From positions 1,106,501 to 1,170,500 of the forward strand of contig NZ_CP026530.1 of assembly GCF_004006315.1 (NCBI RefSeq): a DNA stretch of 64,000 nt, read 5' to 3'. The translations under genes were made by a program, and so were the position numbers. The notes beneath the pieces were generated by a model. That model saw only the letters and a program-made list of their open reading frames with translations. It did no database searches and was not told where the DNA came from. Shown here piece by piece: positions 1 to 64,000 of the stretch. Each line of letters opens with the position of its first letter. The first letter of the stretch is position 1. Source of the stretch: Nautilia sp. PV-1. Its GTDB lineage: Bacteria > Campylobacterota > Campylobacteria > Campylobacterales > Nautiliaceae.

Positions 1-1
1 T

Positions 2-373
2 TCTTCGGTAAGGGACGCAGACAGGGTTATAGGTATAATAGACGCAAAAAGCAAAAAAGCCCAGGAAGGCGAAGAAGTTCAAAAACATATAATCGTAAAC
101 AGAATAAAACCCGAACTTGTGGAAAAAGGAGAAATGCTTTCAATTGACGACGTGCTTCATATACTCGCACTTCCTCTTATAGGTGTCGTTCCTGATGACG
201 AAGATATTGTAAAATCGACTAACCTGGGTGAACCTATCGCACTTAATGAAAAATCAATCGTCGGAGAAGCTTTCAGAAGAATTGCAAAAAGAATTGAGGG
301 AGAAGAAGTCGAATTTTTAGATTTAAAAACTAAAAAAGGATTTTTAGGCAAATTAAAAGGACTTTTCAAATGA
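2..373 (+). CDS. minD: Septum site-determining protein MinD (C-terminal part)
   Basis: The frame is open from base 2 through the left edge of the window, so the N-terminus with the deviant Walker A motif is missing. The visible part has SSVRDADRVIGII, IVNRIKP and the segment around LPLIGVVPDDEDIV, all typical of the MinD ATPase C-terminal half. It ends in a basic amphipathic tail (residues GFLGKLKGLFK), the membrane-targeting sequence of MinD. MinD recruits MinC to the membrane and is displaced by MinE to position the division septum. The stop codon overlaps the start of minE by 4 bases, so the two are translationally coupled. Confidence 0.95.
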   Translation, partial: SSVRDADRVIGIIDAKSKKAQEGEEVQKHIIVNRIKPELVEKGEMLSIDDVLHILALPLIGVVPDDEDIVKSTNLGEPIALNEKSIVGEAFRRIAKRIEGEEVEFLDLKTKKGFLGKLKGLFK

Positions 374-603
374 GTTTTTTTGACATATTCAAAAAGAAAA
401 AATCAAAAGACGTAGCAAAAGACAGACTTATGATGATGCTTGCTTATGAAAGAGCAAATACCAAAATCGACAATCTTGATGAAATGAAAAAAGATTTAAT
501 CAATGTCGTTAAAAAATACCTTAACGTAAAAGATGTCCACATAAAATCAAACTCAAACCAGGACATAGAAACTCTGGAAGTGGAAATAATCCTTAACAAA
601 TGA
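370..603 (+). CDS. minE: Cell division topological specificity factor MinE
   Basis: A protein of 77 residues, the usual MinE length. It has an N-terminal segment with KDRLMMMLAYERA, corresponding to the MinD-binding anti-MinCD helix, followed by the dimerisation domain with VKKYLNV and LEVEIIL. It overlaps minD by 4 bases and the next gene by 4 bases, indicating one operon. MinE stimulates the MinD ATPase and creates the pole-to-pole oscillation or gradient. Confidence 0.93.
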   Translation: MSFFDIFKKKKSKDVAKDRLMMMLAYERANTKIDNLDEMKKDLINVVKKYLNVKDVHIKSNSNQDIETLEVEIILNK

Positions 604-1589
604 AAAAAACTCATAGAAAAAAGAAAAAGACTTCAAAAAAGTCTTCTTTTAATCTTAAATACATAATTTATTTTCTGATACTAATTATTTTTTCACTAAG
701 CGCTTTTATAGTCGGAATAGTATATACCCAGAAAAATTACGAAAAAGAGCTAAAAAAAACACAAAACAGCATAAAAATTCTTCAGGAAAAAATAAAACAG
801 CTAAAATCACAGACAAAAATAAAAAAAGAAAACGCATCTGCTTCAGTTCCGTCAGAAATAATGGACTATAATAAAGCCCACAATACGACGGTAATACTTC
901 CTCCTAAAGAAACAGTTCAGCCCGTTATTCCTGTTTCGAAAAAGCCCAAACTTGTAATAATAATTGACGATGTTTCCTTTAAAGGCCAGGTTAATAAAAT
1001 CAAAGCGATACCTTTTCATGTTACGCCTTCGTTTTTTCCTCCCACAAACAGACATCCGAATACGGCAATTTACGCTAAAGAATTTTCCCATTATATGATT
1101 CATCTTCCTTTAGAAGCGATACACTTCAACAAACCGGAACCTAAAACTCTAAATATAAACGATTCTTACGCAACTATTTTAAACAGAATAAAAGAAGTCA
1201 AAAAAGACTTTCCAAAAGCAAAATTCATAAATAATCATACCGGCAGCACGTTTACCGCTAACAAAGAAGCGATGCTAAAACTCTTCAGGGCTTTAAAAAC
1301 TGAGCATTTGGGATTTGTCGATTCGAAAACAACACCGTATTCAAAATCTCAAATTGCGGACAAAACCTATCGTATACCGTTATATTCGAGAAATATATTT
1401 TTGGACAATGAAGAAAATCCTGAATATATACGCAACCAGCTTAAAAAAGCTATAAGAATCGCAAAAAAAAGAGGTTACGCCATAGCAATAGGACATCCTC
1501 ATTCCGTAACCCTGCAGACACTTAAAAATTCAACGGATTTACTTAAAAACATAGACGTGGTATATATTGATGAACTTGCCAAAAAATAA
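600..1589 (+). CDS. Divergent polysaccharide deacetylase family protein (YibQ-like)
   Basis: A 329-residue protein with a very basic N-terminus (about residues 1-20), one membrane helix (about 22-45) and a lysine-rich coiled-coil stretch (about 48-80). The C-terminal domain (about 115-329) belongs to the divergent polysaccharide deacetylase (DUF610/YibQ) family: LVIIIDDVSF at its start, NNHTGSTFT in the middle and IGHPHSVTLQTL near the end. It is probably anchored in the inner membrane with the catalytic fold in the periplasm; the substrate is unknown. The same gene lies before dprA and ruvX in Campylobacter. Confidence 0.85.
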   Translation: MKKTHRKKKKTSKKSSFNLKYIIYFLILIIFSLSAFIVGIVYTQKNYEKELKKTQNSIKILQEKIKQLKSQTKIKKENASASVPSEIMDYNKAHNTTVILPPKETVQPVIPVSKKPKLVIIIDDVSFKGQVNKIKAIPFHVTPSFFPPTNRHPNTAIYAKEFSHYMIHLPLEAIHFNKPEPKTLNINDSYATILNRIKEVKKDFPKAKFINNHTGSTFTANKEAMLKLFRALKTEHLGFVDSKTTPYSKSQIADKTYRIPLYSRNIFLDNEENPEYIRNQLKKAIRIAKKRGYAIAIGHPHSVTLQTLKNSTDLLKNIDVVYIDELAKK

Positions 1590-2283
1590 AATAGAATATT
1601 CGGGTTTTGAACTGTACTACAAAGGCAATATTGAACTTTTAAACAAACCTAAAGTCGCAATAGTCGGAAGCAGAAGAGCCGGCAGATATTCAAAAGAGAC
1701 GGTAAAACTTTTAGCAAGAAAACTTTCAAAGAAATACACTGTTGTAAGCGGTGGCGCTTTGGGAATTGACAAAGCGGCACATGAAGGAGCGTATCCCAAT
1801 ACGATATTCGTTTCACCCTCTTCACTTGATATAATTTATCCCAAATCAAACAGGGAACTTATTAAAAACATTTATGAAAACGGCCTTGCAATAAGCGAAT
1901 ACGAAAAAAACTTTTCTCCTTTTAAACATACTTTTTTACAAAGAAACAGAATTATTGTAAAAATAAGCGATTTTGTCATAATTGCGGAAGCGGAACTCAA
2001 AAGCGGAAGTATGAGAAGTTTCGAATGGGCTCAGAAATATAATAAAAAAATATATGTTTTACCGCAGCGCTTAAACGAAAGCTCCGGCACAAGATATCTT
2101 GCAAAAAACGGTTTTGCCGAAGTACTATGGGATTTGGACGATTTTTGTAAAAGTCTGGGAATTGATGAAAAGTCAGACATTTTATCATTAAACGAAGCTC
2201 TGAACAGATTCGGAAACAAAATTTATGAAATGGAACTTAACGGTGAAATAGAAATAAAAAACGGAAAAGTTTATTTTAACTGA
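1570..2283 (+). CDS. dprA: DNA processing protein DprA
   Basis: Single-domain DprA of about 237 residues, shorter than SAM-plus-winged-helix forms. The Rossmann core is clear: VAIVGSRRAGRYS, VSGGALGIDKAAH, the QRNRIIVKISD segment and LKSGSMRSFEWA. DprA loads RecA onto incoming single-stranded DNA during natural transformation. A TTG lies one codon upstream of the ATG chosen at 1570. The gene overlaps the preceding one by 20 bases. It belongs to the conserved yibQ-like/dprA/ruvX neighbourhood. Confidence 0.93.
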   Translation: MNLPKNKIEYSGFELYYKGNIELLNKPKVAIVGSRRAGRYSKETVKLLARKLSKKYTVVSGGALGIDKAAHEGAYPNTIFVSPSSLDIIYPKSNRELIKNIYENGLAISEYEKNFSPFKHTFLQRNRIIVKISDFVIIAEAELKSGSMRSFEWAQKYNKKIYVLPQRLNESSGTRYLAKNGFAEVLWDLDDFCKSLGIDEKSDILSLNEALNRFGNKIYEMELNGEIEIKNGKVYFN

Positions 2284-2299
2284 AAACGGAGAATAAAGA

Positions 2300-2812
2300 A
2301 TGGAGAATGAAAAATTAATTCATCCTTTTAAACCGGTTGTTTTTGAAGACAGTGAAATATTGATACTAGGAACGTTTCCGTCTATCAAATCATTTGAAAA
2401 CAATTTCTACTATTCTCATCCTAGAAACCAGTTTTGGAATATACTGTCTATTATATTTAATGATAAAAAACCTGAAAACATCCGAGAAAAAATCGAATTT
2501 TTAAAAAGACACAAAATCGCCCTTTGGGACGCAGTATGCGAATGTGTGAGAAAAGATGGAAACTCAAGAGATGATAATCTGGAAATAATCAAACCGTGTA
2601 ATATTGAAAACTTACTAAAAACATATAAGAATATACAAAAAGTTGCGGTAACTTCAAGAACTGCGGAAAACGTAATAAAAAAACATTTTAAAAATTCTCA
2701 ATTTTCAATTCTCAATTCTCCATTATACCTGCCAAGTCCCAGTCCGTTAAACGCAAGATTAAAACCAGATCAAAAGGCTGAAATATGGAAAAAATTATTG
2801 GAATTGACGTAG
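2300..2812 (+). CDS. DNA-deoxyinosine glycosylase (uracil-DNA glycosylase superfamily)
   Basis: A 170-residue member of the UDG-fold group annotated as hypoxanthine/DNA-deoxyinosine glycosylase. Recognisable are HPFKPVVFEDSEILILGTFPS, with the GTFPS catalytic loop, YYSHPRNQFWNIL, the ALWDAVCECVRKDGN segment and LPSPSPLNARL near the C-terminus. It would excise deaminated bases, which fits an organism exposed to heat or nitrosative damage (inference). It lies 16 bases after dprA and overlaps ruvX by 28 bases, so it is co-transcribed and is an insertion in the usual dprA-ruvX pair. Confidence 0.85.
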   Translation: MENEKLIHPFKPVVFEDSEILILGTFPSIKSFENNFYYSHPRNQFWNILSIIFNDKKPENIREKIEFLKRHKIALWDAVCECVRKDGNSRDDNLEIIKPCNIENLLKTYKNIQKVAVTSRTAENVIKKHFKNSQFSILNSPLYLPSPSPLNARLKPDQKAEIWKKLLELT

Positions 2813-3168
2813 GATTAAAACGTATAGGAGTGGCGTTTTCAAACGGAAGCGTTGTTGTGCCACTGCCTGCAGTCATAAGAAAAAACAGAAATCAGGCGGC
2901 AAAAGAAGTTATGGATAAAATAAACGAATATAAAGCCGATGTGCTGGTAGTTGGACTGCCAATGACAAACGAAGAGATGCAAAGAAGAATAAAACATTTC
3001 ATTTCGCTTTTGGATTTTAACGGCAGTACCGTTTTTATTGATGAAAGTTATACAAGTGCGGAAGTGGAAGAAGAAATAAAAGGAGTTATAAAACATAAAA
3101 AAGACGGCAGGATAGACTCTCTCGTGGCAAAAAAACTTATAGAAAACTATTTAGCCAGAAAATCGTAA
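2785..3168 (+). CDS. ruvX: Putative pre-16S rRNA nuclease / Holliday junction resolvase YqgF (RuvX)
   Basis: A 127-residue RNase H-fold protein. It starts with IIGIDVGLKRIGVAFS (first acidic residue in GIDVG), has LVVGLPMT in the middle, FIDESYTSAEVEE (second acidic residue) and ends with KKDGRIDSLVAKKLIENYL (third acidic residue in the DSLVA region). YqgF processes the 5' end of 16S rRNA. It is the last gene of the rightward operon and ends convergently with panE, overlapping it by 22 bases. Confidence 0.9.
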   Translation: MEKIIGIDVGLKRIGVAFSNGSVVVPLPAVIRKNRNQAAKEVMDKINEYKADVLVVGLPMTNEEMQRRIKHFISLLDFNGSTVFIDESYTSAEVEEEIKGVIKHKKDGRIDSLVAKKLIENYLARKS

Positions 3169-3974
3169 TATTTTTTAATAAAATCACTTTTTTCGGCAAG
3201 AAAACCGGTAAGATTGTCTACTTCCGTTTTGTTACCTTTTTCATAATCGATCTGCATGCTCATTTTGCTTTCATACGGTATATTTAATGCCTGATTGATA
3301 ACTTTTTCTTTTTCAGAACTTAAATCTATACCGTAACTCTTTGCTATATTTATTACTTCATCCAAAAATTTTTCTACCTCTTCACGCTTATTTTCCATAA
3401 TCCAGCCGGTAGGTTTGTCATAATAACTCTGAAGTGTCGCGAACGTTGAAATAAAGAGATATTTTTTCCATATCTCTTTATCGATACTGTCTGAAAATTT
3501 GATTTTCAAATCGCATTTTTCAAAAACTTTTTTCAATATCTCATCATTCTCAAGACACATATAAAAAAGCGGTGTTTTTTTATAAATAACGTTAACGTCT
3601 TTTTTATTCGAAAGAATATAAATACAGGCCTTTACAATCTTAGCCCCGATATTTTTAAATTTTTCAAAATGCCCTATTCCGTTTAATATAGGAACTATTC
3701 TTGTATTATTATGATAATGGCCTTCTATTTCATTTATAACCTCATCAAGACTGTATGATTTAGCCGTAATAAAAATAATATCGTAAATCCCGTCGATGCC
3801 GACATTCGGGTAAACGGTATCTTCTTTATCGACATCTATTATTTTAAGTCCTTCTTTTTTGACTTTTTCGTTTGTTTTTTCAGTAGCGTATACATCGATA
3901 TTATATCCGCACTTTATGAGTTTATACGCCAAATATCCTCCAACTCCGCCTAATCCCACGACAAGTATTTTCAT
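3147..3974 (-). CDS. panE: 2-dehydropantoate 2-reductase (PanE/ApbA family)
   Basis: A 275-residue NADPH-dependent reductase of the pantothenate pathway. The Rossmann motif MKILVVGLGGVGGYLA is at the start, KSYSLDEVI and VVPILNGIGH-like segments (IVPILNGIGHFEKF) mark the ketopantoate reductase fold, and ALNIPYESKMSMQIDYEKGNKTE is the typical C-terminal substrate region. I chose the ATG at 3974 because AAAGGAAA lies 6-7 bases upstream and the Rossmann strand begins there. The frame stays open upstream to 4121 and would add a hydrophobic N-terminal segment starting at an ATG at 4091, directly after the trmA stop (see findings). Confidence 0.85.
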   Translation of the reverse strand: MKILVVGLGGVGGYLAYKLIKCGYNIDVYATEKTNEKVKKEGLKIIDVDKEDTVYPNVGIDGIYDIIFITAKSYSLDEVINEIEGHYHNNTRIVPILNGIGHFEKFKNIGAKIVKACIYILSNKKDVNVIYKKTPLFYMCLENDEILKKVFEKCDLKIKFSDSIDKEIWKKYLFISTFATLQSYYDKPTGWIMENKREEVEKFLDEVINIAKSYGIDLSSEKEKVINQALNIPYESKMSMQIDYEKGNKTEVDNLTGFLAEKSDFIKKYYDFLAK

Positions 3975-4093
3975 ACGTTTCCTTTTATCCAGAATTTTCC
4001 CTGCAATAACGGCACCGAGTGCAAGTGAAAGAAAAAGACCTATTAAAAACAGTTCCCCTATTAAATCTTTAAAATCTATCAAATTTACCATAA

Positions 4094-5191
4094 TTATCTT
4101 TTTTGCAAAATAACGCCGCATTCGGCATGGTTTGTATACGGAAACTGGTCAAAAAAGGCAAAAGCTTTTATTTCTCTGCCTTTTGAGAGTGTTTGCAAAT
4201 CTCTTTTAAGGGTTTCGGGATTGCATGAAATATATATAATATTGTCAAATTCGTTTACAAATTCCCTGGATTTATCATCAAGCCCGGCACGGGGAGGATC
4301 TATTAAAACGTTTTTTAAATCATATTTGGTGATTAAAGGCGATTTGTCTTTATACAGTTTTGAAAATTCAGCCGCACTCATAGCAAGAAAAGTTATATTC
4401 CCTCTTTCGTTAATTTCCGCATTATAAGTTGCCGCTTCAATTGATTCTTTACTGATTTCAGTGGCTATTACCCTGTTAAACCTCTCACTAAGCGGAATGG
4501 TAAAATTTCCGTTACCGCAGTAAAGTTCAACCAAATCGCCTCTTAAGTCTTCCGAGTTTCTCATTGCCCACTCTATCATTTTCTGATTCATCTGCCGGTT
4601 AGGCTGTGAAAAAGTGTTTTCGATTATTTTATATTTGTAAATTTTTGAATTGATATTAAGCTCTTCAATTAAATAATTTTTATCAAAAACATACTTTCTT
4701 CCTTTTTTTCTGACTATGAAATCTATATTTTTAAATTTGTCTTTAAGCTTCTGTATATCCTCCGCTATGGTTTCATCAACTTTTCTGTGATAAATAAGCG
4801 TTACGATAAGCTCGCCTTTGGAATTGCTTAAAAAATCTATTTCATAAAGTTTAAATCTTAAATTGTCATTTTTTTCTATTTCATTTAAAAGAGGCGTCAT
4901 CACCTCGTAAATGGCCTTGTCGACTATTTTACACTCTTCTATCGGAATTACACCTCTTCCGTCTTCTTTTCTTTTTCTCATAGCGTAATAGCTCTTATCA
5001 CCCTCGTGCCACACCCTGAATTCGGCTCTGGCTCTAAAATGTTCGTCGCTTCCGTGCACTACTTCAAGCCCGGGCATATCAAATTCACTGAAAAGCTCTA
5101 TTAACTGTCCGCTTTTCATTTTTAACTGTTCTTCATAAGGCATTTGCCAAAGTACACAGCTTCCGCATTTTCCAAAACTGCTGCAGTTCAT
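4094..5191 (-). CDS. trmA: tRNA (uracil-5-)-methyltransferase TrmA
   Basis: A 365-residue protein, the family length. The N-terminus carries MNCSSFGKCGSCVLWQ as in other Campylobacterota TrmA. The SAM domain has LVELYCGNGNFTIPLS, the catalytic cysteine lies in IYISCNPETLKRDL, and HAECGVILQ holds the general base glutamate near the C-terminus. It makes m5U54 (ribothymidine) in the T-loop of tRNA. The stop is followed at once by the open upstream extension of panE, so the two are probably co-transcribed. Confidence 0.93.
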   Translation of the reverse strand: MNCSSFGKCGSCVLWQMPYEEQLKMKSGQLIELFSEFDMPGLEVVHGSDEHFRARAEFRVWHEGDKSYYAMRKRKEDGRGVIPIEECKIVDKAIYEVMTPLLNEIEKNDNLRFKLYEIDFLSNSKGELIVTLIYHRKVDETIAEDIQKLKDKFKNIDFIVRKKGRKYVFDKNYLIEELNINSKIYKYKIIENTFSQPNRQMNQKMIEWAMRNSEDLRGDLVELYCGNGNFTIPLSERFNRVIATEISKESIEAATYNAEINERGNITFLAMSAAEFSKLYKDKSPLITKYDLKNVLIDPPRAGLDDKSREFVNEFDNIIYISCNPETLKRDLQTLSKGREIKAFAFFDQFPYTNHAECGVILQKR

Positions 5192-5229
5192 TTTACTCCT
5201 TTATTAAACTTCAATTTTTTATGAACACT

Positions 5230-5958
5230 CTAATGGAAGCTCTTGACAAGCCCCAGCACTATAAGATTCCAGCCGTCCACCAATATAAATACCAGTATTT
5301 TAAAAGGCAGTGATATCATTACAGGCGGCAGCATCATCATACCCAAACTCATTAAAATGGAACTTACCACCATATCTATAATCAAAAACGGCAAAAATAT
5401 CAAAAACCCTATTTCAAACGCCGTTTTCAATTCGCTTATCATAAAAGCCGGAACAAGAATAGTCAAAGGCACGTCATTTACCGTTTTAGGATTTGGAAGA
5501 TGTCTTATTCTGAAAAAAAGAGCCAAATCTTTTTCACGGGTATTTTTAATCATAAACGTTTTAAAAGGCTTGATACTCCGTTCAAAAGCCTGTTCATATC
5601 CGATTTTCTTTTCAGTATAAGGTTTTATTCCGTTATTGTAAGCCTGTTTTGCGTAAGGTTCCATAATAAAAAACGTCAATACCAAAGCCAAAGAAACCAG
5701 TAAGGTTGTAGGCGGCGACTGAGGAGTCCCCAACGCCTGACGCAAAAAACCGAATACTACTAGAAGCCTCACAAAAGAGGTCATAACAAGTATAATACTC
5801 GGAGCCAACACCAGTAAAGTTAAAAGAATGGTAATATTCAAAACGCTTACCAGCTGTTTAGGAGTTTCCGGTGCTGTCAAAGACAAATTAACGGTTGGAA
5901 TCTGCGGCGCAGCCGCAAATATCAATATAGGAATCAGTAAAAAGAATAGTTTTTTCAT
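5230..5958 (-). CDS. fliP: Flagellar biosynthetic protein FliP
   Basis: A 242-residue integral membrane component of the flagellar type III export gate. It has an N-terminal signal-like helix and the strongly conserved segments VLAPSIILVMTSFVRLLVVFGFLRQALGTPQSPPT, VPAFMISELKTAFEIGF and LGMMMLPPVMISLPFKI; I give these as landmarks, not exact boundaries. It lies just downstream of the stator genes with 7 bases of spacing, so it is probably in their operon. In Campylobacter fliP is also next to glmU. Confidence 0.95.
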   Translation of the reverse strand: MKKLFFLLIPILIFAAAPQIPTVNLSLTAPETPKQLVSVLNITILLTLLVLAPSIILVMTSFVRLLVVFGFLRQALGTPQSPPTTLLVSLALVLTFFIMEPYAKQAYNNGIKPYTEKKIGYEQAFERSIKPFKTFMIKNTREKDLALFFRIRHLPNPKTVNDVPLTILVPAFMISELKTAFEIGFLIFLPFLIIDMVVSSILMSLGMMMLPPVMISLPFKILVFILVDGWNLIVLGLVKSFH

Positions 5959-5965
5959 GCCGTTC

Positions 5966-6742
5966 CTATTTTTTAACTTTGTCTAATACGGATTTTTCAA
6001 TTTTACTTTGATTTTGTTTTTTCTTCGAGAAGAACCATATTTCCACCCGTCTGTTTTTAGCCCTTCCCTGTGGTGTCGCATTAGCAGCTATAGGATGATA
6101 TTCCCCGTATGCGGCGGCACTCAGCTGTTTCGGATTTACACCGTCTTTGATTAATATTTTAAGAACGCTTAAAGCTCTGGCCGCACTCAGCTCCCAGTTG
6201 TCCGCATAAGGAGACGTTGGGGGAGGAGGAACGTTGTCGGTAAAACCTTTTACCTGAATTTCAATGTTTTTAGGCAAATATTCTTTGATAATAAGCGCGA
6301 TTCTTTTCAAAAACAGAAGACTGTCCTCATTTGTAATCTGCGCGCTTCCGGATTTAAACGTAATATCTGCAGGAAGTCTTATGAAAAAGCCTTCTTCTCC
6401 CTCTTCAAGAGTGATAGCCGGCCCTTTGCCTCCCGCTGTAAACTGTTTAAATTCAGCAATAGCCTGTGAAAGTTTATTTACGGTCTGCGCAGTTTCCTCG
6501 TTTCTTTCAATAGGAGTAGCCTGCTGAATTCTGTTTCTGCTGATTTCTGTCTGTGTTCCGCCTTCTAATACGCTCAATGCCCCGGCTAAAGAACCTATAG
6601 CTTCTTTAACTTTTTTGGCATCCATCGTAGACATTGAGAGAAGCAAAACGAAGAAACATAAAAGAAGACTCATCAAGTCCCCAAACGTAGCAAGCCATTC
6701 GGGCATACATTCAGGACATTCGCACTTACATTTTTTAGCCAT
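5966..6742 (-). CDS. motB: Flagellar stator protein MotB, PomB-like
   Basis: A 258-residue protein with a short cysteine-rich cytoplasmic N-terminus (MAKKCKCECPEC), a single membrane helix that starts with the ion-binding aspartate motif ATFGDLMSLLLCFFVLLLS, a linker and a C-terminal OmpA-type peptidoglycan-binding domain (GFTDN, NWELSAARAL, AAYGEYHP, RAKNRRVEIW). The TFGDLMSLL...CFFVLLLS segment is much closer to Vibrio PomB (Na+-type) than to E. coli MotB, judged from memory. It is encoded 8 bases after motA and anchors the stator to the cell wall. Confidence 0.92.
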   Translation of the reverse strand: MAKKCKCECPECMPEWLATFGDLMSLLLCFFVLLLSMSTMDAKKVKEAIGSLAGALSVLEGGTQTEISRNRIQQATPIERNEETAQTVNKLSQAIAEFKQFTAGGKGPAITLEEGEEGFFIRLPADITFKSGSAQITNEDSLLFLKRIALIIKEYLPKNIEIQVKGFTDNVPPPPTSPYADNWELSAARALSVLKILIKDGVNPKQLSAAAYGEYHPIAANATPQGRAKNRRVEIWFFSKKKQNQSKIEKSVLDKVKK

Positions 6743-6750
6743 AAATTTTC

Positions 6751-7518
6751 CTATTCAAATTGTGACTTTCTCTGTGCCGGCGGCAGGAAGCTTAACAGTT
6801 TTGCTTCCAGCGTTCTTGGATTGTCTCCGGCCTGAATCGACATAATTCCTTCAATTATCATTGTTTTAGCAAGTATTTCGTCATCATTTCTAAGTCCGAG
6901 TTTATTGGCTATAGGTCCTCCGAAAATATTCCCGATCATCGCACCGTATAACGTTGTCAATAACGCAACCGCCATCGCCGGACCAATCGCAGAAGGATCC
7001 GACATGTTAAGAAGCATCGCAACAAGACCGACCAAAGTACCGATCATCCCCATCGCACCGGCAAGACCTGCCCAGCTGTTAAAAATCGATGCCATCTTTT
7101 TATGTCTGGCATCCATCTGTTCAAGATCAATTTCCAAAAGTTCTCTGATCGTATCGGGTTCGTTTCCGTCTACGGCCATTGAAAGACCCTTTTTCAGAAA
7201 CTCATCCTCTTCGTTAGCGGCGGCCTGCTCAAGTGAAAGTATACCGTCGCGTCTTGCCTGTGTGGCGTAATCAACAAGTTTTTTAATCAATTCTTCGTAA
7301 TTTGGCTGATAGCTTGGTTTGATGGCAATCATAAAAACTTTTGCAAACTTGGTCATCATTTCCATTTTGTTTGCAATAAAAAGCGTCATAATTGACCCAA
7401 GCACAACGATTAACACCGACTGACCGTCGATATATGGACCTATACCCACCCCCATTGCCATTGCGGCAATAATTAAACCGAGCGCTCCTACTAGCCCGAT
7501 AACACTTGCTAAATCCAT
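6751..7518 (-). CDS. motA: Flagellar stator protein MotA, PomA-like
   Basis: A 255-residue, four-helix stator protein. It starts MDLASVIGLVGA and has the cytoplasmic loop with charged residues (about 90-140), followed by MGMIGTLVGLVAML and DPSAIGPAMAVALLTTLYGA, which match Vibrio PomA almost word for word in my memory. With the PomB-like partner it would form an ion channel that turns the flagellum; Na+ coupling is an inference. Transcription probably starts from the back-to-back promoter at 7537-7546. Confidence 0.93.
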   Translation of the reverse strand: MDLASVIGLVGALGLIIAAMAMGVGIGPYIDGQSVLIVVLGSIMTLFIANKMEMMTKFAKVFMIAIKPSYQPNYEELIKKLVDYATQARRDGILSLEQAAANEEDEFLKKGLSMAVDGNEPDTIRELLEIDLEQMDARHKKMASIFNSWAGLAGAMGMIGTLVGLVAMLLNMSDPSAIGPAMAVALLTTLYGAMIGNIFGGPIANKLGLRNDDEILAKTMIIEGIMSIQAGDNPRTLEAKLLSFLPPAQRKSQFE

Positions 7519-7534
7519 TAAAATAGCCTTTTTT

Positions 7535-7552
7535 GCTATAATTATAACAAAA
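7535..7552. promoter_or_regulatory. Back-to-back promoter between motA and glmU
   Basis: The near-palindrome TTGCTATAATTATAACAA contains an extended -10 (TGCTATAAT) reading right toward glmU and an extended -10 (TGTTATAAT) reading left toward motA. The two -10 boxes share bases 7541-7542. The spacing to both start codons (7566 and 7518) is right for short leaders. Confidence 0.6.
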
Positions 7553-7565
7553 AAAGGAAATTTGT

Positions 7566-8849
7566 ATGCTTCAAATTATTATTTTAGCCGCAGGTAAAGG
7601 AACGCGTATGAAATCCCCCACTGCAAAGGTGCTTCATAAGCTATGCGGCAAAAGTATGATTGAATACATTATAGAAGAAAGTTTAAAACTTACAGATAAA
7701 ATAGACATTATATTAAACCACCAGTTTGACAAAGTAAGCGAAACCGTAAACGCATATCCGGTAAATATTATAAAACAGGACCTTGAAAATTTTCCCGGAA
7801 CGGGCGGAGCGGTTAAAGAAGTGCCGCTCAGCGCAGATAAGGTTTTGGTATTAAACGGCGACATGCCTCTAATTAAAGCCGAAGAGCTAAAAAAATTCGA
7901 AGAAATTGACGCGGATATCGTCATGAGCGTAATGAAACTGGATAATCCCGACGGTTACGGAAGAGTCGTAATAAAAGAAGGAAAAGTTGAAAAAATCGTC
8001 GAACAAAAAGACGCAAACGAAGAAGAGCTCAAAATTCCTTATGTGAATGCGGGAGTATATCTGTTTAAAAAAGCGGTTTTAGAAAAATATCTGCCAAAAC
8101 TTTCAAACAACAATAAACAAAAAGAATATTATCTAACCGATATAATCGAAATGGCTTCAAAAGACGCCCTTACAATAAAAGCAGTCGAAGTTGATGAAGA
8201 AAACTTCAAAGGCGTAAATTCGAAAAAAGACCTTGCCCACGCGGAAGAGATAATGTGCAGGAGAATAAAAAACTTCTGGATGCAAAACGGGGTAATAATG
8301 CATCTGCCGGATACAATTTATATAGACGCTTATTCAAGTTTTGAGGGAGAGTGTGAGATAGGAAACGGATGTGTAATTAAAAAAAGCGTAATAATCGAAA
8401 GCGAAATCAGACCTTTAAGCGTAATAGAAGAAGCGGTTATAAAAAAAAGCGGCGTAGGACCGATGGCGAGAATCAGGCCTAAAAGCGAACTCACAGACAC
8501 ACATATAGGAAATTTCGTAGAAGTTAAAGCTTCTAAATTAAAAGGTATAAAAGCCGGCCATTTAAGCTATCTCGGAGACAGTGAAATAGATGAAGGTACG
8601 AATATAGGAGCCGGAACAATCACGTGCAATTATGACGGTAAAGCCAAATACAAAACGAAAATCGGCAAAAACGTATTTGTCGGAAGCGATACACAGCTTA
8701 TAGCTCCTGTAACAATTGAAGACGATGTAATGATTGCCGCGGGCAGCACGGTAAACAAAGACATAAAAAAAGGCTCTCTTGCAATCAGCAGAGCCCCTCT
8801 TAAAATAATTAAAAACTTCTACTACAAGTTTTTCGGGAGACAGAAGTGA
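7566..8849 (+). CDS. glmU: Bifunctional UDP-N-acetylglucosamine pyrophosphorylase / glucosamine-1-phosphate N-acetyltransferase GlmU
   Basis: A 427-residue two-domain enzyme. The uridyltransferase domain (about 1-225) opens with [21 protein letters not shown] and has LNGDMPL (metal-binding aspartate). The C-terminal left-handed beta-helix (about 245-427) shows hexapeptide repeats and the acetyltransferase signature around [30 protein letters not shown] and [12 protein letters not shown]. It makes UDP-GlcNAc for peptidoglycan and LPS. AAAAGGAAA precedes the ATG. Its stop overlaps the GTG start of coaBC. Confidence 0.96.
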
Positions 8850-9988
8850 ATATTCTTATCGGAGTAACCGGCAGCATAGCTATTTATAAAACATGCGAGC
8901 TTATAAGACTCTTTGTGAAAAACGGCGACAGCGTCAGGTTGGTTATGTCACAGGCAGCCGCAAAATTCATATCACCCCTTACATTCGAAACCTTAACAAG
9001 ACAAAAAGTTTTAATAGAACAAAACGAAGACTGGTCAAGCGAAATGAACCATATTGATTATGCAAAATGGACAGATATTTACATAATAGCGCCCGCAACT
9101 GCAAATACAGTAAACAAAGCGGCAAACGGTATAGCGGACAATCTGCTGTTACAGACTTATCTGGCATGTACGGCACCGGTGCTTTTCGCTCCTTCCGCCA
9201 ATACAAATATGTATAATCATCCAACAACCCAGGAAAGTTTCAAAAAGCTAAATATAATTGAAGCAAATGCGGGACTTCTTGCGTGCGGCGACGAAGGAAT
9301 AGGCAAAATGGCCGAGCCGGAAGAAATATTTTTAAGAGCACTCAGGGAATTAAACAAAGACGAATTTTGGCAAAATAAAAAAGTAACCGTAACAGCAGGC
9401 GGAAGTATAGAAAAAATTGACGATGTAAGGTTTGTAAGCAATTTTTCAAGCGGTAAAATGGGAGAAGCTTTGGCTAAAGCCTTTTATATAAAAGGAGCCG
9501 ACGTAACGCTTATCTCAAGTAAAGAACATAATATCACCAAAGAAATAAAACAGATAAAAGTTCAAAGCGCAGAGGATTATTACAGGGAAATATTAAATTC
9601 CGATCCCGATTATTTAATTATGGCTGCCGCAATTTCAGATTTTAAACCTTCATACACCTCCGGCAAACTTAAAAAAGAGCAAATAGGTGAAAAAATGATT
9701 TTGGAAATGAACAAGAATATCGATATTCTTGAAAGTCTGAAAGATCAAAAATTCAAAAAAATAGGTTTTAAAGCGGAAAGAGACGAACAAAATGCAGTCA
9801 AATACGCAAAAAACTCTTTAAAAAAGAAAAATCTCAACGCCGTTTGCCTGAATCTTCTTACAAAAAACGATTTCGGAAGCGATGAAAACGAAATAATTTT
9901 CATCACCAATAATTCGGAAACTGTTTTTACGCAGGACACTAAAGAAAACATAGCTTTGAAGATAGCCGATGCCGTTAAACATATCTAA
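8846..9988 (+). CDS. coaBC: Phosphopantothenoylcysteine decarboxylase / phosphopantothenate-cysteine ligase CoaBC (Dfp)
   Basis: A 380-residue fusion. The CoaC flavoprotein half (about 1-170) has [11 protein letters not shown], the active histidine in [18 protein letters not shown] and [19 protein letters not shown] (active cysteine). The CoaB half (about 178-380) has [25 protein letters not shown] and AAAISDFKP. It converts 4'-phosphopantothenate to 4'-phosphopantetheine on the route to coenzyme A, linking with panE nearby. The GTG start overlaps the glmU stop (GTGA). Confidence 0.95.
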
Positions 9989-10664
9989 ACTCGGCAAAAT
10001 TCTCAAAGCTGTAAACAGACTTGAAGAAATTAAAGAGTTTAATGCGACTCTTCCTGTAAAAATAGAAGTAAAAAAACAGATCAATCCCATAAGATATCTT
10101 ATTAAACTCGGAAACAGGGAAATCGAAACAAAAAGCTCCATTCCCCTGCTTATCGGAAAAAAATATTTCGCCGAAATAAAAGAAAACAAAAACAGACTGC
10201 AGATAAGCAATTTAAAAGAACTGCCCCGTCTGCTTGAAATGATGGAAAAACTGGAAATAAAAAACACAAACGAAGAAAACAGCTCACTGCATTCATTCGG
10301 AAAACAGGAAATTTTACAGCATTTGTCAAATTCCGTGTCAAAATTTGAATTTATATTTTATACCAACATGTTAATGGCTTACGAACAGAAAATCCACCAT
10401 TTAATAATCAACGAGAAAAAAAAAGCCCTAATGCAGTATAAATACTCAAAAAACAAGGTAAAATTTTATGCAATATTCAATCATTTAGGGGAACTCGAAG
10501 GTGAGATAACAGAAAACTCGTTAACGGTTTATTCACCTTATAATGCTACACTGCAGTTAATAAATTTATATAAAGACGAGCTTTCTTTGGAACTGTTTTT
10601 ATACAAAAAAGAAGTGTCGCCTTTATATAATTTTTCTGAAAACTTATTAAATTTAAAGGTTTAA
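9969..10664 (+). CDS. Conserved hypothetical protein between coaBC and uppS
   Basis: A 231-residue soluble protein I cannot assign to a named family. It has a small beta-rich segment around residues 35-80 (GNREIETKSSIPLLIGKKYFAEI), a charged helical middle, and a second beta-rich segment near 155-200 (VKFYAIFNHLGELEGEI). This looks loosely like the carbohydrate-free folds of flagellar hook-length or PilZ-type proteins, but nothing is decisive. It overlaps coaBC by 20 bases and is followed by uppS after 3 bases. A hypothetical gene occupies the same slot in Campylobacter jejuni. Confidence 0.75.
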   Translation: MPLNISKLGKILKAVNRLEEIKEFNATLPVKIEVKKQINPIRYLIKLGNREIETKSSIPLLIGKKYFAEIKENKNRLQISNLKELPRLLEMMEKLEIKNTNEENSSLHSFGKQEILQHLSNSVSKFEFIFYTNMLMAYEQKIHHLIINEKKKALMQYKYSKNKVKFYAIFNHLGELEGEITENSLTVYSPYNATLQLINLYKDELSLELFLYKKEVSPLYNFSENLLNLKV

Positions 10665-10667
10665 TAT

Positions 10668-11330
10668 ATGCATATAGCTATCATTATGGACGGAAACGGG
10701 AGATGGGCGAAAAAAAGAGGTTTAAAAAGAATAGAAGGACATAAAAAAGGTGCCGAAACGGTCAGAAAAATCACCGAATACTGTGCACAGAATGACGAAA
10801 TATCCTATTTAACGCTATACGCTTTTTCTACTGAAAACTGGAAAAGACCCAAAATGGAAGTAGAATTTTTAATGAAACTTCTGGAAAATTATCTGGAAAA
10901 AGAGCTTGAAACATATATTAAAAACGATATCAGATTTGAAACAATAGGCGATATTTCAAAATTTTCCGACAAACTGAAAAAAAGAATCGAACTCACAAAA
11001 GAAAAAACGAAAAACAATAAAAAACTTACGCAAATTTTGGCGTTAAACTACGGAAGCAAAAACGAAATAACAAGAGCCGTTAAAAAATTAATAGACAAAA
11101 ACGAAGAAATCACAGAAGAAAACATACAAAACAATCTGGACATAAGCAGAGACGTGGATCTTTTAATAAGAACAAGCGGAGAGATCAGACTTAGCAATTT
11201 TCTGTTATGGCAGTGCGCTTACGCCGAAATGTTTTTTACAAATACTCTTTGGCCGGATTTTACACCCGAAGAACTTGATAAAATTATAAAATCGTTTCAC
11301 CTGAGAGAAAGAAGATTCGGCGGAATATAA
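10668..11330 (+). CDS. uppS: Undecaprenyl diphosphate synthase UppS
   Basis: A 220-residue cis-prenyltransferase. It has AIIMDGNGRWAKKRGLKR at the start (catalytic aspartate in MDGNGRW), GHKKGAETVR, YAFSTENWKRP and DLLIRTSGEIRLSNFLLWQ with the second conserved block, ending WPDFTPEELDKII. It makes the C55 lipid carrier for peptidoglycan and LPS. It follows the hypothetical gene with 3 bases of spacing and lies in the glmU-truA operon. Confidence 0.95.
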   Translation: MHIAIIMDGNGRWAKKRGLKRIEGHKKGAETVRKITEYCAQNDEISYLTLYAFSTENWKRPKMEVEFLMKLLENYLEKELETYIKNDIRFETIGDISKFSDKLKKRIELTKEKTKNNKKLTQILALNYGSKNEITRAVKKLIDKNEEITEENIQNNLDISRDVDLLIRTSGEIRLSNFLLWQCAYAEMFFTNTLWPDFTPEELDKIIKSFHLRERRFGGI

Positions 11331-11345
11331 AACTGGAGATGTAAT

Positions 11346-12092
11346 ATGGAGAATATCGAACTTTTATTCGTTTTTTTATTTGGACTTTGTATAGGAAGTT
11401 TTTTAAATGTAGTCATTTACAGACTGCCTAAACAAAAAAGCATAATATCGCCGCCTAGCAGCTGTCCGGCCTGCGGCACAAGAATAAAACCTTGGCATAA
11501 CATTCCAATAATCGGATGGCTTATATTAAAAGGCCGATGTGCTTCATGCGGAGCAAAAATTTCTGTGCGTTATCCTATTATAGAACTGCTGACAGGCATA
11601 ATAGCCGTAATTGTTTATTACAAAACCGGTTTAAATATATTTTTTATTATTAATTTTGCCGTATTTTCAACTCTTTTGGCACTGAGTATGATAGATTTTG
11701 ACTATAAAGCGGTACCCGATTCACTTAATCTGCTTGCATTAACACTAGCGTTTTTTAATTCAACCGATATTTTAAACAATTTCACAAACGCATTGATATT
11801 AATGGGAGGCATGAGTTTAATCAGATATTATGTGTCATATATTATAAAAAGAGAAGCAATGGGCGAGGGAGATATTATCGTAGCGGGAACCATGGGAGCG
11901 CTTTTGGGAGTAAAACTTGCCTTAATCGCTATTTTTATAGGTTCGGCGCTAGCTATACTGCCTTCAATTTACAACAGAATTAAAAACAATGATTTTGAAC
12001 TGCCTTTTATACCTTTTTTGGCGTTAGGCACATTTATCGTCTGGATATTCAACGGATATTTTGAATTATTATGGAGCAACATATATGGATAG
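11346..12092 (+). CDS. Prepilin peptidase (A24 family)
   Basis: A 248-residue polytopic membrane aspartic protease and N-methyltransferase of the PilD/TcpJ type. The cytoplasmic loop has two CxxC pairs (CPACG and CASCG) flanking WHNIPIIGWL, and KISVRYPIIELLTG follows. The two catalytic aspartates lie in IDFDYKAVPD and GEGDIIV. It processes type IV pilin-like or competence pseudopilin precursors, which fits the presence of dprA. The stop overlaps the next gene by 8 bases. Confidence 0.92.
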   Translation: MENIELLFVFLFGLCIGSFLNVVIYRLPKQKSIISPPSSCPACGTRIKPWHNIPIIGWLILKGRCASCGAKISVRYPIIELLTGIIAVIVYYKTGLNIFFIINFAVFSTLLALSMIDFDYKAVPDSLNLLALTLAFFNSTDILNNFTNALILMGGMSLIRYYVSYIIKREAMGEGDIIVAGTMGALLGVKLALIAIFIGSALAILPSIYNRIKNNDFELPFIPFLALGTFIVWIFNGYFELLWSNIYG

Positions 12093-13056
12093 ACTTTCAA
12101 AATATCTTATATCAGGCTTCTGGCCGATATTTTTAATGATATTTCTGATTCTGTTTTTAATTACGTCAATAGTTATTATCATATCCATAGCAAATATCAC
12201 TTCAAACATTCACATAACGTTTGCGGAACTTTTTAAAATGTATATGCTTTCCCTTCCGAAAGTGCTGTTTATAGCATTATCTATTTCATTCTTTATTTCA
12301 ATAGTTTCACTTTTTTCAAAACACAGCGAAACACAGGAGCTTGTAGCGCTATTTTCACTGGGAGTGAAGCCATTTAAACTTTTAAAACCGTTTTTTTATT
12401 TTTCAATTTTATTAACAGTAATAAATCTAATTATTCTCTTTGTTTCCATTCCTTATGCAAAAATAGCTTTTAAAAATTTCAAAGCACAAAAACAGCAAGA
12501 AGCAAGATTTAACTTCCAGACATCTCAAATATCCCAAAAATTTGGAGAATGGAACATTTTCACAACATCAAAAAAAGCTAAAAAATACGAAAATCTTATT
12601 TTATACAATAATAAAAACAATCAGTTAATCCTTGCAAAATACGCCGATTTAAAAACTAACAAAGGCTATTTGACTTTCGAGCTTGAAAAAGGAAACGTTT
12701 ATTCGTTTGATAAAAACGCAATAATAAATTTCGACACTATGTATATAAATAAAAAAATCCCTAAAAGCAACTATTCGATTTTCAGATTTTCCGAATATTT
12801 TCAAAAGTTTAAAAAACTTTTCGGATTTTATCTTCCTTTTGCGCTGCTGCCTGTCAGTCTGATATTTTTTATTCCCCCTATTTCGTTTTTTCACTCCAGA
12901 ATACACAAAAACAGGTCTCTGGTATTTGCCATTGCCCTGCTTGTAATATATTTAGTTGTTACGAAAACGACATCATCGCTGTGGATAAATACACTCATCA
13001 GTATTCTGTTTTTTATTTCAGGTTATATCGCTTTTAAAAGGAAAACGCCATTTTAA
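12085..13056 (+). CDS. LptF/LptG-type permease (YjgP/YjgQ family)
   Basis: About 323 residues with six predicted membrane helices: two near the N-terminus, one after the first conserved cytoplasmic region and three at the C-terminus, with a periplasmic beta-jellyroll-like middle (about 130-240). MDRLSKYLISGFWPIF at the start and the SKHSETQELVALFSLGVKPFKLLKPFF segment are typical. It would be the membrane part of the LPS transport ABC complex; whether LptF or LptG cannot be told. I chose the ATG at 12085 over the TTG at 12061. Confidence 0.88.
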   Translation: MDRLSKYLISGFWPIFLMIFLILFLITSIVIIISIANITSNIHITFAELFKMYMLSLPKVLFIALSISFFISIVSLFSKHSETQELVALFSLGVKPFKLLKPFFYFSILLTVINLIILFVSIPYAKIAFKNFKAQKQQEARFNFQTSQISQKFGEWNIFTTSKKAKKYENLILYNNKNNQLILAKYADLKTNKGYLTFELEKGNVYSFDKNAIINFDTMYINKKIPKSNYSIFRFSEYFQKFKKLFGFYLPFALLPVSLIFFIPPISFFHSRIHKNRSLVFAIALLVIYLVVTKTTSSLWINTLISILFFISGYIAFKRKTPF

Positions 13057-13772
13057 AACTAAAAGCCGCTATCAGCTATGACGGAAGCAAATTTTACGGT
13101 ATGCAAAAACAGCCTGACAAAATCACCGTTCAGGGAGAAATTGAAAATTCTCTACAAAAACTAAACATATCTTCAGCCGTAACACATGCAGGAAGGACTG
13201 ACAGAGGAGTTCACGCCCTTAACCAGGTAATTGCCTTCGACATCCCAGACTTTTGGGAAATTAACAAACTTAAAAATTCTTTAAATAAAATCCTCCACCC
13301 ATATATACATATTAAAAAACTTGAATTTGCAAATGCCGGCTTTAACCCAAGATTTGATGCCAAAAAAAGAAGCTACAGATACATTTTATCACATGTTTAC
13401 TCACCTCATACTTCAGATTACATAACTTATTATCCTCAAAAAATAGACATACCGCTTATAAAAAAGGCCCTTAAACGTTTTGAAGGAAAACACGATTTTG
13501 AGTATTTTGCCAAGACCGGAAGTGAAGTTAACTCATATATAAGAGAAATTTACAAAACGGAAATTTACAAATATAAATCATTTACTGTAATTAAAATAGC
13601 CGGAAACGGCTTTTTAAGAGGACAGATAAGACTTATTGTGGATTTTATACTGAAAATAAACGAAAACATTTTAACATTGGACGATTTAGACAAACAGCTT
13701 TCGAAAAAAGAGCTTATATCCAAGCATTTAGCACCGCCTAACGGGCTTTATCTTGAGAGAATATGGTATTAG
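13050..13772 (+). CDS. truA: tRNA pseudouridine(38-40) synthase TruA, probable ATT start
   Basis: TruA modifies U38-40 in the anticodon arm. The catalytic aspartate lies in AGRTDRGVHALNQV, and YRYIL, NGFLRGQIRLIV and PNGLYLERIWY mark the C-terminal half. The first ATG (13101) would cut off the first conserved strand, because codons just upstream read KAAISYDGSKFYGM, the normal TruA N-terminus. That frame opens at 13038 and contains no ATG, GTG or TTG before 13101. The only plausible initiation codon is ATT at 13050, preceded by AAGGAAA with a 5-6 base gap. It would give about 240 residues and overlap the upstream stop. Confidence 0.85.
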   Translation: MLKLKAAISYDGSKFYGMQKQPDKITVQGEIENSLQKLNISSAVTHAGRTDRGVHALNQVIAFDIPDFWEINKLKNSLNKILHPYIHIKKLEFANAGFNPRFDAKKRSYRYILSHVYSPHTSDYITYYPQKIDIPLIKKALKRFEGKHDFEYFAKTGSEVNSYIREIYKTEIYKYKSFTVIKIAGNGFLRGQIRLIVDFILKINENILTLDDLDKQLSKKELISKHLAPPNGLYLERIWY

Positions 13773-14445
13773 TGTCAATTTCATAAAATTCGCTTATGCT
13801 GCAACCTTTGCACTGATTATATACCCCAAGTTTAAAATAGCTGTAATACTTTTCCCAGTAAAAAACGTCTTTCAGTACTTTTAATTTTTTTTGATAGTAA
13901 ATTTTTAAAATATTTTTTTTGATTTCAACTTTTATATTTAAAGGATTATGTAAAACACCTAAATATATTTTTGAATAGCTGTTTTTATTTTTTATTACTG
14001 CCCATATTCCGTTTTTTATATTTTTGTATTTTTTAATCCAGACTATTCTTAAAAGAGGTTTATTAGGAGCTTTTGACTTTTTTGGATCAGCATGAATCTG
14101 TAAAAAAGTAAATTCCCTGTTACAGTTTACAGGATATACATTACACAATACATGTAAAAAAACACCGTTTTTGTTATCCGTTTTCCATTCTTTTCTAAAA
14201 CGAAACTCGCTTCTTTTATGATTACCGCACACTTTAAACACTATTCTGTTTTTATCCAAAACAAAATATTTGTTATTGATACTGGGCTTGAATTTTCCGT
14301 AACCTATTGAATATTCAGGATTATATCTGCTTGTAGGAGCCTGCAGCTTTACGGACTGTTTCAGGAGATTTTTAAACGGATTGTTGTTTTGATAAGCATA
14401 TATATTTAAAGTTAATAAGCAATAAATAAAAACTTCAAATATCAT
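13738..14445 (-). CDS. Alginate lyase family protein (polysaccharide lyase family 7)
   Basis: A 235-residue protein with a signal peptide (about residues 1-18, hydrophobic, ending near IYAYQ). The rest fits a single PL7 (alginate lyase 2) jelly-roll domain. The three diagnostic motifs are present and in order: RSEFR (78-82), QIH (116-118) and YFKLGVYNQ (203-211), giving the catalytic Arg, Gln, His and Tyr of the family. It would cleave alginate or a related uronic acid polymer by beta-elimination outside the cytoplasm. It overlaps truA tail-to-tail by 35 bases and the upstream nuclease gene by 11 bases. Finding such a gene in an apparent chemolithotroph-type genome is unexpected. Confidence 0.78.
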   Translation of the reverse strand: MIFEVFIYCLLTLNIYAYQNNNPFKNLLKQSVKLQAPTSRYNPEYSIGYGKFKPSINNKYFVLDKNRIVFKVCGNHKRSEFRFRKEWKTDNKNGVFLHVLCNVYPVNCNREFTFLQIHADPKKSKAPNKPLLRIVWIKKYKNIKNGIWAVIKNKNSYSKIYLGVLHNPLNIKVEIKKNILKIYYQKKLKVLKDVFYWEKYYSYFKLGVYNQCKGCSISEFYEIDTNTIFSQDKAR

Positions 14446-15145
14446 TATTAATAATTTTATAATTTATAATATCAACATTTTCTTTAATCCTTGCATAAGC
14501 TGCTTTCGTTAAAATTCTATCAGGTATAGCTAAAATAAATTTTCTTTTTTTATACTTTATAACTTCTACTTTATGTTTTTTTAAATATAGAATATAATCC
14601 GATAAAAATTGTTTAATATGATTATGATTTATTTTACGTTTTTCCCAATTTTTGCATTGAATGCATAAATACTCACTTTTTGCTTCATCAATAGCTATTA
14701 AGTCGATACCCTCATCTTTTTTTCCTTTTAATGCAGAGTTATCAATAACTTTATATCCTTGTTTTTCAAAATATTTCTTTACTATTTGTTCAAATTTTTT
14801 TCCTTTTATTTCATAACTTTTTCTCATATTATAAGAATAAGTATTAATACTTTCAAGATCCACTTTTTCTTCTTTTAAAAATTCTGTATTTTTTTCATTT
14901 TCGTACGAATTTGGCTTATATTTATCCTCATTCTTTCTAACATAGGTTTCAATATCATTTAGAAATTCATTTTCTTCTTCAAATTCAATAGTGAAATTTT
15001 CATTATTTTCTTTTAATTTTTCTAAAAGAGCCCTTTCTCTTTGAAACTGTTCTATTTTTTCTTCAGTTTTTTTATCTATATAAATATAAAACCCAGCCAA
15101 TATTAATAATGAAGGGCCTATAACCTTTAGAATATCAATTAACAC
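14435..15145 (-). CDS. Membrane-anchored Mrr-like restriction endonuclease domain protein
   Basis: A 236-residue protein starting at GTG 15145 with GGAGTAATT in front. One N-terminal membrane helix (about 8-23), a charged coiled-coil linker (about 25-110) and a C-terminal PD-(D/E)xK nuclease domain (about 112-236): Glu119 in KKFEQIV, Asp148 in EGIDLIAI and Gln163-x-Lys165 in CIQCKNW form the active site of the Mrr/type IV-restriction fold. It may degrade foreign or modified DNA at the membrane (inference). It lies just outside the left attachment site of the prophage. Confidence 0.8.
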   Translation of the reverse strand: MLIDILKVIGPSLLILAGFYIYIDKKTEEKIEQFQRERALLEKLKENNENFTIEFEEENEFLNDIETYVRKNEDKYKPNSYENEKNTEFLKEEKVDLESINTYSYNMRKSYEIKGKKFEQIVKKYFEKQGYKVIDNSALKGKKDEGIDLIAIDEAKSEYLCIQCKNWEKRKINHNHIKQFLSDYILYLKKHKVEVIKYKKRKFILAIPDRILTKAAYARIKENVDIINYKIINNDI

Positions 15146-15235
15146 AATTACTCCAATCTTTTTTATAAAATTTTAGCATAATTAAAAAAGGAGAAAAATA
15201 AATAAGATAAGTGACAGACACCATATTGATTAATT
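15146..15235. other. Host-side upstream region of the Mrr-like gene
   Basis: Short AT-rich stretch between the Mrr-like gene and attL. On the minus strand it holds a possible extended -10 (TGCTAAAAT, about 15170-15178) about 25 bases before the GTG start. Nothing else is recognised. Confidence 0.4.
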
Positions 15236-15252
15236 TTTTGGTTGCGGGGGCA
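15236..15252. repeat. attL core (17-bp direct repeat of the tRNA-fMet 3' end)
   Basis: TTTTGGTTGCGGGGGCA occurs here and again at 49957-49973, where it is the 3' end of tRNA-fMet including the CCA complement. The sequences diverge on both sides. This is the displaced tRNA end left by prophage integration. Confidence 0.85.
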
Positions 15253-15509
15253 ACTTCTGACTTTATCAATAAAAGCCCTATATTTTAGCATTTTTATTAA
15301 TTCTCATTTTCTTCATACCCCTACTTATACCCCTTAAATTTAAAGTGTTACAAAATTAAACGGCCTGCAAATTTGCGACACGGTTAGCACCTGCCCCTTA
15401 AGCAAGGACGTCACAAGATTTGCAGAGCCTAAATATAATTATAACAAAAAAAGGAGTATAACTTTTTTTCTTATACCCCCTAAATAACTTTTAATGTTGT
15501 TTTTTCTTA
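15253..15509. other. Left prophage end: integrase arm-type motifs and an inverted repeat
   Basis: A non-coding stretch of 257 bases between attL and the last tail gene. It holds ATACCCC at 15315-15321, 15327-15333 and 15473-15479, the same motif that is clustered beside the integrase gene, and an 8-bp inverted repeat CTGCAAAT/ATTTGCAG (15365-15372 and 15418-15425). No open reading frame with a ribosome binding site was seen. Confidence 0.55.
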
Positions 15510-16442
15510 TCAGCTCTCAAATTCCACCCTAACCGTATATCCACTCCCGCTTAAATTGTGCGTTACTCTTTTAATAGAATATTCTCCATCATCTTCACCA
15601 AAACCGTTTAGTTTCAATTTAGCTCCTGCAATAATATTCATTCCGTCTATTGTCAAATTGCCGCTTTTAATTCCTGAATTGAGAAGATCCATTATCCCTT
15701 CTGCTCTTTTTAGCGCCTCGCTCTTATCTTTGAATGTGTCTTGCAAAACATACTGCGGCTCTCCGTTTCCGAAAATAACTTCTTTTTGTTTATTCTCTTT
15801 AGTATCATGCCAGGTTGCTTTTACGCTTTTATATAAAGTTTTGTTTGCATATTTAATCGTCCAGCTGCTTACATTTTTTCTGTTTATTTCAAAAACAGGT
15901 AAATCATTATCTCCCTGCTTTTTGATAAAAATAAGCGTATCGTTTTTGATATTAAACGTAGCGTTATACATTTTAGCTATTCGATTAAGCAGGTTTAAAT
16001 CGCTTTCGTCCGTTTGCGAAAGATGTTTAAAAAACACATCTTTGAAATCGCATTTGTATTTCAAGCTATTGCTATCCGCAATCTTTTTAACCAAATCGCA
16101 AAGGCTTATATTTTCATAACTTCGGTTTCTTTTCTTTTTAATTTCGGTTGTAAAGTTCGTGCTTGTTGCGCTTACCCTTAAAGAGTTTTGATTTTTTTCT
16201 GTTGTCTGGACCAAAAAAGCACCGCAGTAATAAAGTCCGGTCTCTTTATATCCAAGCCAAACTTTTATTTTGTCTTCATAGTTTGGTCGAACAAACAAAT
16301 TATCAAAATTCAAAGTAAGATCATCCGTTGCATCTCCAGCTTCGTCTTTTAGGCTAAGATTTACCAAATGCTGCTTAACTGTTTTGGTTACATCTTTTCC
16401 ATTTACTTCAATTTTGAAATCCGGTGTAAATTTATTCACCAC
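15510..16442 (-). CDS. Phage late control gene D-type tail hub protein (P2 gpD-like)
   Basis: A 310-residue protein starting MVNKFTPDFKIEVNGKDVT, as P2 gpD-type proteins do. SLKDEAGDATDDLTLNF follows, with KVWLGYKETGLYYCGAFLV and a baseplate-hub fold further on. In contractile-tailed phages this is the central hub (T4 gp27-like) that sits above the spike. It is the last gene of the leftward tail operon and overlaps gpX by 7 bases. Confidence 0.88.
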   Translation of the reverse strand: MVNKFTPDFKIEVNGKDVTKTVKQHLVNLSLKDEAGDATDDLTLNFDNLFVRPNYEDKIKVWLGYKETGLYYCGAFLVQTTEKNQNSLRVSATSTNFTTEIKKKRNRSYENISLCDLVKKIADSNSLKYKCDFKDVFFKHLSQTDESDLNLLNRIAKMYNATFNIKNDTLIFIKKQGDNDLPVFEINRKNVSSWTIKYANKTLYKSVKATWHDTKENKQKEVIFGNGEPQYVLQDTFKDKSEALKRAEGIMDLLNSGIKSGNLTIDGMNIIAGAKLKLNGFGEDDGEYSIKRVTHNLSGSGYTVRVEFES

Positions 16443-16639
16443 AACGCCTTTTCTTCTACAATTTTTTCATTTGTCTGCACAGGCTCAGGAAGATAAACAA
16501 TATCTCCTATATCTAAAATTTCCTTTTCTATTAGATGTTTGTTAAGTTCAAGTATCTCTTCAAAATTATCAAGAGTTCCTAAATTTTCATAAACGACCTG
16601 GTCAAGCCTTTTGTTTTCAATAAGTTTAATCTCAATCAT
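16436..16639 (-). CDS. Phage tail protein X (P2 gpX-like, LysM-like)
   Basis: A 67-residue protein with RLDQVVYENLGTLDNFEEILELN and a final GDIVYLPEP, the short LysM-like fold of gpX. It lies between U and D exactly as in P2-type tail operons, and overlaps both neighbours. Confidence 0.87.
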   Translation of the reverse strand: MIEIKLIENKRLDQVVYENLGTLDNFEEILELNKHLIEKEILDIGDIVYLPEPVQTNEKIVEEKALW

Positions 16640-16997
16640 AGTAAGCCTTTAATTGCACTTTAAAATCATTTTTAACGTAATGCCCGTCTTTTAAAAACAT
16701 ACTTCTTGCTTCGCCTATACTGTCGATTAGCACCATTAAACTCTCCCCGCTTCCAAGAGTAAGTCTTACCGGACCTTTTTTCTTAGCAATATCCTCCAAC
16801 TTTTTAAGAGAACTGTTGCTTTTTGCAATTAATTTTCCATCTATTGTAAAACTTTCTTCATATCCTTTAATGCTTTGGTATGTAGGATTAGCCCCTACTC
16901 TGTCTCTTTTTGCAAAATTAAATTTCAAAGATCTGCTTAATTTTTCAAACTCAACTCCCCCTACTTCGAAAACGAATTCCCCTAAACTACACAACAT
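16632..16997 (-). CDS. Phage tail protein U (P2 gpU-like)
   Basis: A 121-residue protein starting MLCSLGEFVFEVGG, with NFAKRDRVGANPTYQSIKGYEESFTIDGKLI, the gpU hallmark. It is a tail component needed for completion of the contractile tail in P2-type phages. It overlaps the tape measure gene by 11 bases. Confidence 0.88.
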   Translation of the reverse strand: MLCSLGEFVFEVGGVEFEKLSRSLKFNFAKRDRVGANPTYQSIKGYEESFTIDGKLIAKSNSSLKKLEDIAKKKGPVRLTLGSGESLMVLIDSIGEARSMFLKDGHYVKNDFKVQLKAYYD

Positions 16998-19497
16998 CGC
17001 TTAAACTCCTTTGGTGTCTTTCAAAATTGATCTCTTCCAAAACCTTTTCAATTTCCGCTTTAAACTCTTGCGGATTAACTATTTTTCCGTCTTTAATATC
17101 GAGTTTTAAATCTCCGAAATTGAAGTTATATACAACCATTTGCCCTGAACCAGATGAAGCGTTTTGTTTAACTGCCGCAGTTTCAATGCTTGCTGTATTA
17201 ATCTGACTGTTTGGAAATGTTAAAGGTTTAACGTTTAAGTTCGACTGTGCAGTTGTAATACTTGTTGCAGCAACGGTAGCGGTAGCAACTTTTTTAACGG
17301 TAGATTTTTTTTCTTTATCATCTCCGCCAAATCCAAAGAAATGAGCAATTCCTTTTACCGCTTTTCCTATCCAGCCTATTTTTTCTTTTATCCAATTTAA
17401 AAGATTTTCCCATATTTTCTTGATAAATTTAATCGGCGCTAAAAACACATTTGCGATATATGTAACCCCAATTTTAAAATATTTACCTATTTTTTGCCAA
17501 AATCCTCCAAACCAATTTGTCACTTCTCCCCAGTGACTCGTAATTAATCCAATAGGCGACCAGCTGAATATAAATTTTATAAATTTCCATCCGGCACTAA
17601 ACACCGCCTTGATACCTTCCCATGCTCCGGTAAATACACTTTTTATCCCGCTCCACACGGCACTCACACCGCTTCTAAACCAGTCAAATTTTTTATACAT
17701 CCAAACCACACCAGCTACTACCGCACCTATCGCTACAACAATAAGCCCAAGAGGATTAGCGGTCATAGCTGCGTTCCACGCCCACTGCACTGCTGTTGCT
17801 ATTTTTGTTTTTGCACTTAATATAGTTTGCCAAACGGTTAGTGCTTTTGTTTTTATATTTGCCAATGTAAGATTTTCATTTAGCAGCGTCCATGCCGTCA
17901 ATCCTCTTGTAACACCGGTAACTAAAAAGCTAAACGCATACCCGGCAACGGAAGCGGCAATAGAAAAGGCCATTATACCTCCTACCACACCACCTATTAC
18001 AGTAGCCAAAATTCTGTGTTTTTCTATAAAATTATTAAGCCAGCTTGCAACTTTTGCCAAACCAAGCGTTAAAGTTTTAATTACAGGTAAAAACAACGAA
18101 CTAAATGCGATACTAACCCCTTCTACTGCACTGCCTAATTGTTTAAAAGCACCGGCAACGGTATCCGTCTGTGTTTTGGCAATTCTCTTAGCAGTTCCGT
18201 CCGAATTTTTTAATTCGTTTGTTAATTTTTTAATATCTTTTATCGGTGTTTTAAGCAAGGCCATTGCGGCAGACATACTTTCTATTCCGAATAAATTTTT
18301 AAGAATCGCCGCCTTTTGAGTATCGCTCATACCTTTTGTTTTTTCTTGTAACTGTTTTAATATGTTAGTCATTCCTACAAATTTTCCGTTTGCGTCTTTT
18401 GTAACAAGCCCCAATTTTTGCATAGTCTTTAATGCTTCTGTCGGAGGCGCAGCCAATCTCGCATACATTGCCCTTAAAGCCGTTCCGGCTTGTGTTCCTT
18501 TAATACCTACATTTCCCAAAAGTCCGGTTAATGCCGTAACCTCTTCCATACTTGCACCTAAATTACTTGCAACTGGAGCGACATATTTCATAGTTTCTCC
18601 AAGTTCTCCTATTGTAACGTTAGTGCTTGTAGCTGCTTTTGCCAATACATCCGCTACATGTGTAGTCTGAGAAGCTTTTAAATTAAATCCGCTTAAAATA
18701 TTAGAAGCAATATCCGCCGTTTGCGCCAAATCAAGCTGTCCGGCAGACGCCAGGTTTAAAATTCCTGGCATTGCTTTTACAATATCGTTTGTTTTATAAC
18801 CGGCCATTGCCAAAAACTGCATACCTTGTGCCGCTTCGCTTGCACTAAATACTGTAGTCGCACCAAGTTTTTTAGCAGTAGCCCTTAACTGATCAAACTC
18901 TTTGCCGGTAGCACCGGTAAGCGCTTTTACTCTCGCCATGCTGCTTTGAAAATCGATTCCGGCTTTAAAAGGTATTGTTATTGCAGTCCCAATTGCAAGC
19001 GTATCAAATATTTTAGATCTGAATTCATTTCTTTTTATCTGCATAGCATTTATTTTTAGTTTATATTTATTCAATTTTTCAACAGTATGCTCTAATTTCT
19101 TAAATTCTTTATTGGTCTGCTTTGCTCTTTCTTTCGCTTTTGCAAGATCAGCACTGATTCTAAGTTTGTGGCCGTTTAATGCGGCAATATTTTTATTTGT
19201 TTTTTTAAGTTCCGCATCAAATTTTTTAGCCTCTTCATCGCTTTTTGCTAATGCTTTTTTTATCTGCAAATCTCTTTTTTTCTTATATAAGTGTTCTATT
19301 GTCTGTGATAATGTAGAAAGCCTGTCGTTTAACTTTTTAACCTCAGGCGTTTCTGATAACACGTTTAATTTTTTTGAATTTAATTTTGTAATTACATTGC
19401 CTAATTTATCGGCTTCTCCTATAACGCTTTGAAATCCGCTTACCGCTCCGCCTATTGCAGAACCTATTACAATATCCAACCCTAATGTTTTTGGCAT
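16987..19497 (-). CDS. Tail tape measure protein (P2 gpT-like)
   Basis: An 836-residue protein. The N-terminal 160 residues are coiled coil; then comes the TP901-type tape-measure core (AIGTAITIPFKAGIDF, TGATGKEFDQLRATAKKLGATTVFSASEAAQGM and GTQAGTALRAMYARLAAP). The middle (about 460-620) has several hydrophobic helices, and the C-terminus is Ala/Thr-rich followed by a short folded tail. It sets tail length. Upstream on this strand lies the E/E' chaperone pair, as expected for P2-like phages. Confidence 0.92.
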   Translation of the reverse strand: MPKTLGLDIVIGSAIGGAVSGFQSVIGEADKLGNVITKLNSKKLNVLSETPEVKKLNDRLSTLSQTIEHLYKKKRDLQIKKALAKSDEEAKKFDAELKKTNKNIAALNGHKLRISADLAKAKERAKQTNKEFKKLEHTVEKLNKYKLKINAMQIKRNEFRSKIFDTLAIGTAITIPFKAGIDFQSSMARVKALTGATGKEFDQLRATAKKLGATTVFSASEAAQGMQFLAMAGYKTNDIVKAMPGILNLASAGQLDLAQTADIASNILSGFNLKASQTTHVADVLAKAATSTNVTIGELGETMKYVAPVASNLGASMEEVTALTGLLGNVGIKGTQAGTALRAMYARLAAPPTEALKTMQKLGLVTKDANGKFVGMTNILKQLQEKTKGMSDTQKAAILKNLFGIESMSAAMALLKTPIKDIKKLTNELKNSDGTAKRIAKTQTDTVAGAFKQLGSAVEGVSIAFSSLFLPVIKTLTLGLAKVASWLNNFIEKHRILATVIGGVVGGIMAFSIAASVAGYAFSFLVTGVTRGLTAWTLLNENLTLANIKTKALTVWQTILSAKTKIATAVQWAWNAAMTANPLGLIVVAIGAVVAGVVWMYKKFDWFRSGVSAVWSGIKSVFTGAWEGIKAVFSAGWKFIKFIFSWSPIGLITSHWGEVTNWFGGFWQKIGKYFKIGVTYIANVFLAPIKFIKKIWENLLNWIKEKIGWIGKAVKGIAHFFGFGGDDKEKKSTVKKVATATVAATSITTAQSNLNVKPLTFPNSQINTASIETAAVKQNASSGSGQMVVYNFNFGDLKLDIKDGKIVNPQEFKAEIEKVLEEINFERHQRSLSDVV

Positions 19498-19525
19498 ATT
19501 TCACCTTTTTTGATATAATATAAAT

Positions 19526-19708
19526 ATGAGAAAGTTAATAGATAATGTTTATTTCGTAATTTTTGTGAGTTGTTTAGTGGTGTTTTTAATAACAATTTGG
19601 AACACTCCTTTTGCAGAAGCCGTTATAGGAAGTATATTTTTCGGCTTACTGGCCGCTCCTATAACTGCGTTTGTTTTATCTCTATTAAATTCTTTGCTTC
19701 CTGAATAA
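19526..19708 (+). CDS. Possible small membrane protein on the opposite strand of the tail operon
   Basis: A 60-residue frame with two predicted membrane helices (about 9-27 and 33-57) and a charged N-terminus. It reads against the tail genes. An extended -10 (TGATATAAT, 19511-19519) ends only 6 bases before the ATG, so it could be translated from a leaderless message. There is no ribosome binding site. Its last 50 bases lie antisense to the E' reading frame. It may be a phage moron or a chance frame. Confidence 0.35.
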   Translation: MRKLIDNVYFVIFVSCLVVFLITIWNTPFAEAVIGSIFFGLLAAPITAFVLSLLNSLLPE

Positions 19709-20020
19709 AATCTAAAAACAAATCAATCTCCATTTCCATTGTTTCGTTAAACCCGAAATGTAATACATTGCCGATAAGAGCAACGCCTTTTACAGCGTCA
19801 CTCCAATTTACGACAAAAAACCCGCTAATGCGTCCTGTAATTTTTTATATTCTTTCAAATCCAAATCATCAAGTTCAGCAATGCTTAGTCCGGTAAGATT
19901 TGAAATTAAAGTAATTTCTTTTTCACTCTCACCTTCTATTTTGTCAATCGCTCTTATATCTCTTACCTTTGGACTTCTCATTTTTATAACTCTTCCATCG
20001 CTTAATTTAATTTCTTTCAT
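19659..20020 (-). CDS. Tail assembly chaperone E+E' made by programmed -1 frameshift
   Basis: The zero-frame gpE product (70 residues, 19808-20020) starts MKEIKLSDGRVIKMRSPKVRD and ends AGFLS. Just before its stop is the slippery heptamer T TTT TTG (19814-19820), the sequence type used by P2 E/E'. Slipping back one base enters an open frame of 51 codons that ends at TAG 19659-19661 and reads VVNWSDAVKGVALIGNVLHF and on. The fusion would be about 120 residues. Both products act as chaperones on the tape measure protein. Confidence 0.82.
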
Positions 20021-20033
20021 TTCATCTCCTTAA

Positions 20034-20519
20034 TTACATTATGTGTTTTCTAAGAGTTTCGTATGTATCAACCCCGTCTATTTTGCAGATATAGTTCGGA
20101 ATATCTATTCCATATTTCTCTTTTCCGTCTATTTCCAATCTGTAAGTCTGCACGTTAATATTAAGCGTTACTTCTATTGCGTCACCTACGTTTTTAACAG
20201 GGTTTTCACTTTCACTTACCCAGCCGCTCATCTCCACGTAAATACTCGTTTCCACACCGTCGCTAACCGCACTTGCTTTAACAACAAAAGTCGGCATATC
20301 TTTTAATCTCTTAGAAACCGCCGTCCACAAAATATCGTTTAACTCATTAAGTGTCAATTTCGCTTCCATCGGTTCCAAAACACCCGTATCAATTTTCATA
20401 TTGTTCACATCTGCTTGTTTAAAGGAAATTTTAGGGAGTTCAATATCCCCCACTTTTCCGATAAATCCGATACCTTCTACAAAAACGTCTTTTCCTCTTA
20501 ATAATGCTGCATAGTTCAT
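20034..20519 (-). CDS. Major tail tube protein (P2 gpFII-like)
   Basis: A 161-residue protein with LRGKDVFVEGIGFIGKVGDIELP at the start and LEPMEAKLTLNEL, typical of the FII tube protein family of contractile tails. It lies between sheath (FI) and E, the P2 order, with 13 bases to E and 9 to FI. Confidence 0.9.
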   Translation of the reverse strand: MNYAALLRGKDVFVEGIGFIGKVGDIELPKISFKQADVNNMKIDTGVLEPMEAKLTLNELNDILWTAVSKRLKDMPTFVVKASAVSDGVETSIYVEMSGWVSESENPVKNVGDAIEVTLNINVQTYRLEIDGKEKYGIDIPNYICKIDGVDTYETLRKHIM

Positions 20520-20528
20520 TTACTCTCC

Positions 20529-21671
20529 TTAAATAGAATTAATCCAGTTTACGAATGCGTTATTCCAATCATCGCTAAATACAAGCTCGAAATTAAGTTC
20601 TCTAATTGACGGCATATTTGCTGTTTTAAGCACAAACGTAAATTTGCCTGCCGTCACATCCGTTAAATTAGGATCTAAATAAATCTCATACCCAAGTGCA
20701 ATATTCGCCCCGGTAAGTTTTCTGAAAAATTCCGCACACGTCTTCTTAACCCAAACTAATTGGTCCGCACTTCTGTCTCTCGCCCATTTGTTAGCTTCGA
20801 TAATTGCTTCAAGCCATCTGTGGAAAGCTCTGACTCTTTCCAAACTTTGCCAAATTGGATCAATGTCTCTTGTCTCAAATCCGTAAGAACGCCAACCAAT
20901 ATCCTGAACGATTGAACCGATACCGTTTTGTCTTAGTCTTCTTGCTTCGCAATCAACTCCGTCAAAATATTCGATAATTCTTTCACTTCCGCTCACACCC
21001 TTAACAATTCTGTTAGAATGGCTTCTTGCATATCCGAACGGGTCGTATCCGTTGTCTCCTCCTGCATCCCAATATGCGATTAATCCCGCTATAAGTGCAC
21101 TTGTCGGATATAACTTTCCTTCCGCTTTGCTTCTTCCGTTATATAAAAGCATATATCTGCTTCCAAAATTGTTTGCAAATGAGTTTGCAGTAGCTTCATC
21201 AGGCGCGTTTACGTCCACGATAGCCGTTGCTCTAAAAAGACTTGCCAAACTGTCCATTTTTGCCGCTACGTCTGTATCGTAAGAATATTCAGGACAGATA
21301 ATCAAGTCAGGCGTTGTAAGAATGTTTTCGTCCTGCGGTGCAGTTTTTAACACGTCAAGCCCATCTAAAACGCTTTGTTTTGTTGTATCGTTTCCGTCTG
21401 CGTCTTTTGTGTATGTTACAAATTTAACGACGATTTTCCCTCTTGCGTTTTGTAGACTGATAGCATTAGCCGTTTTATAAGCCAGATCGTCCTCAGTCGC
21501 ACCTTTTTCTTCAAGATATGTTTTCATCTCATCCGCACTATTAAACACTTTAAATTCCCCGTCCGTATCCCCAAACGGCACCACAATTCCAATCGGCGTG
21601 GATGTGTCTACTAAGACCGGTCTTGCAGCTTCTACACTTATACTTCCGTTAATACCAAAGTTTAAATCCAT
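20529..21671 (-). CDS. Tail sheath protein (P2 gpFI-like)
   Basis: A 380-residue contractile sheath subunit. Landmarks are RPVLVDTSTPIGIVVPFGD near the N-terminus, SALIAGLIAYWDAGGDNGYD in the middle, and the C-terminal segment VWVKKTCAEFFRKLTGANIALGYEIYLDP with ETRDIDPIWQSLERVRAFHRW. It is present at its expected place before FII. Confidence 0.93.
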   Translation of the reverse strand: MDLNFGINGSISVEAARPVLVDTSTPIGIVVPFGDTDGEFKVFNSADEMKTYLEEKGATEDDLAYKTANAISLQNARGKIVVKFVTYTKDADGNDTTKQSVLDGLDVLKTAPQDENILTTPDLIICPEYSYDTDVAAKMDSLASLFRATAIVDVNAPDEATANSFANNFGSRYMLLYNGRSKAEGKLYPTSALIAGLIAYWDAGGDNGYDPFGYARSHSNRIVKGVSGSERIIEYFDGVDCEARRLRQNGIGSIVQDIGWRSYGFETRDIDPIWQSLERVRAFHRWLEAIIEANKWARDRSADQLVWVKKTCAEFFRKLTGANIALGYEIYLDPNLTDVTAGKFTFVLKTANMPSIRELNFELVFSDDWNNAFVNWINSI

Positions 21672-21680
21672 TTCCTCTCC

Positions 21681-22103
21681 TTAAAAGTTTTTAAGTAATT
21701 TATAAAGTCTGTTAGGACTTATTTTGCTCGGCTCCTGCTTCCACATTACCTTGTGTCCGCTTATCTTTAAAACATTAGAACACCACTCCGAACAAAACCA
21801 CCTATTAGTTCTATCCTTTACCGGTATCACAAACCCTAAAATACCCGCTAAGTCATAATGCTCTCCTTTCGTTTCCTCAAAAAAGTTTTTCAATAGCCCC
21901 GGATTTATTTCCACCTCCACGTAATCCCACTTGTCAGGATTAAATCCGTGTGCTTTTTTTCTTACCCCGTTATCTCTCGTAGATGAACTATACATATATC
22001 CGTCTTCATCGATTATTTCCACGTGCGAATAAGGTCCCTTAGTCCAAAGACGGATAAGTTTGTCTATAAACTTACCTTTTGCTTTGTAAAATGCTAATTT
22101 CAT
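21681..22103 (-). CDS. YiiX/NlpC-P60-like permuted papain-fold hydrolase
   Basis: A 140-residue protein with a histidine in GPYSHVEIID (His27) and a cysteine in NRWFCSEWCSNVL (Cys104): the order His then Cys is that of circularly permuted papain-like (YiiX/NlpC) enzymes. Many contractile-tail phages carry such a gene beside the tail fibre. It could cut a peptidoglycan amide bond during entry (inference). It overlaps the upstream gene by one base. Confidence 0.72.
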   Translation of the reverse strand: MKLAFYKAKGKFIDKLIRLWTKGPYSHVEIIDEDGYMYSSSTRDNGVRKKAHGFNPDKWDYVEVEINPGLLKNFFEETKGEHYDLAGILGFVIPVKDRTNRWFCSEWCSNVLKISGHKVMWKQEPSKISPNRLYKLLKNF

Positions 22104-22609
22104 TATTCATCCCATGTTACTGCATTAATTTCATCTATTGTAGTTGCATTGTTAACTTGCAGTTTTAACTCGTTTGCTTTCTCTAAAATAGCGCTTTTTA
22201 TCGTCTTTCCGTCTTTTAAAACCTGAGTTATTTGTTCAGGCGTATGCTCTTTATATTCCCAAGTCTGTCCATTATCAGGTGAACATTTAAAAAACTGATT
22301 ATCACCTGTTAAATTTGCGTCTTGCACAACCCCTAATAAATTTATTTGGTCGGTTGGTTCAGATTGATATAAATGCTCACTTCCAAGCGCAGATGAAATA
22401 AAACCTGATACAATTTTTTCTTGCGCAATATTGTTTATTTCTTTAATTTTTTCATCTTTTGTTTTATTAAACAATTCTTCATTGTAAAGTTCTAAAAACT
22501 CTGACGGCGGGTTATCTTTATCATATTCAATAAACCCTTCAGGAACTTTAAAACCTGTTCCTCTTATTAATTTTCCGTCTTCTATTTTATAGAAATATTT
22601 GAGTTCCAT
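22103..22609 (-). CDS. Tail fibre assembly / accessory tail protein
   Basis: About 168 residues from ATG 22609, which has GGAGGAAAA just before it and shares its A with the fibre gene stop. The N-terminal part (YFYKIEDGKLIRGTG) and the C-terminal DUF4376-like helices suggest a fibre assembly or fibre cap protein. Assigned mainly by position after the fibre gene. An upstream in-frame start at 22648 lies inside the fibre gene and is less likely. Confidence 0.6.
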   Translation of the reverse strand: MELKYFYKIEDGKLIRGTGFKVPEGFIEYDKDNPPSEFLELYNEELFNKTKDEKIKEINNIAQEKIVSGFISSALGSEHLYQSEPTDQINLLGVVQDANLTGDNQFFKCSPDNGQTWEYKEHTPEQITQVLKDGKTIKSAILEKANELKLQVNNATTIDEINAVTWDE

Positions 22610-23589
22610 TATTTTCCTCCAAAAAAAATTACTGTTACACCTGACCAATCTTGAGCAGATGAACCGTCTCCTGATGCTGTAACTATATCACATGAGTCTG
22701 TTGCTTTTGACGTATATGCTATACTATAACCATCTGTATTTCCAGTGTTTAAACCATTTCCACTAAAAGTATAATTAGTATTACTCATCTCATTTTCAAA
22801 ATTAATAGTATATCTACCAGTATCATTTTTTACAACACTATCTATATTATAACTATCTTTAACAGTTCCATCTGTTCCATCAAACACTACCCAAGCTGTA
22901 GCTTGATTCTTAATCCAACTATCATCTTGTTTAACAACTTCATCTGTTGCTAACTTAACAAGTATTCCGGTTACGTTTTGCACTTTTGTCGCAACAATAC
23001 TATCTTCAGTAGTGCTTAAATCCGCTTTTGCGTAAGCTTGAGGTGCTTCGCCTCCTAAATTATTTGCATTGTTTGCCGTAGAAACCGTAATGTTTCCGCT
23101 TTCCAAATCAGTTTTTAATGTATCTACATCATCTTTCGTCGCAATAACAACCGTATCGCTTATAACCGCTTCCACGTTTTGTGCGTTGCTTACTACAGTA
23201 TAAATATCCGTAACGTTTTCAATTTTCACAACCCCGTCAGAAGGAATGAAATCAGGATTTTGAGAATATGTTACCGCATAAAGAATTTCTCCATCGTCCG
23301 GGTCGTCTGCATAAATACCGATTTCTCTAGTAAAGAAACCTTCTTCAAGCCCAGTGTTTGTAAGCACAAACCTAAGCCTTGCCGTTCCGTCACCCGTAAC
23401 GTCAAGAGCGTTTATCGCCAAATCCATTTTTTTAGAAACCAAATCCGTTAAGCTTTCGGGACTTACGCTATCATCCCAAACACCGTCGCCTAAACTCACT
23501 TTTGTAAATTTAAGCTCGGTTCCGGTAAGTGCTTTTGCTAAAAGGTTACGTCCTTTGTCCGTTAATATAGTTCCGTTAAAATCAGCCAT
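22609..23589 (-). CDS. Phage tail-collar fibre protein (P2 gpH-like)
   Basis: A 326-residue protein with the tail-collar fibre (DUF3751) N-terminus: MADFNGTILTDKGRNLLAKALTG, then FTKVSLGDG and FFTREIGIYADDP. The rest is a short shaft and a glycine/serine-rich tip (about 230-326) that probably binds the receptor. It follows gpI, overlapping it by 8 bases. Confidence 0.85.
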   Translation of the reverse strand: MADFNGTILTDKGRNLLAKALTGTELKFTKVSLGDGVWDDSVSPESLTDLVSKKMDLAINALDVTGDGTARLRFVLTNTGLEEGFFTREIGIYADDPDDGEILYAVTYSQNPDFIPSDGVVKIENVTDIYTVVSNAQNVEAVISDTVVIATKDDVDTLKTDLESGNITVSTANNANNLGGEAPQAYAKADLSTTEDSIVATKVQNVTGILVKLATDEVVKQDDSWIKNQATAWVVFDGTDGTVKDSYNIDSVVKNDTGRYTINFENEMSNTNYTFSGNGLNTGNTDGYSIAYTSKATDSCDIVTASGDGSSAQDWSGVTVIFFGGK

Positions 23590-24280
23590 TTGCTACTCCT
23601 ATAATTTGTTTATTCGCCAATCTCACACCTCCTCCGAAATATTTTGTTGTATTTACTATATGCAGTTCAGGCGTATTTACTCCTACGCTTACTCTTAAAG
23701 CATATCTTCTTGCCAAACCGCTATTTAAGCTTGTATCCTTTATCTCAGGATTTATTTTTAAGTAGATATTCGCTTTTTGACCCGTTTTAAATGCGGTTGC
23801 CCTGTAAATAGTAGAGTTTATCTGCGTGTCTATTCCTATGCTGTCAAGCACGCTTCTTACGTTTTTCGTAAAAGCTATAAGGTTTTTAAGTTTTATCCAG
23901 GTCTGCTCGTCTGCTATGGAATTAGCTTTAACCTTAAAATGATAAGGCTCACCGCCGTAACTAAACCACTCTTCCAAATTAGCTTCTATTCCCACGGCTT
24001 CAAAAACTTTCTTAACCGCTTCAACCGTTCCGAGTTTAGGGTAGTTTTGCTGTGCAAATCTTACAAGCTCTCTTAAATTGCTTTCAAAGTCTCTAAAAGC
24101 CCCCGCTTCGTATTCATCTACCATTAAAGGTAAAAACTCTTCATCTATTTTTAAAGGGTTGTTAAAGTCTTCAATCTTCTTAATCTGCTCTTTTATATCC
24201 GTTAATCTCTCACATCCGAGCAGATCAAGTGCGTTTATTACTTCATCTAAATTTGTAGGCAAAATAGTTTTACAGCTCAT
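23582..24280 (-). CDS. Phage tail protein I (P2 gpI-like baseplate wedge)
   Basis: A 232-residue gpI-type protein: LPTNLDEVINALDLLGCERL at the start, LPLMVDEYEAGAFRDFESNLRELVRFAQQNYPKLGTVEAVKKVFEA, and WFSYGGEPYHFKV. It connects the baseplate to the fibres. It overlaps gpJ by 11 bases. Confidence 0.9.
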   Translation of the reverse strand: MSCKTILPTNLDEVINALDLLGCERLTDIKEQIKKIEDFNNPLKIDEEFLPLMVDEYEAGAFRDFESNLRELVRFAQQNYPKLGTVEAVKKVFEAVGIEANLEEWFSYGGEPYHFKVKANSIADEQTWIKLKNLIAFTKNVRSVLDSIGIDTQINSTIYRATAFKTGQKANIYLKINPEIKDTSLNSGLARRYALRVSVGVNTPELHIVNTTKYFGGGVRLANKQIIGVANG

Positions 24281-25352
24281 CTGAAACCTTGTAAGTCAGA
24301 TTTACATTGTTTAAAATTGCTATCGAATAGTCGTCTATTTCGATATTTGCCGTAGGGCTTGTAAGATTTACGTCTATTACGCCGTCTATTATTAAACTTT
24401 TTATAACTTTTGCAAGGCTCACGTCTTCGCCTATATTTCTGTTTGCCAATTCACCCTTTAAGTTTTCAATAGCTTCGGTATATACAGCGCTTGCATCAAC
24501 ACCGCTTTTTATTACTATTTCACCTTCTACATCAAAAGTAACTTCATTTGCTTTTTTTACATTTACTAAATCAGTCAAAGGTCTTACATCATCTGCGTTT
24601 AGAGTGTTTTCAATTCTTTCCTGCATCAGATCATCTGCAGCACTGCTGTAATAAACCACATCTACAACCCCAGCGCTTGGAGATAAGACTTTCACATCTT
24701 CTACTCTTTCATCCGCCTGAAACGTAAATGCTTTGTAAGTCATTGCGCTTCCGGCTGTGCTTTTATTCGCAAAAGACAACCTTATTCTTTCTTTAAAATC
24801 CTCATCGCTTTCAGGATTGCTTCCGTTTGCAAAATCACTCAACTGCTTAACTTGCAAATATGGTAAAGGGCTTACCTGAATTTCAGTTTTAATACTGCTG
24901 CTTGCGGTATATTCCTGCAGTTCTATCACTCCGGTTGCTTTTAACTCACCCGCTTTTATAGTTACGTCGTTTAAAAGTTTTGCAAAATGTATCCCCGTTT
25001 CATCTACAAGCTCAAATCCTGCAGGGATTAACATATCGTAAGACAAAGCGGCAGTTAAGCTAAATTCCATATCCGCATAAGGTTTCGCACCAGGAAGTCT
25101 GTATAATCCGTAAAGAGTTTCCGCTAAATTGTCTAAATCAGACCCCGCCGCAGTAGATAAGAAAAATGCTTTTGCGAGGGTGTTAAACAATGCTCTTAAA
25201 TTAAGTTCTCTATAACTAAAAGCTCTTAAAACAAGCATTACGTTATCGCCCTCTGCCGGTTTATAATCAGGCAAAAGCTCTTTAACAATAGCAAGGTTTT
25301 CGTTTAAAATATCATCATAGCTTAGCTCTTGCACTACATTAGGCAGGGTCAA
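24270..25352 (-). CDS. Baseplate assembly protein J (P2 gpJ-like)
   Basis: A 360-residue protein with DNVMLVLRAFSYRELNLRALFN, STAAGSDLDNLAETLYGLYRLPGA, GSNPESDEDFKERIRL and FTFQADERVEDVKVLSP, all typical of the gpJ/gp47 baseplate wedge family. It overlaps gpW by 14 bases. Confidence 0.93.
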   Translation of the reverse strand: MTLPNVVQELSYDDILNENLAIVKELLPDYKPAEGDNVMLVLRAFSYRELNLRALFNTLAKAFFLSTAAGSDLDNLAETLYGLYRLPGAKPYADMEFSLTAALSYDMLIPAGFELVDETGIHFAKLLNDVTIKAGELKATGVIELQEYTASSSIKTEIQVSPLPYLQVKQLSDFANGSNPESDEDFKERIRLSFANKSTAGSAMTYKAFTFQADERVEDVKVLSPSAGVVDVVYYSSAADDLMQERIENTLNADDVRPLTDLVNVKKANEVTFDVEGEIVIKSGVDASAVYTEAIENLKGELANRNIGEDVSLAKVIKSLIIDGVIDVNLTSPTANIEIDDYSIAILNNVNLTYKVSDEL

Positions 25353-25635
25353 TTTCTATCCTTAATTTATATTCTTTATCATTTAAAGGCAACACATCAA
25401 CTCTCTTACATTTAACTCTATCTACCCATTTATCAATAGCGTCAAATGTAAAAGAGATTATTTTTAGTCTTGTTTCATCGTTCATTGTTCTGTCTCTTAG
25501 CTTATAAAGCTCACTTCCATATTCCGGATTCATAGGAATAGAGCCTTTTCTTGTTTTTAAAACTCTTCTTATTTCTTCGGCTACGTCTATTATGTATCCG
25601 TCAAACGTTGCAGTGCCGATAATTTCTATATCCAT
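25339..25635 (-). CDS. Baseplate protein W (P2 gpW / T4 gp25-like)
   Basis: A 98-residue protein with the gp25 fold: EEIRRVLKTRKGSIPMNPEYGSELYKLRD. It overlaps gpV by one base (stop-start) and gpJ by 14 bases. Confidence 0.92.
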   Translation of the reverse strand: MDIEIIGTATFDGYIIDVAEEIRRVLKTRKGSIPMNPEYGSELYKLRDRTMNDETRLKIISFTFDAIDKWVDRVKCKRVDVLPLNDKEYKLRIEIDPA

Positions 25636-26255
25636 TATCTTGCCTCCGCGGTCGCACCGTCAGTCGTGCTGTGCGTATGATTTGTTAAGTCACCTTTGCT
25701 GTCGTAAATTACGCCGCTTACTTCCAAATTGCCGTTAATAGTCGCCAAACCTGCACCGCCACTTCCGTTCATAGCCAAGTTTCCGTTTAGTGTTAAATTG
25801 CCGTTTATAGTTACGTTGCCGTTATTTGTAGTTGTGCTTGTAATTACAGTATTTGTTGCCGTTACGGTTGCAGTCGCACAATTTACATTAACGTTTACCG
25901 GTGCCGTTACGTTTACAGTATTTCCGTCACAGTCGATTCGAACGCTTCCGATTTCGACAATTACGTCTGTATCATTTGCCCCACTCGGCTCTTTGCAGGT
26001 TTTGTTATACACACTCGGAAGTATTATCCCACTATTTGCGTTACCAAAAGGACTTAATACTACTACTTGCTGTCCTACACGGATAGGCAGCCACACCTTC
26101 ACAAAATCATTCGCCCACATAAACACAGGTAAAAAGTCTGTGACACGGCCTAAAACGTTCACTCTTGCAAGCGCCAAGCCGTCAGCACTTTTTACCTCTG
26201 TTACCGTTCCAACCTGGACGATATTGTTTAGTTTTCTTTCGAGTTCTTTATTCAT
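25635..26255 (-). CDS. Baseplate assembly / tail spike protein V (P2 gpV-like)
   Basis: A 206-residue protein. The N-terminal OB-like domain (about 10-105) has GTVTEVKSADGLALARVNVLG and WLPIRVGQQVVVLSPFG. Residues about 125-180 are a Asn/Thr/Gly-rich repetitive stretch (GNVTINGNLTLNGN) that should form the triple beta-helix of the membrane-piercing spike. The C-terminal HTHS segment fits the metal-binding tip of gpV. It overlaps the next gene upstream by 8 bases. Confidence 0.9.
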   Translation of the reverse strand: MNKELERKLNNIVQVGTVTEVKSADGLALARVNVLGRVTDFLPVFMWANDFVKVWLPIRVGQQVVVLSPFGNANSGIILPSVYNKTCKEPSGANDTDVIVEIGSVRIDCDGNTVNVTAPVNVNVNCATATVTATNTVITSTTTNNGNVTINGNLTLNGNLAMNGSGGAGLATINGNLEVSGVIYDSKGDLTNHTHSTTDGATAEAR

Positions 26256-26649
26256 TTTGGCTCCCGAGTGTTTTTTTCAGGAACTTTAAAATTTCATATT
26301 GTCCGCTCTTTAATTCCTTAATATCTTTATCAAGGTTTTTAACTACCAGCTCAAACTCTTTTCTAGTTACGAACTTTTCTTCCGCGCTTATCAAATCGAT
26401 ATGGTGTGCGGTAGTCTGTTCAAGGATTGTTATTTTCTGTTTATATGCGGAAAGCTCTTTTACTTCCCTTTTCATTCCGTTTACTTCCTGCTCGGTTAAA
26501 ACAACTTTTTCGTTTATAGAATCAAGCTTGCTAAACATCGCTTGTTGCGACTTCATTAATTCCTCAACCTTATATTTCACCAACACCCATGCTCCTGCAA
26601 GAGAAGCTATAAACGTCCCTATATATAAAGCGTCTCTGTCAATATTCAC
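26248..26649 (-). CDS. Small membrane/coiled-coil protein of the lysis module
   Basis: A 133-residue protein with one N-terminal membrane helix (about 8-24) and a long coiled coil (about 27-125). This is the architecture of inner-membrane spanins (Rz-like) or holin-associated proteins, and it sits next to the holin and endolysin genes. I see no outer-membrane lipoprotein partner, so the spanin reading is uncertain. Confidence 0.55.
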   Translation of the reverse strand: MNIDRDALYIGTFIASLAGAWVLVKYKVEELMKSQQAMFSKLDSINEKVVLTEQEVNGMKREVKELSAYKQKITILEQTTAHHIDLISAEEKFVTRKEFELVVKNLDKDIKELKSGQYEILKFLKKTLGSQNE

Positions 26650-27038
26650 TTCTTAACCCTCCCGATACTCTCTACAAATCCTCCTCCAAAATAAAAAGCA
26701 ACTATTGTCATTACAATCCAGCCTAAATTTACACTGTTTGCGAAATCAAGAGCTTCTTTAACTCTGTTCATATCAACCCAGCCATATAACGCGCCTAAAA
26801 TTCCGTTAATTACGATAAAAAGAAACGTGAAAGTAAAAGAAACGGCTAAAATTCTTTGCGTAACTTTGAAAGGGTGATATGCTTCAAGAAGTTTAATTTT
26901 CTGCTCGGCTTTCATTTGTATAAGTTTTTCTTTGTCTTTTGCTTTTTCTTCATCTGTGTAAAATGCCTCATCAAGCAGATCTGCACCTTTTTTGATTATG
27001 TCACTTCCGCCAAAAATGTTTTTTAAAAATCCAAACAT
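26646..27038 (-). CDS. Holin-like protein (3TM-type)
   Basis: A 130-residue protein. Residues 1-50 are a charged, lysine-rich helix; two to three hydrophobic segments follow (about 61-90 and 104-122) with AYHPFKVTQRILAVSFTF and WIVMTIVAFYFGGGFVE, resembling the 3TM holin family. It overlaps the lysozyme stop by one base and the next gene by 4. Confidence 0.7.
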   Translation of the reverse strand: MFGFLKNIFGGSDIIKKGADLLDEAFYTDEEKAKDKEKLIQMKAEQKIKLLEAYHPFKVTQRILAVSFTFTFLFIVINGILGALYGWVDMNRVKEALDFANSVNLGWIVMTIVAFYFGGGFVESIGRVKK

Positions 27039-27427
27039 TATAAACTCCTCATAATTTCTGCTAATTCTTTCGCACGGTTAGGCGTTTGTTTAGCCCATCT
27101 GCTGTCAAGCATTTCGTCAGCCGCTTTTTTGTAATCCCCTTTTTTCAATGCCGTCCACATCTTTTTGAATTTCAAGACACCGCCGACACCAAGCTGGTAA
27201 GTCATATCCGCTATAACTTTTTGAGCGTCTTCCGGAAGTTTTTCAAAGAAAGACTCTTTTTGTATAAGCTCTCTTATCATTCTTTTTAGCCTGTATTCCA
27301 AAAGAATTTCTGCTTCTTCTTCAGTTATAGGAAGTTTAGTCCCGTATCCAATTGTAGGAAAGCCAAGTGAATCGTTATACGGCATTCCCTCAAATCCCTC
27401 ATGCTTTTTAATAAGCTCTGTTACCAT
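27038..27427 (-). CDS. Phage endolysin, T4-type lysozyme (GH24)
   Basis: About 129 residues from ATG 27427, which has GGGGGA 6 bases upstream and overlaps the preceding stop (TAATG). The catalytic triad of T4 lysozyme is present with identical spacing: Glu in KKHEG, Asp 9 residues later (YNDS) and Thr 15 residues after Glu in PTIGYGT. C-terminal SRWAKQTPNRAKELAEIM is typical. It cuts peptidoglycan at the end of the lytic cycle. Confidence 0.9.
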   Translation of the reverse strand: MVTELIKKHEGFEGMPYNDSLGFPTIGYGTKLPITEEEAEILLEYRLKRMIRELIQKESFFEKLPEDAQKVIADMTYQLGVGGVLKFKKMWTALKKGDYKKAADEMLDSRWAKQTPNRAKELAEIMRSL

Positions 27428-27831
27428 TAAATCCCCCATTTTTCAGTAAGATAAGTTGCTTTAAGTTCTATCATCCCACGTCCAATGATAAACTCTTTCT
27501 GTTCAAGGTCGATTTCAACGCTTTCAAGAGCCAGATAATCACTTATCTGTGCTTCATTTTCACCGATTTTTTGTAGTATTTCATTCAACTTTTCTCTCAA
27601 ATCACTTACAGTAAGTTCTTTACCGGCTTCAATGTATTCGATTTCAATTTTTAATTCGTGTTCACTGCTGTAACTTCTTTTTTCACTATCAATGTTATCT
27701 TCGGTATCACGGACTATAATAAGAGGAAGCTCACTTATTTCAGGAGGCGTTACTCTCCATTCATATGTAGATGCAATATCTTTAACAGCACTAACAATAT
27801 TCTGGATAACTTCCTCTCTTCTCAATTCCAT
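27427..27831 (-). CDS. Putative tail terminator / minor tail protein
   Basis: A 134-residue protein with no clear motif; its size, the alternating helix and strand pattern and the IIVRDTED... and LKIEIEYIEAG segments resemble tail-terminator or minor tail proteins. It is the first gene after the late promoter at 27840-27897, with about 9 bases from the -10-distal leader to the start region. Assigned by position between capsid and lysis genes. Confidence 0.5.
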   Translation of the reverse strand: MELRREEVIQNIVSAVKDIASTYEWRVTPPEISELPLIIVRDTEDNIDSEKRSYSSEHELKIEIEYIEAGKELTVSDLREKLNEILQKIGENEAQISDYLALESVEIDLEQKEFIIGRGMIELKATYLTEKWGI

Positions 27832-27841
27832 TCCTTAAAAG

Positions 27842-27897
27842 TTTTAAAAAGTATAAGAAAATACGAAAGAAAAGTAAGGGAGTAAAAATGGTGATAT
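27842..27897 (-). promoter_or_regulatory. Late promoter of the lysis/tail operon
   Basis: On the minus strand: TTACTT (-35) and TATACT (-10) 16 bases apart, preceded by the box TATCACCATTTTTACTCCC. The same box, hexamers and spacing occur at 33248-33301 before the capsid operon. The box is the likely site of a phage late activator. Confidence 0.65.
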
Positions 27898-27932
27898 AAT
27901 TATTTGATGGAAGTGGGGAAAGGATGAAAAAA

Positions 27933-28148
27933 ATGGCTGCACCTTGGGACAATCCAAAAGAAAAAGAAAAAGACAAAACTTTTGTGGCTTGCACTGAAAA
28001 ATATGAAAAAGAATATGAGATCCATAAATTTGAACATAATGCTAAACAAAAAGTAAAAAAAGCAATAGAAAAATGCTGTAAAGAAATTCCGGCTCCTCAT
28101 CCAAGAGAAAAATTTGAGGAGTGTATGAAAAAATACTTGAAAAACTAA
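27933..28148 (+). CDS. Small charged cysteine-containing protein, possible moron
   Basis: About 71 residues, very rich in Lys and Glu, with four cysteines (Cys23, Cys51, Cys52 and Cys67 when counted from the ATG at 27924). It reads opposite to the late genes, and ends tail-to-tail with the capsid operon (4-base overlap). An extended -10 (TGATATAAT at 27892-27900) and GGGGAAAGGA stand before it; the ATG at 27933 is better spaced than the one at 27924. I do not recognise the family. Confidence 0.6.
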   Translation: MAAPWDNPKEKEKDKTFVACTEKYEKEYEIHKFEHNAKQKVKKAIEKCCKEIPAPHPREKFEECMKKYLKN

Positions 28149-28471
28149 ATTTCAACTTTCTTAACATCATCTCTGCTTACGTAAACTTTAACAATCCCGC
28201 TTCCGTCATCTTCTTTGTATAATGTAGAAAACTCTCCATATTCGCATGATATTTTGGGTTTGTCGCAGATTAAGTCGTCTTTTTTAACATAGACAAAAAG
28301 TGCTTTTGTGGAAAATTCATTGTTAAATATCAACTCAGGGTCAAGGTTGAAAATAATTTTTGTAGATTTAGAAATGGAATCGCAAAGAAGAGTGGCCGAA
28401 ACAGCAAACTCTTCTTCGTTTAAAAAAACATCGTCAATATCCTGCTGCAAGTCCTGCATAAAACTATTCAT
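28145..28471 (-). CDS. Putative head-tail joining protein (lambda FII-like position)
   Basis: A 108-residue protein with a helical N-terminus and a beta-rich C-terminus (LIFNNEFSTKALFVYVKKDDL and SGIVKVYVSRDDV). It is the last gene of the capsid operon, where lambda-type phages encode the head-tail connector FII. The motif evidence is weak, so this is mainly positional. It overlaps the next gene by 8 bases. Confidence 0.5.
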   Translation of the reverse strand: MNSFMQDLQQDIDDVFLNEEEFAVSATLLCDSISKSTKIIFNLDPELIFNNEFSTKALFVYVKKDDLICDKPKISCEYGEFSTLYKEDDGSGIVKVYVSRDDVKKVEI

Positions 28472-28853
28472 TGTTCAGATAAGCCTTAATTTCGTCAGCT
28501 TTCATTTCAAGAAGTTCTTCAAACGCTTCGTTTGATTTAATCTCTTCAATAATTTTTTCAATTAGGTCGTCTTTTTTCAAATCACCCGCATCAAAACCTA
28601 TAACTTCCGAAAGTTCTTTAAGCTCGTCTTTATTCAATTTATGCAACTCTTTTTCAGGATTCACTGTTTTATTACCATTTCCCTCACCACTGTTTACAAC
28701 TGTCGTTACATCTTTTTCAGCTGCAATTTCGGCATAACCAGCTTCAATCAGTCTTTTTGCGTATTTTTCTTCGATTTCAAACATTTCTCCGGGAGAAAAG
28801 CTCCCTTTTGAAGTTGAAATTCTGATTTTTGCTTTTAATTTTATATTTTTCAT
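28464..28853 (-). CDS. Head protein with HeH/LEM-like domain (lambda FI-like position)
   Basis: A 129-residue protein. The N-terminal part (about 1-50) is a small beta fold (SFSPGEMFEIEEKYAKRLIEAGYAE), a pattern common in phage head-completion proteins. After a Gly/Asn linker comes an HeH/LEM-like helical motif (LNKDELKELSEVIG, DLKKDDLIEKI). It follows the major capsid gene by 12 bases. Confidence 0.6.
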   Translation of the reverse strand: MKNIKLKAKIRISTSKGSFSPGEMFEIEEKYAKRLIEAGYAEIAAEKDVTTVVNSGEGNGNKTVNPEKELHKLNKDELKELSEVIGFDAGDLKKDDLIEKIIEEIKSNEAFEELLEMKADEIKAYLNNE

Positions 28854-28865
28854 TTCAGCTCCTTA

Positions 28866-29885
28866 TTACGCTAATACTTTTGCAAACATAAACGCATCAA
28901 CTTCCACAGGAACAACAAGCGGAGCAGACTGCATCAAAACAAATCTCGCACTCGGATCTTCCACTTCCCAGCTTTTTGTAAATATTTTAGTCGCATACAG
29001 AGCCTTAATATCTCTTATTGCACCGTAAATTCTTTTTGAACTTGTCTTATTGCTTCCGTAAATCACACCTTTTGGATCTACGAAATATTGAGTATCCCCG
29101 TTTTCATCTACATAAGTTCCTTCATAAGAATAAATATCCGTTGCAAGTTCAGGAATATAGCCCCAGTATGTTACATCACCAGGAAGCGCTTCCGGATTAA
29201 TCTGACCTCTGTCGATTCTTCTTAAATCAAGTTTATCCCCGATTCTATCAAGGAAAGCATTCATTGCATCAAATCCCATCACCGCTACATTAGGTGCAAT
29301 ACCGCTCGCCTGACCTCTTTCTCTTCTCCATTCTCTCATCATTTTAATAGGATCTACACCGTCAGTATCCCAGGTATTATCGCTTAAAGCAAGAATCTGA
29401 TCGCCATCAAAATTAAAATCAATCACATCATTTACACCGTCACCGATTACGTTTATTTTTCCGGTTGTAAGAACCTGTGCGGCCATCCATTCAATTCTTC
29501 TTGCAATGTTTTCTTTATGTTCCGCAATTTCATCAGCAAGTTTTTCAGCCGCTCTGTCCACAGCGCTTTGTGCGTCAGCGTAAAAAACTGTATTTGAATT
29601 TGCGATAATATCTGTCGCTTCCGTAGCCCATTTCTCTTTAATGTATGCAGGCTTATAACTGCTTACTCTTTTTTCTGCACCTTTGACAATTTTACCTGCA
29701 ATTTTAGGGCTAACAAAAGGTGCTAATTTCCTTTTACCTTTTTTTACAACAACATCTACAACTTCGCTCTCACTCGTTTCTTCTTTACCGAAAAACGTAT
29801 CCTGTAAAAATGTAGTAGCCGCAGGTATCTGATTTGCTGCCGCTATTAATTCCCTTGTTTCAAATAGATTTACAATATCACTCAT
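28866..29885 (-). CDS. Major capsid protein (lambda gpE-like)
   Basis: A 339-residue capsid protein of the phage major capsid protein E family: LQDTFFGKEETSESEVVDVVVKKGKRKLAPFVSP near the N-terminus, EHKENIARRIEWMAAQVLTTGKI, and SAPLVVPVEVDAFMFAKVLA at the end. Together with the decoration protein and S49 protease it shows a lambda-type head. Confidence 0.92.
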   Translation of the reverse strand: MSDIVNLFETRELIAAANQIPAATTFLQDTFFGKEETSESEVVDVVVKKGKRKLAPFVSPKIAGKIVKGAEKRVSSYKPAYIKEKWATEATDIIANSNTVFYADAQSAVDRAAEKLADEIAEHKENIARRIEWMAAQVLTTGKINVIGDGVNDVIDFNFDGDQILALSDNTWDTDGVDPIKMMREWRRERGQASGIAPNVAVMGFDAMNAFLDRIGDKLDLRRIDRGQINPEALPGDVTYWGYIPELATDIYSYEGTYVDENGDTQYFVDPKGVIYGSNKTSSKRIYGAIRDIKALYATKIFTKSWEVEDPSARFVLMQSAPLVVPVEVDAFMFAKVLA

Positions 29886-29902
29886 TTCCTCTCCTTAAAA
29901 GT

Positions 29903-30235
29903 TTAAATTGATTGTTTTACAAAAATTGACATTTTTCTAAGTTCGAATTTCAAAGACGCAACATCCCAGCTTGCATCATAATTCAATTCACCCTCGTCAA
30001 CTTCACCCAATACCAAAACAGGTGCGTTTTTATCAGCATCTGTCGCATCCACATCAACAAGTAAAACCGCACTTGGAACCTGTGAACCGTCATCAATCGC
30101 ATTGCCGTCCGCATCTTTAAGAGCGCTTAATTTATATTTCCCCGTTTCCGTAACTCTTCCAAGAACACTTCCAGCAGTTAAATTCTGTCCCGCTTCTAAA
30201 ACCACACTGTCCGTAATTACTACGTCACCAACCAT
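29903..30235 (-). CDS. Head decoration protein (lambda gpD-like)
   Basis: A 110-residue protein: VVLEAGQNLTAGSVLGRVTETGKY and VPSAVLLVDVDATDADKNAPVLVLGEVDEGEL are the gpD fold. It trimerises on the expanded capsid. Its start overlaps the stop of the protease-scaffold gene. Confidence 0.9.
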   Translation of the reverse strand: MVGDVVITDSVVLEAGQNLTAGSVLGRVTETGKYKLSALKDADGNAIDDGSQVPSAVLLVDVDATDADKNAPVLVLGEVDEGELNYDASWDVASLKFELRKMSIFVKQSI

Positions 30236-31509
30236 TACTTACCTCCTATTTTTAATTTTGCCGCCGCTTTAAGCAGTGGTGAATCTTTTTTAGGTTCTTT
30301 AACTTGTGTCTGGGCTTCAGCAACTCCGACTCCTGCTTCCGCTAAAAGTGCAGCCGCTTTTGCTCCGTCTTTGCTGTAATCTTCACCGATTTTCTGTTTT
30401 TTTTCCCTTTCTGCTCTGAACACTGCAAGCTCCACCATTTCGGCTGTGCTTTTCCCGTCAAACTTCATTTCTTTAACCAGTTCTTCATATCCGGTAAACT
30501 GTCCTAAATTCTCAATCTCTTCAATTCTTTTTCTTTCCGCTTCCGCTCCGGCTTTGAAAATCTGTTCGTAAGCCTCAGGATATTTTTCTTTCACGCTCTC
30601 TGCCGTAATAGTTACATCCTGATCAGCGTTTACATTTGCATTTGCTTGTGGCATTGTCACTCCTTTTTTAGTAAATTTTTTTATTAACCCCTCAAATGTG
30701 CTTATACCGTTTATCATCCCGACATCTTTTGCTTTTTCGGCAATCAGTAAATCACCCTGACCGAAATTGTTTAATACAAAATCCTCACTTACACCTCTGT
30801 ATCTTGCAACAGCCTTGATGAATTTATCCGCCAGGTCGTTCGCCCAGACCTGAATCTGAGCCTGCCCCTCTTCACTCGTAACGTCCGGTCTTTTTTTAGG
30901 ACTTTGAACGCTTACGATTTCAACTTTTTTAATACCCTCTTTTTTAAGTTTTTCCTTATCGTCAACAACCGTAAACACAACCCCTATACTTCCTACAAAC
31001 GCCGTTGAAGTCGCATATATTTCGCTTGCGGCGCTTGCTATCCAATACCCTGCGCTTGCGGCAAGTTCATCTACAAAAGCCACAACCTTTTTAGGCGAAT
31101 TTCTTATATATGTTGCAAACTCGGCAATTCCGCTCGCTTCTCCGCCCGGTGAATCTATGTTTAAAACAATAGTTTCTACACTCGGATCTTCTTCAAGAGC
31201 TTTAAATTCTTGGGCGTAAGTTTCAAGACTTCTTATATCAGCGCTTAATTCCATCATCCCGGCATATCTGACAATAGGCCCCCTGATGTTCAAAATACCG
31301 ATATTTCCTCTTTTTTCCACAAACTTTAAATCTTTTGCCTTGCCATCGCCCAGACTTAAAGCCCTTTTCTCAATCTTTTGTGCAAACTCGCCGTTAAGCC
31401 CTGCATTTGGAGAATCCCTGCTTACAATGTTTAAAGCCACCCTGAACCAGTTAGGCTCCATAAGCCATGGTCTGCTTGCCATATTCGCCAATACATGAAC
31501 CGGTATCAT
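30235..31509 (-). CDS. Capsid maturation protease-scaffold, S49 (SppA) family (lambda gpC-like)
   Basis: A 424-residue protein. The S49 domain (about 65-290) has VLNIDSPGGEASGIAEF and the serine nucleophile in ELAASAGYWIASAA, with FVGSIGVV after it. The C-terminal 130 residues are a Lys/Glu/Ala-rich helical stretch with EAERKRIEEIENLGQF, as in gpC/Nu3 scaffolds. A start inside the gene could yield a free scaffold; I cannot show this. Confidence 0.92.
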   Translation of the reverse strand: MIPVHVLANMASRPWLMEPNWFRVALNIVSRDSPNAGLNGEFAQKIEKRALSLGDGKAKDLKFVEKRGNIGILNIRGPIVRYAGMMELSADIRSLETYAQEFKALEEDPSVETIVLNIDSPGGEASGIAEFATYIRNSPKKVVAFVDELAASAGYWIASAASEIYATSTAFVGSIGVVFTVVDDKEKLKKEGIKKVEIVSVQSPKKRPDVTSEEGQAQIQVWANDLADKFIKAVARYRGVSEDFVLNNFGQGDLLIAEKAKDVGMINGISTFEGLIKKFTKKGVTMPQANANVNADQDVTITAESVKEKYPEAYEQIFKAGAEAERKRIEEIENLGQFTGYEELVKEMKFDGKSTAEMVELAVFRAEREKKQKIGEDYSKDGAKAAALLAEAGVGVAEAQTQVKEPKKDSPLLKAAAKLKIGGK

Positions 31510-33008
31510 ATTTCTACCCCTTTTCTTTTTGGATTAATTACAAAAAGGCCGCTGTCCTGCATAAGCATATTCTCCCTTTTTGCTTTTTTTACGTTCATTT
31601 CAAAATCACTTCCGTTGATTTCCGCCGCTTCTCTCGCTCTTGTAGAGAAACCTTCCTCGACTCTTCTTGTCGCCGCTTCCGTTTCAACTTTTTCGTTTAT
31701 CTGTCCTGCGGCCGGTCCGACCCAGCTTGTTTTAAGATATGCGGCTCTTATAAACGGATCTTCTAAAAATCCAGGCGCGTTAAGTCTGCCTTTTATAACC
31801 GCCTCGGTAATTACCGCTTCGTAAATAGGCTGACAAAATCCTGCGACAAACCATGCACGTCTCGCCTTAAAAGCTCTCCATGCTTCCAAAAACGAAGCTC
31901 TTGCCGCAGTATAAGAAGATGTGAAATGCTTGATTAAAATCTCATAAGGAAGATTAAGCCCTACACCTATCTGCTCAATAATCCCCCTTACAAATGCGTC
32001 ATAAGCGCTGTTTGGTCTTTTTGGATCTGCGATAGATATATCTTCATTCGGACCAAGCCCTACAATTGCTCCCGGTGCGAGTTTTAATTCTTCGTCTTCA
32101 AACGGCTCGGCATCAGGGTTTTCGTTTCTTAAAAATACCGTAAACATACCGCCTATAACAGCCGCAACAAGTTCCGCTTCCGTATAATCCCCAAGCAGTT
32201 TAAGATGCTTGATTACCGGTGCAAGATACGGAACGCCTCTTCTCTGCCCTGGTCTTACTTGTCTGAATAGATGTAAAACGTTTCTTCTCCCGCTTTCTCC
32301 CCATGCCGGAATTTTCACCCATTCCCTATCCATTCCGTAACCGCCAGGATGTGATTTCAAAATATGATATTCAACAGGCGCTCCCCACTTATCAACCCTG
32401 ATTCCTCCTGCAAGTTCTTCCGAATCAAGCGCATCGTTTTCATTGCAAACCCTGTCGGCTTCTATTAAACTGATACAGGTTTCATACGGCCAAAAATCTC
32501 TTTTTATCCCAGGCAAAACTGCAAAAACATCACCGCTTAAAAGCGTTGAAGCGAGTGCGACTGTCTGTATTTCATAAAAATTCTTCTTTCTGCTTGCATC
32601 AGCATTTACACTTTCTGCCCAAAATGCGAATTCCCTTTCCGCTTTTACTTCCCATTCGACTGCCTCTTCTTCGCTAAGCCCAAGGTATTCAGCATCCACG
32701 TTGCTCTGAACTTTAAGACCGGCGCCGATAACACTGTTTAAATTTGTATCAATCGCCCCTATAACAAGCGGATCGTTTCTGTATAAATCCCTGCTTCTCG
32801 CACGAAGTCTTGGAAGTGAAGGCAAATCGTCCTTGTCTGCACTTTTAAGACTTCCTCCCCAAAATTTAAGTGATTTTTTAGTTGTAGAAGCTCCCTCGTA
32901 AGAAGTATTGCTGAAATATTCAAGTGTGGCTTTTGCTTTTAGCCTCTTAACAGCCTTCTCCGGTGAAAAAAAGGCAATAGCTTTGTCAAATAAAGAAGGT
33001 TTAACCAA
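31506..33008 (-). CDS. Portal protein (lambda gpB-like)
   Basis: A 500-residue lambda-type portal: LPSLRARSRDLYRNDPLVIGAIDTNLNSVIGAGLKVQ, HLFRQVRPGQRRGVPYLAPVIKHLKLL and IGVGLNLPYEILIKHFTSSYTAARASFLEAWR. The ring of portals is the DNA entry vertex. It overlaps the small upstream gene by 8 bases and the protease by 4 bases. Confidence 0.94.
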   Translation of the reverse strand: MVKPSLFDKAIAFFSPEKAVKRLKAKATLEYFSNTSYEGASTTKKSLKFWGGSLKSADKDDLPSLPRLRARSRDLYRNDPLVIGAIDTNLNSVIGAGLKVQSNVDAEYLGLSEEEAVEWEVKAEREFAFWAESVNADASRKKNFYEIQTVALASTLLSGDVFAVLPGIKRDFWPYETCISLIEADRVCNENDALDSEELAGGIRVDKWGAPVEYHILKSHPGGYGMDREWVKIPAWGESGRRNVLHLFRQVRPGQRRGVPYLAPVIKHLKLLGDYTEAELVAAVIGGMFTVFLRNENPDAEPFEDEELKLAPGAIVGLGPNEDISIADPKRPNSAYDAFVRGIIEQIGVGLNLPYEILIKHFTSSYTAARASFLEAWRAFKARRAWFVAGFCQPIYEAVITEAVIKGRLNAPGFLEDPFIRAAYLKTSWVGPAAGQINEKVETEAATRRVEEGFSTRAREAAEINGSDFEMNVKKAKRENMLMQDSGLFVINPKRKGVEI

Positions 33009-33234
33009 TTTTCACTCCGTATCCGATATTAAGTCCTTTTTTGCCGCTTGCAATTTTTTCAAGCCTTTCTACTTCTTTTCTCCAAAAAGCAATGTCGGCG
33101 TTAATCTGTTCTAACTCGGCTCTTTTTGTTTTTTTATCGCCAATACCGTATTCCTGCGCTCTTAATATTCTACTTCTCGCATCAAGCGCTTCTTTTAAAT
33201 ACTGTTTTGCTTCGTCAAGCGTCCAAGCGGCCAA
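33001..33234 (-). CDS. Small head protein (DUF6148 / gpW-like), TTG start
   Basis: A 77-residue helical protein, AWTLDEAKQYLKEALDARSRILRAQEY, with the segment IADIAFWRKEVERLEKIASG (approximate). It is found before the portal gene in many lambda-type head modules and may be the head-tail connector gpW analogue. The start is a TTG at 33234 with AAGGA 7 bases before it. It is the first gene after the late promoter at 33248-33301. Confidence 0.72.
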   Translation of the reverse strand: MAAWTLDEAKQYLKEALDARSRILRAQEYGIGDKKTKRAELEQINADIAFWRKEVERLEKIASGKKGLNIGYGVKIG

Positions 33235-33247
33235 ATGTATCCTTTTT

Positions 33248-33301
33248 ACTGCAAGTATAAAAAAAGAAATAAAAAAAGTAAGGGAGTAAAAATGGTGATA
33301 T
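33248..33301 (-). promoter_or_regulatory. Late promoter of the capsid operon
   Basis: On the minus strand, TTACTT and TATACT with 16 bases between them, preceded by the box TATCACCATTTTTACTCCC. It is the twin of the promoter at 27842-27897. The box ends just before the stop codon of the small gene after the terminase. Confidence 0.65.
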
Positions 33302-33483
33302 TAAACAGCTTCGTAGATCTTTTGTCTGGCGTTTTTAAAGGTAGGACTTTCGTTTAAAAGCTCTTCAAGCACCTGTCCTATGTATTTATTATTCTTTTTT
33401 GCAAGTATGTCGAGTATTGTCGCCACTTCAACACTCACAGAAGGTCTTATCTGTGTTGTGGGTTCTTTTTCTTTTCTTCTCAT
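33301..33483 (-). CDS. Small ribbon-helix-helix-like protein after the terminase
   Basis: A 60-residue basic protein with IRPSVSVEVATILDILAKKNNKYIGQVLEELL, the pattern of a ribbon-helix-helix DNA-binding domain. It overlaps the terminase stop by 4 bases and ends at the late promoter box, so it might regulate late genes or assist packaging (inference). Confidence 0.55.
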   Translation of the reverse strand: MRRKEKEPTTQIRPSVSVEVATILDILAKKNNKYIGQVLEELLNESPTFKNARQKIYEAV

Positions 33484-35312
33484 TTTAATCCTTTACTTAA
33501 AACTCTTGAACGTTTTTTTTGCGTATTGATTTTGTTGTTTGAAGTTTTGTAAAACATAAACCTGTCCTGTTTGGCCAGTTCGCTCGGGTCTATTCCCGCA
33601 ATCTCCAAAGCTGCTCTTGCATAAACTCTGACATCCAGCGCTTCGTTTCTTTTACCGCTTTTGTTAACCCATCTGCCTTTAACTTTTTTCTCAGCCGTAA
33701 ACTGCTTAAAATATTTTTCATCGTAAATATCCTTATTCGGCCAGTGCATATAAAAAGGTCCCGGCTCTTCTATCATCAAAGCCGAATAAATTTCATCTTT
33801 TGCAGTATTGACCCCTATGCTAAACAATGGAACTTTACCTTTGTTTTTAAGGGAAAATCTTCCGGTGGCTATCGGTGCGTTTACATCTCTCGCTCCTTTT
33901 ATTGCAAATATTTTTCTTAAATATCTTTTTTTACAAAAGTCATATACCGCCTGCGTTCTGTGTCCTCCGGTATCAAGAGCGGCGGCGTATATTTTCATTT
34001 TGTTGCCGCTTTCGTGTTCGAAAACCTTTTGCAGATACAAATCAAGAGCTTTTCTTGTTTCAGGAAGTTTCGGATCACCGTTTATAATCACATAATCAAT
34101 GCTCCAGCTCTCCATTCCGTCACCCCATCCGACAACTTCAACCTCAAATCTGTCGTCCTGGGTGTCTATACCTGCGGTCAATACTCTGACTTCTCCCGGA
34201 ACTTCCGCTGGATACTCCTCTTTTCTTTCAATAAGTTTCTGAATATCCACATCCACGCTTTCAAATATTTCCTCATACGGAAGTGCTTCTCTTGTATTAA
34301 TCCAGGTTTTCATCAGTTTGTCGTTTCTGTCTTTTTCAAGCGCCCTTTTGGCTTTTAAATATTCCCTGAATATTTTTTCCCAACTTAAAAACCCGAGCGG
34401 TGAGTAAAAACTCGGCAGTCTGTATCCTTTATACGGATGTCCTGGATTTTGAGGAATCCATTTACCTTTGTTAAGCATTTCGTTTTTGTAAAACTCGTCT
34501 ATTAGACTCCCGCATTTAGGACATGCGTATTTCACATCGCTTGTAAGCTCATATTTTTCCTCGTCCCATTCATATACGAAATTTTCAGTTTCAAACTTTA
34601 TATATTCCCCGCAGTGAGGACACGGCATAAAATATTCCCTCTGGTCGCTGTCTTCATATTCTTTTTCTATGTTACTCGCACCTTTTATTGTAGGTGTGGA
34701 ATTTATATATATTTTTCTGTTCGGGAAACTGTCCGCCCTGTTTTTTGCAAGAGAAATCGGACTTCCCTCATCGTTTACATCTTCCGGAAACCCGTCCACA
34801 TCATCAAGACAAACCACCCGGCAGCTTAAACTTCTGAAATTCGCCGTTGAATTCGAATAAGCATACACAAGACTGCCTCCCGGAAACTCCATCATCGAAT
34901 TATCGCCCAGGTCGTTTTTCGTTTTTCCGGGTTTTATCTTTTTAGCGAGTCTTTTAACGGCTCTTATCGAAGGTATCAGTTTCATTTGTCTGTGTTTTTT
35001 CAAAAGCGCCTCAGTCGGCAGCATCAAAAGCATAGGCGACGGATACAAATCCATATAAGCCATCAAAAAGTTGTTTCCGACTTCTGTACCGCCTATCTGC
35101 GTTCCTTTTATCAGCTTGACTTCGTGAGTCGGGTCTTGCGGTGAGAGTGCGTCCATTATCTCTTTTAAAAACGGAAATCTATCTGTCCTCCATTTTCCTG
35201 GCTCGGCACTCGACTCTTTCGGTAAAAATCTATATCTGTCGGCCCATTCGCTTATGGTTAAAAGTGGATCAGGTTCAAGACCTTTCAAAAACGCTTCCTT
35301 ATAAATCCCCAT
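33480..35312 (-). CDS. Terminase large subunit (lambda GpA family)
   Basis: A 610-residue packaging motor. The ATPase half has LIKGTQIGGTEVGNNFLMAYMD (Walker A type region) and RVVCLDDVDGFPED (Walker B). A zinc-ribbon-like insert carries CPHCGEYIKF and CPKCGSLID. The nuclease half has TAGIDTQDDRFEVEVVGWG and KGARDVNAPIATG. It cuts at cos and pumps DNA into the capsid. Confidence 0.94.
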   Translation of the reverse strand: MGIYKEAFLKGLEPDPLLTISEWADRYRFLPKESSAEPGKWRTDRFPFLKEIMDALSPQDPTHEVKLIKGTQIGGTEVGNNFLMAYMDLYPSPMLLMLPTEALLKKHRQMKLIPSIRAVKRLAKKIKPGKTKNDLGDNSMMEFPGGSLVYAYSNSTANFRSLSCRVVCLDDVDGFPEDVNDEGSPISLAKNRADSFPNRKIYINSTPTIKGASNIEKEYEDSDQREYFMPCPHCGEYIKFETENFVYEWDEEKYELTSDVKYACPKCGSLIDEFYKNEMLNKGKWIPQNPGHPYKGYRLPSFYSPLGFLSWEKIFREYLKAKRALEKDRNDKLMKTWINTREALPYEEIFESVDVDIQKLIERKEEYPAEVPGEVRVLTAGIDTQDDRFEVEVVGWGDGMESWSIDYVIINGDPKLPETRKALDLYLQKVFEHESGNKMKIYAAALDTGGHRTQAVYDFCKKRYLRKIFAIKGARDVNAPIATGRFSLKNKGKVPLFSIGVNTAKDEIYSALMIEEPGPFYMHWPNKDIYDEKYFKQFTAEKKVKGRWVNKSGKRNEALDVRVYARAALEIAGIDPSELAKQDRFMFYKTSNNKINTQKKRSRVLSKGLK

Positions 35313-35952
35313 TTTCAGCCTTTAAGATTTCAAGTGCGTGTCTCAATTCATTGTTTAACAGCTCTTTGATCGCATTTGAATCGCTCATCGAAGCAACAAT
35401 GGAAGCAACCCTGTCCGAAACGCTTAAAACCGCATCCCTGACTCTTCGTCCGAGTTCAAACGCTTCTTTCTCGACTTCTTTTTTTTCTATTAACTCGCCC
35501 GTTTCTTTTTTGTATTGAATCTCTTTAAGTTTTGCGGTTAATATTTCGCTGACTGTCTTCGCCTGGTTGAGATTCATCGTCCCAAGCAGTTCTTCAAAAC
35601 TTCCGTCAATTTTTACACCGCTTCTTTTAACTTCTTCAAGCACCTCTTTTGCTTTTTGTTTTTCCTCTTCCAGTTTTCTGAAATACTGATTTTTTTCTTC
35701 TTCACTTAAATCTTCAATACTTGGATACTCTCCCTCATAAGCGAATATATCTTTTTCCTGCCTTCTCCTCTCGTTTGCTTCCCTCTGCGCGTCACGGGAA
35801 GGGTCTTTATACTCTTCAAGTATCTTTTTTGCTTCATCGACTTTTATTTTTCCGCCGTCATACGTAGGAATTACACCCCTTTTAACGAGTTTGTTTATAT
35901 ACGTATGTGATCTGTTTACAATTTGAGCGAATTTTCTCTGGCTTACAAGCAT
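35299..35952 (-). CDS. Terminase small subunit (Nu1-like)
   Basis: About 217 residues from ATG 35952, which has GGAGGGGAA in front. An N-terminal MerR/Nu1-type helix-turn-helix (VSQRKFAQIVNRSHTYINKLVKRGVIPTYDGGKIKVDEAK) recognises cos DNA. A long charged helix follows (about 60-130), and the C-terminus should bind the large subunit. It overlaps the large subunit by 14 bases. Confidence 0.85.
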   Translation of the reverse strand: MLVSQRKFAQIVNRSHTYINKLVKRGVIPTYDGGKIKVDEAKKILEEYKDPSRDAQREANERRRQEKDIFAYEGEYPSIEDLSEEEKNQYFRKLEEEKQKAKEVLEEVKRSGVKIDGSFEELLGTMNLNQAKTVSEILTAKLKEIQYKKETGELIEKKEVEKEAFELGRRVRDAVLSVSDRVASIVASMSDSNAIKELLNNELRHALEILKAENGDL

Positions 35953-36155
35953 TTCCCCTCCTGTATTTCTTTCAAATCCATAAGCAAATTGATACATTCA
36001 CTCCAATTGCCTTTAAAAACATACTCAACCGCACCTTTGTAATTTTTCAAAACAACATAATCCCCTTCCGCGTTGCTTAAAGCGTTAAACACCGGACGTG
36101 GTATTGTCTTGATTAACTCTTTCATTCTTTCTGGTGTTTTGTATAAAGTTATCAT
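35943..36155 (-). CDS. Hypothetical phage protein
   Basis: A 70-residue small protein, no family recognised. It has a helical start (TPERMKELIKTIPRP) and a short beta hairpin (DYVVLKNYKGAVEYVFKGN). It overlaps the terminase small subunit start by 10 bases. Confidence 0.6.
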   Translation of the reverse strand: MITLYKTPERMKELIKTIPRPVFNALSNAEGDYVVLKNYKGAVEYVFKGNWSECINLLMDLKEIQEGKCL

Positions 36156-36163
36156 TTCTCCTC

Positions 36164-36649
36164 CTAAAACATTCCTCTTTCAATTTCTTTAACTTCTTCA
36201 AATTCCATAATTTTCCTCAAAACTTTTATATCAATGTTATGCAGATTTTCTTTTATTTCTTTTACAAGTTCTATTGCTTTAAAAGATTCTTCTTTTGTTT
36301 CTGCTTCAATGTAACGATAATATGTAAGCCTCACATTAAACTTTTTTGCAATAAATAGTAAATCTTTACCATCATCTATCATTTTGCATATTTTATCTTT
36401 TGCAAGAGGATGTATTTTTTCCGCTTCCTGTAACACTTTTTTAAAAGCATTTTTATCTTTTCGATACTTAATTGCAAGTTTTACAAACTGTGTATTGCTT
36501 CCGTTCCCTAAAAACTTAACTTCGTATCCTCTCTCGGTTTTTTTTATTTTGTATTTGTCCGGGATAATTTTAAATCTTACTTTTCTTGTTAAATATTTGC
36601 TTAGCTCATTAATTTTGTCCTGTCCGTAAATGTAATCAAGCAAGCTCAT
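36164..36649 (-). CDS. Hypothetical phage protein
   Basis: A 161-residue, lysine-rich, mostly helical protein with the segment RYRKDKNAFKKVLQEAEKIHP in its middle (approximate). A pattern like a helix-turn-helix occurs near IAKKFNVRLTYYRYIEAET, but is not convincing. It lies in the short operon between cos and the terminase, so a role in packaging or late regulation is possible. Confidence 0.6.
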   Translation of the reverse strand: MSLLDYIYGQDKINELSKYLTRKVRFKIIPDKYKIKKTERGYEVKFLGNGSNTQFVKLAIKYRKDKNAFKKVLQEAEKIHPLAKDKICKMIDDGKDLLFIAKKFNVRLTYYRYIEAETKEESFKAIELVKEIKENLHNIDIKVLRKIMEFEEVKEIERGMF

Positions 36650-36858
36650 CTTCTTTTCCTCTTAACGCTTTTTGCGATTTTCAATTTCAAATCACCAATC
36701 TCATTTTTCAGACTTTCATTCTCTTCTTCAAGGCTTCTGCATTTGTGCATATATACCCTAAGCCTCGCATCAATCGCTTTCACATAAAGTTTCTCGGTTC
36801 TGATTTGCTTTGCAGTATAAAGTCCGATCTTGTTTAAAAATTTAATTATCATTTTCAT
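36646..36858 (-). CDS. Small coiled-coil phage protein
   Basis: A 70-residue basic protein with a coiled coil (about residues 28-60, ARLRVYMHKCRSLEEENESLK) and a run of arginine and lysine at the end. It overlaps both neighbours. No family recognised. Confidence 0.55.
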   Translation of the reverse strand: MKMIIKFLNKIGLYTAKQIRTEKLYVKAIDARLRVYMHKCRSLEEENESLKNEIGDLKLKIAKSVKRKRR

Positions 36859-37126
36859 CCCCTTTAATTTTAAACCCTTTTAACATTAACGTTCCAAATA
36901 ATGCGAAACTCTCTTTTATTTCAAGTTCGTCTCTTTTTTCAAGCCTTTTACAAACATCTCTCACCACACCTGGATGCAGTCCGGTTATTTTCCCAAGCTC
37001 CGAATAACTTATAACTTTGTAGCCTTCAATATCTTTACCGTATTTCTTTATCGCGTCGGTAACAATCTTTTCATTTTTCAATGCTTCTTTTCTAATCTTC
37101 CTGATTCTGTTTTCTGAATAGTTCAT
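36842..37126 (-). CDS. Helix-turn-helix protein, first gene after cos
   Basis: A 94-residue protein with a winged-helix-like segment: VISYSELGKITGLHPGVVRDVCKRLEKRDEL. It is the first gene of the packaging operon, downstream of the operator-like palindrome at 37143-37160, and may regulate that promoter or late genes (inference). Confidence 0.6.
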   Translation of the reverse strand: MNYSENRIRKIRKEALKNEKIVTDAIKKYGKDIEGYKVISYSELGKITGLHPGVVRDVCKRLEKRDELEIKESFALFGTLMLKGFKIKGDENDN

Positions 37127-37251
37127 AACTTATCCTTTTTGTAGTGTAAACGATTACACTTTATTATTTGTCAACCAAGCTGAAATACCCAAAACTACGC
37201 GTTTTTTGCGGTTGGCGACCACCGCATTAGATAAATTTCTGGAAGGACCCA
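37127..37251. promoter_or_regulatory. cos-like region, promoter and operator of the packaging operon
   Basis: The minus strand reads, in order: GGGTCCTTCC (37250-37241, like lambda cosQ), a 20-base imperfect dyad TGCGGTGGTCGCCAACCGCA (37226-37207, like cosN), a TTGACA -35 hexamer (37174-37169), and the perfect palindrome with arms AGTGTAA/TTACACT (37160-37143) over the -10 region. AAAAAGGAT stands before the ATG at 37126. Confidence 0.6.
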
Positions 37252-37785
37252 TTACTTTATTTTCCCCAAGTAATAACTGAGATTATGTTCGAACTCTTTT
37301 GGATAGAATTCCTCTATATCTTTTAAAGCCGCTTTGACTATCTGGTCGTTAAACATTTGCGGAACTGATATTGTTCTCTTGATTTCAAGCGGCAATCTTT
37401 CTTTTCCGACACGCTGAAATACTTGATTGTTTTTTGCTATAAACGTGCGAGATAAAACTTTTCTTCCTTCGTCTTTTCTAATCAAAACGCTTACGCCTTT
37501 TTTTGTCTGTTTAGGATTGAAGTGTGATAATGAAAGCCTCCTACTCTTAACATTCATCTTCCATGCATAAGAACCGTCTATCTTTATCAAATTACTTCTC
37601 ATATATTTTTTAAGCTCTTTTGCTTTTATGTTGTAAGTTTTTCTCACATCTTTTACAACCGTCTTCCTGAATCTTGAACCCGCTCTTGTAGTGGTTCTTT
37701 TTTGTGTTTTATACCAGGTGTCTGTATTTAAAAAATCTTTGAATTTATCCAAACCTTTGACTTCTACTTTTAGATCCACACTCAC
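37252..37785 (-). CDS. Minor tail protein Z-like (lambda gpZ family)
   Basis: A 177-residue basic protein resembling prophage minor tail protein Z: VKGLDKFKDFL, TRAGSRFRKTVVKDVRKTYNIKAKELKKYM and SLSHFNPKQTKKGVSVLIRKDEGRKVLSRTFI. It lies just before cos, so it would be at the far end of the packaged genome, apart from the other tail genes. It overlaps the upstream gene by 4 bases. Confidence 0.65.
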   Translation of the reverse strand: MSVDLKVEVKGLDKFKDFLNTDTWYKTQKRTTTRAGSRFRKTVVKDVRKTYNIKAKELKKYMRSNLIKIDGSYAWKMNVKSRRLSLSHFNPKQTKKGVSVLIRKDEGRKVLSRTFIAKNNQVFQRVGKERLPLEIKRTISVPQMFNDQIVKAALKDIEEFYPKEFEHNLSYYLGKIK

Positions 37786-38591
37786 TCCTTTATAAATTCA
37801 AGCTCTTTATTTGCAAACAGCTCTGCGAGTCTTTGCGGAACCAATACGCCTTTAAAGCCGTTATCCCCTACAAACATCTGTTCGTCGTCTTTATATTCTC
37901 CCTCAATCCATTCGCCGTTTATTTTTAACCTCATTCTTTTAGGTATGTAGGATAGATATATTTCGTTTTTCAGAAAATTTGTGAGGTTGTATTTTTTAGA
38001 GATATTTGGATCTCTTAAATATAAGACGGCCGCTCTTATTAATTTATCGTAAGACACTTCATCTTTTATTTTTAAATACTCTTTTAGAGCCTCTTCTTTT
38101 TTACCTGCATATTTAGTATTCATCCTGTAAATGAAATATAAGTTGTTAAATTTAGCTCTGTCTTTGTTTGAAATTTTTACGGCATCTCTATCATCATCGT
38201 ATATATTAAATTCTTTGTCCGAAACAAGTCCGTCATCAGTCCGAGACATTTGCTCATAATCCCGATTTAATGGTATATCTGCTGGACGGATTTTGTCCGG
38301 TGAGTGTCCGATTTTTTTTCGGACAGATTTATAGTGAGTTTCGTTTTTTAAGGGCCAAAAAGCATAAAAGCGTTCTATCTCATCTCTAAACTCTTTTATC
38401 CAATCCATTGCGGTGCTTTTTGGTATTTCCCATAGCTCAGCATAAAACCTTATTGAATTTACTTCATCCATCTGCATATCATGAGAATAAGACATAAAAG
38501 CCATGGCTTTACGTCTTCCTTTTACCCCTTTTTGCTTTAATTCTTCCACATAATCTATTGGATATATTCTATAATTCATTCTATAATTCAA
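37782..38591 (-). CDS. Probable phage replication initiator / helicase loader
   Basis: A 269-residue protein with an N-terminal helical domain (GRRKAMAFMSYSHDM, IPKSTAMDWIKEFRDEIERFY) resembling a winged helix, a polar linker and a C-terminal domain with DEVSYDKLIRAAVLYLRDP and FLKNEIYLSYIP. It directly follows the DnaB-type helicase, the usual place for the loader or initiator. No Walker motif was seen, so it is not a DnaC ATPase. A TTG start at 38591 has GGAGAGG close by; an ATG in frame is at 38579. Confidence 0.6.
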   Translation of the reverse strand: MNYRMNYRIYPIDYVEELKQKGVKGRRKAMAFMSYSHDMQMDEVNSIRFYAELWEIPKSTAMDWIKEFRDEIERFYAFWPLKNETHYKSVRKKIGHSPDKIRPADIPLNRDYEQMSRTDDGLVSDKEFNIYDDDRDAVKISNKDRAKFNNLYFIYRMNTKYAGKKEEALKEYLKIKDEVSYDKLIRAAVLYLRDPNISKKYNLTNFLKNEIYLSYIPKRMRLKINGEWIEGEYKDDEQMFVGDNGFKGVLVPQRLAELFANKELEFIKE

Positions 38592-38600
38592 TTCCTCTCC

Positions 38601-39923
38601 TTATATAACCGGTATATCAACGGGCATAGCTTTATCTTCTTTAATATGAATTTCCCCGTAATTTTGAAACCTTGCAAGAGGTCCGTTAAAAAAGCATTTA
38701 GCAACGCCTGTCTGGCCGTCTCTGTTTTTTAGAACTATAAGCTCTGCTTCGTTTACCGGAGGTTCAATTTGTGTTTCGTTTCTTTTGTAGTAGCTCTCAC
38801 GGTGCAGGCCGATAACAATATCCGCATCCTCTTCCACCGCTCCGCTCTCTCTTATCCCTGCAAGTGTAGGTTTTTTGTTTGCAGACTTTTCGTTTTCCCT
38901 GTTTAACTGGGAAAGCAGCACTACTACAATCCCGTACTCTTTTGCAATCTTTTTGAATTCTTTTGTAATTTCGCTTATTTCGTTTGCGATATTCTGTCCA
39001 GGTTTTTTGATATATCTCAGATGATCTATTATCCAAAACTTAATATTTTTCTTTTCACGGATAACTTTAAACGCTTTTGCTTTTAATTTATGAATAGTCA
39101 AATAGCTTTCGTCATGCAAAACAAGCTCAGAGTTTCTATAAAACTCGACGGCCTCTTTGTAGGCACTGTAATTGCTTAAAGCCCCTCTTTTTATATCGTT
39201 AAGGGTATTACCGCTGTATGAGGCTATAAGCCTTTGCATAATCTTCTCTCCCGGCATTTCCAAACTGTCAAACAATACACCGTGTCCGAGTTTCAGATTA
39301 TGCTCGATTAGCGTAGTAGCAAAGCTCGTTTTACCCATGCTCGGTCTTGCGGCTATAATTACCAAATCACCCGGTGCAAACGCACCTATCAATGTATCAA
39401 GCGTATGAATACCACTTTTATAACCTACAATCCCTCCGAACTCTTTTGCTTTTTGTATCTGCTCTTCCATTTTTTGTATATAAAAGTTAATGCTTTTTTC
39501 ATTACTTTTTGCAGTCTTTGAAGTAATCTCTTCCAAATCTTTTGAGATTTTTGATATAATATCCTCCGAATCATCGTTTAGAATCGTTTTGATTTGATTC
39601 GAGAGGTGCAGAAGTTCTCTTTTTTGTGAGAGGGAAAGCAGAGCTTCTGCATACTCTTCTATCGTTTCTATCGGTGCAGTAGCCAACAATTCAAAAAACA
39701 TCTCTTCATCAAATTTATTCATTTTCACAAGTTCATCTTTTAAAAACACTTCGTCAATAGGCATATCACGAGCATCAAGTTCAACCATCGCTTTAAACAC
39801 ATACTGGTGAAACGGCATATAAAACGCTTCCGGATACAATACGCCTTTTAAAAGATCTATTTTGCTTCCGTCATATATTACTGCGCTTAAAATTCCTCTT
39901 TCTATATCAACGTTATGATACAT
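38601..39923 (-). CDS. Replicative DNA helicase (DnaB family)
   Basis: A 440-residue DnaB-type helicase. The N-terminal helical domain (about 1-100) includes GILSAVIYDGSKID; the RecA-like domain has IIAARPSMGKTSFATTL (Walker A), FWIIDHLRYI (Walker B), VVVLLSQLNRENEK (helicase motif H3) and SGAVEEDADIVIGLHRE. It drives phage DNA replication. It overlaps the next upstream gene by 11 bases. Confidence 0.93.
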   Translation of the reverse strand: MYHNVDIERGILSAVIYDGSKIDLLKGVLYPEAFYMPFHQYVFKAMVELDARDMPIDEVFLKDELVKMNKFDEEMFFELLATAPIETIEEYAEALLSLSQKRELLHLSNQIKTILNDDSEDIISKISKDLEEITSKTAKSNEKSINFYIQKMEEQIQKAKEFGGIVGYKSGIHTLDTLIGAFAPGDLVIIAARPSMGKTSFATTLIEHNLKLGHGVLFDSLEMPGEKIMQRLIASYSGNTLNDIKRGALSNYSAYKEAVEFYRNSELVLHDESYLTIHKLKAKAFKVIREKKNIKFWIIDHLRYIKKPGQNIANEISEITKEFKKIAKEYGIVVVLLSQLNRENEKSANKKPTLAGIRESGAVEEDADIVIGLHRESYYKRNETQIEPPVNEAELIVLKNRDGQTGVAKCFFNGPLARFQNYGEIHIKEDKAMPVDIPVI

Positions 39924-40200
39924 TTCTGCTCTCCATCAAGTTTTTTACACGTTTTATCTCTTCATCGTTCATCCAGTATTCGTTCCAGTGAATCAGTTTT
40001 CCGTTCGCAGCTTTTTTTACGTGTGTTTTTCTTTCTATTTTGATTCCGAATTTTTTCTCCAACACGCTTATGTGATTAGGAAGTCTTAGCATAGCCCATC
40101 TCTCAATCCCGTCCCATGCTGTTAAATGCTCTTTATTAAGAAGTGCGTCAAGAACCGTTCTTGCCTGAGAGTTTTTTCTTGGAAATCTTAACTGTCCCAT
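39913..40200 (-). CDS. Small winged-helix-like phage protein
   Basis: A 95-residue basic protein with ARTVLDALLNKEHLTAWDGIERWAMLRLPNHISVLEKKFGIKIERK, the pattern of a helix-turn-helix domain often encoded next to phage helicases. The beta wing may be HWNEYWMND. It is placed immediately upstream of the helicase. It overlaps its upstream neighbour by 13 bases. Confidence 0.65.
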   Translation of the reverse strand: MGQLRFPRKNSQARTVLDALLNKEHLTAWDGIERWAMLRLPNHISVLEKKFGIKIERKTHVKKAANGKLIHWNEYWMNDEEIKRVKNLMESRNVS

Positions 40201-40397
40201 TGCATATCCTTTTGAATTTGTTTCAACTGATCCTGAATTTTGTTTATTACAAGGTGATACACATCTTTTAATATTTCCCTATCCAAAACAACCACACCCT
40301 CAATCACAACGCTTACCGCCGGGTCTTGCGGACACTGCTGCATTCTTTCAAGTTTTTCTTTAAACATTTCGTATTTTTCAAGAGTTTCTTTTTTCAT
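40188..40397 (-). CDS. Small phage protein of unknown function
   Basis: About 69 residues from ATG 40397, which has GGAGGAAAA just before it. It is helical (KETLEKYEMFKEKLERMQQ) with a short beta segment SVVIEGVVVLD. No family recognised. Confidence 0.55.
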   Translation of the reverse strand: MKKETLEKYEMFKEKLERMQQCPQDPAVSVVIEGVVVLDREILKDVYHLVINKIQDQLKQIQKDMQWDS

Positions 40398-40545
40398 TTT
40401 TCCTCCTCTTCGGTGCAAGTGTAACTTTTACACGCCTCAACACATCTTCCCTTTTTTCCGGATAATCATAAATATAGGGATTAAGTTCACGTCTTATAAT
40501 TTCCTCAATTTTGTCAAGATACACATCAAATAATTTCGAACTCAT
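40378..40545 (-). CDS. Tiny phage protein (55 residues)
   Basis: A 55-residue basic protein, MSSKLFDVYLDKIEEIIRRE at the start, ending in RRVKVTLAPKRRKNEKRNS. It is below common size cut-offs, but AAGGCGG stands before its start and it overlaps both neighbours in frame-coupled fashion. A second ATG two codons upstream (40551) is possible. Function unknown. Confidence 0.6.
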   Translation of the reverse strand: MSSKLFDVYLDKIEEIIRRELNPYIYDYPEKREDVLRRVKVTLAPKRRKNEKRNS

Positions 40546-40660
40546 AATCATCCGCCTTCCAAATTTTTTTCTTATTTTTTTGAACCTGATATATTTCCAT
40601 TGTTTTCAGAACAGCATAAGGCAGTATCAGTGCAATTCCTACCGTTATTGCGTAAATCAT
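40526..40660 (-). CDS. Tiny phage membrane protein (44 residues)
   Basis: A 44-residue protein with one membrane helix (about residues 3-19, IYAITVGIALILPYAVL) and a charged tail. GGAGAGAAA directly precedes its ATG at 40660, which is a strong ribosome binding site. It overlaps the next gene by 20 bases. Function unknown. Confidence 0.6.
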   Translation of the reverse strand: MIYAITVGIALILPYAVLKTMEIYQVQKNKKKIWKADDYEFEII

Positions 40661-40698
40661 TTTCTCTCCTATACATATTGCTCGGATATTCCCATCCG

Positions 40699-40821
40699 TC
40701 AGCCCACTCTTTTAAGTTTTTCGATTTCTTCTCGCATTTGTCTGATTTTTTCATCTTGCAGCCTTATGTAATATTTTAAAGTTACCGGACTTTTCATTTT
40801 TAAGATTGTTTTATTTTGCAT
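40699..40821 (-). CDS. Tiny coiled-coil phage protein (40 residues)
   Basis: A 40-residue basic helix (KYYIRLQDEKIRQMREEIEKL). GGGAGAAAAA precedes its ATG at 40821, and it overlaps the stop of the upstream gene by 11 bases. Function unknown. Confidence 0.5.
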   Translation of the reverse strand: MQNKTILKMKSPVTLKYYIRLQDEKIRQMREEIEKLKRVG

Positions 40822-41173
40822 TTTTTCTCCCTTCAATCGTTGGTATTTCAGGATGTCTTGCAAAAAACTTTAAGAGCTCATCTCTGTCCCAAATTGCTGT
40901 ATTCTTATCATCAGGATTTAGCTTCTTAGGAAAATCCGGATATTTTTTAGACAATTGATTGACCCAACTTGATTTTTTACTTGTGTAAGCCATTATCTCT
41001 TTTTTTGTCCATACAGGCTTTTTCATCAACTCGTCTTTACTCGTCGCAACCATCTCCGCTTTAAATTCTTTAAGCACAGGTTCTATAACCTCTTTTATCG
41101 CATCTCTGACTGCTTTTATTGCTATTTGTTTAATCGCCTCATCAAGCCCTGCTATCTCTAATCTTGCTTCCAT
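40811..41173 (-). CDS. Phage DNA-binding-like protein of the early operon
   Basis: A 120-residue protein: an amphipathic N-terminal helix (about 8-45, AIKQIAIKAVRDAIKEVIEP) followed by a helix-turn-helix-like segment (WTKKEIMAYTSKKSSWVNQLSKKYP) of the kind seen in excisionases and AlpA-like regulators. It could be the excisionase or an early regulator (inference). Overlaps the next upstream gene by 32 bases. Confidence 0.6.
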   Translation of the reverse strand: MEARLEIAGLDEAIKQIAIKAVRDAIKEVIEPVLKEFKAEMVATSKDELMKKPVWTKKEIMAYTSKKSSWVNQLSKKYPDFPKKLNPDDKNTAIWDRDELLKFFARHPEIPTIEGRKNAK

Positions 41174-41312
41174 TTCTTCTCCTTAAATATTCTTTCATCA
41201 GTCTCTCTACCTCTTCCCTGAGAGTCTTACCTCTTCTGACTGCATCCGCTTTAAATTCTCTCAATACTTCACTATCAATTTCCGTAAGCATTCTTTGTCT
41301 TCCTTGGACCAT
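41142..41312 (-). CDS. Ribbon-helix-helix repressor-like protein, first early gene
   Basis: About 56 residues from ATG 41312 with GGGG and AAAAAG in front. The segment RQRMLTEIDSEVLREFKADAVRRGKTLREEVERLMKEYL is a typical ribbon-helix-helix fold. It is the first gene of the early leftward operon, the place for a Cro or Arc-like regulator. The frame stays open upstream to 41384 but that part lies in the large hairpin. Confidence 0.65.
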   Translation of the reverse strand: MVQGRQRMLTEIDSEVLREFKADAVRRGKTLREEVERLMKEYLRRRNGSKIRDSRA

Positions 41313-41326
41313 GCTTTTTCCCCTTT

Positions 41327-41412
41327 CATTTAGGTTTAAGTGAGGGCAAGGAGAAAGGATGAAAAAAAGGATAAACACAACCACATTTATTGCCCTCGCT
41401 TAAAACTAAATG
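41327..41412. repeat. Large inverted repeat in the leader of the early operon
   Basis: Arms 41327-41349 and 41390-41412, 23 bases each with two mismatches, separated by 40 bases. The minus-strand transcript would form a stem of over 20 pairs ending just before the ribosome binding site of the first early gene. A 16-codon leader frame (41386 to 41336, minus strand) with GAGGG 6 bases before its ATG lies inside it. Confidence 0.7.
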
Positions 41413-41441
41413 TATTAACAACAGACTTTCAAAAATCTCAA

Positions 41442-41483
41442 CCTTTACACTTTTTGTTATAATCCGATATATATTTGTAAAGG
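41442..41483 (+). promoter_or_regulatory. Possible second promoter toward the repressor gene
   Basis: An extended -10, TGTTATAAT (41455-41463), reads right toward the repressor with a leader of about 100 bases. It is flanked by the perfect inverted repeat CCTTTACA/TGTAAAGG (41442-41449 and 41476-41483), a possible operator. No good -35 was seen. Confidence 0.35.
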
Positions 41484-41495
41484 TCGTATGTCGTT

Positions 41496-41533
41496 ATTAT
41501 ACATTCATTTGAACTTATTTGTCAAGTCATTTG
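41496..41533 (-). promoter_or_regulatory. Early leftward promoter with repressor operators
   Basis: On the minus strand, TTGACA (41525-41520) and TATAAT (41501-41496) are 18 bases apart, an almost ideal sigma-70 promoter. On the plus strand ATTTG occurs three times at 41507, 41517 and 41529, one per helical turn, over the -35 and spacer; two of the copies lie in small palindromes (TTCATTTGAA and CATTTGTGAATG). These are the likely repressor operators. Confidence 0.7.
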
Positions 41534-41572
41534 TGAATGTTTTTTATTATTTTCTCAAAAAAAGGTTAAAAA

Positions 41573-42439
41573 ATGAACGATACTAAAGCTATTATTAACA
41601 GAATGAAACAAGCATTTAAAGTAAAAACAAATAAAGAATTAGCCGAAAAACTCGGAACCTCAATCTCAAATATTGATAATTGGAAAAAAAGAAACAATAT
41701 TCCTGATAAATACATTCTTTTAACTTCACAAATGAACGATATAAATAAAAATTGGCTCCTAACAGGCGAAGGAAATATGTATTCCGGAAGATGGGGACTG
41801 CAAACTTCCGGCAATGCAATACTCGATAATCTGCTTAGAGAACTTAACTTAAAAGACGAAAACGAACTGATAGAATATTTGGAAAAAAACTATGATTATA
41901 AAACCACAAAAGACGATATTGAAAAATGGAAGCAAAACGGCGAAGAACCATACGGACTTCTTACAAAAATTGCAATAAAAGAAAAAATCAACCTCGAAAA
42001 CCTGTTATTTAAACCCAAAACTGTAAAAATAAACTTTTTCGAAGACGTATATGCCGCCGCAGGAGCAGGTGCGATCAATCATTCTATTAAACCGGTTATT
42101 TTGGAAACAGATTTGAGGATCGTAGAAAAGATCTTCAATATCAAAAACCCGGCATACGGTATAGATATTATTACGGTCGTAGGCGACAGCATGGAACCGT
42201 ATATTTCCAACGGGGAAATAATAGTAATAGAAAGAAACAATAACCCTCATAATGGAGATATTGTAATTGCAAATATCAACGGAAACGTTTATGTTAAAAA
42301 ACTTGAAAAAGATCCATTTGGAAAATGGGTTAAACTTATAAGCGAAAACCCTGCTTACGAAACAATTAAAATAGAAGGTGAAGAACTAAACGACTTGCAG
42401 TTTGTTGGAATTGTAAGAGCTAAGATAAGGCCGTTTTAA
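41573..42439 (+). CDS. CI/LexA-like prophage repressor (S24 peptidase family)
   Basis: A 288-residue repressor. Helix-turn-helix at about 19-40 (TNKELAEKLGTSISNIDNWKKR); a second similar helical domain at about 82-145; and a C-terminal S24 domain with the Ala-Gly cleavage region (YAAAGAGA, about 160-167), the serine in VVGDSMEPY (Ser206) and the lysine in VYVKKL (Lys242 or 243). AAAAAAAGG precedes the ATG. RecA-stimulated self-cleavage should release the prophage from repression after DNA damage. Confidence 0.9.
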   Translation: MNDTKAIINRMKQAFKVKTNKELAEKLGTSISNIDNWKKRNNIPDKYILLTSQMNDINKNWLLTGEGNMYSGRWGLQTSGNAILDNLLRELNLKDENELIEYLEKNYDYKTTKDDIEKWKQNGEEPYGLLTKIAIKEKINLENLLFKPKTVKINFFEDVYAAAGAGAINHSIKPVILETDLRIVEKIFNIKNPAYGIDIITVVGDSMEPYISNGEIIVIERNNNPHNGDIVIANINGNVYVKKLEKDPFGKWVKLISENPAYETIKIEGEELNDLQFVGIVRAKIRPF

Positions 42440-42457
42440 AATAAAAAAGGGGGAAGG

Positions 42458-43225
42458 ATGAAATATTATCAAGATTTAAATGAAATCAATAAAGATGAGA
42501 TAAAATTTACAAGAGATGATATTTTTGATGATATTAATGAAATAGAAGTAGGAGGGAATTTCTTTGTTTTAACTGGAACATTTACATCCGGTAAACGAAA
42601 AGATATAGAAAATTTAATTAAGCAATATGGTGGAAAAATCCAAAAAGATATTACAAAATCGACTGACTATTTAGTTGTAGGAGAAGTAACTACAAGAGAT
42701 TGGAAATATGGAAATTACGGAACAAAAATAGAAAAAGCATTAGAGTGGAAAAAACAAATTCCTTTAAAAATCATTCCGGAACAAGTTTTAATGAAAAGTT
42801 TAAAAAATGGAAATGAAAAAAATATTGATGAATATAAAGATGAAATTTTTGGAATCTTTCTAAATTTAAAAGAAAGAGATAGATATGAAACTGTGGATTA
42901 CCCCTCAGGAAAAATAATTATCCATAATTTAGAAGATGAAATAGAAAATTACACAGATTTTATATTTTCAAAATTAAAAGGACAAGCAATTGAGATAGAA
43001 TTCCATCTATCTCTTATTAAATACGCATATAATAAATTAAATGAAAAAGAAAAAATTGAAGACACATTAAAAGAAAAACTGATTAATTATTTAAAAAACT
43101 CATTATCAAGAAACTTAAAATCACAAAAATCTATTCAACAGATAAAAGAAAATTTTGGCCCTTTTGCAAATACATTATTTTTTAAAAAACAAATAGAAAA
43201 ATTTAGCCAAAAGGAATCAAAATGA
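42458..43225 (+). CDS. BRCT-domain protein of the cargo region
   Basis: A 255-residue protein with a BRCT domain at about 33-112: GNFFVLTGTFTSGKRKDI, then the GG pair in KQYGGKIQKD and STDYLVVGEV, as in the C-terminal domain of NAD-dependent DNA ligases. The rest (about 120-255) is helical and not recognised. GGGGGAAGG precedes the ATG. BRCT domains bind nicked or broken DNA ends and phosphoproteins, so it may act on phage or host DNA ends (inference). It lies 18 bases after the repressor and ends in overlap with the next gene. Confidence 0.8.
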   Translation: MKYYQDLNEINKDEIKFTRDDIFDDINEIEVGGNFFVLTGTFTSGKRKDIENLIKQYGGKIQKDITKSTDYLVVGEVTTRDWKYGNYGTKIEKALEWKKQIPLKIIPEQVLMKSLKNGNEKNIDEYKDEIFGIFLNLKERDRYETVDYPSGKIIIHNLEDEIENYTDFIFSKLKGQAIEIEFHLSLIKYAYNKLNEKEKIEDTLKEKLINYLKNSLSRNLKSQKSIQQIKENFGPFANTLFFKKQIEKFSQKESK

Positions 43226-43593
43226 AAAAGGTAATGTTATCTTCGATTATTATAGCTGTATTAAGTTTTGCAAGTCAAATCCAAGATATTTCTAATAGTG
43301 TAAAATCGTGGGGAGCAACAGTCAAAATACAAAAAAATCATTTAGTAATCATTACTTCACAAAATAGAGTAACCAACCAAATCTTTCAATCCATTATACA
43401 AAATGGAATCTGTATGTATAGTTTTTTTACGCCTGGAATGTTAAAAAATATTAAAGATGTTTATGTTTTAAATAAATTTTCCAAACAGGGCTATGTTCTA
43501 GATAATGCTGAAAACGTTTGCAAAACAATTGGAGAAATGAAAGATAACAATAAAATTAAATTATATATTTCATCCAATACACATTTGTATTAA
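43222..43593 (+). CDS. Small secreted protein of unknown function
   Basis: A 123-residue protein with a clear signal peptide (about 1-18, MKKVMLSSIIIAVLSFAS) and two cysteines (in GICMYSF and ENVCKTIG) that could form a disulphide. The mature part is a small alpha/beta domain, no family recognised. It overlaps the BRCT gene by 4 bases and is probably co-transcribed. Confidence 0.65.
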   Translation: MKKVMLSSIIIAVLSFASQIQDISNSVKSWGATVKIQKNHLVIITSQNRVTNQIFQSIIQNGICMYSFFTPGMLKNIKDVYVLNKFSKQGYVLDNAENVCKTIGEMKDNNKIKLYISSNTHLY

Positions 43594-43622
43594 TTATTTC
43601 TAAGAAATAAAAAGGAGAGAAT

Positions 43623-44297
43623 ATGGATATTAATACACATGTTTTAGATTGTATAAAAGATTATATAAAAGAATATAAAGATATTGTTTCATACGTTATT
43701 GCTTTATTAGGTGCATTTATTGCAATTGCTTTAAATTACAAAAAATTAATAGAACTAATATACGACATAAAATTTATCAAAATTAAATTTTTACATCGAT
43801 TAAAAGATGAAAATTTGAATGAAGATGAATTAGACGAAAATATAAAATATATAATAAATAAAAAAATCAATGAAAATATTTTTTATCAAGTTACAGGAAT
43901 ATATAATACATCTGCAAAAATGCAAGAAAAACTTAAAAAGCTTTTAGAAAAATATCCTTCATATAGTTCAAATTATTTATTATCAATTCTACCTTACATA
44001 AATATTGAAATCAATAATAATAAACTTAATATATCGTCTAATATAAAAAAACTTGAAAAATTTATGTATAAAGCTTTAAAGTGCATAGGTTTTGTTTTAC
44101 TTGTAATAGGAATTTTTCTACTTTTTTATGCAGTTTTTTTAAACTTCAAACTATCGACATTTATTACCAGTCTTCCATTTTTAATTTTAGGTTTCTTTTA
44201 TCTTTACTTAATTCAAGGAATTGAAAAAGCAACTTACTTTATAGAAACTGAAATAAATAATAAGGCGCAAAATGATAATCAAAGAAAAATTAAATGA
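43623..44297 (+). CDS. Membrane protein of unknown function (cargo region)
   Basis: A 224-residue protein: one N-terminal membrane helix (about 22-42), a lysine-rich cytoplasmic domain (about 45-145) and a C-terminal pair of membrane helices (about 155-205). AAAGGAGAG precedes the ATG. The layout resembles membrane effectors in defence cassettes but no motif supports a function. It overlaps the next gene by 26 bases. Confidence 0.65.
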   Translation: MDINTHVLDCIKDYIKEYKDIVSYVIALLGAFIAIALNYKKLIELIYDIKFIKIKFLHRLKDENLNEDELDENIKYIINKKINENIFYQVTGIYNTSAKMQEKLKKLLEKYPSYSSNYLLSILPYINIEINNNKLNISSNIKKLEKFMYKALKCIGFVLLVIGIFLLFYAVFLNFKLSTFITSLPFLILGFFYLYLIQGIEKATYFIETEINNKAQNDNQRKIK

Positions 44298-44949
44298 TAT
44301 AGTCAAAACTCTGCTTGAAGCAGCAAAAAATTGCAAAACAATTCCTTATCCGGCAATATATGAAATATTCGAAGATACAAATGCATCTCGTGCAGATATT
44401 TGGAATACATTTGAAGCTGCGGGAAGAAAAATAGCTCCTTTGAATAAATGCATATTCGGAGCGTTACTAAAAGATAAAGAAGGATTACCAAAAAGTGGAT
44501 TTTTTGATACATATAAAAATCATCGCTCAAATGAATATATCACAATAGTAGGAAACAAACGTATTTTAGAACTTTCCGAACAAGAAAAAGAAGAAATTGT
44601 AGAAAATGAAAGACAAAGAATATGGAATATATTTTGCATAAATATATTACCTGTAAAAATATTTAATGGTTCAGATAATTACGAAGATATTGAAAATGAA
44701 ATATTACATAGAGGACTAGCTATCGTTATTGGTGGTAGAAATGAAGTCAGAAATAAAATAAATGAAATAGAAGAATCTGTAAACAAAAAATTTGGTTTAG
44801 AAAACTCTGAAGAACAATCTATAACATCATTTACCTATAATCACCCTGACACTGAACTTGGAATTCTTTTTGATGAAAGTATTTATAATTATCAAGAAGC
44901 TGAAAAAACTGCAATTGAGATATATGAAAAAACAAATCAAGGAAATTAA
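44272..44949 (+). CDS. Hypothetical protein of the cargo region
   Basis: A 225-residue protein. Residues 1-85 (IPYPAIYEIFEDTNASRADIWNTFEAAGRKIAPLNKCIFGALLKDKEGLPKSGFFD, abridged here as landmarks IPYPAIYEIFED and LLKDKEGLPKSGFF) resemble a small helical N-terminal module I have seen in some nuclease or DNA-repair related proteins; this is uncertain. The rest is charged and helical. It overlaps the membrane protein gene and touches the next gene directly (TAA then ATG). Confidence 0.6.
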   Translation: MIIKEKLNDIVKTLLEAAKNCKTIPYPAIYEIFEDTNASRADIWNTFEAAGRKIAPLNKCIFGALLKDKEGLPKSGFFDTYKNHRSNEYITIVGNKRILELSEQEKEEIVENERQRIWNIFCINILPVKIFNGSDNYEDIENEILHRGLAIVIGGRNEVRNKINEIEESVNKKFGLENSEEQSITSFTYNHPDTELGILFDESIYNYQEAEKTAIEIYEKTNQGN

Positions 44950-45231
44950 ATGGAAGTTTACGCATTTGCAAAAAACAATGAAACAGAAACAGTGCATATC
45001 TTAAAACATCCAGGATTGCTAATATATAAACACAAAACTTTTGATGAAGGAAACTTATCTAAATTTATACCTTATCATCCTGATATACCAGGAGTATTAG
45101 AAAACAATAATTTTTGGGGCAATATCGAAGCTACTCGACTTATGGCTGCTTATTTAGCTAATATAGGAGAAAATGTTTGCGGAAACTGTGTGAGAGAGCT
45201 TTATAAAAATGAATATCCGGATATGGATTGA
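44950..45231 (+). CDS. Hypothetical small protein of the cargo region
   Basis: A 93-residue protein with aromatic and proline-rich segments (HPGLLIYKHKTFDEGNLSKFIPYHPDIPG) and a CGNC pair near the C-terminus (ENVCGNCVRELY) that could bind metal or be redox active. It starts immediately after the upstream stop. No family recognised. Confidence 0.6.
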   Translation: MEVYAFAKNNETETVHILKHPGLLIYKHKTFDEGNLSKFIPYHPDIPGVLENNNFWGNIEATRLMAAYLANIGENVCGNCVRELYKNEYPDMD

Positions 45232-45254
45232 TTTAAAGGGGGAGGTAAAAAATA

Positions 45255-46343
45255 ATGTATAAACTTGATGGTTTTTTTCTTGATACAAATGTATTTGAAA
45301 GCGCTAATTTTGATTTGAAAAAACCAAATATAGCTAAGTTTTTTGAACTATGTGAAAATCATAAAATCAATATATATATCGATAAAACTGTAAAACAAGA
45401 AGTAAAAAATAGAATATTAAAAAAAGCTAATGAAGTAGCAAAAAGTATTAAAAATAATTTACTTCCATATATTTGCAATATCTTGGATATTGAATATTCA
45501 AAGGAAGAACTTGAAAATAAAATTACAAATTATTTAAAAACTCAAATTGATAAAATTTTTGAAAAAATAAAAGTAATTGATAATAATATAAATATCAACG
45601 AATTATTAGAATATTATTTTAAACAAAAAGCTCCATTTAATGTTAATAACAAAAAATATGAATTCCCAGATGCAATAATAATGTTATCTCTTAAACAATA
45701 TATAAATAAAGAAGATAAAAATATAATAGTAATTTCAAACGACGAAGGAATAAGGCAATATTGCTTAGAAAATAATATAGAACACATCAAATTTATATCA
45801 GATGCATTAACTAAAATATATTCTCACATTGAATTATATATATTTGAGTTTCTCCAAAATGAAAAAGAGAAAATTAAAGTTAAAATAGAAGATTATATTA
45901 AGGAAAAAATAGATTTTATAATATATGGTTATGGACCATACTATGATGATATTGAAGTTGATGAATATGAAATAGACAATGTGATAATTAAAAATATAAA
46001 TATGACAAATGTTGATAAAGAAAAAAACGCATTTACAATAACATGTCGTGCAAAAATTGAATTTATCATTAGCACATATCCTTATCCAGACTTTGAACAC
46101 GCTTCACATGACTCTGAAGATGATACATGGTATGTATTTGGAAAATTAAAAACTAAATTTTATCTAACAAAAGAAGTTGAATTGCATTTTGAAGTTGAAA
46201 TAATTGATAAAACATCTAAGGATTTTGAAATATATTTCAAAGGAAAAGACCCAGAAATAGAATTTGATATTTATAATATTCATCCTAAAGATATAATAGA
46301 TCAAGAATATCTAGATGATGATACATGGAAAATATATAAATAA
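45255..46343 (+). CDS. PIN-domain nuclease-like protein (DUF4935 type)
   Basis: A 362-residue protein. The PIN domain fills about residues 1-185 with all four acidic residues visible: Asp10 (FFLDTNVFE), Glu49 (VKQEVKNRI), Asp139 (YEFPDAIIMLSL) and Asp163 (ISNDEGIRQYC). The C-terminal half (about 190-362) is an Asp/Glu-rich beta domain, not recognised. Such proteins cut RNA and occur in toxin or defence systems. GGGGGAGG precedes the ATG. It overlaps in position with the start of the next frame. Confidence 0.78.
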   Translation: MYKLDGFFLDTNVFESANFDLKKPNIAKFFELCENHKINIYIDKTVKQEVKNRILKKANEVAKSIKNNLLPYICNILDIEYSKEELENKITNYLKTQIDKIFEKIKVIDNNININELLEYYFKQKAPFNVNNKKYEFPDAIIMLSLKQYINKEDKNIIVISNDEGIRQYCLENNIEHIKFISDALTKIYSHIELYIFEFLQNEKEKIKVKIEDYIKEKIDFIIYGYGPYYDDIEVDEYEIDNVIIKNINMTNVDKEKNAFTITCRAKIEFIISTYPYPDFEHASHDSEDDTWYVFGKLKTKFYLTKEVELHFEVEIIDKTSKDFEIYFKGKDPEIEFDIYNIHPKDIIDQEYLDDDTWKIYK

Positions 46344-46353
46344 AGGAGATAAC

Positions 46354-47214
46354 GTGACAACAGAAAATATACAAAAAGAAATTGAAACTAGACAATTAAA
46401 AAGATATGCTCAGAAAATTGCAAAAAATACTTATAGCAAAAATTATACAGATTTATCTTTAGACGAATTAAAAGAAGTTTTATCTATAGTTGATAGATAT
46501 GGAAGTAAATATTTGCAATTTTACAAATTTGAAAATGAAGAAGACAAAAAAACTTTTATAAGTAATTTAGAAAACTATGATTATAATCCTATTTTTACAT
46601 TCAAAGAACAAGAAAAGTTGGAAAAATCTTTTATTCATAAAACATCAGATAATGAAAATTTTGAAATTATGTTCAATTTTGAAGTAATAGAAGAAACCTG
46701 GAAAAGCAATGAAGAGAACACAATAAAAGAAAAAATATTCATACCGAGAAGGCGTGTTTTATATTTGCATAATATAGAGAATTATGTCATTTTATCTATT
46801 GATCCAATAGGAATTGGTAGAGCTGTAGCTGGAATAGAACATTTAGAAAAATATAAAAATCAAGTTGAAAAAATATTGACTAATTCTTTATTTGATAGAA
46901 TAAATAAGCTCGATATAGAAGAAACTATAAAAAATCTACTCGAAAACCTAACTCTTACTGCAAAAGGTGTAAAATATGAAGACAAGCAAACAGCAAGAGA
47001 AACCACTACATTATGTAAAAATTCTCAGGATAATTTAAAGGACATTATAGTAAAATTACCTCAAAATATAAATATCCAAGATTTGAGACTAAAATACAAT
47101 AAAACATCTCTTGAGCTTTTCAATAAAGACTTGTTAAAAATAAACTCAAGAGCAAACAAGGAAGTTCACGATGAAATTAAAACAAGCATTATATCTATAT
47201 TGCAGGAACAATAA
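46354..47214 (+). CDS. Hypothetical protein paired with the next gene (cargo region)
   Basis: About 286 residues from GTG 46354, which has AAGGAGATAAC in front. It is lysine and glutamate rich, with a beta segment (PRRRVLYLHNIENYVILSIDPIGIG) in the middle and a long helical C-terminus. No family recognised. The next gene starts 44 bases before its stop, so the two are tightly coupled. Confidence 0.6.
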   Translation: MTTENIQKEIETRQLKRYAQKIAKNTYSKNYTDLSLDELKEVLSIVDRYGSKYLQFYKFENEEDKKTFISNLENYDYNPIFTFKEQEKLEKSFIHKTSDNENFEIMFNFEVIEETWKSNEENTIKEKIFIPRRRVLYLHNIENYVILSIDPIGIGRAVAGIEHLEKYKNQVEKILTNSLFDRINKLDIEETIKNLLENLTLTAKGVKYEDKQTARETTTLCKNSQDNLKDIIVKLPQNINIQDLRLKYNKTSLELFNKDLLKINSRANKEVHDEIKTSIISILQEQ

Positions 47215-47890
47215 ATTAGAAGATATTTCCTGTTTAATACATTTGTCCTTTTTAAATTATATTTCAAGTTATAAAACAACAATTGAGTGGATAAACATCA
47301 ATCCTGAACTTATTGCAATTCCGTTAGGTTTAGATGAGAAAATTATTGAAAACTTACTTAAAGATTTAAGCAACAATTATTCAGAAGTCATTCAAAAAGA
47401 TTACAGATTTTTTTGTCCTGCGAAAATAGAAGACGAAAATAGTTATGAATATTGTGATTCTATTTCAGAAAATGATTTTAAAGAAGAATATTTTTTTGAA
47501 GCTGATTGTAGTGCGTGTGGAGATATGCATGAATTTGAATATGAAAATATTAACAAGTATAAGTATGAAATTGGATACATTGGACATAAAGAAAAACTTT
47601 TAAAAGAGTTATCTTTATCTGAACAAGACATTTTAAAAGAATTATTGATTATAAATACAAATGAAAACAATCTTGATAAATTAGCTAATTTAATTGTAGA
47701 AAAAATTGCTCAGGAAAAACAAATAAATAAAGATGAAACTAAAAAAGGTATTCTTAAACTCTTATATTTAACAAAAGAAACAACAGGACTTATAAAAGGA
47801 ATTAGTGGAGACGCTGCAGACACCATTACAAATGTAAGAAAAATCGCTGAAGAATTCAGTGGTATAGGGATTATTAAGGATTTATTTTAA
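47171..47890 (+). CDS. Hypothetical zinc-ribbon-like protein paired with the previous gene
   Basis: A 239-residue protein with four cysteines (Cys82, Cys95, Cys113, Cys116; FFCPAKI and CSACGDMH) that could form a zinc site in its middle. The N-terminal part resembles a helix-turn-helix (about 40-70), and the last 35 residues form a Gly-rich amphipathic stretch (TTGLIKGISGDAADTITNV, FSGIGIIKDLF) of the kind found at the membrane-active end of some toxins; that is a guess. AAGGAAG precedes the ATG. Confidence 0.6.
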   Translation: MKLKQALYLYCRNNKLEDISCLIHLSFLNYISSYKTTIEWININPELIAIPLGLDEKIIENLLKDLSNNYSEVIQKDYRFFCPAKIEDENSYEYCDSISENDFKEEYFFEADCSACGDMHEFEYENINKYKYEIGYIGHKEKLLKELSLSEQDILKELLIINTNENNLDKLANLIVEKIAQEKQINKDETKKGILKLLYLTKETTGLIKGISGDAADTITNVRKIAEEFSGIGIIKDLF

Positions 47891-48555
47891 TGAAAAAACT
47901 CTTACTTTTAATCCCCCTCTTACTTTTAGCCTTTACAAGCAAATACACACCTGACCTAAACAATTTCCTACAACCTGTCAAATGCAGCAAGGTCTTACAC
48001 AAAACTTCGTTCGACATTTGCTACTCTTGCAAATACAAATATCCCCTCGTAGTTTCATACACTCTGAAAGGTGATCTCGTTAAAAAGAAAATATCTCGCA
48101 AAGGTTTGAGATTCAGACCTGACTATAATTTACCAGCAAAATGCAGATCTTATTCAAAAGACTACTCTAAAACCGGATACGATAGAGGTCACCTTGCAAG
48201 CAATGCTTCATTCGATTATGATAGAAAAATACAAAAAGAAACTTTCTTAATGAGCAACATTGCACCTCAAAAGCCTAACCTTAATCGTAAATATTGGGCT
48301 AAGGTAGAAAAGTTTACTCGTTTTCTTGCAGTTAAATATAAACAAGTGGAAGTTGTTACCGGTGTATGCGGTAATAAAGGACACATAAAAAATAAAGTCG
48401 GTATTCCTGCTTACTGGTATAAAATAATCTACATCCCTGAGTTAAATAAGACTGTGGCTTTTCTTACACCTAATACAAACGTAGGAATGAGTAAGGCTAA
48501 ACTGAAAGAGTATAAGACTACATTAGAAGAGATTAAAAGGGTATGCAATTTCTAA
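47890..48555 (+). CDS. Secreted DNA/RNA non-specific endonuclease (NUC1 family)
   Basis: A 221-residue protein with a signal peptide (about 1-17, MKKLLLLIPLLLLAFTS). The NUC domain shows the catalytic YDRGHLASNASF (His101) and MSNIAPQKPNLNRKYWAKVE with the metal-ligand asparagine. The last third (VVTGVCGNKGHI, IPAYWYKII) fits the family. It would degrade extracellular or periplasmic DNA, for example free DNA or competing phage DNA. It overlaps the upstream stop (TAATG). Its base composition is closer to the host than that of the preceding genes. Confidence 0.88.
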   Translation: MKKLLLLIPLLLLAFTSKYTPDLNNFLQPVKCSKVLHKTSFDICYSCKYKYPLVVSYTLKGDLVKKKISRKGLRFRPDYNLPAKCRSYSKDYSKTGYDRGHLASNASFDYDRKIQKETFLMSNIAPQKPNLNRKYWAKVEKFTRFLAVKYKQVEVVTGVCGNKGHIKNKVGIPAYWYKIIYIPELNKTVAFLTPNTNVGMSKAKLKEYKTTLEEIKRVCNF

Positions 48556-48562
48556 CATACCC

Positions 48563-49774
48563 CTAACTTTCCAAAAACTCTTCCCACCACTCTAAAAGTT
48601 TTCTTCTCTCTTCCAAAAAATCCGAACGCATATAAGCCCTGGTAACCTTATTTCCTATTACATGTGCTAATTGTGTTTCTATTACCTCTGCCGGAAAGCC
48701 GTGATCTTTTTGCTTTTCATAACAAATCGTGCTAAAAGAAGCTCTAAATCCATGTGCAGTATGATTATAACCTTTTCTTTTTATATGTCTGATTAAAGTT
48801 GCGTCGCTCATTTCTTTATTAAAATCTCTGCCAAAAAACACTACGCCTTTTTTAGAACCTTTAATATATGCTTGCTCTTTTAATATTTTTACTAACGTAT
48901 CAGTAAGAGGTAGTCTGAATTCTTCTTTGGCTTTCATTGCAGATGCAGGATATATAACAACTTTTTTGTCTAAATCCACCCATTCCCATCTCAAATTTCT
49001 AACATTTCCTGGACGTAGCGCAGTAAGGGCCAAAAATTTAAGCGCATTTAAAATATGATTATAACCTTTATAATCTGCAAAGAAGTCTTTATACATCTCT
49101 TTGAAGTCTTCTTCTTTTAAAATGGCATTAAAATGCTGCACTTCCCTTTTCGGCAATACTGCAGTTATATCTATTGCAGCAGTTATATCTGTCTCAGTAT
49201 AATCATTATGCAAAGCAAATCTATATATCTGCCTTAATAGAGACAACACTCTTCTTGCCGTTTCTGTTTTATCTATAGTTCTAGTAGAAGGTGTATCTAT
49301 TTCTTTAACTTTTTTCAATATATTTATTATGTCTTTCTTTGTGATTTCTTCTATATTTTTATCTTTAAAAAAAGGAAGAATATATATCTCTAATCTTCTC
49401 TTGCTTCTCTCAAAATGTTTTGAACTAACCTCTTGTTCTTTCTTTTCTAAAAATTGTTTTACAATATAAGAAAATTTTTTATTGTCTTTTTCCGATTCTT
49501 TTTGTCTTTCTTTTACCGGATCTACACCTTCCAAAATCTTTTCTTTAATTTCTCTTGTAATAGCTCTCGCTTTGCTTAAAGTTATCGTAGGATATTCGCC
49601 TATTGTATAGGTTTTCTCTTTTCCATTAAGTCTGTATTTAATTCTCCAGGTTTTTTTACCGGACGGTTTTATTTCTAAATACAATCCATCCCCGTCGAAC
49701 ATTTTATAAAGTTTTTCTTTTGGTTTGGCTTTTTTGATTTTAGTGTCGTTTAGAGGTGTCGCAATTCTTGGCAT
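48563..49774 (-). CDS. Tyrosine recombinase integrase (P4/DUF4102 type)
   Basis: A 403-residue integrase. The N-terminal DUF4102 arm-binding domain (about 1-90) has FDGDGLYLEIKPSGKKTWRIKYR and YTIGEYPTITLSKAR; the core-binding domain follows (about 95-205); the catalytic residues are Arg254 (ALRPGNVRNLRW), His341 and Arg344 (HGFRASF), His371 (AHVIGN) and Tyr381 (RAYMRSDF). It reads away from attR and catalyses integration at tRNA-fMet. Confidence 0.93.
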   Translation of the reverse strand: MPRIATPLNDTKIKKAKPKEKLYKMFDGDGLYLEIKPSGKKTWRIKYRLNGKEKTYTIGEYPTITLSKARAITREIKEKILEGVDPVKERQKESEKDNKKFSYIVKQFLEKKEQEVSSKHFERSKRRLEIYILPFFKDKNIEEITKKDIINILKKVKEIDTPSTRTIDKTETARRVLSLLRQIYRFALHNDYTETDITAAIDITAVLPKREVQHFNAILKEEDFKEMYKDFFADYKGYNHILNALKFLALTALRPGNVRNLRWEWVDLDKKVVIYPASAMKAKEEFRLPLTDTLVKILKEQAYIKGSKKGVVFFGRDFNKEMSDATLIRHIKRKGYNHTAHGFRASFSTICYEKQKDHGFPAEVIETQLAHVIGNKVTRAYMRSDFLEERRKLLEWWEEFLES

Positions 49775-49956
49775 TTTTCATCCTTAGGGGTATGATATTG
49801 ATTTTTTTAAAGGGTATAAATACCCTATACCCCCAATTATACCCTAAAAAAATATGAATTGCCGTGATAATTAACGATATGTTATGTTAGATGATTTATC
49901 TTAAAGTTTCGATTTTATGGGGATTTGTGTGAAGTTTTAATAAGTTTTGAAAGTGC
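49775..49956. other. Right prophage end: integrase promoter region and arm-type motifs
   Basis: About 180 bases between integrase and attR. The motif ATACCC(C) or its complement occurs at 49787-49793, 49811-49817, 49820-49825, 49827-49834 and 49839-49844. The same motif lies at the left end. These are probable arm-type integrase sites that also cover the integrase promoter. Confidence 0.55.
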
Positions 49957-50036
<80 letters not shown>

Positions 50037-50046
50037 TCAAAAAAAA

Positions 50047-50121
50047 TGGCTGGGCTGGGAGGATTCGAACCTCCGAATGACGGAGTCAAAGTCCGCTGCC
50101 TTACCACTTGGCGACAGCCCA
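50047..50121 (-). tRNA. tRNA-Gln (anticodon TTG)
   Basis: A 75-base cloverleaf: acceptor TGGGCTG paired with CAGCCCA, anticodon loop ACTTTGACT with TTG, T-arm GGTTCGAATCC and encoded CCA. It lies 11 bases upstream of tRNA-fMet in the same transcript. Confidence 0.94.
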
Positions 50122-50138
50122 TCGCTTGAGGTGTTGAA

Positions 50139-50167
50139 ATTGTATAAAAATTATTTTTCAATGTCAA
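50139..50167 (-). promoter_or_regulatory. Promoter of the tRNA-Gln/tRNA-fMet operon
   Basis: On the minus strand TTGACA (50167-50162) and TACAAT (50144-50139) are separated by 17 bases; the tRNA-Gln 5' end is 18 bases downstream. Confidence 0.75.
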
Positions 50168-50216
50168 GAGTTTTGTCGTATTTTAGGTAAAATTTTAAAA
50201 ATTTCAAGGAGATTTT

Positions 50217-50483
50217 ATGGATATTGACAAAACAGTCGCCAACCTTGAAAAAGACGGTTACAAAAACATATTTATATGGTCTGATTCCAAAGGCACATAT
50301 TACGACTGGCACTCTCATCCTTATGAAGAAATAAGAGTTATGTTAAAAGGCGAAATGATTATCAATACAAAAGAAAATTCATACCGATTAAAAAAAGGAG
50401 ATGTGTTAAAAGTGCCTGCAGGAGAAATTCATGAAGCAAAAATTTTAGAAGACTGTGAATATATATGCGGCAGTAAATTTTGA
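50217..50483 (+). CDS. Cupin-domain protein
   Basis: An 88-residue single cupin. The metal-binding histidines and glutamate lie in YDWHSHPYEEIRVMLKGEM, with the second motif in VPAGEIHEAKIL. AAGGAGATTTT precedes the ATG. The specific role is unknown; small cupins bind metals, sugars or signal molecules. Confidence 0.85.
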   Translation: MDIDKTVANLEKDGYKNIFIWSDSKGTYYDWHSHPYEEIRVMLKGEMIINTKENSYRLKKGDVLKVPAGEIHEAKILEDCEYICGSKF

Positions 50484-50489
50484 TATAAT
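50484..50489 (+). promoter_or_regulatory. -10 element of the RNase P RNA promoter
   Basis: TATAAT preceded by TGA (an extended -10) ends 7 bases before the first base of the RNase P RNA stem. It overlaps the end of the cupin gene. Confidence 0.6.
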
Positions 50490-50496
50490 TATATAT

Positions 50497-50820
50497 AGGT
50501 ACACCGAGAGAGTGCTGGGAGACCAGAGGAAAGTCCGGGCTGCAGCAAGGCAGGGGTCAGTCTAACGGACTGCCGTCGCAAGACGAGGGAAAGTGCCACA
50601 GAAAACAAACCGCCGATGGGCGTTTTAGCCACAGGCAAGGGTGAAAAGGTGAGGTAAGAGCTCACCGGGAATATGGCAACATATTCCGTCATGGTAAACC
50701 CGCCCCGCAGCAAGAAGGGATGGTAAAGCCTTGCATCATTACCCTTCGCATGAGCGGCACCGTAAGGTGTGCGCCTAGATAAATACTCTCATAAACAGAA
50801 CCCGGCTTACAGGTGTACCT
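50497..50820 (+). ncRNA. rnpB: RNase P RNA (M1 RNA)
   Basis: About 324 bases. The 5' AGGTACACC pairs with the 3' GGTGTACCT. Conserved blocks are present: GAGGAAAGTCCGGGC near the start, AGACGAGGGAAAGTGCCACAG, GGTAAACCC and the final CAGAACCCGGCTTACA. It is the catalytic RNA that matures tRNA 5' ends, here encoded next to two tRNA genes. Its end meets the TPR gene tail-to-tail. Confidence 0.95.
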
Positions 50821-51787
50821 AAAACTCTATATTTTTTAAATCCTGTTTTTCCACGATATTGAACATTAGTTTATGTTTAAAAAGTTTATGGCAGTTTGGA
50901 CATCTCGTAGAATAAAGAGGAAATACTTTTTTGCAGTTTAAGCACACATATTCAAATTCCAAATCCGCAAAATCTTTTTTTACCTGTTTTAAAATTTCTA
51001 TTTCAAAAGGTCCCTGCTTATCACATTTTTTAAGATGCTTTGCTGCTAAAACATTTGAAAATTTAGGAATATCCGGTATATCGTTTCTGTGCCAGTACAG
51101 ATCAAGATATTCATAAACCTTATCTTCCGGAATTTCATTATACGCTTTTTCAGGCTCTTTATTAAACAGCGTTTTGAGATATTCTCTTTGTATAAAAGGA
51201 TAGGTTTTATATATATCATCCAGACTTTTTATTTCTTTACAAAATTCAATATTGCACTTATCATTTAAAGCAAGCTTTAAAAGAGCAAAAGCTTTTTCTT
51301 CGCTTAAAGAGACTTCAAGTTCCTCAAATATTTCAAGCACATTAATAATTTCATTAAGATTTCCAAGCTTTTCATCTATAAGCAGTAAAAGTTTGAGCGT
51401 TTCTATATCTCTCGGTTTTGTAGACAAAATCTGATATGCCGTTTTTTTTGCCTTTTCCAAAAAACCGGCTTTGTAATAAAGAGTGGCAATATGTCTTAAT
51501 ATTTCAGTACTGTTTATATTTTTACTTATCCAAAGATATATTTTTAGGGATTTTTCAAAATCGCCCTCTTTTTCATAAGCTTTTGCCAACAGATACAGCG
51601 CATCTATTGACGCTTCGTCCAGTTTTAAGTTTTCTATTTTTATATATTCAAAATCTTTTAAAAACTCATTAAGTTTTTTTTCCCTGTAATATTCCCTCAG
51701 TCTTCCCAGCGCCATTGTAATCAGTACACTTAATAATACGATTACAAAAAACATAATAACGCTAAAAAGAGGATCTCTAAAATCCAT
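50819..51787 (-). CDS. LapB-like TPR protein with C-terminal zinc ribbon
   Basis: About 322 residues from ATG 51787, with GAAGGAGC in front. One N-terminal membrane helix (about 8-28), tetratricopeptide-like helices (about 50-260; LYLLAKAYEKEGDFEKSLKIYLW is one repeat) and a rubredoxin-like zinc ribbon (YVCLNCKKVF and TRCPNCHKLF) at the end. This is the layout of LapB/YciM, which controls LPS synthesis; in this phylum the gene also precedes dnaG, judged from Campylobacter. Function by analogy only. Confidence 0.75.
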   Translation of the reverse strand: MDFRDPLFSVIMFFVIVLLSVLITMALGRLREYYREKKLNEFLKDFEYIKIENLKLDEASIDALYLLAKAYEKEGDFEKSLKIYLWISKNINSTEILRHIATLYYKAGFLEKAKKTAYQILSTKPRDIETLKLLLLIDEKLGNLNEIINVLEIFEELEVSLSEEKAFALLKLALNDKCNIEFCKEIKSLDDIYKTYPFIQREYLKTLFNKEPEKAYNEIPEDKVYEYLDLYWHRNDIPDIPKFSNVLAAKHLKKCDKQGPFEIEILKQVKKDFADLEFEYVCLNCKKVFPLYSTRCPNCHKLFKHKLMFNIVEKQDLKNIEF

Positions 51788-51809
51788 AATGCTCCTTCGC
51801 ACTGCTTTT

Positions 51810-51828
51810 AGTAAAATTTTACTATAAT
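51810..51828. promoter_or_regulatory. Palindrome and divergent promoter between the TPR gene and dnaG
   Basis: The perfect palindrome AGTAAAATTTTACT (51810-51823) runs into TATAAT (51823-51828), which lies only 6 bases before the dnaG start. It probably carries promoters in both directions. Confidence 0.5.
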
Positions 51829-51834
51829 TTCATT

Positions 51835-53457
51835 ATGATTAAACCAGAGTCAATTGAAAACCTAAAAAGTATCGTCGATATTGTTGATGTAGTAGGCAAT
51901 TATGTCCAATTAAAAAAACAGGGAAGTAACTATACAGCCCTGTGCCCTTTTCACAGTGAAAAAACACCGAGTTTTATAGTAAGCCCGGCAAAACAGATAT
52001 ATCACTGTTTCGGATGCGGAGCCAGCGGAGACGCAATTAAATTCGTCATGGACATTGAAAAGCTCTCATACCCGGAAGCACTGGAAAAACTGGCAAGTAT
52101 GTACAACTTCAAACTCGAATATTCCAAAAGCTCTTCTTTTGTCAGAACGGATGTACTTGAAAAAGTAAACTCTTTTTATATCCAGGAGCTCTATAAAAAT
52201 AAAACTGCCTACGAATATCTCAAAACCAGAGGAATAAAAGATTCGACTATAGAAAAATTCGCACTCGGATACGCACCGGACAGCAAAAAGCAGTTCCAGT
52301 TTTTTAAAAATGCGAATTTAAATATAAAAGAATTAAAAGATTTAGGAGTTCTGTCCGAAAACGGGGAATATCCAAGGCTGATAGAAAGAATCACCTTCCC
52401 TATTTTTTCCCCAAGCGGTAAAATTATCGCAATGGGAGGCAGGACAATATCAAACCATCCTGCAAAATACATTAACTTTACAAATACGAAAATATTCAAT
52501 AAATCAAAAACATTTTACGGTCTTAATTTTTCAAGAGAACACATTTTAAGAAAAAAACAGGCTATTATCGTAGAAGGATATATGGATGTAATAATGCTTC
52601 ATCAGGCCGGATACAATACCGCAATAGCGACACTGGGTACCGCTCTTACGCAGGAGCATCTGCCGCAGCTTCAAAAGCTTTCTTCCAAAATACTTCTTTC
52701 TTACGACAGTGACAATGCGGGAATTAACGCGGCTTTGAAAGCATCTAAACTCCTGTTTAAAAATTTTTTTGAAGGCGGAGTGATTCTTTTCCCTCAAGGA
52801 CTGGATCCGGCGGATGTAGTTAAAAACGGAGACGATTTAAACATATATTTTGAAAAAGCCATACCGTTTTTGGACTTTATTATCAGTTATACAATACAGA
52901 AATACGATATAAAAAATCCGGTTCAAAAAAAGGCCGCCGTTGACGAGCTTAAAGAATACATTTTTACACTTCCTGAAATTATAAGGGAAAGTTTTATAAT
53001 AAAAGCTTCCCAGTTTTTACAGATTAACCCAAAACTTTTAAGCGTAAGGTCTTCAGGCCAAAGCGTTTCTTCCCAGAACAAGAGGATAGAAGTAGCTGAA
53101 GCGTCTATTATCAAAACTCTTTACGAAAATCCTCATATAATGGATGAAATCGTTGAATATTTAAGCACAGACGTATTTAAAACACATCAAAAAGAATTAA
53201 AACTCGTCTACGAAGAAAAATTTGACGATCCGGAGCTTTTAGATATTGTGCTGCGTGAAGACATACTCTGCCTGGATATGGAAGCATTAAAAAAACAGAT
53301 AATAAAACTGCTGATTCCGTACTATCAGAATAAAATTCTGAAATTAAAAACGTCAAACCTTCCAACAGATGAAAAAATGCATAAATTAAAAATACTAAAC
53401 TATAAAGTTTTACAGTTAAAAAAAGGAGAATTAGTTGAAAGCGATAGCACTGTTTAG
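51835..53457 (+). CDS. dnaG: DNA primase DnaG
   Basis: A 540-residue primase. N-terminal CHC2 zinc finger (CPFHSEKTPSFIVSP and HCFGCGASGD), core with YAPDSKKQFQFF and the TOPRIM motifs (AIIVEGYMDVIML, LLSYDSDNAG). The C-terminal part is shorter than in E. coli. No ribosome binding site precedes the ATG and the -10 is only 6 bases upstream, so it may be leaderless. It overlaps the next gene. Confidence 0.95.
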   Translation: MIKPESIENLKSIVDIVDVVGNYVQLKKQGSNYTALCPFHSEKTPSFIVSPAKQIYHCFGCGASGDAIKFVMDIEKLSYPEALEKLASMYNFKLEYSKSSSFVRTDVLEKVNSFYIQELYKNKTAYEYLKTRGIKDSTIEKFALGYAPDSKKQFQFFKNANLNIKELKDLGVLSENGEYPRLIERITFPIFSPSGKIIAMGGRTISNHPAKYINFTNTKIFNKSKTFYGLNFSREHILRKKQAIIVEGYMDVIMLHQAGYNTAIATLGTALTQEHLPQLQKLSSKILLSYDSDNAGINAALKASKLLFKNFFEGGVILFPQGLDPADVVKNGDDLNIYFEKAIPFLDFIISYTIQKYDIKNPVQKKAAVDELKEYIFTLPEIIRESFIIKASQFLQINPKLLSVRSSGQSVSSQNKRIEVAEASIIKTLYENPHIMDEIVEYLSTDVFKTHQKELKLVYEEKFDDPELLDIVLREDILCLDMEALKKQIIKLLIPYYQNKILKLKTSNLPTDEKMHKLKILNYKVLQLKKGELVESDSTV

Positions 53458-54394
53458 CGGGGGTTTGGACTCCGCACTGGCAATAAAACTCATACAAGAC
53501 CAGAATATTGAAGTAGAAGGCGTATATATTGACGTAGGATTTGAAAGCAATAAAAACAAAATCAAAGACCTGCAGACACTTGCGGACGAACTCGGTATAA
53601 AACTGACAATACTGGACACTAAAGAAGATTATATTAAAAACATTCTTTTTAACCCTGTATACGGTTACGGTAAAAATATGAACCCGTGCATCGACTGCCA
53701 TGCCAACATGATAAGAGTTGCTAAAGAATATATGCAAAAAACAGATGCCAAATTCATAATAAGCGGAGAAGTTGTGGGACAAAGGCCTATGAGCCAGAGA
53801 CTCCCCGCAATGAACGCCGTAAACAAACTGGCCAACGCAGAAGGACTTGTCCTAAGACCTCTTAGCGCCAAGCTGCTTCCTCCAAGCGTTCCTGAAAAAG
53901 AAGGATGGGTTGATAGGGAGAAACTTTTGGCAATAAGCGGAAGAGACAGAAAAATTCAGCTCGAACTGGCAAAACAATATGGTCTGGAACATTTCGAAAG
54001 TCCTGCGGGAGGCTGCCTGCTTACTGACGTCAATTTTTCCAAAAGATTAAAGGATTTTTCAAAAACACTGAATTTAACACCTGATGAAATAGATGTTTTA
54101 AAAGTCGGAAGACACTTTAATATAGACGGATTTAAGGTTATTATCTCCAGAAAAGCGGAAGAAAATCCGGTACTTAAAGACTACAGCGGCTCTCTTTTCA
54201 AAAAAATGTACACAAAAGGATTTCCGGGTCCGGTAGGACTTATACAATATGATGCACCGGAAAAAATTAAAAAAACTGCGGCGGATATGATGGTAAGTTA
54301 TACCAGAGAAGAAAACGGGGATATCATTATAGGAGATGAAATATTTAAAGGTGTTAAAAAAGACAAACAGGAATTTGCTAAATATCTGATTTAA
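53435..54394 (+). CDS. PP-loop ATP pyrophosphatase, ThiI/MnmA-like
   Basis: A 319-residue protein. It starts at TTG 53435 (AAGGAGAAT in front) with the PP-loop ALFSGGLDSALA. The central MNPCIDCHANMIRVA cysteine motif resembles the catalytic region of tRNA-thiolating enzymes; GPVGLIQYDAPEKI lies in the C-terminal part. It probably adds sulfur to a tRNA base or acts in a related modification. The overlap with dnaG is 23 bases. Confidence 0.75.
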   Translation: MKAIALFSGGLDSALAIKLIQDQNIEVEGVYIDVGFESNKNKIKDLQTLADELGIKLTILDTKEDYIKNILFNPVYGYGKNMNPCIDCHANMIRVAKEYMQKTDAKFIISGEVVGQRPMSQRLPAMNAVNKLANAEGLVLRPLSAKLLPPSVPEKEGWVDREKLLAISGRDRKIQLELAKQYGLEHFESPAGGCLLTDVNFSKRLKDFSKTLNLTPDEIDVLKVGRHFNIDGFKVIISRKAEENPVLKDYSGSLFKKMYTKGFPGPVGLIQYDAPEKIKKTAADMMVSYTREENGDIIIGDEIFKGVKKDKQEFAKYLI

Positions 54395-56176
54395 TTATTT
54401 TATTTTAATAAATCCTTTATTTACCAAAAAGTCGTAAATTTTACTTACAATACCTCCAGCTGCGCTGCCGCCGTGGCCTCCGTGCTCTATTAAAACAGTT
54501 ACAACCACCTGAGGGTGTCTGTAAGGTCCGAATGTGGTAAGCCACGCATGTGAACGGTGAAAATAGGCAAGTTCGTCTTCTCTTTTTCTTTTTTTAACTT
54601 CCTGAGGTATAGAATACACCTGTGCCGTTCCCGTTTTACCCGCAATGGTTACCTTAGTTGTAATATGTCTAGTAGCAGTACCTCCGGGTGCGTTACAAAC
54701 CGCCCACATTCCTCTTCTTACAAGTCCGAGATATCTTTTTTCTCTTTTCGTAAGCACATCTTTTAATACGGGTTTTGTTTTATTATTGTCTATATACTCT
54801 ACAACAAAAGGTTTTGGAAGCTTTCCGCTTGCAATTAAAGCGGTATCAACCGCCACCTGTAAAGGCGTAGCCAGAAAATATCCCTGTCCGATAACCGCAT
54901 TTAACGTTTCACCTATAAACCACGGCTGATGGTATTTTCTTATTTTCCACTCTTTATCCGGTACTATTCCGGCTTTTTCATTAGGCAGATCTATTCCAGT
55001 TTTATGACCGAATCCCATCTTTTTAAGATGGCTTGCCAGATAATTTATTCCAATTTTAAGACCAAGCTGATAATAGTATGTATCGACACTTCTTTTAATA
55101 GCCTTTACAAGATCCGTCATACCGTGTCCGCTCGGTTTCCAGTCCCTGAATTTTCTGTTTCCGATTTCTATATATCCGGGACAGTCTATTTTTTTCCAAG
55201 GATTCCATTTTCCGCTGGCAGCAGCAATCAGACCTTCGGCAGGCTTAACGGTAGAACCGGGAGGATAAAGACCGCTTACGGGCTTATTTAAAAGAGGATG
55301 GTATATATCATGCAGAAGTTTATGCCATGTTTTATAATCAATACCTTTTACAAACAGATTATTGTCATAACTTGGATAAGTAACAAGGGCAAGTATCTCC
55401 CCGTTTGTCCTCATCACTACCACCGCGCCTTTTTTATTCTGTTTTTTAAGCATATTATAAATCATGGACTGCAGCTGGGTGTCTATGCTTAATTTAAGAG
55501 AATGGGAAACAGGCTTTTTATAAGCAATTTCTTTTAATATTTCGTTTTTTGCATTTACTATCACCGTCTTTTCGCCAGGAGTTCCCTGCAGAATATTGTC
55601 ATAATATTTTTCAATCCCTCTTTTACCCGAAATTTGTGTGAGCTCAATCGTTTTATTTCTTTGAAGGTCTTTAACAGTGGCTTTTGACACATATCCTAAA
55701 ACATTGGAAAGCACGTCTTTATACGGATATTTTCTTAAATAGCTAGGTGTAATAATAATATTATCGTCCAGACTCAAAAACGGCTGCACTTTGTAAATTT
55801 TATCTTCACTGACATATTTTACCAATACTATAGGCTTATGATTATACGGAGAATTTTCTTTTTTGTAAATTTCAAGAAGCTTTGTTGCATTTATGTCATT
55901 TAGCGTTTTTTCAAGCTCGTTAATTGCATCATGAAGTTCTTTATCTTTCAAATGGGGCTTTAAAGCAATGTCAAACCTCAGCTCGTTATAAGCGATAGGT
56001 TTGCCGTTTTTATCGTATATAACACCTCTAACGGGAGGTATTAAAATCTCTTTTTCCCTGTTTTGCAAAGAAAGTTTATTGTATTTTTCATTTGATTTGA
56101 TACTAAGGTCGTATACCCTGTATATCAAAAGCATATAAAATGCAAAAATTACACTTAATACGATTTTAGTTCGCAT
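54395..56176 (-). CDS. mrdA: Peptidoglycan D,D-transpeptidase MrdA (penicillin-binding protein 2)
   Basis: A 593-residue PBP2. N-terminal membrane helix; pedestal domain with REKEILIPPVRGVIYDKNGKPIAYNE; transpeptidase domain with the active-site serine in PPGSTVKPAEG (SxxK), SVDTYYYQLG (SxN-equivalent) and AGKTGTAQVYS (KTG). It builds lateral wall peptidoglycan in rod-shaped cells, working with the MreD-like protein upstream. It is the last gene of the leftward envelope operon. Confidence 0.95.
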   Translation of the reverse strand: MRTKIVLSVIFAFYMLLIYRVYDLSIKSNEKYNKLSLQNREKEILIPPVRGVIYDKNGKPIAYNELRFDIALKPHLKDKELHDAINELEKTLNDINATKLLEIYKKENSPYNHKPIVLVKYVSEDKIYKVQPFLSLDDNIIITPSYLRKYPYKDVLSNVLGYVSKATVKDLQRNKTIELTQISGKRGIEKYYDNILQGTPGEKTVIVNAKNEILKEIAYKKPVSHSLKLSIDTQLQSMIYNMLKKQNKKGAVVVMRTNGEILALVTYPSYDNNLFVKGIDYKTWHKLLHDIYHPLLNKPVSGLYPPGSTVKPAEGLIAAASGKWNPWKKIDCPGYIEIGNRKFRDWKPSGHGMTDLVKAIKRSVDTYYYQLGLKIGINYLASHLKKMGFGHKTGIDLPNEKAGIVPDKEWKIRKYHQPWFIGETLNAVIGQGYFLATPLQVAVDTALIASGKLPKPFVVEYIDNNKTKPVLKDVLTKREKRYLGLVRRGMWAVCNAPGGTATRHITTKVTIAGKTGTAQVYSIPQEVKKRKREDELAYFHRSHAWLTTFGPYRHPQVVVTVLIEHGGHGGSAAGGIVSKIYDFLVNKGFIKIK

Positions 56177-56592
56177 TTTAAAAGCCTTATTGCTATCAAA
56201 TCAAACGCATAATTATAAATTAAATAGATAAACAGCATTGAAGTTTCGATGTTCGCAAAGTTTCTTAAATATATTCCCAAAGCCAAATACACAATAAAAA
56301 GCGCAACGGCATCCTGATAATGAAAATCAACAATATCTTTCAGTCTTTCAAGCAAAACAAATTTTATAAACAGCATAAGCATACTGAAAAACAGCAGATT
56401 AAAATTATGAAAAAGTGAAAACAGAACAATAAACAAAAGAGCCATAAAAAAATTTTCACAAAACAGGAAAACTCCAAGCATTATTGGAAAAAACGGCGTA
56501 AAACTGCTGAAAAAATTTACAAAGTAAATTAACAGCAGTCTTACAAGTATTTTATCAGAGCCGTTTCGTTGCAGTTGGGGAAAAATTTGCAT
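56155..56592 (-). CDS. MreD-like membrane protein
   Basis: About 145 residues with four or five hydrophobic helices (for example LVRLLLIYFVNFFSSF and MLIFLYNYAF-like end). The position directly before mrdA (22-base overlap) fits MreD of the rod complex. The start is uncertain: an ATG at 56592 would overlap the acetyltransferase gene by 52 bases. Confidence 0.65.
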   Translation of the reverse strand: MQIFPQLQRNGSDKILVRLLLIYFVNFFSSFTPFFPIMLGVFLFCENFFMALLFIVLFSLFHNFNLLFFSMLMLFIKFVLLERLKDIVDFHYQDAVALFIVYLALGIYLRNFANIETSMLFIYLIYNYAFDLIAIRLLKCELKSY

Positions 56593-57005
56593 TTTATACA
56601 GTCCGCCCATATTTTTTTATCCGGAATAGCTTCTTTTTCAATTTCGATAAAACCGATTTTTTCAAAAAATTCCTTTTTATACGTCAAAACCAACACTTCT
56701 TTCAGTCCGATATTTTTTGCTTCTTCTAAAAGCCTGCCTACCAGCAGCTTCCCTATCCCTTTTCCCTGATAATCCTTATCAACGCCTAAAGATCTGATTT
56801 CCCCTAAAAAAGGAGAAAAAATATGCAGCGCGGCAACAGCAACCGGCTTTTCTTTATCGTAAATCAACGTATAGGAACGTATATTGGTAGCGACTTCGTC
56901 ATCGTCTCTTCTTAAAATAATTCCTTCTTTTACATACGGTTCAAGTACGCTTTGTATATCTATTATTTCTCTTAATGTGGGTTTTTTAATTACTAAATCA
57001 TTCAT
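56541..57005 (-). CDS. GNAT-family N-acetyltransferase (ArgA-like N-acetylglutamate synthase)
   Basis: About 154 residues from ATG 57005, overlapping the engB stop. GNAT core with LGVDKDYQGKGIGKLLVGRLLEEA (acetyl-CoA loop), VLTYKKEFFEKIGF, and a C-terminal cysteine cluster CIKCKFFPNC that is typical of short N-acetylglutamate synthases. It could catalyse the first step of arginine synthesis. hisB in the same operon shows other amino acid genes here. Confidence 0.72.
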   Translation of the reverse strand: MNDLVIKKPTLREIIDIQSVLEPYVKEGIILRRDDDEVATNIRSYTLIYDKEKPVAVAALHIFSPFLGEIRSLGVDKDYQGKGIGKLLVGRLLEEAKNIGLKEVLVLTYKKEFFEKIGFIEIEKEAIPDKKIWADCIKCKFFPNCNETALIKYL

Positions 57006-57579
57006 TTGATATATTACCCCACAGAATTTCGTTAATTTTGTTTTTGACTTTGTCAAATCCTCTTTTTTTCATGTTCGAAACAAACAGCGCGTCAGGATAT
57101 TTCTGTCTCAGTTTTGCAAGTTCGCTCTGTTTTAATTTGTCTATTTTTGTAAAGACTGTCAAAAGCTGCTGATCTTTCCTTTTAAATGAATTTATATATT
57201 CATCTACATTATTGTCAATATCCAGATCCGGATGTCTGGCGTCTCTTAAATGTATAAAAAGCTTTATATTAAATCTGTTTTTTAAAAACTCATCAAGATT
57301 TCTGCCCCAGTCTTTCAGCATGGATTTGCTGACTTTTGCATATCCGAATCCGGGAAGATCAACCAAAACGTATTTTTTACCTTCGTCTTCCACTTCAAAG
57401 AAATTAATCAGTCTGGTTTTTCCCGGTGTTTGGGATGTTTTTGCTATTTTTTGATTGGTAAAAGCATTTAAAAAGCTGCTTTTACCCACATTACTTCGTC
57501 CAAGAAGAGCAACTTCCGTAAAATTCGGATCAATTGCTTCATTAATCGACGGTGCCGATGTTATAAATTTTACTTTCAC
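56998..57579 (-). CDS. engB: Ribosome biogenesis GTP-binding protein EngB/YsxC
   Basis: A 193-residue TrmE-Era-EngA family GTPase. G1 is LLGRSNVGKSSFLNA, G3 DLPGFGYA and G4 TKIDK. It acts in large subunit assembly. It overlaps lptA by 4 bases. Confidence 0.94.
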   Translation of the reverse strand: MKVKFITSAPSINEAIDPNFTEVALLGRSNVGKSSFLNAFTNQKIAKTSQTPGKTRLINFFEVEDEGKKYVLVDLPGFGYAKVSKSMLKDWGRNLDEFLKNRFNIKLFIHLRDARHPDLDIDNNVDEYINSFKRKDQQLLTVFTKIDKLKQSELAKLRQKYPDALFVSNMKKRGFDKVKNKINEILWGNISNE

Positions 57580-58031
57580 TCATTAACCTTTATTATGATT
57601 TCTACCGGTTTTTTACCTCCGGTTACTTCTGCGTTTTTAGTAAATCTGTTAAGTACTATTCTGTTCCCTTTTACGCTTTCGTTTGTTTCAAGTTTAACTA
57701 TTTTGGCATTGCCTGTTAATATTATATTTCCGTTGTGAAGCTGATATACAAGTTTATCGCTTCTGCCTTTGTATGTTGAGTTTTTATCAAGTGCTATTAC
57801 AAACCTGACATTTCCGATTGCGACAAATTTCTGAGGTTTTTTATTTTTATCAAAATAAACTATCATCTCCTCAGCCTGAATATTGTCTTTTCCTTTAGTG
57901 GCATTAACGTCGCCTTTAAACACACTCTCTTTTTTTGCCATATCATAGTGGAAATATTTGCTTGTTACTTTCAGCTCCTCAGCACTTACAAAACTTATAA
58001 CAAGTATCAACAGTAAAAAAAGTTTTTTCAT
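57576..58031 (-). CDS. lptA: LPS export periplasmic protein LptA
   Basis: A 151-residue protein with a signal peptide (about 1-17) and an OstA-like beta jelly roll: VTSKYFHYDMAKKESVFKGDVNATKGKDNIQAEEMIVYFD is its start region. It carries LPS across the periplasm. It overlaps lptC by 4 bases. Confidence 0.88.
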   Translation of the reverse strand: MKKLFLLLILVISFVSAEELKVTSKYFHYDMAKKESVFKGDVNATKGKDNIQAEEMIVYFDKNKKPQKFVAIGNVRFVIALDKNSTYKGRSDKLVYQLHNGNIILTGNAKIVKLETNESVKGNRIVLNRFTKNAEVTGGKKPVEIIIKVNE

Positions 58032-58525
58032 TTTTCAACCTTTAAATAATATATTATATTTTTGGCATACAGATTTTTTTTATCGTCCATCTTGAAACTT
58101 TTACCGTATCCTCTAAAATCTTTTGAATAAAGTTTAACTTTACCGCCGCTTAAAAGTTTCGTTATTTTATTATAATAAGCTAAATTTGTAATTAATTCTA
58201 TATCTTTGTTTTTATACCAGACATTATATCCGGTAACCAAATCGTCTTCGAATACCGTTTTGTCCGCTTTATAGTCTTCTAATTTTACTAAATCTTTAAC
58301 ATTTAAATCATACGCAATGTAATTTTTTTTGTACATATCAAGTTTTTTAAAACTGCCTTCTTTTTGAAGTTCACCATTATATATATAAAACTTCCCTTTA
58401 TTAAACTCGACATCCGGAAGCTTTGCAGAGGCTTTAACCGTATGAGTGGTTTTATACTCTCCCATTAATAACGGATACAGCATAATTCCAAATACCAATA
58501 CGGCAAAAGAAACTGCTTTTACCAT
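58028..58525 (-). CDS. lptC: LPS export membrane protein LptC
   Basis: A 165-residue protein with one N-terminal membrane helix (about 5-20) and an OstA-like periplasmic domain (YNVWYKNKDIELITNLAYYNKITKLLSGGKVKLYSKDF, abridged). It bridges the LptBFG transporter and LptA. Its order kdsC-lptC-lptA is conserved across proteobacteria. It overlaps kdsC by 7 bases. Confidence 0.85.
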   Translation of the reverse strand: MVKAVSFAVLVFGIMLYPLLMGEYKTTHTVKASAKLPDVEFNKGKFYIYNGELQKEGSFKKLDMYKKNYIAYDLNVKDLVKLEDYKADKTVFEDDLVTGYNVWYKNKDIELITNLAYYNKITKLLSGGKVKLYSKDFRGYGKSFKMDDKKNLYAKNIIYYLKVEK

Positions 58526-59010
58526 AACGCCAAAAACTTATCGTAAAGTTTTTCTTCTTTTAACAAAAACTCTATCATTTCGGCAACAGCTCCTTCTCCT
58601 CCGTTTTTTTTCAGAGGATAATTTACAAAATCGTAAATATACGGATTAGAATCATAAGGCGCAAATGATTTTTTAACGAGTCTGAGCATTGAGAGATCAT
58701 TCATATCATCCCCAATAACGGCTACTTCCGAATATGAAATACCCATTTCTTCAACTATTGAATCCAGAACTTCTTTTTTATTTCTTACACCCTGTTTTAC
58801 GTATGTAATATCAAGCTCTTTCGCTCTTCTGTCAACTATATTCGAAACCCTTCCGGTGATAATGGCGCTTTTTTTACCAAGCCGATTCCAGCTTTTAATC
58901 ATAAGTCCGTCTTTTATATTAAAAGCTTTTACTTCGTCTCCGCTGTTTGAATAGTATATTTTACCGTCTGTAAGAGTTCCGTCAACGTCTATTACGATAA
59001 GCTCTATCAT
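58519..59010 (-). CDS. kdsC: 3-deoxy-D-manno-octulosonate 8-phosphate phosphatase KdsC
   Basis: A 163-residue HAD-superfamily phosphatase without a cap domain: VIDVDGTLTDGKIYY (catalytic Asp), SAIITGRVS, YVKQGVRNKKEVL and VIGDDMNDLSML. It makes KDO for LPS core. It overlaps hisB by 4 bases. Confidence 0.92.
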   Translation of the reverse strand: MIELIVIDVDGTLTDGKIYYSNSGDEVKAFNIKDGLMIKSWNRLGKKSAIITGRVSNIVDRRAKELDITYVKQGVRNKKEVLDSIVEEMGISYSEVAVIGDDMNDLSMLRLVKKSFAPYDSNPYIYDFVNYPLKKNGGEGAVAEMIEFLLKEEKLYDKFLALW

Positions 59011-59576
59011 AATACGCCTTTTGTTGAAGGAATCCCGCTTTTTCTATAAGCAAGTGCTCTTCTAAGAGCCACGGCAAACGCTTTAAACGCGCTTTCAATA
59101 ATATGATGTTTGTTTGTGCCTCTTTTATATATAATATGTGCAGCTATTTTAAAGTTAAATACAAGAGATTTAAAAAATTCTTCAACAAGTTCCAAATCAA
59201 AATCCTTAATAGCGCCTTCCCTTGGCATTTCATATACAAGATACGCCCTGCCTCCTATATCCATATCCACTTCAACGGCCGCTTCATCCAAAACTGCCAC
59301 CGCATTAGAATATCTTTCTATATTTTCAATAGGATAGACTTCTTTAAACAGCGCTTCTCCTATTACGATACCCACATCCTCAACCGTATGATGGTAATCT
59401 ACGTATATATCTCCGTCACAAAACACTTCCAAATCCATACCGCTGTGTTTTGCCAAAGCTTCAAGCATGTGGTCGAAAAACCCTACTCCTGTTGAAATAT
59501 TTGATTTCCCGCTTCCGTTAATTTCAAGTTTTACTTCTATTTTAGTTTCTTTTGTTTCTCTTTTTATTTCCGTCAT
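59007..59576 (-). CDS. hisB: Imidazoleglycerol-phosphate dehydratase HisB
   Basis: A 189-residue single-domain dehydratase: SNISTGVGFFDHMLEALAKHSG, YVDYHHTVEDVGIVIGEAL, GRAYLVYEMP and NKHHIIESAFKAFAVALRRAL. It catalyses a step of histidine synthesis. It is an unusual member of an envelope operon and is coupled to kdsC by overlap. Confidence 0.95.
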   Translation of the reverse strand: MTEIKRETKETKIEVKLEINGSGKSNISTGVGFFDHMLEALAKHSGMDLEVFCDGDIYVDYHHTVEDVGIVIGEALFKEVYPIENIERYSNAVAVLDEAAVEVDMDIGGRAYLVYEMPREGAIKDFDLELVEEFFKSLVFNFKIAAHIIYKRGTNKHHIIESAFKAFAVALRRALAYRKSGIPSTKGVL

Positions 59577-59577
59577 A

Positions 59578-60261
59578 TTATTCTCCTACGATAAATCCGT
59601 TTAATTTATGGGACAGTTTAAATCTCTTAGCTTCCGAATATGTTTTAAATCCTACTATAAATACTTTATAAAAATCGCCTTTTTTTAAGACACTCGTATT
59701 ATATCCTAACTCCCTGTATTTTTGAGCCGTATATTCCGCTCCGCCTTTATGTAAAAACGCTCCAACCTGAATCATATATCCGTTTACGTAATTTTTACCT
59801 TTAAATCCTATAACGGTTATCCTGACAGGTGCAGTACCGGTTCTGTCCACACCTATCTGTTTCGCCGCGACATAACTCAAATCTATAATTCTCCCTTTTA
59901 CAAACGGCCCTCTGTCGTTTATTCTTACAATCACGCTTTTGCCGTTGTTAAGATTTGTAACCTTTACCATCGTATCCATCGGAAGCGTTTTATGTGCGGC
60001 CGTAAAAGCGTACATATTGTATATTTCGCCGTTACTGGTATATTTCCCGTGAAAATTAGGCCCGTACCAGCTGGCAATTCCGGTCTGAGTCCAGCCTATA
60101 GGCACCGTTTTTTTAGGATAGTATACGTTGCCGTTTACACTGTAAACTTTTTGTGTGCCTTTTTTTACTCCTGGCGTGCTGTATACTTCGGTTACGTATC
60201 TCTCCGTACATCCCGTAAATAACACTAAAGTTGCAGCTGTTAATAAAAGCGTTTTTTTCAT
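59578..60261 (-). CDS. rlpA: Septal ring lytic transglycosylase RlpA family lipoprotein
   Basis: A 227-residue protein with a lipoprotein signal ([10 protein letters not shown], lipidated Cys about residue 18). Double-psi beta-barrel domain with [42 protein letters not shown], then a C-terminal SPOR-like domain ([14 protein letters not shown]). It cleaves glycan strands near the septum. It lies one base before hisB and overlaps mltD by 4 bases. Confidence 0.9.
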
Positions 60262-61595
60262 CTCAGTCCTTGTGGTACTTTTAATATCTGTCCTACTCTG
60301 ATTGTTGTGCTTTTAAGTTCGTTAACCCTTATTATTTTTTTATAATCGATTCCAAATTCCCTTGCTATTTTTCTAAGCGAATCACCTCTTTTTACTTTGT
60401 ATTTTACATAAATACTGTTTAACGGAATAACAAGCCTCTGACCGATATGCAAAAATCGTCCGAGTCTGTTAAAATCTTTAATAAATCTTACTTTAGTATC
60501 AAATCTTCTTGCAATTTTAATTAAAGTATCTCCCTTTTTAACCCTGTAAACCATAAAATAGTGTTTAGGATGAAATTTAAGTTTAAACATAGCCAGCTTT
60601 TTATACGGAATATAAATATAGTATTTATACGGCGGAGTAAACGAATAATTCAGATGTTCGTTATATTTTCTTATTTCCCTATAAGGTACGTTTAATATTT
60701 TACTAACATAATAAAGTGACGTACCCGCCGGCACTTCAACCCTTTTCAAGTCTGAAACCACTCCGCTGTTTAGAAGATACGCATTCGTATACTGTATAAA
60801 GTCGTCACTGTTAAACAAAAACGACATTGCTATGATTTTTAAAATATACTTTCTCGTTTCCCTAGGAAGATACTGCCTTTTTAAACCTTTTTGATATCTT
60901 AAAAGATCATTCAGACTGATATGTATATAATTCAGCTTTTTATAAAGTTCATAAAGTTTTCCGAAAGCATATCTGCCTCTTCGTTGATAATCCCTGATGA
61001 TCTGCCTGTATTTTCTAATAGTTTTATCATGTCTGCATTTTTTCCCGAGTTTTAAACAGAGTTTATCTACTTTTGCTCTTACAACCGCCTCGACAACCCT
61101 CGCCTCACCCGCATTGTAAGCCATTATCGCAAGATACCATTTTCCGAAAAAATGATGAAGATAACTCAGATATTCTACGGCTGCTTCAGTCGATTTGACC
61201 GGATCTTTTCTTTCGTCGACATATTCGTCTATTTTAAGATCATACCTTCTTGCAGTCTGGGGCATAAACTGCCACAAACCTATGGCTTTTTTATCCGATC
61301 TTGCAGATGTAGTTAAATAACTTTCCGCCATTGCTACCGATATAAGTTCTTTTGGGAGGTTGTTTTTAATAATAGACTGTTTAATTAAAGGCAGATAATC
61401 GTAACCGTTTTGAAGAACGTTTAAAAAATACTCTTTTTTCTTTTTTGCATACTCTTTGTAAAGCCTCTGCAGGCTTCTGTTCTCGACAAATTCATCATTT
61501 ATGTTTAACGCATTAAGCACCTGTATGTTTTTATTCGTAACAACATCGGCCGTTAAATAAAGAGACAGCATTAAAAATAAAATAATCTTTTTCAT
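60258..61595 (-). CDS. mltD: Membrane-bound lytic murein transglycosylase D (MltD)
   Basis: A 445-residue protein with a signal peptide, a lytic transglycosylase domain ([28 protein letters not shown]; catalytic Glu in AMAES) and two LysM domains at the C-terminus ([16 protein letters not shown] and [16 protein letters not shown]). It overlaps the tatD gene by 4 bases. Confidence 0.92.
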
Positions 61596-62341
61596 ATATT
61601 AAAAAGTTCCTTTGCGTTTTTTGTTGTTATTTCTTCAACCTCTTCAGGTTCAACATCCCAAAGTTCGGCAATTTTGTCTCGTACATAAACCGTATACGCA
61701 GGCTCATTTCTTTTCCCTCTGAAAGGATGCGGAGTAAGATAAGGCGCATCCGTTTCTATAACCACCCTGTCTTTAGGAATTTTAGGAAACACGTTTATGA
61801 GTTTTTTGGCGTTTTTGAATGTTATAACACCGCCTATTCCGTAATAAAACCTTTCTTTAAGCTTCAAAAGCTGCTCCGCAGCGTTGTAACAATGAAGCAC
61901 TCCTTTGATTTGAGGATGTTCTTCCAATACTTTAAGACTGTCTTCAGTGGCTTCCCTTATATGAACTATTATAGGTTTATTATACTCTTTGGCAATTTCT
62001 ATCTGTCTGTGAAACATCTCTATCTGTTTTTTTCTTTGTTCCTCTTCTTTTACCCAGTGATAATCAAGCCCTATTTCACCCACCGCTACACATTTGGGAT
62101 GGTTTATAAAACAGGTGATAAGTTTCTCATCATATTTATCTATATCAACAGGATGAAATCCTACCGCAAAATATATTTCATCATATTTGTCTGCAAGCTC
62201 TATCGCTCTTGGCAGATCAGCCGGATCGGCGGCAGGAATTATAAACTTTTTTACGCCGTTTTCCTCCGCTCTTTTAATTACTTCATCGACATCATCGATA
62301 AATTTGGCATTATCAAGATGTGTATGCGTATCTATTATCAT
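61592..62341 (-). CDS. tatD: TatD-family hydrolase
   Basis: A 249-residue metal-dependent hydrolase: IDTHTHLDNAKF, VAVGEIGLDYHW, PIIVHIREA, LHCYNA and VIETDAPYLTPHPFRGKRNEPA. It probably has 3'-5' DNase activity. It is the first gene of the envelope operon and is transcribed from the region between 62342 and 62450. Confidence 0.94.
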   Translation of the reverse strand: MIIDTHTHLDNAKFIDDVDEVIKRAEENGVKKFIIPAADPADLPRAIELADKYDEIYFAVGFHPVDIDKYDEKLITCFINHPKCVAVGEIGLDYHWVKEEEQRKKQIEMFHRQIEIAKEYNKPIIVHIREATEDSLKVLEEHPQIKGVLHCYNAAEQLLKLKERFYYGIGGVITFKNAKKLINVFPKIPKDRVVIETDAPYLTPHPFRGKRNEPAYTVYVRDKIAELWDVEPEEVEEITTKNAKELFNI

Positions 62342-62450
62342 TTATCAATTCCTTTACTATTTGTAACACTTCATAGTTTAAAAAATATAAAAATTGTAAA
62401 TATTTGTAACTTTTGAATATAATTGTAACAAAAATATAAAAGGAGACGAA
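62342..62450 (+). promoter_or_regulatory. Promoter region of the malic enzyme gene
   Basis: TTGTAA (62394-62399) and TATAAT (62418-62423) are 18 bases apart. TTGTAAC occurs at 62361-62367, 62404-62410 and 62423-62429, and TTGTAAA at 62394-62400, a possible regulator site. AAAAGGAGACGAA precedes the ATG at 62451. Confidence 0.6.
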
Positions 62451-63764
62451 ATGTCAAAACCAGTATTCACTAAAGAAGAGGCATTAGAATACCACGCCAA
62501 ACCTGTCCCTGGTAAAATTGCAATCGAAGTCACAAAACCTGTAAGGGATTCAAAAGACTTATCAATCGCTTATTCACCGGGAGTTGCAGTACCTTGTCTT
62601 GAAATCGACAAAGACGAAAACCTTGCATATGAATATACTAACAAAGCAAACCTTGTAGCTGTAGTTTCAGATTCAACTGCTGTACTAGGACTTGGTACTC
62701 TTAAGCCTGTAGCTGGTAAACCTGTTATGGAAGGTAAATCAGTATTATTCAAAAAATTCGCATTTATTGACGCATTCGATATTGAATTAAAAGTTCACGA
62801 AACTGAAGAGATCGTAAAAGTAGTGGAAGCCATTTCACCTACATTTGGAGGTATCAACCTAGAAGACATCAAAGCTCCAAAATGTTTCGACATTGAAAAA
62901 GAATCTCAGGCAAAATGTGATATTCCTGTATTCCATGACGATCAACACGGTACTGCAATTATTTCTGCAGCAGCGCTTCTAAACGGATGCGAACTTACAG
63001 GTAAAAAATTCGAAGATATAAGAATAGTAATTTTAGGTGCCGGTGCAGCCGGTCTGGCAGCAGCAGAAATGTACAAAGCAATGGGTGCTAAAAACATCGT
63101 TTTAGTTGATTCTAGAGGTGCTGTAACTACAAAAAGAGACGATCTAAATAAATATAAACAGCCTTGGGCAATAGATGAAAATATCGAAACTTTAGCTGAC
63201 GCACTTAAAGGCGCTGACGCAGTTATCGGTAACTCAGTTGCTGACTGTATTACTCAGGATATGGTTAAAACACTTGCACCGAATGCAATGTTATTCGTAA
63301 TGGCAAACCCTGATCCGGAAATAAAACCTGAACTTGCTTTAGAAGTAAGAGACGATTTAATTATTGGAACTGGAAGAAGCGATTATCCTAATCAAATTAA
63401 CAATGTTTTAGGATTCCCATTCATATTCAGAGGAGCTCTTGATACTCATGCAAGCGCAGTAAATATGGAAATGAAAATTGCTGCATGTCATGCATTAGCA
63501 GACCTGGCTAAAAAACCTGTTCCTAAATACGTAAAAGAAGCTTACAATTTAGAAAATGTAAAATTCGGCAAAGATTATGTTTTACCAAAACCATTTGACA
63601 GAAGAGTTTTTGTTGACGAATCTGTTGCAGTTGCAAGAGCGGCTCTTGAAACAGGAGTCGCAAGAATCAAAGTTGACGACATTGACAAATGGGTAGAGGG
63701 TTACAAACAACATCTAATTAAAATGCTTAAAGAAAAAGAAGGCATCGATTACGACGCTGAATAA
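62451..63764 (+). CDS. NAD(P)-dependent malic enzyme
   Basis: A 437-residue malic enzyme of the short bacterial form without a phosphotransacetylase domain: [70 protein letters not shown] and the Rossmann motif [15 protein letters not shown]. It interconverts malate and pyruvate plus CO2. Strong ribosome binding site. Confidence 0.94.
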
Positions 63765-63848
63765 TCTTCTTTTTCTTTTTCTTCTATTAAACTCATATAT
63801 TTTATGTTACACTTTCATCCTTGTTAACAACAGGGGAAAGGATGAAAA
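63765..63848. other. Intergenic region before the last gene
   Basis: 84 bases. TTTTATGTTACACT around 63800-63813 could be a weak -10 region, and GGGGAAAGGA precedes the next ATG. No terminator was recognised. Confidence 0.3.
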
Positions 63849-64000
63849 ATGAATATCAAAGACTTTTTTTTCTTTAACAGATTTATAACGCCTACGGCGA
63901 TTACAGTTATTTACTGGCTTATGCTTTTAGGTGTTTTTATCGGCGGTATAGCTGAAATGTTTGGGGGTTACTACGGTTTTACATTCCAAAGTTTTGTAAG
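63849..64000 (+). CDS. DUF4282-type membrane protein (N-terminal part)
   Basis: The frame is open to the right edge (about 50 residues seen). It starts MNIKDFFFFNRFITPTAI and runs into a membrane helix with YWLMLLGVFIGGIAEMF, the pattern of small DUF4282 membrane proteins. The protein is cut by the window end. GGGGAAAGGA lies 6 bases before the ATG at 63849. Confidence 0.65.
   Translation, partial: MNIKDFFFFNRFITPTAITVIYWLMLLGVFIGGIAEMFGGYYGFTFQSFV

Follow-up and report, generated by a model that had tools for sequence, protein, structure and literature searches.

What is a lyase of the kind associated with algae doing in the genome of an apparently autotrophic vent bacterium? The question is raised by a single gene in the window, by which we mean the whole 64,000-nucleotide stretch of Nautilia sp. 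PV-1 that was analysed (contig NZ_CP026530.1, positions 1,106,501 to 1,170,500). The gene, its presumed functional elements and its immediate surroundings are as follows, in window coordinates.

13738..14445, minus strand: PL7 (Alginate_lyase2) gene, 235 aa (PF08787, AlphaFold2, PDB fold matches)
14395..14445, minus strand: putative signal peptide, residues 1-17, MIFEVFIYCLLTLNIYA (sequence; N-termini of relatives)
14227..14229, minus strand: C73, counterpart of NitAly Cys-80 (C73 and C215 near-invariant in the alignment)
14200..14214, minus strand: RSEFR motif with R78 and R82 (R78, E80 and R82 invariant in 36 PL7s; aligns to AlyC3)
14092..14100, minus strand: QIH motif with Q116 and the presumed catalytic H118 (invariant in 36 PL7s)
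13813..13839, minus strand: YFKLGVYNQ motif with the presumed catalytic Y209 and with Q211 (Y209 invariant in 36 PL7s)
13801..13803, minus strand: C215, counterpart of NitAly Cys-232 (near-invariant, as C73)
13101..13772, plus strand: truA, convergent 3' neighbour, overlapping the 3' end of the PL7 gene by 35 bp (PF01416)
14435..15145, minus strand: Mrr-like restriction endonuclease ORF with an N-terminal hydrophobic stretch (PF04471, E 2e-13)
15234..15252, no strand assigned: left attachment-like remnant of the tRNA-Met 3' end, TTTTTTGGTTGCGGGGGCA (matches the attachment region of congener G048 and the tRNA-Met end at 49957)

The PL7 gene and its product

That the ORF at 13738-14445 encodes a PL7 lyase is beyond doubt. 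It begins with ATG, and its product matches PF08787 with an E-value of 4e-20 and 73 bits (cut-off 29.7), residues 33-223 covering positions 7-221 of the 225 in the profile, or nearly its full length. It is the only PL7 in the genome (1,791,100 bp, a single contig), and the family was absent from all 14 control genomes. The closest PDB relative by sequence is AlyC3 (7c8g, E 8e-16). The AlphaFold2 model (mean pLDDT 89.8, pTM 0.85) matches the PL7 beta-jelly roll at the level of the overall fold when compared with the PDB: its top structure matches are all PL7 lyases (Foldseek E 1e-17), superposing with a VIA Z of about 26 and an rmsd of about 2 A over about 200 residues, and they include PyAly, AlyC3, AlyV and PsAlg7A/C, the majority solved with mannuronate oligomers. 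The glucuronan lyase Trichoderma PL7A (7nde) has the same fold, at Z 21. The initial annotation had called a PL7-type lyase with its catalytic Arg, Gln, His and Tyr in three motifs, and both the profile search and the structure prediction bear it out.

The sequence conforms to the family motifs R(S/T)E(L/F)R, Q(I/V)H and YFKxGxYxQ, and R78, R82, Q116, H118 and Y209 are invariant across the 36 aligned PL7s. Residues R78, R82, Q125 and Q246 of AlyC3 have been described (PMC8286568), and AlyC3 H127 and Y244 are named in the title of the mutant structure 7c8f. With roles assigned by analogy to AlyC3, the enzyme would act on alginate by beta-elimination, R78 and Q116 neutralising the carboxylate and H118 and Y209 serving as catalytic base and acid. 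C73 and C215 correspond to the cysteine pair of heat-stable vent PL7s, and a disulfide has been reported for NitAly-type enzymes (PMC5793052). The H146G substitution was considered as a loss of function and set aside; in the alignment PyAly carries Thr there.

Chromosomal setting and 5' end

In the window and in its congener, genome G048, whose PL7 is presumably that of Nautilia profundicola, the gene lies between truA and a tRNA-Met gene, and the convergent arrangement with truA is also found in the congener (L026). In the window the 3' end of the tRNA-Met gene (49960-50036, minus strand) holds a complete-looking tailed prophage, 15234-49960, with tail, sheath, head and terminase genes, which starts about 1 kb from the PL7 gene and has a copy of the tRNA-Met 3' end at either border, at 15234-15252 and from 49957 onward. 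The same tRNA-Met gene in the congener contains an unrelated 8.9-kb element flanked by a 50-bp direct repeat. This tRNA gene is thus an integration hot spot and, given the attachment repeats that delimit the prophage and the distinct element found there in the congener, the PL7 gene beside it is chromosomal.

The Mrr-like ORF lies between the PL7 gene and the left attachment site and is absent from this place in the congener, relative to which it is an insertion. Its stop overlaps the PL7 start, with 11 bp shared with the PL7 5' end, and no Shine-Dalgarno sequence was seen upstream of the PL7 gene. The putative signal peptide, MIFEVFIYCLLTLNIYA followed by YQ, combines a hydrophobic core with an AXA-like end and lacks a basic N-region; the N-terminus is MKK, MRK or MKQ in most relatives and MKI in the congener. 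It may be that the Mrr-like insertion displaced the upstream sequence that the gene once had, leaving a signal peptide without its basic residues. Of the signal peptide reported in the initial annotation, the core and cleavage-type end therefore stand and export is likely, but the missing basic N-region and the overlap at the 5' end with an ORF that the congener lacks make both the start and the export signal less certain than was stated.

Alginate operons in related genomes

Neighbourhood maps of 20 loci placed the PL7 gene inside a conserved gene run in most Campylobacterota loci at 36-47% identity. The order in Nautiliaceae is algA-PL7-algD-alg8-alg44-algG-algE-algK, with the lyase between algA and algD; in Nitratiruptor it lies beside algK. 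The AlgA proteins of these operons match the PMI/GMP profile TIGR01479, and AlgD matches GDP-mannose dehydrogenase (PDB 1mfz, E 2e-145) far better than it does UDP-glucose dehydrogenases. AlgG is recognised by NF038177 (E 9e-39), PDB 4nk6 (E 3e-32) and a DPHD motif, Alg44 by PDB 4rt1, AlgE by PF13372 and AlgK by NF038194, while Alg8 was assigned by its GT2 class and position. Because several of the NCBIfam matches fall below equivalog cut-offs, the proteins concerned are diverged members of their families. The cluster was also found in further MAGs by tblastn across all loci.

A lyase gene is part of the biosynthesis cluster in every known alginate producer, and its product clears the periplasm (PMC4444821). 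In Pseudomonas and Azotobacter this is AlgL, of family PL5, but a search of 23 genomes found no PL5 lyase. In the operons of Nautiliaceae and other Campylobacterales it is PL7 that fills the AlgL slot; examples from vent Nautiliaceae and Nitratiruptor are L032:7036-18001, L031:1-11325 and L038:8561-18001. An operon PL7 in this position would clear mislocalised periplasmic alginate and probably also trim or release matrix. Our literature search, to which the primary NitAly paper was external, found no description of alginate operons in Campylobacterota. The signal peptides of the operon PL7s of genus g4 (L031-L035), unlike that in the window, end in lipobox-like LFGC or LFAC, which suggests membrane-anchored lipoproteins.

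A search for related genes, proposed in the initial annotation and run here in Nautiliaceae, found PL7 in 11 of 21 genomes, 8 of which also have an operon-type alg8; wherever the contig of an alg8 genome is long enough, the PL7 sits within the alginate biosynthesis operon. All eight genomes with an operon-type alg8 carry PL7, against 3 of the 13 without (Fisher p 0.001, an optimistic value because the genomes are related). The window genome and G048 are two of these three alg8-less carriers. Their PL7 lies outside any algD-alg8-alg44-algG-algE-algK cluster, unlike that of their relatives, and a genome-wide search of both detected no Alg8, AlgG, AlgE, PL5 or PL15/17. An alginate operon elsewhere in the window genome was considered and rejected, as no Alg8, AlgG or AlgE was found; the only AlgD-like match is a nucleotide-sugar dehydrogenase at 30% identity. 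Both the operon membership of the relatives and the absence of the operon here are thus computed results, and the initial reading of the lyase as an oddity in an autotrophic vent genome gives way to that of a gene common in the family and mostly linked to alg8.

PL7 without detected Alg8 also occurs in G033, G028 and G009 and, because further copies lie in genomes without Alg8 (G033, G028), orphan PL7s occur in several lineages. The copy in G033 (L030:8154-8891) lies beside a dehydrogenase E1/transketolase-type operon, and that in G028 (L037:1678-2379) beside a ThiI-like gene. G062 has a second, diverged PL7 (L029:7339-8016) beside argJ, outside its alginate operon, with a lipobox-like LGC signal and without the cysteine pair.

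Possible roles and comparison with known lyases

In the tree, the PL7s of the window and the congener, which share a locus, are sisters (support 100/99). They belong to a Campylobacterota side of 22 rows, separated from the chosen outgroup with support of 100/100, and the heterotroph PL7s form a separate clade. Grouping of the pair with genus g4 gave an AU p of 0.19. Because the tree leaves the branching of this pair within the Campylobacterota PL7s ambiguous, the preference for operon loss over separate gain is one that we infer; most likely the gene was retained or regained alone, from the same stock as the operon PL7s of Nautiliaceae.

The pair is evolving rapidly: its NG86 dN/dS is 0.32, with dS near saturation, versus 0.03-0.15 for seven neighbouring genes, and 25-26 of the 82 positions that are fixed in ten operon PL7s have changed. 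Since the frame, the catalytic set and the cysteine pair are intact, purifying selection appears to persist, in weaker or different form. The same figures feed the main rival to a functional enzyme, a slowly decaying relic: a lyase drifting after loss of its operon, whose promoter and signal peptide suffered from the Mrr-like insertion. The raised dN/dS, 26 departures from fixed positions, atypical signal N-region, lack of a visible Shine-Dalgarno sequence and overlap with the inserted ORF would all fit, but two species retain a full-length frame, about 57% identical and with dN/dS clearly below 1, catalytic residues and C73/C215 are undamaged, and active AlyC3 has several of the same unusual residues (K152, S202). 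We consider such decay unlikely, though a reading to be reckoned with. Lower still is the probability that the enzyme acts on a uronate polymer other than alginate, for instance beta-glucuronan, an idea that draws on the fold shared with Trichoderma PL7A (Z 21) and on the fact that the window genome makes no alginate. Against it, the closest relatives in sequence and structure act on mannuronate, those in Campylobacterota are associated with genes for mannuronan synthesis, and NitAly cleaves alginate.

PL7 lyases of Vibrio, Shewanella and Psychromonas are alginate-catabolic, and such relatives are among the sequence matches. A cell feeding on algal or detrital alginate is nevertheless very improbable here. 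Uronate-degradation partners are lacking at the locus, as the initial annotation had noted, and, among the families tested, genome-wide: PL5 (PF05426) and PL15/17 (PF07940) are absent, and the genome-wide search for a KdgK-like kinase, made with the PfkB family model, returned a sole PfkB kinase whose frame of 483 aa has the length of a heptose kinase of the HldE type. The closest relatives of the gene, moreover, lie in biosynthesis operons, and the heterotroph PL7s in another clade. Proximity to the tailed prophage, about 1 kb away, might suggest a depolymerase that helps virions through host slime, but we give this almost no credence: the gene lies outside the tRNA-Met attachment repeats, it occupies the same place in the congener, whose tRNA-Met holds a different element, and it has no PHROG match and no IMG/VR relative. 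On these grounds an origin as phage cargo was ruled out.

Most likely, then, the gene encodes an exported lyase descended from or akin to the operon enzymes, or is slowly decaying. The reading that we favour, at a probability of about 0.62, is that of an exported, most likely endo-acting and mannuronate-preferring PL7, drawn from the operon-group stock, that cuts the alginate of neighbours and is not used for feeding; its activity, export, substrate preference and ecological role we infer. In the genus of the window the operon is absent and the lyase persists alone between truA and tRNA-Met. Outside the cell it most likely cuts the alginate of neighbouring cells, among them Nautiliaceae with the operon, and so would loosen mixed biofilms or allow the cell to leave them. 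A biofilm-related role, such as the release from a uronic acid biofilm suggested in the initial annotation, is plausible, and a precedent for a secreted lyase is Azotobacter AlyA3, which opens the cyst coat (PMC4444821). More tentatively, and with the balance of our judgement somewhat against it, we suggest that PL7 replaced the PL5 AlgL in the complete alginate operon of chemolithoautotrophic vent Campylobacterota and that operon-less sister lineages keep a secreted lyase directed against the matrix of their relatives.

Seen against the alginate operons of related genomes, an algae-type enzyme in an autotroph thus largely loses its apparent oddity. Alginate synthesis seems to be within the capacity of many vent Nautiliaceae, which have PL7 in the place of AlgL, and the lyase-only lineages offer a testable case of a matrix-degrading enzyme that persists without matrix synthesis. 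It is the replacement of AlgL by PL7, together with the orphan remnants, that merits the attention of specialists.

The PL7 at L038 (genome G064) is probably NitAly, because its cysteines fall at exactly 80 and 232. The original account of that enzyme is reportedly that of Inoue et al. in J Biol Chem, 2016 (doi 10.1074/jbc.M115.713230). NitAly is presented as a characterised PL7 alginate lyase from Nitratiruptor sp. SB155-2 (PMC5793052, PMC8286568). Like the window enzyme it is a PL7 of a vent member of the Campylobacterota, of similar length and with the same catalytic motifs, its Cys 80/232 equivalent to 73/215; it differs in being only about 36-37% identical and in that the G064 gene lies within an alginate biosynthesis operon, whereas the window gene lies outside any. 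The PL7 of Nautilia profundicola has also been named (PMC5793052). Since NitAly is characterised and the N. profundicola copy has been mentioned, PL7 of vent Campylobacterota is of a kind already in print. If G048 is indeed the source of that copy, as is probable, the N. profundicola enzyme is 57% identical to ours and occupies the same locus after truA, but lacks the upstream Mrr-like insertion and has a basic residue in its signal peptide. AlyC3 (Psychromonas, 7c8g) and PyAly (7w13) are the best PDB relatives in sequence and structure and have the same catalytic residues, at an identity of only 24-32%; AlyC3, further, comes from an alginate-degrading heterotroph, carries an insertion and is dimeric. 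AlgL of Pseudomonas and Azotobacter, finally, shares its operon slot and presumed role with the PL7s of the relatives, but as a PL5 enzyme it is an (alpha/alpha)n toroid and not a beta-jelly roll, and the two are not homologous.
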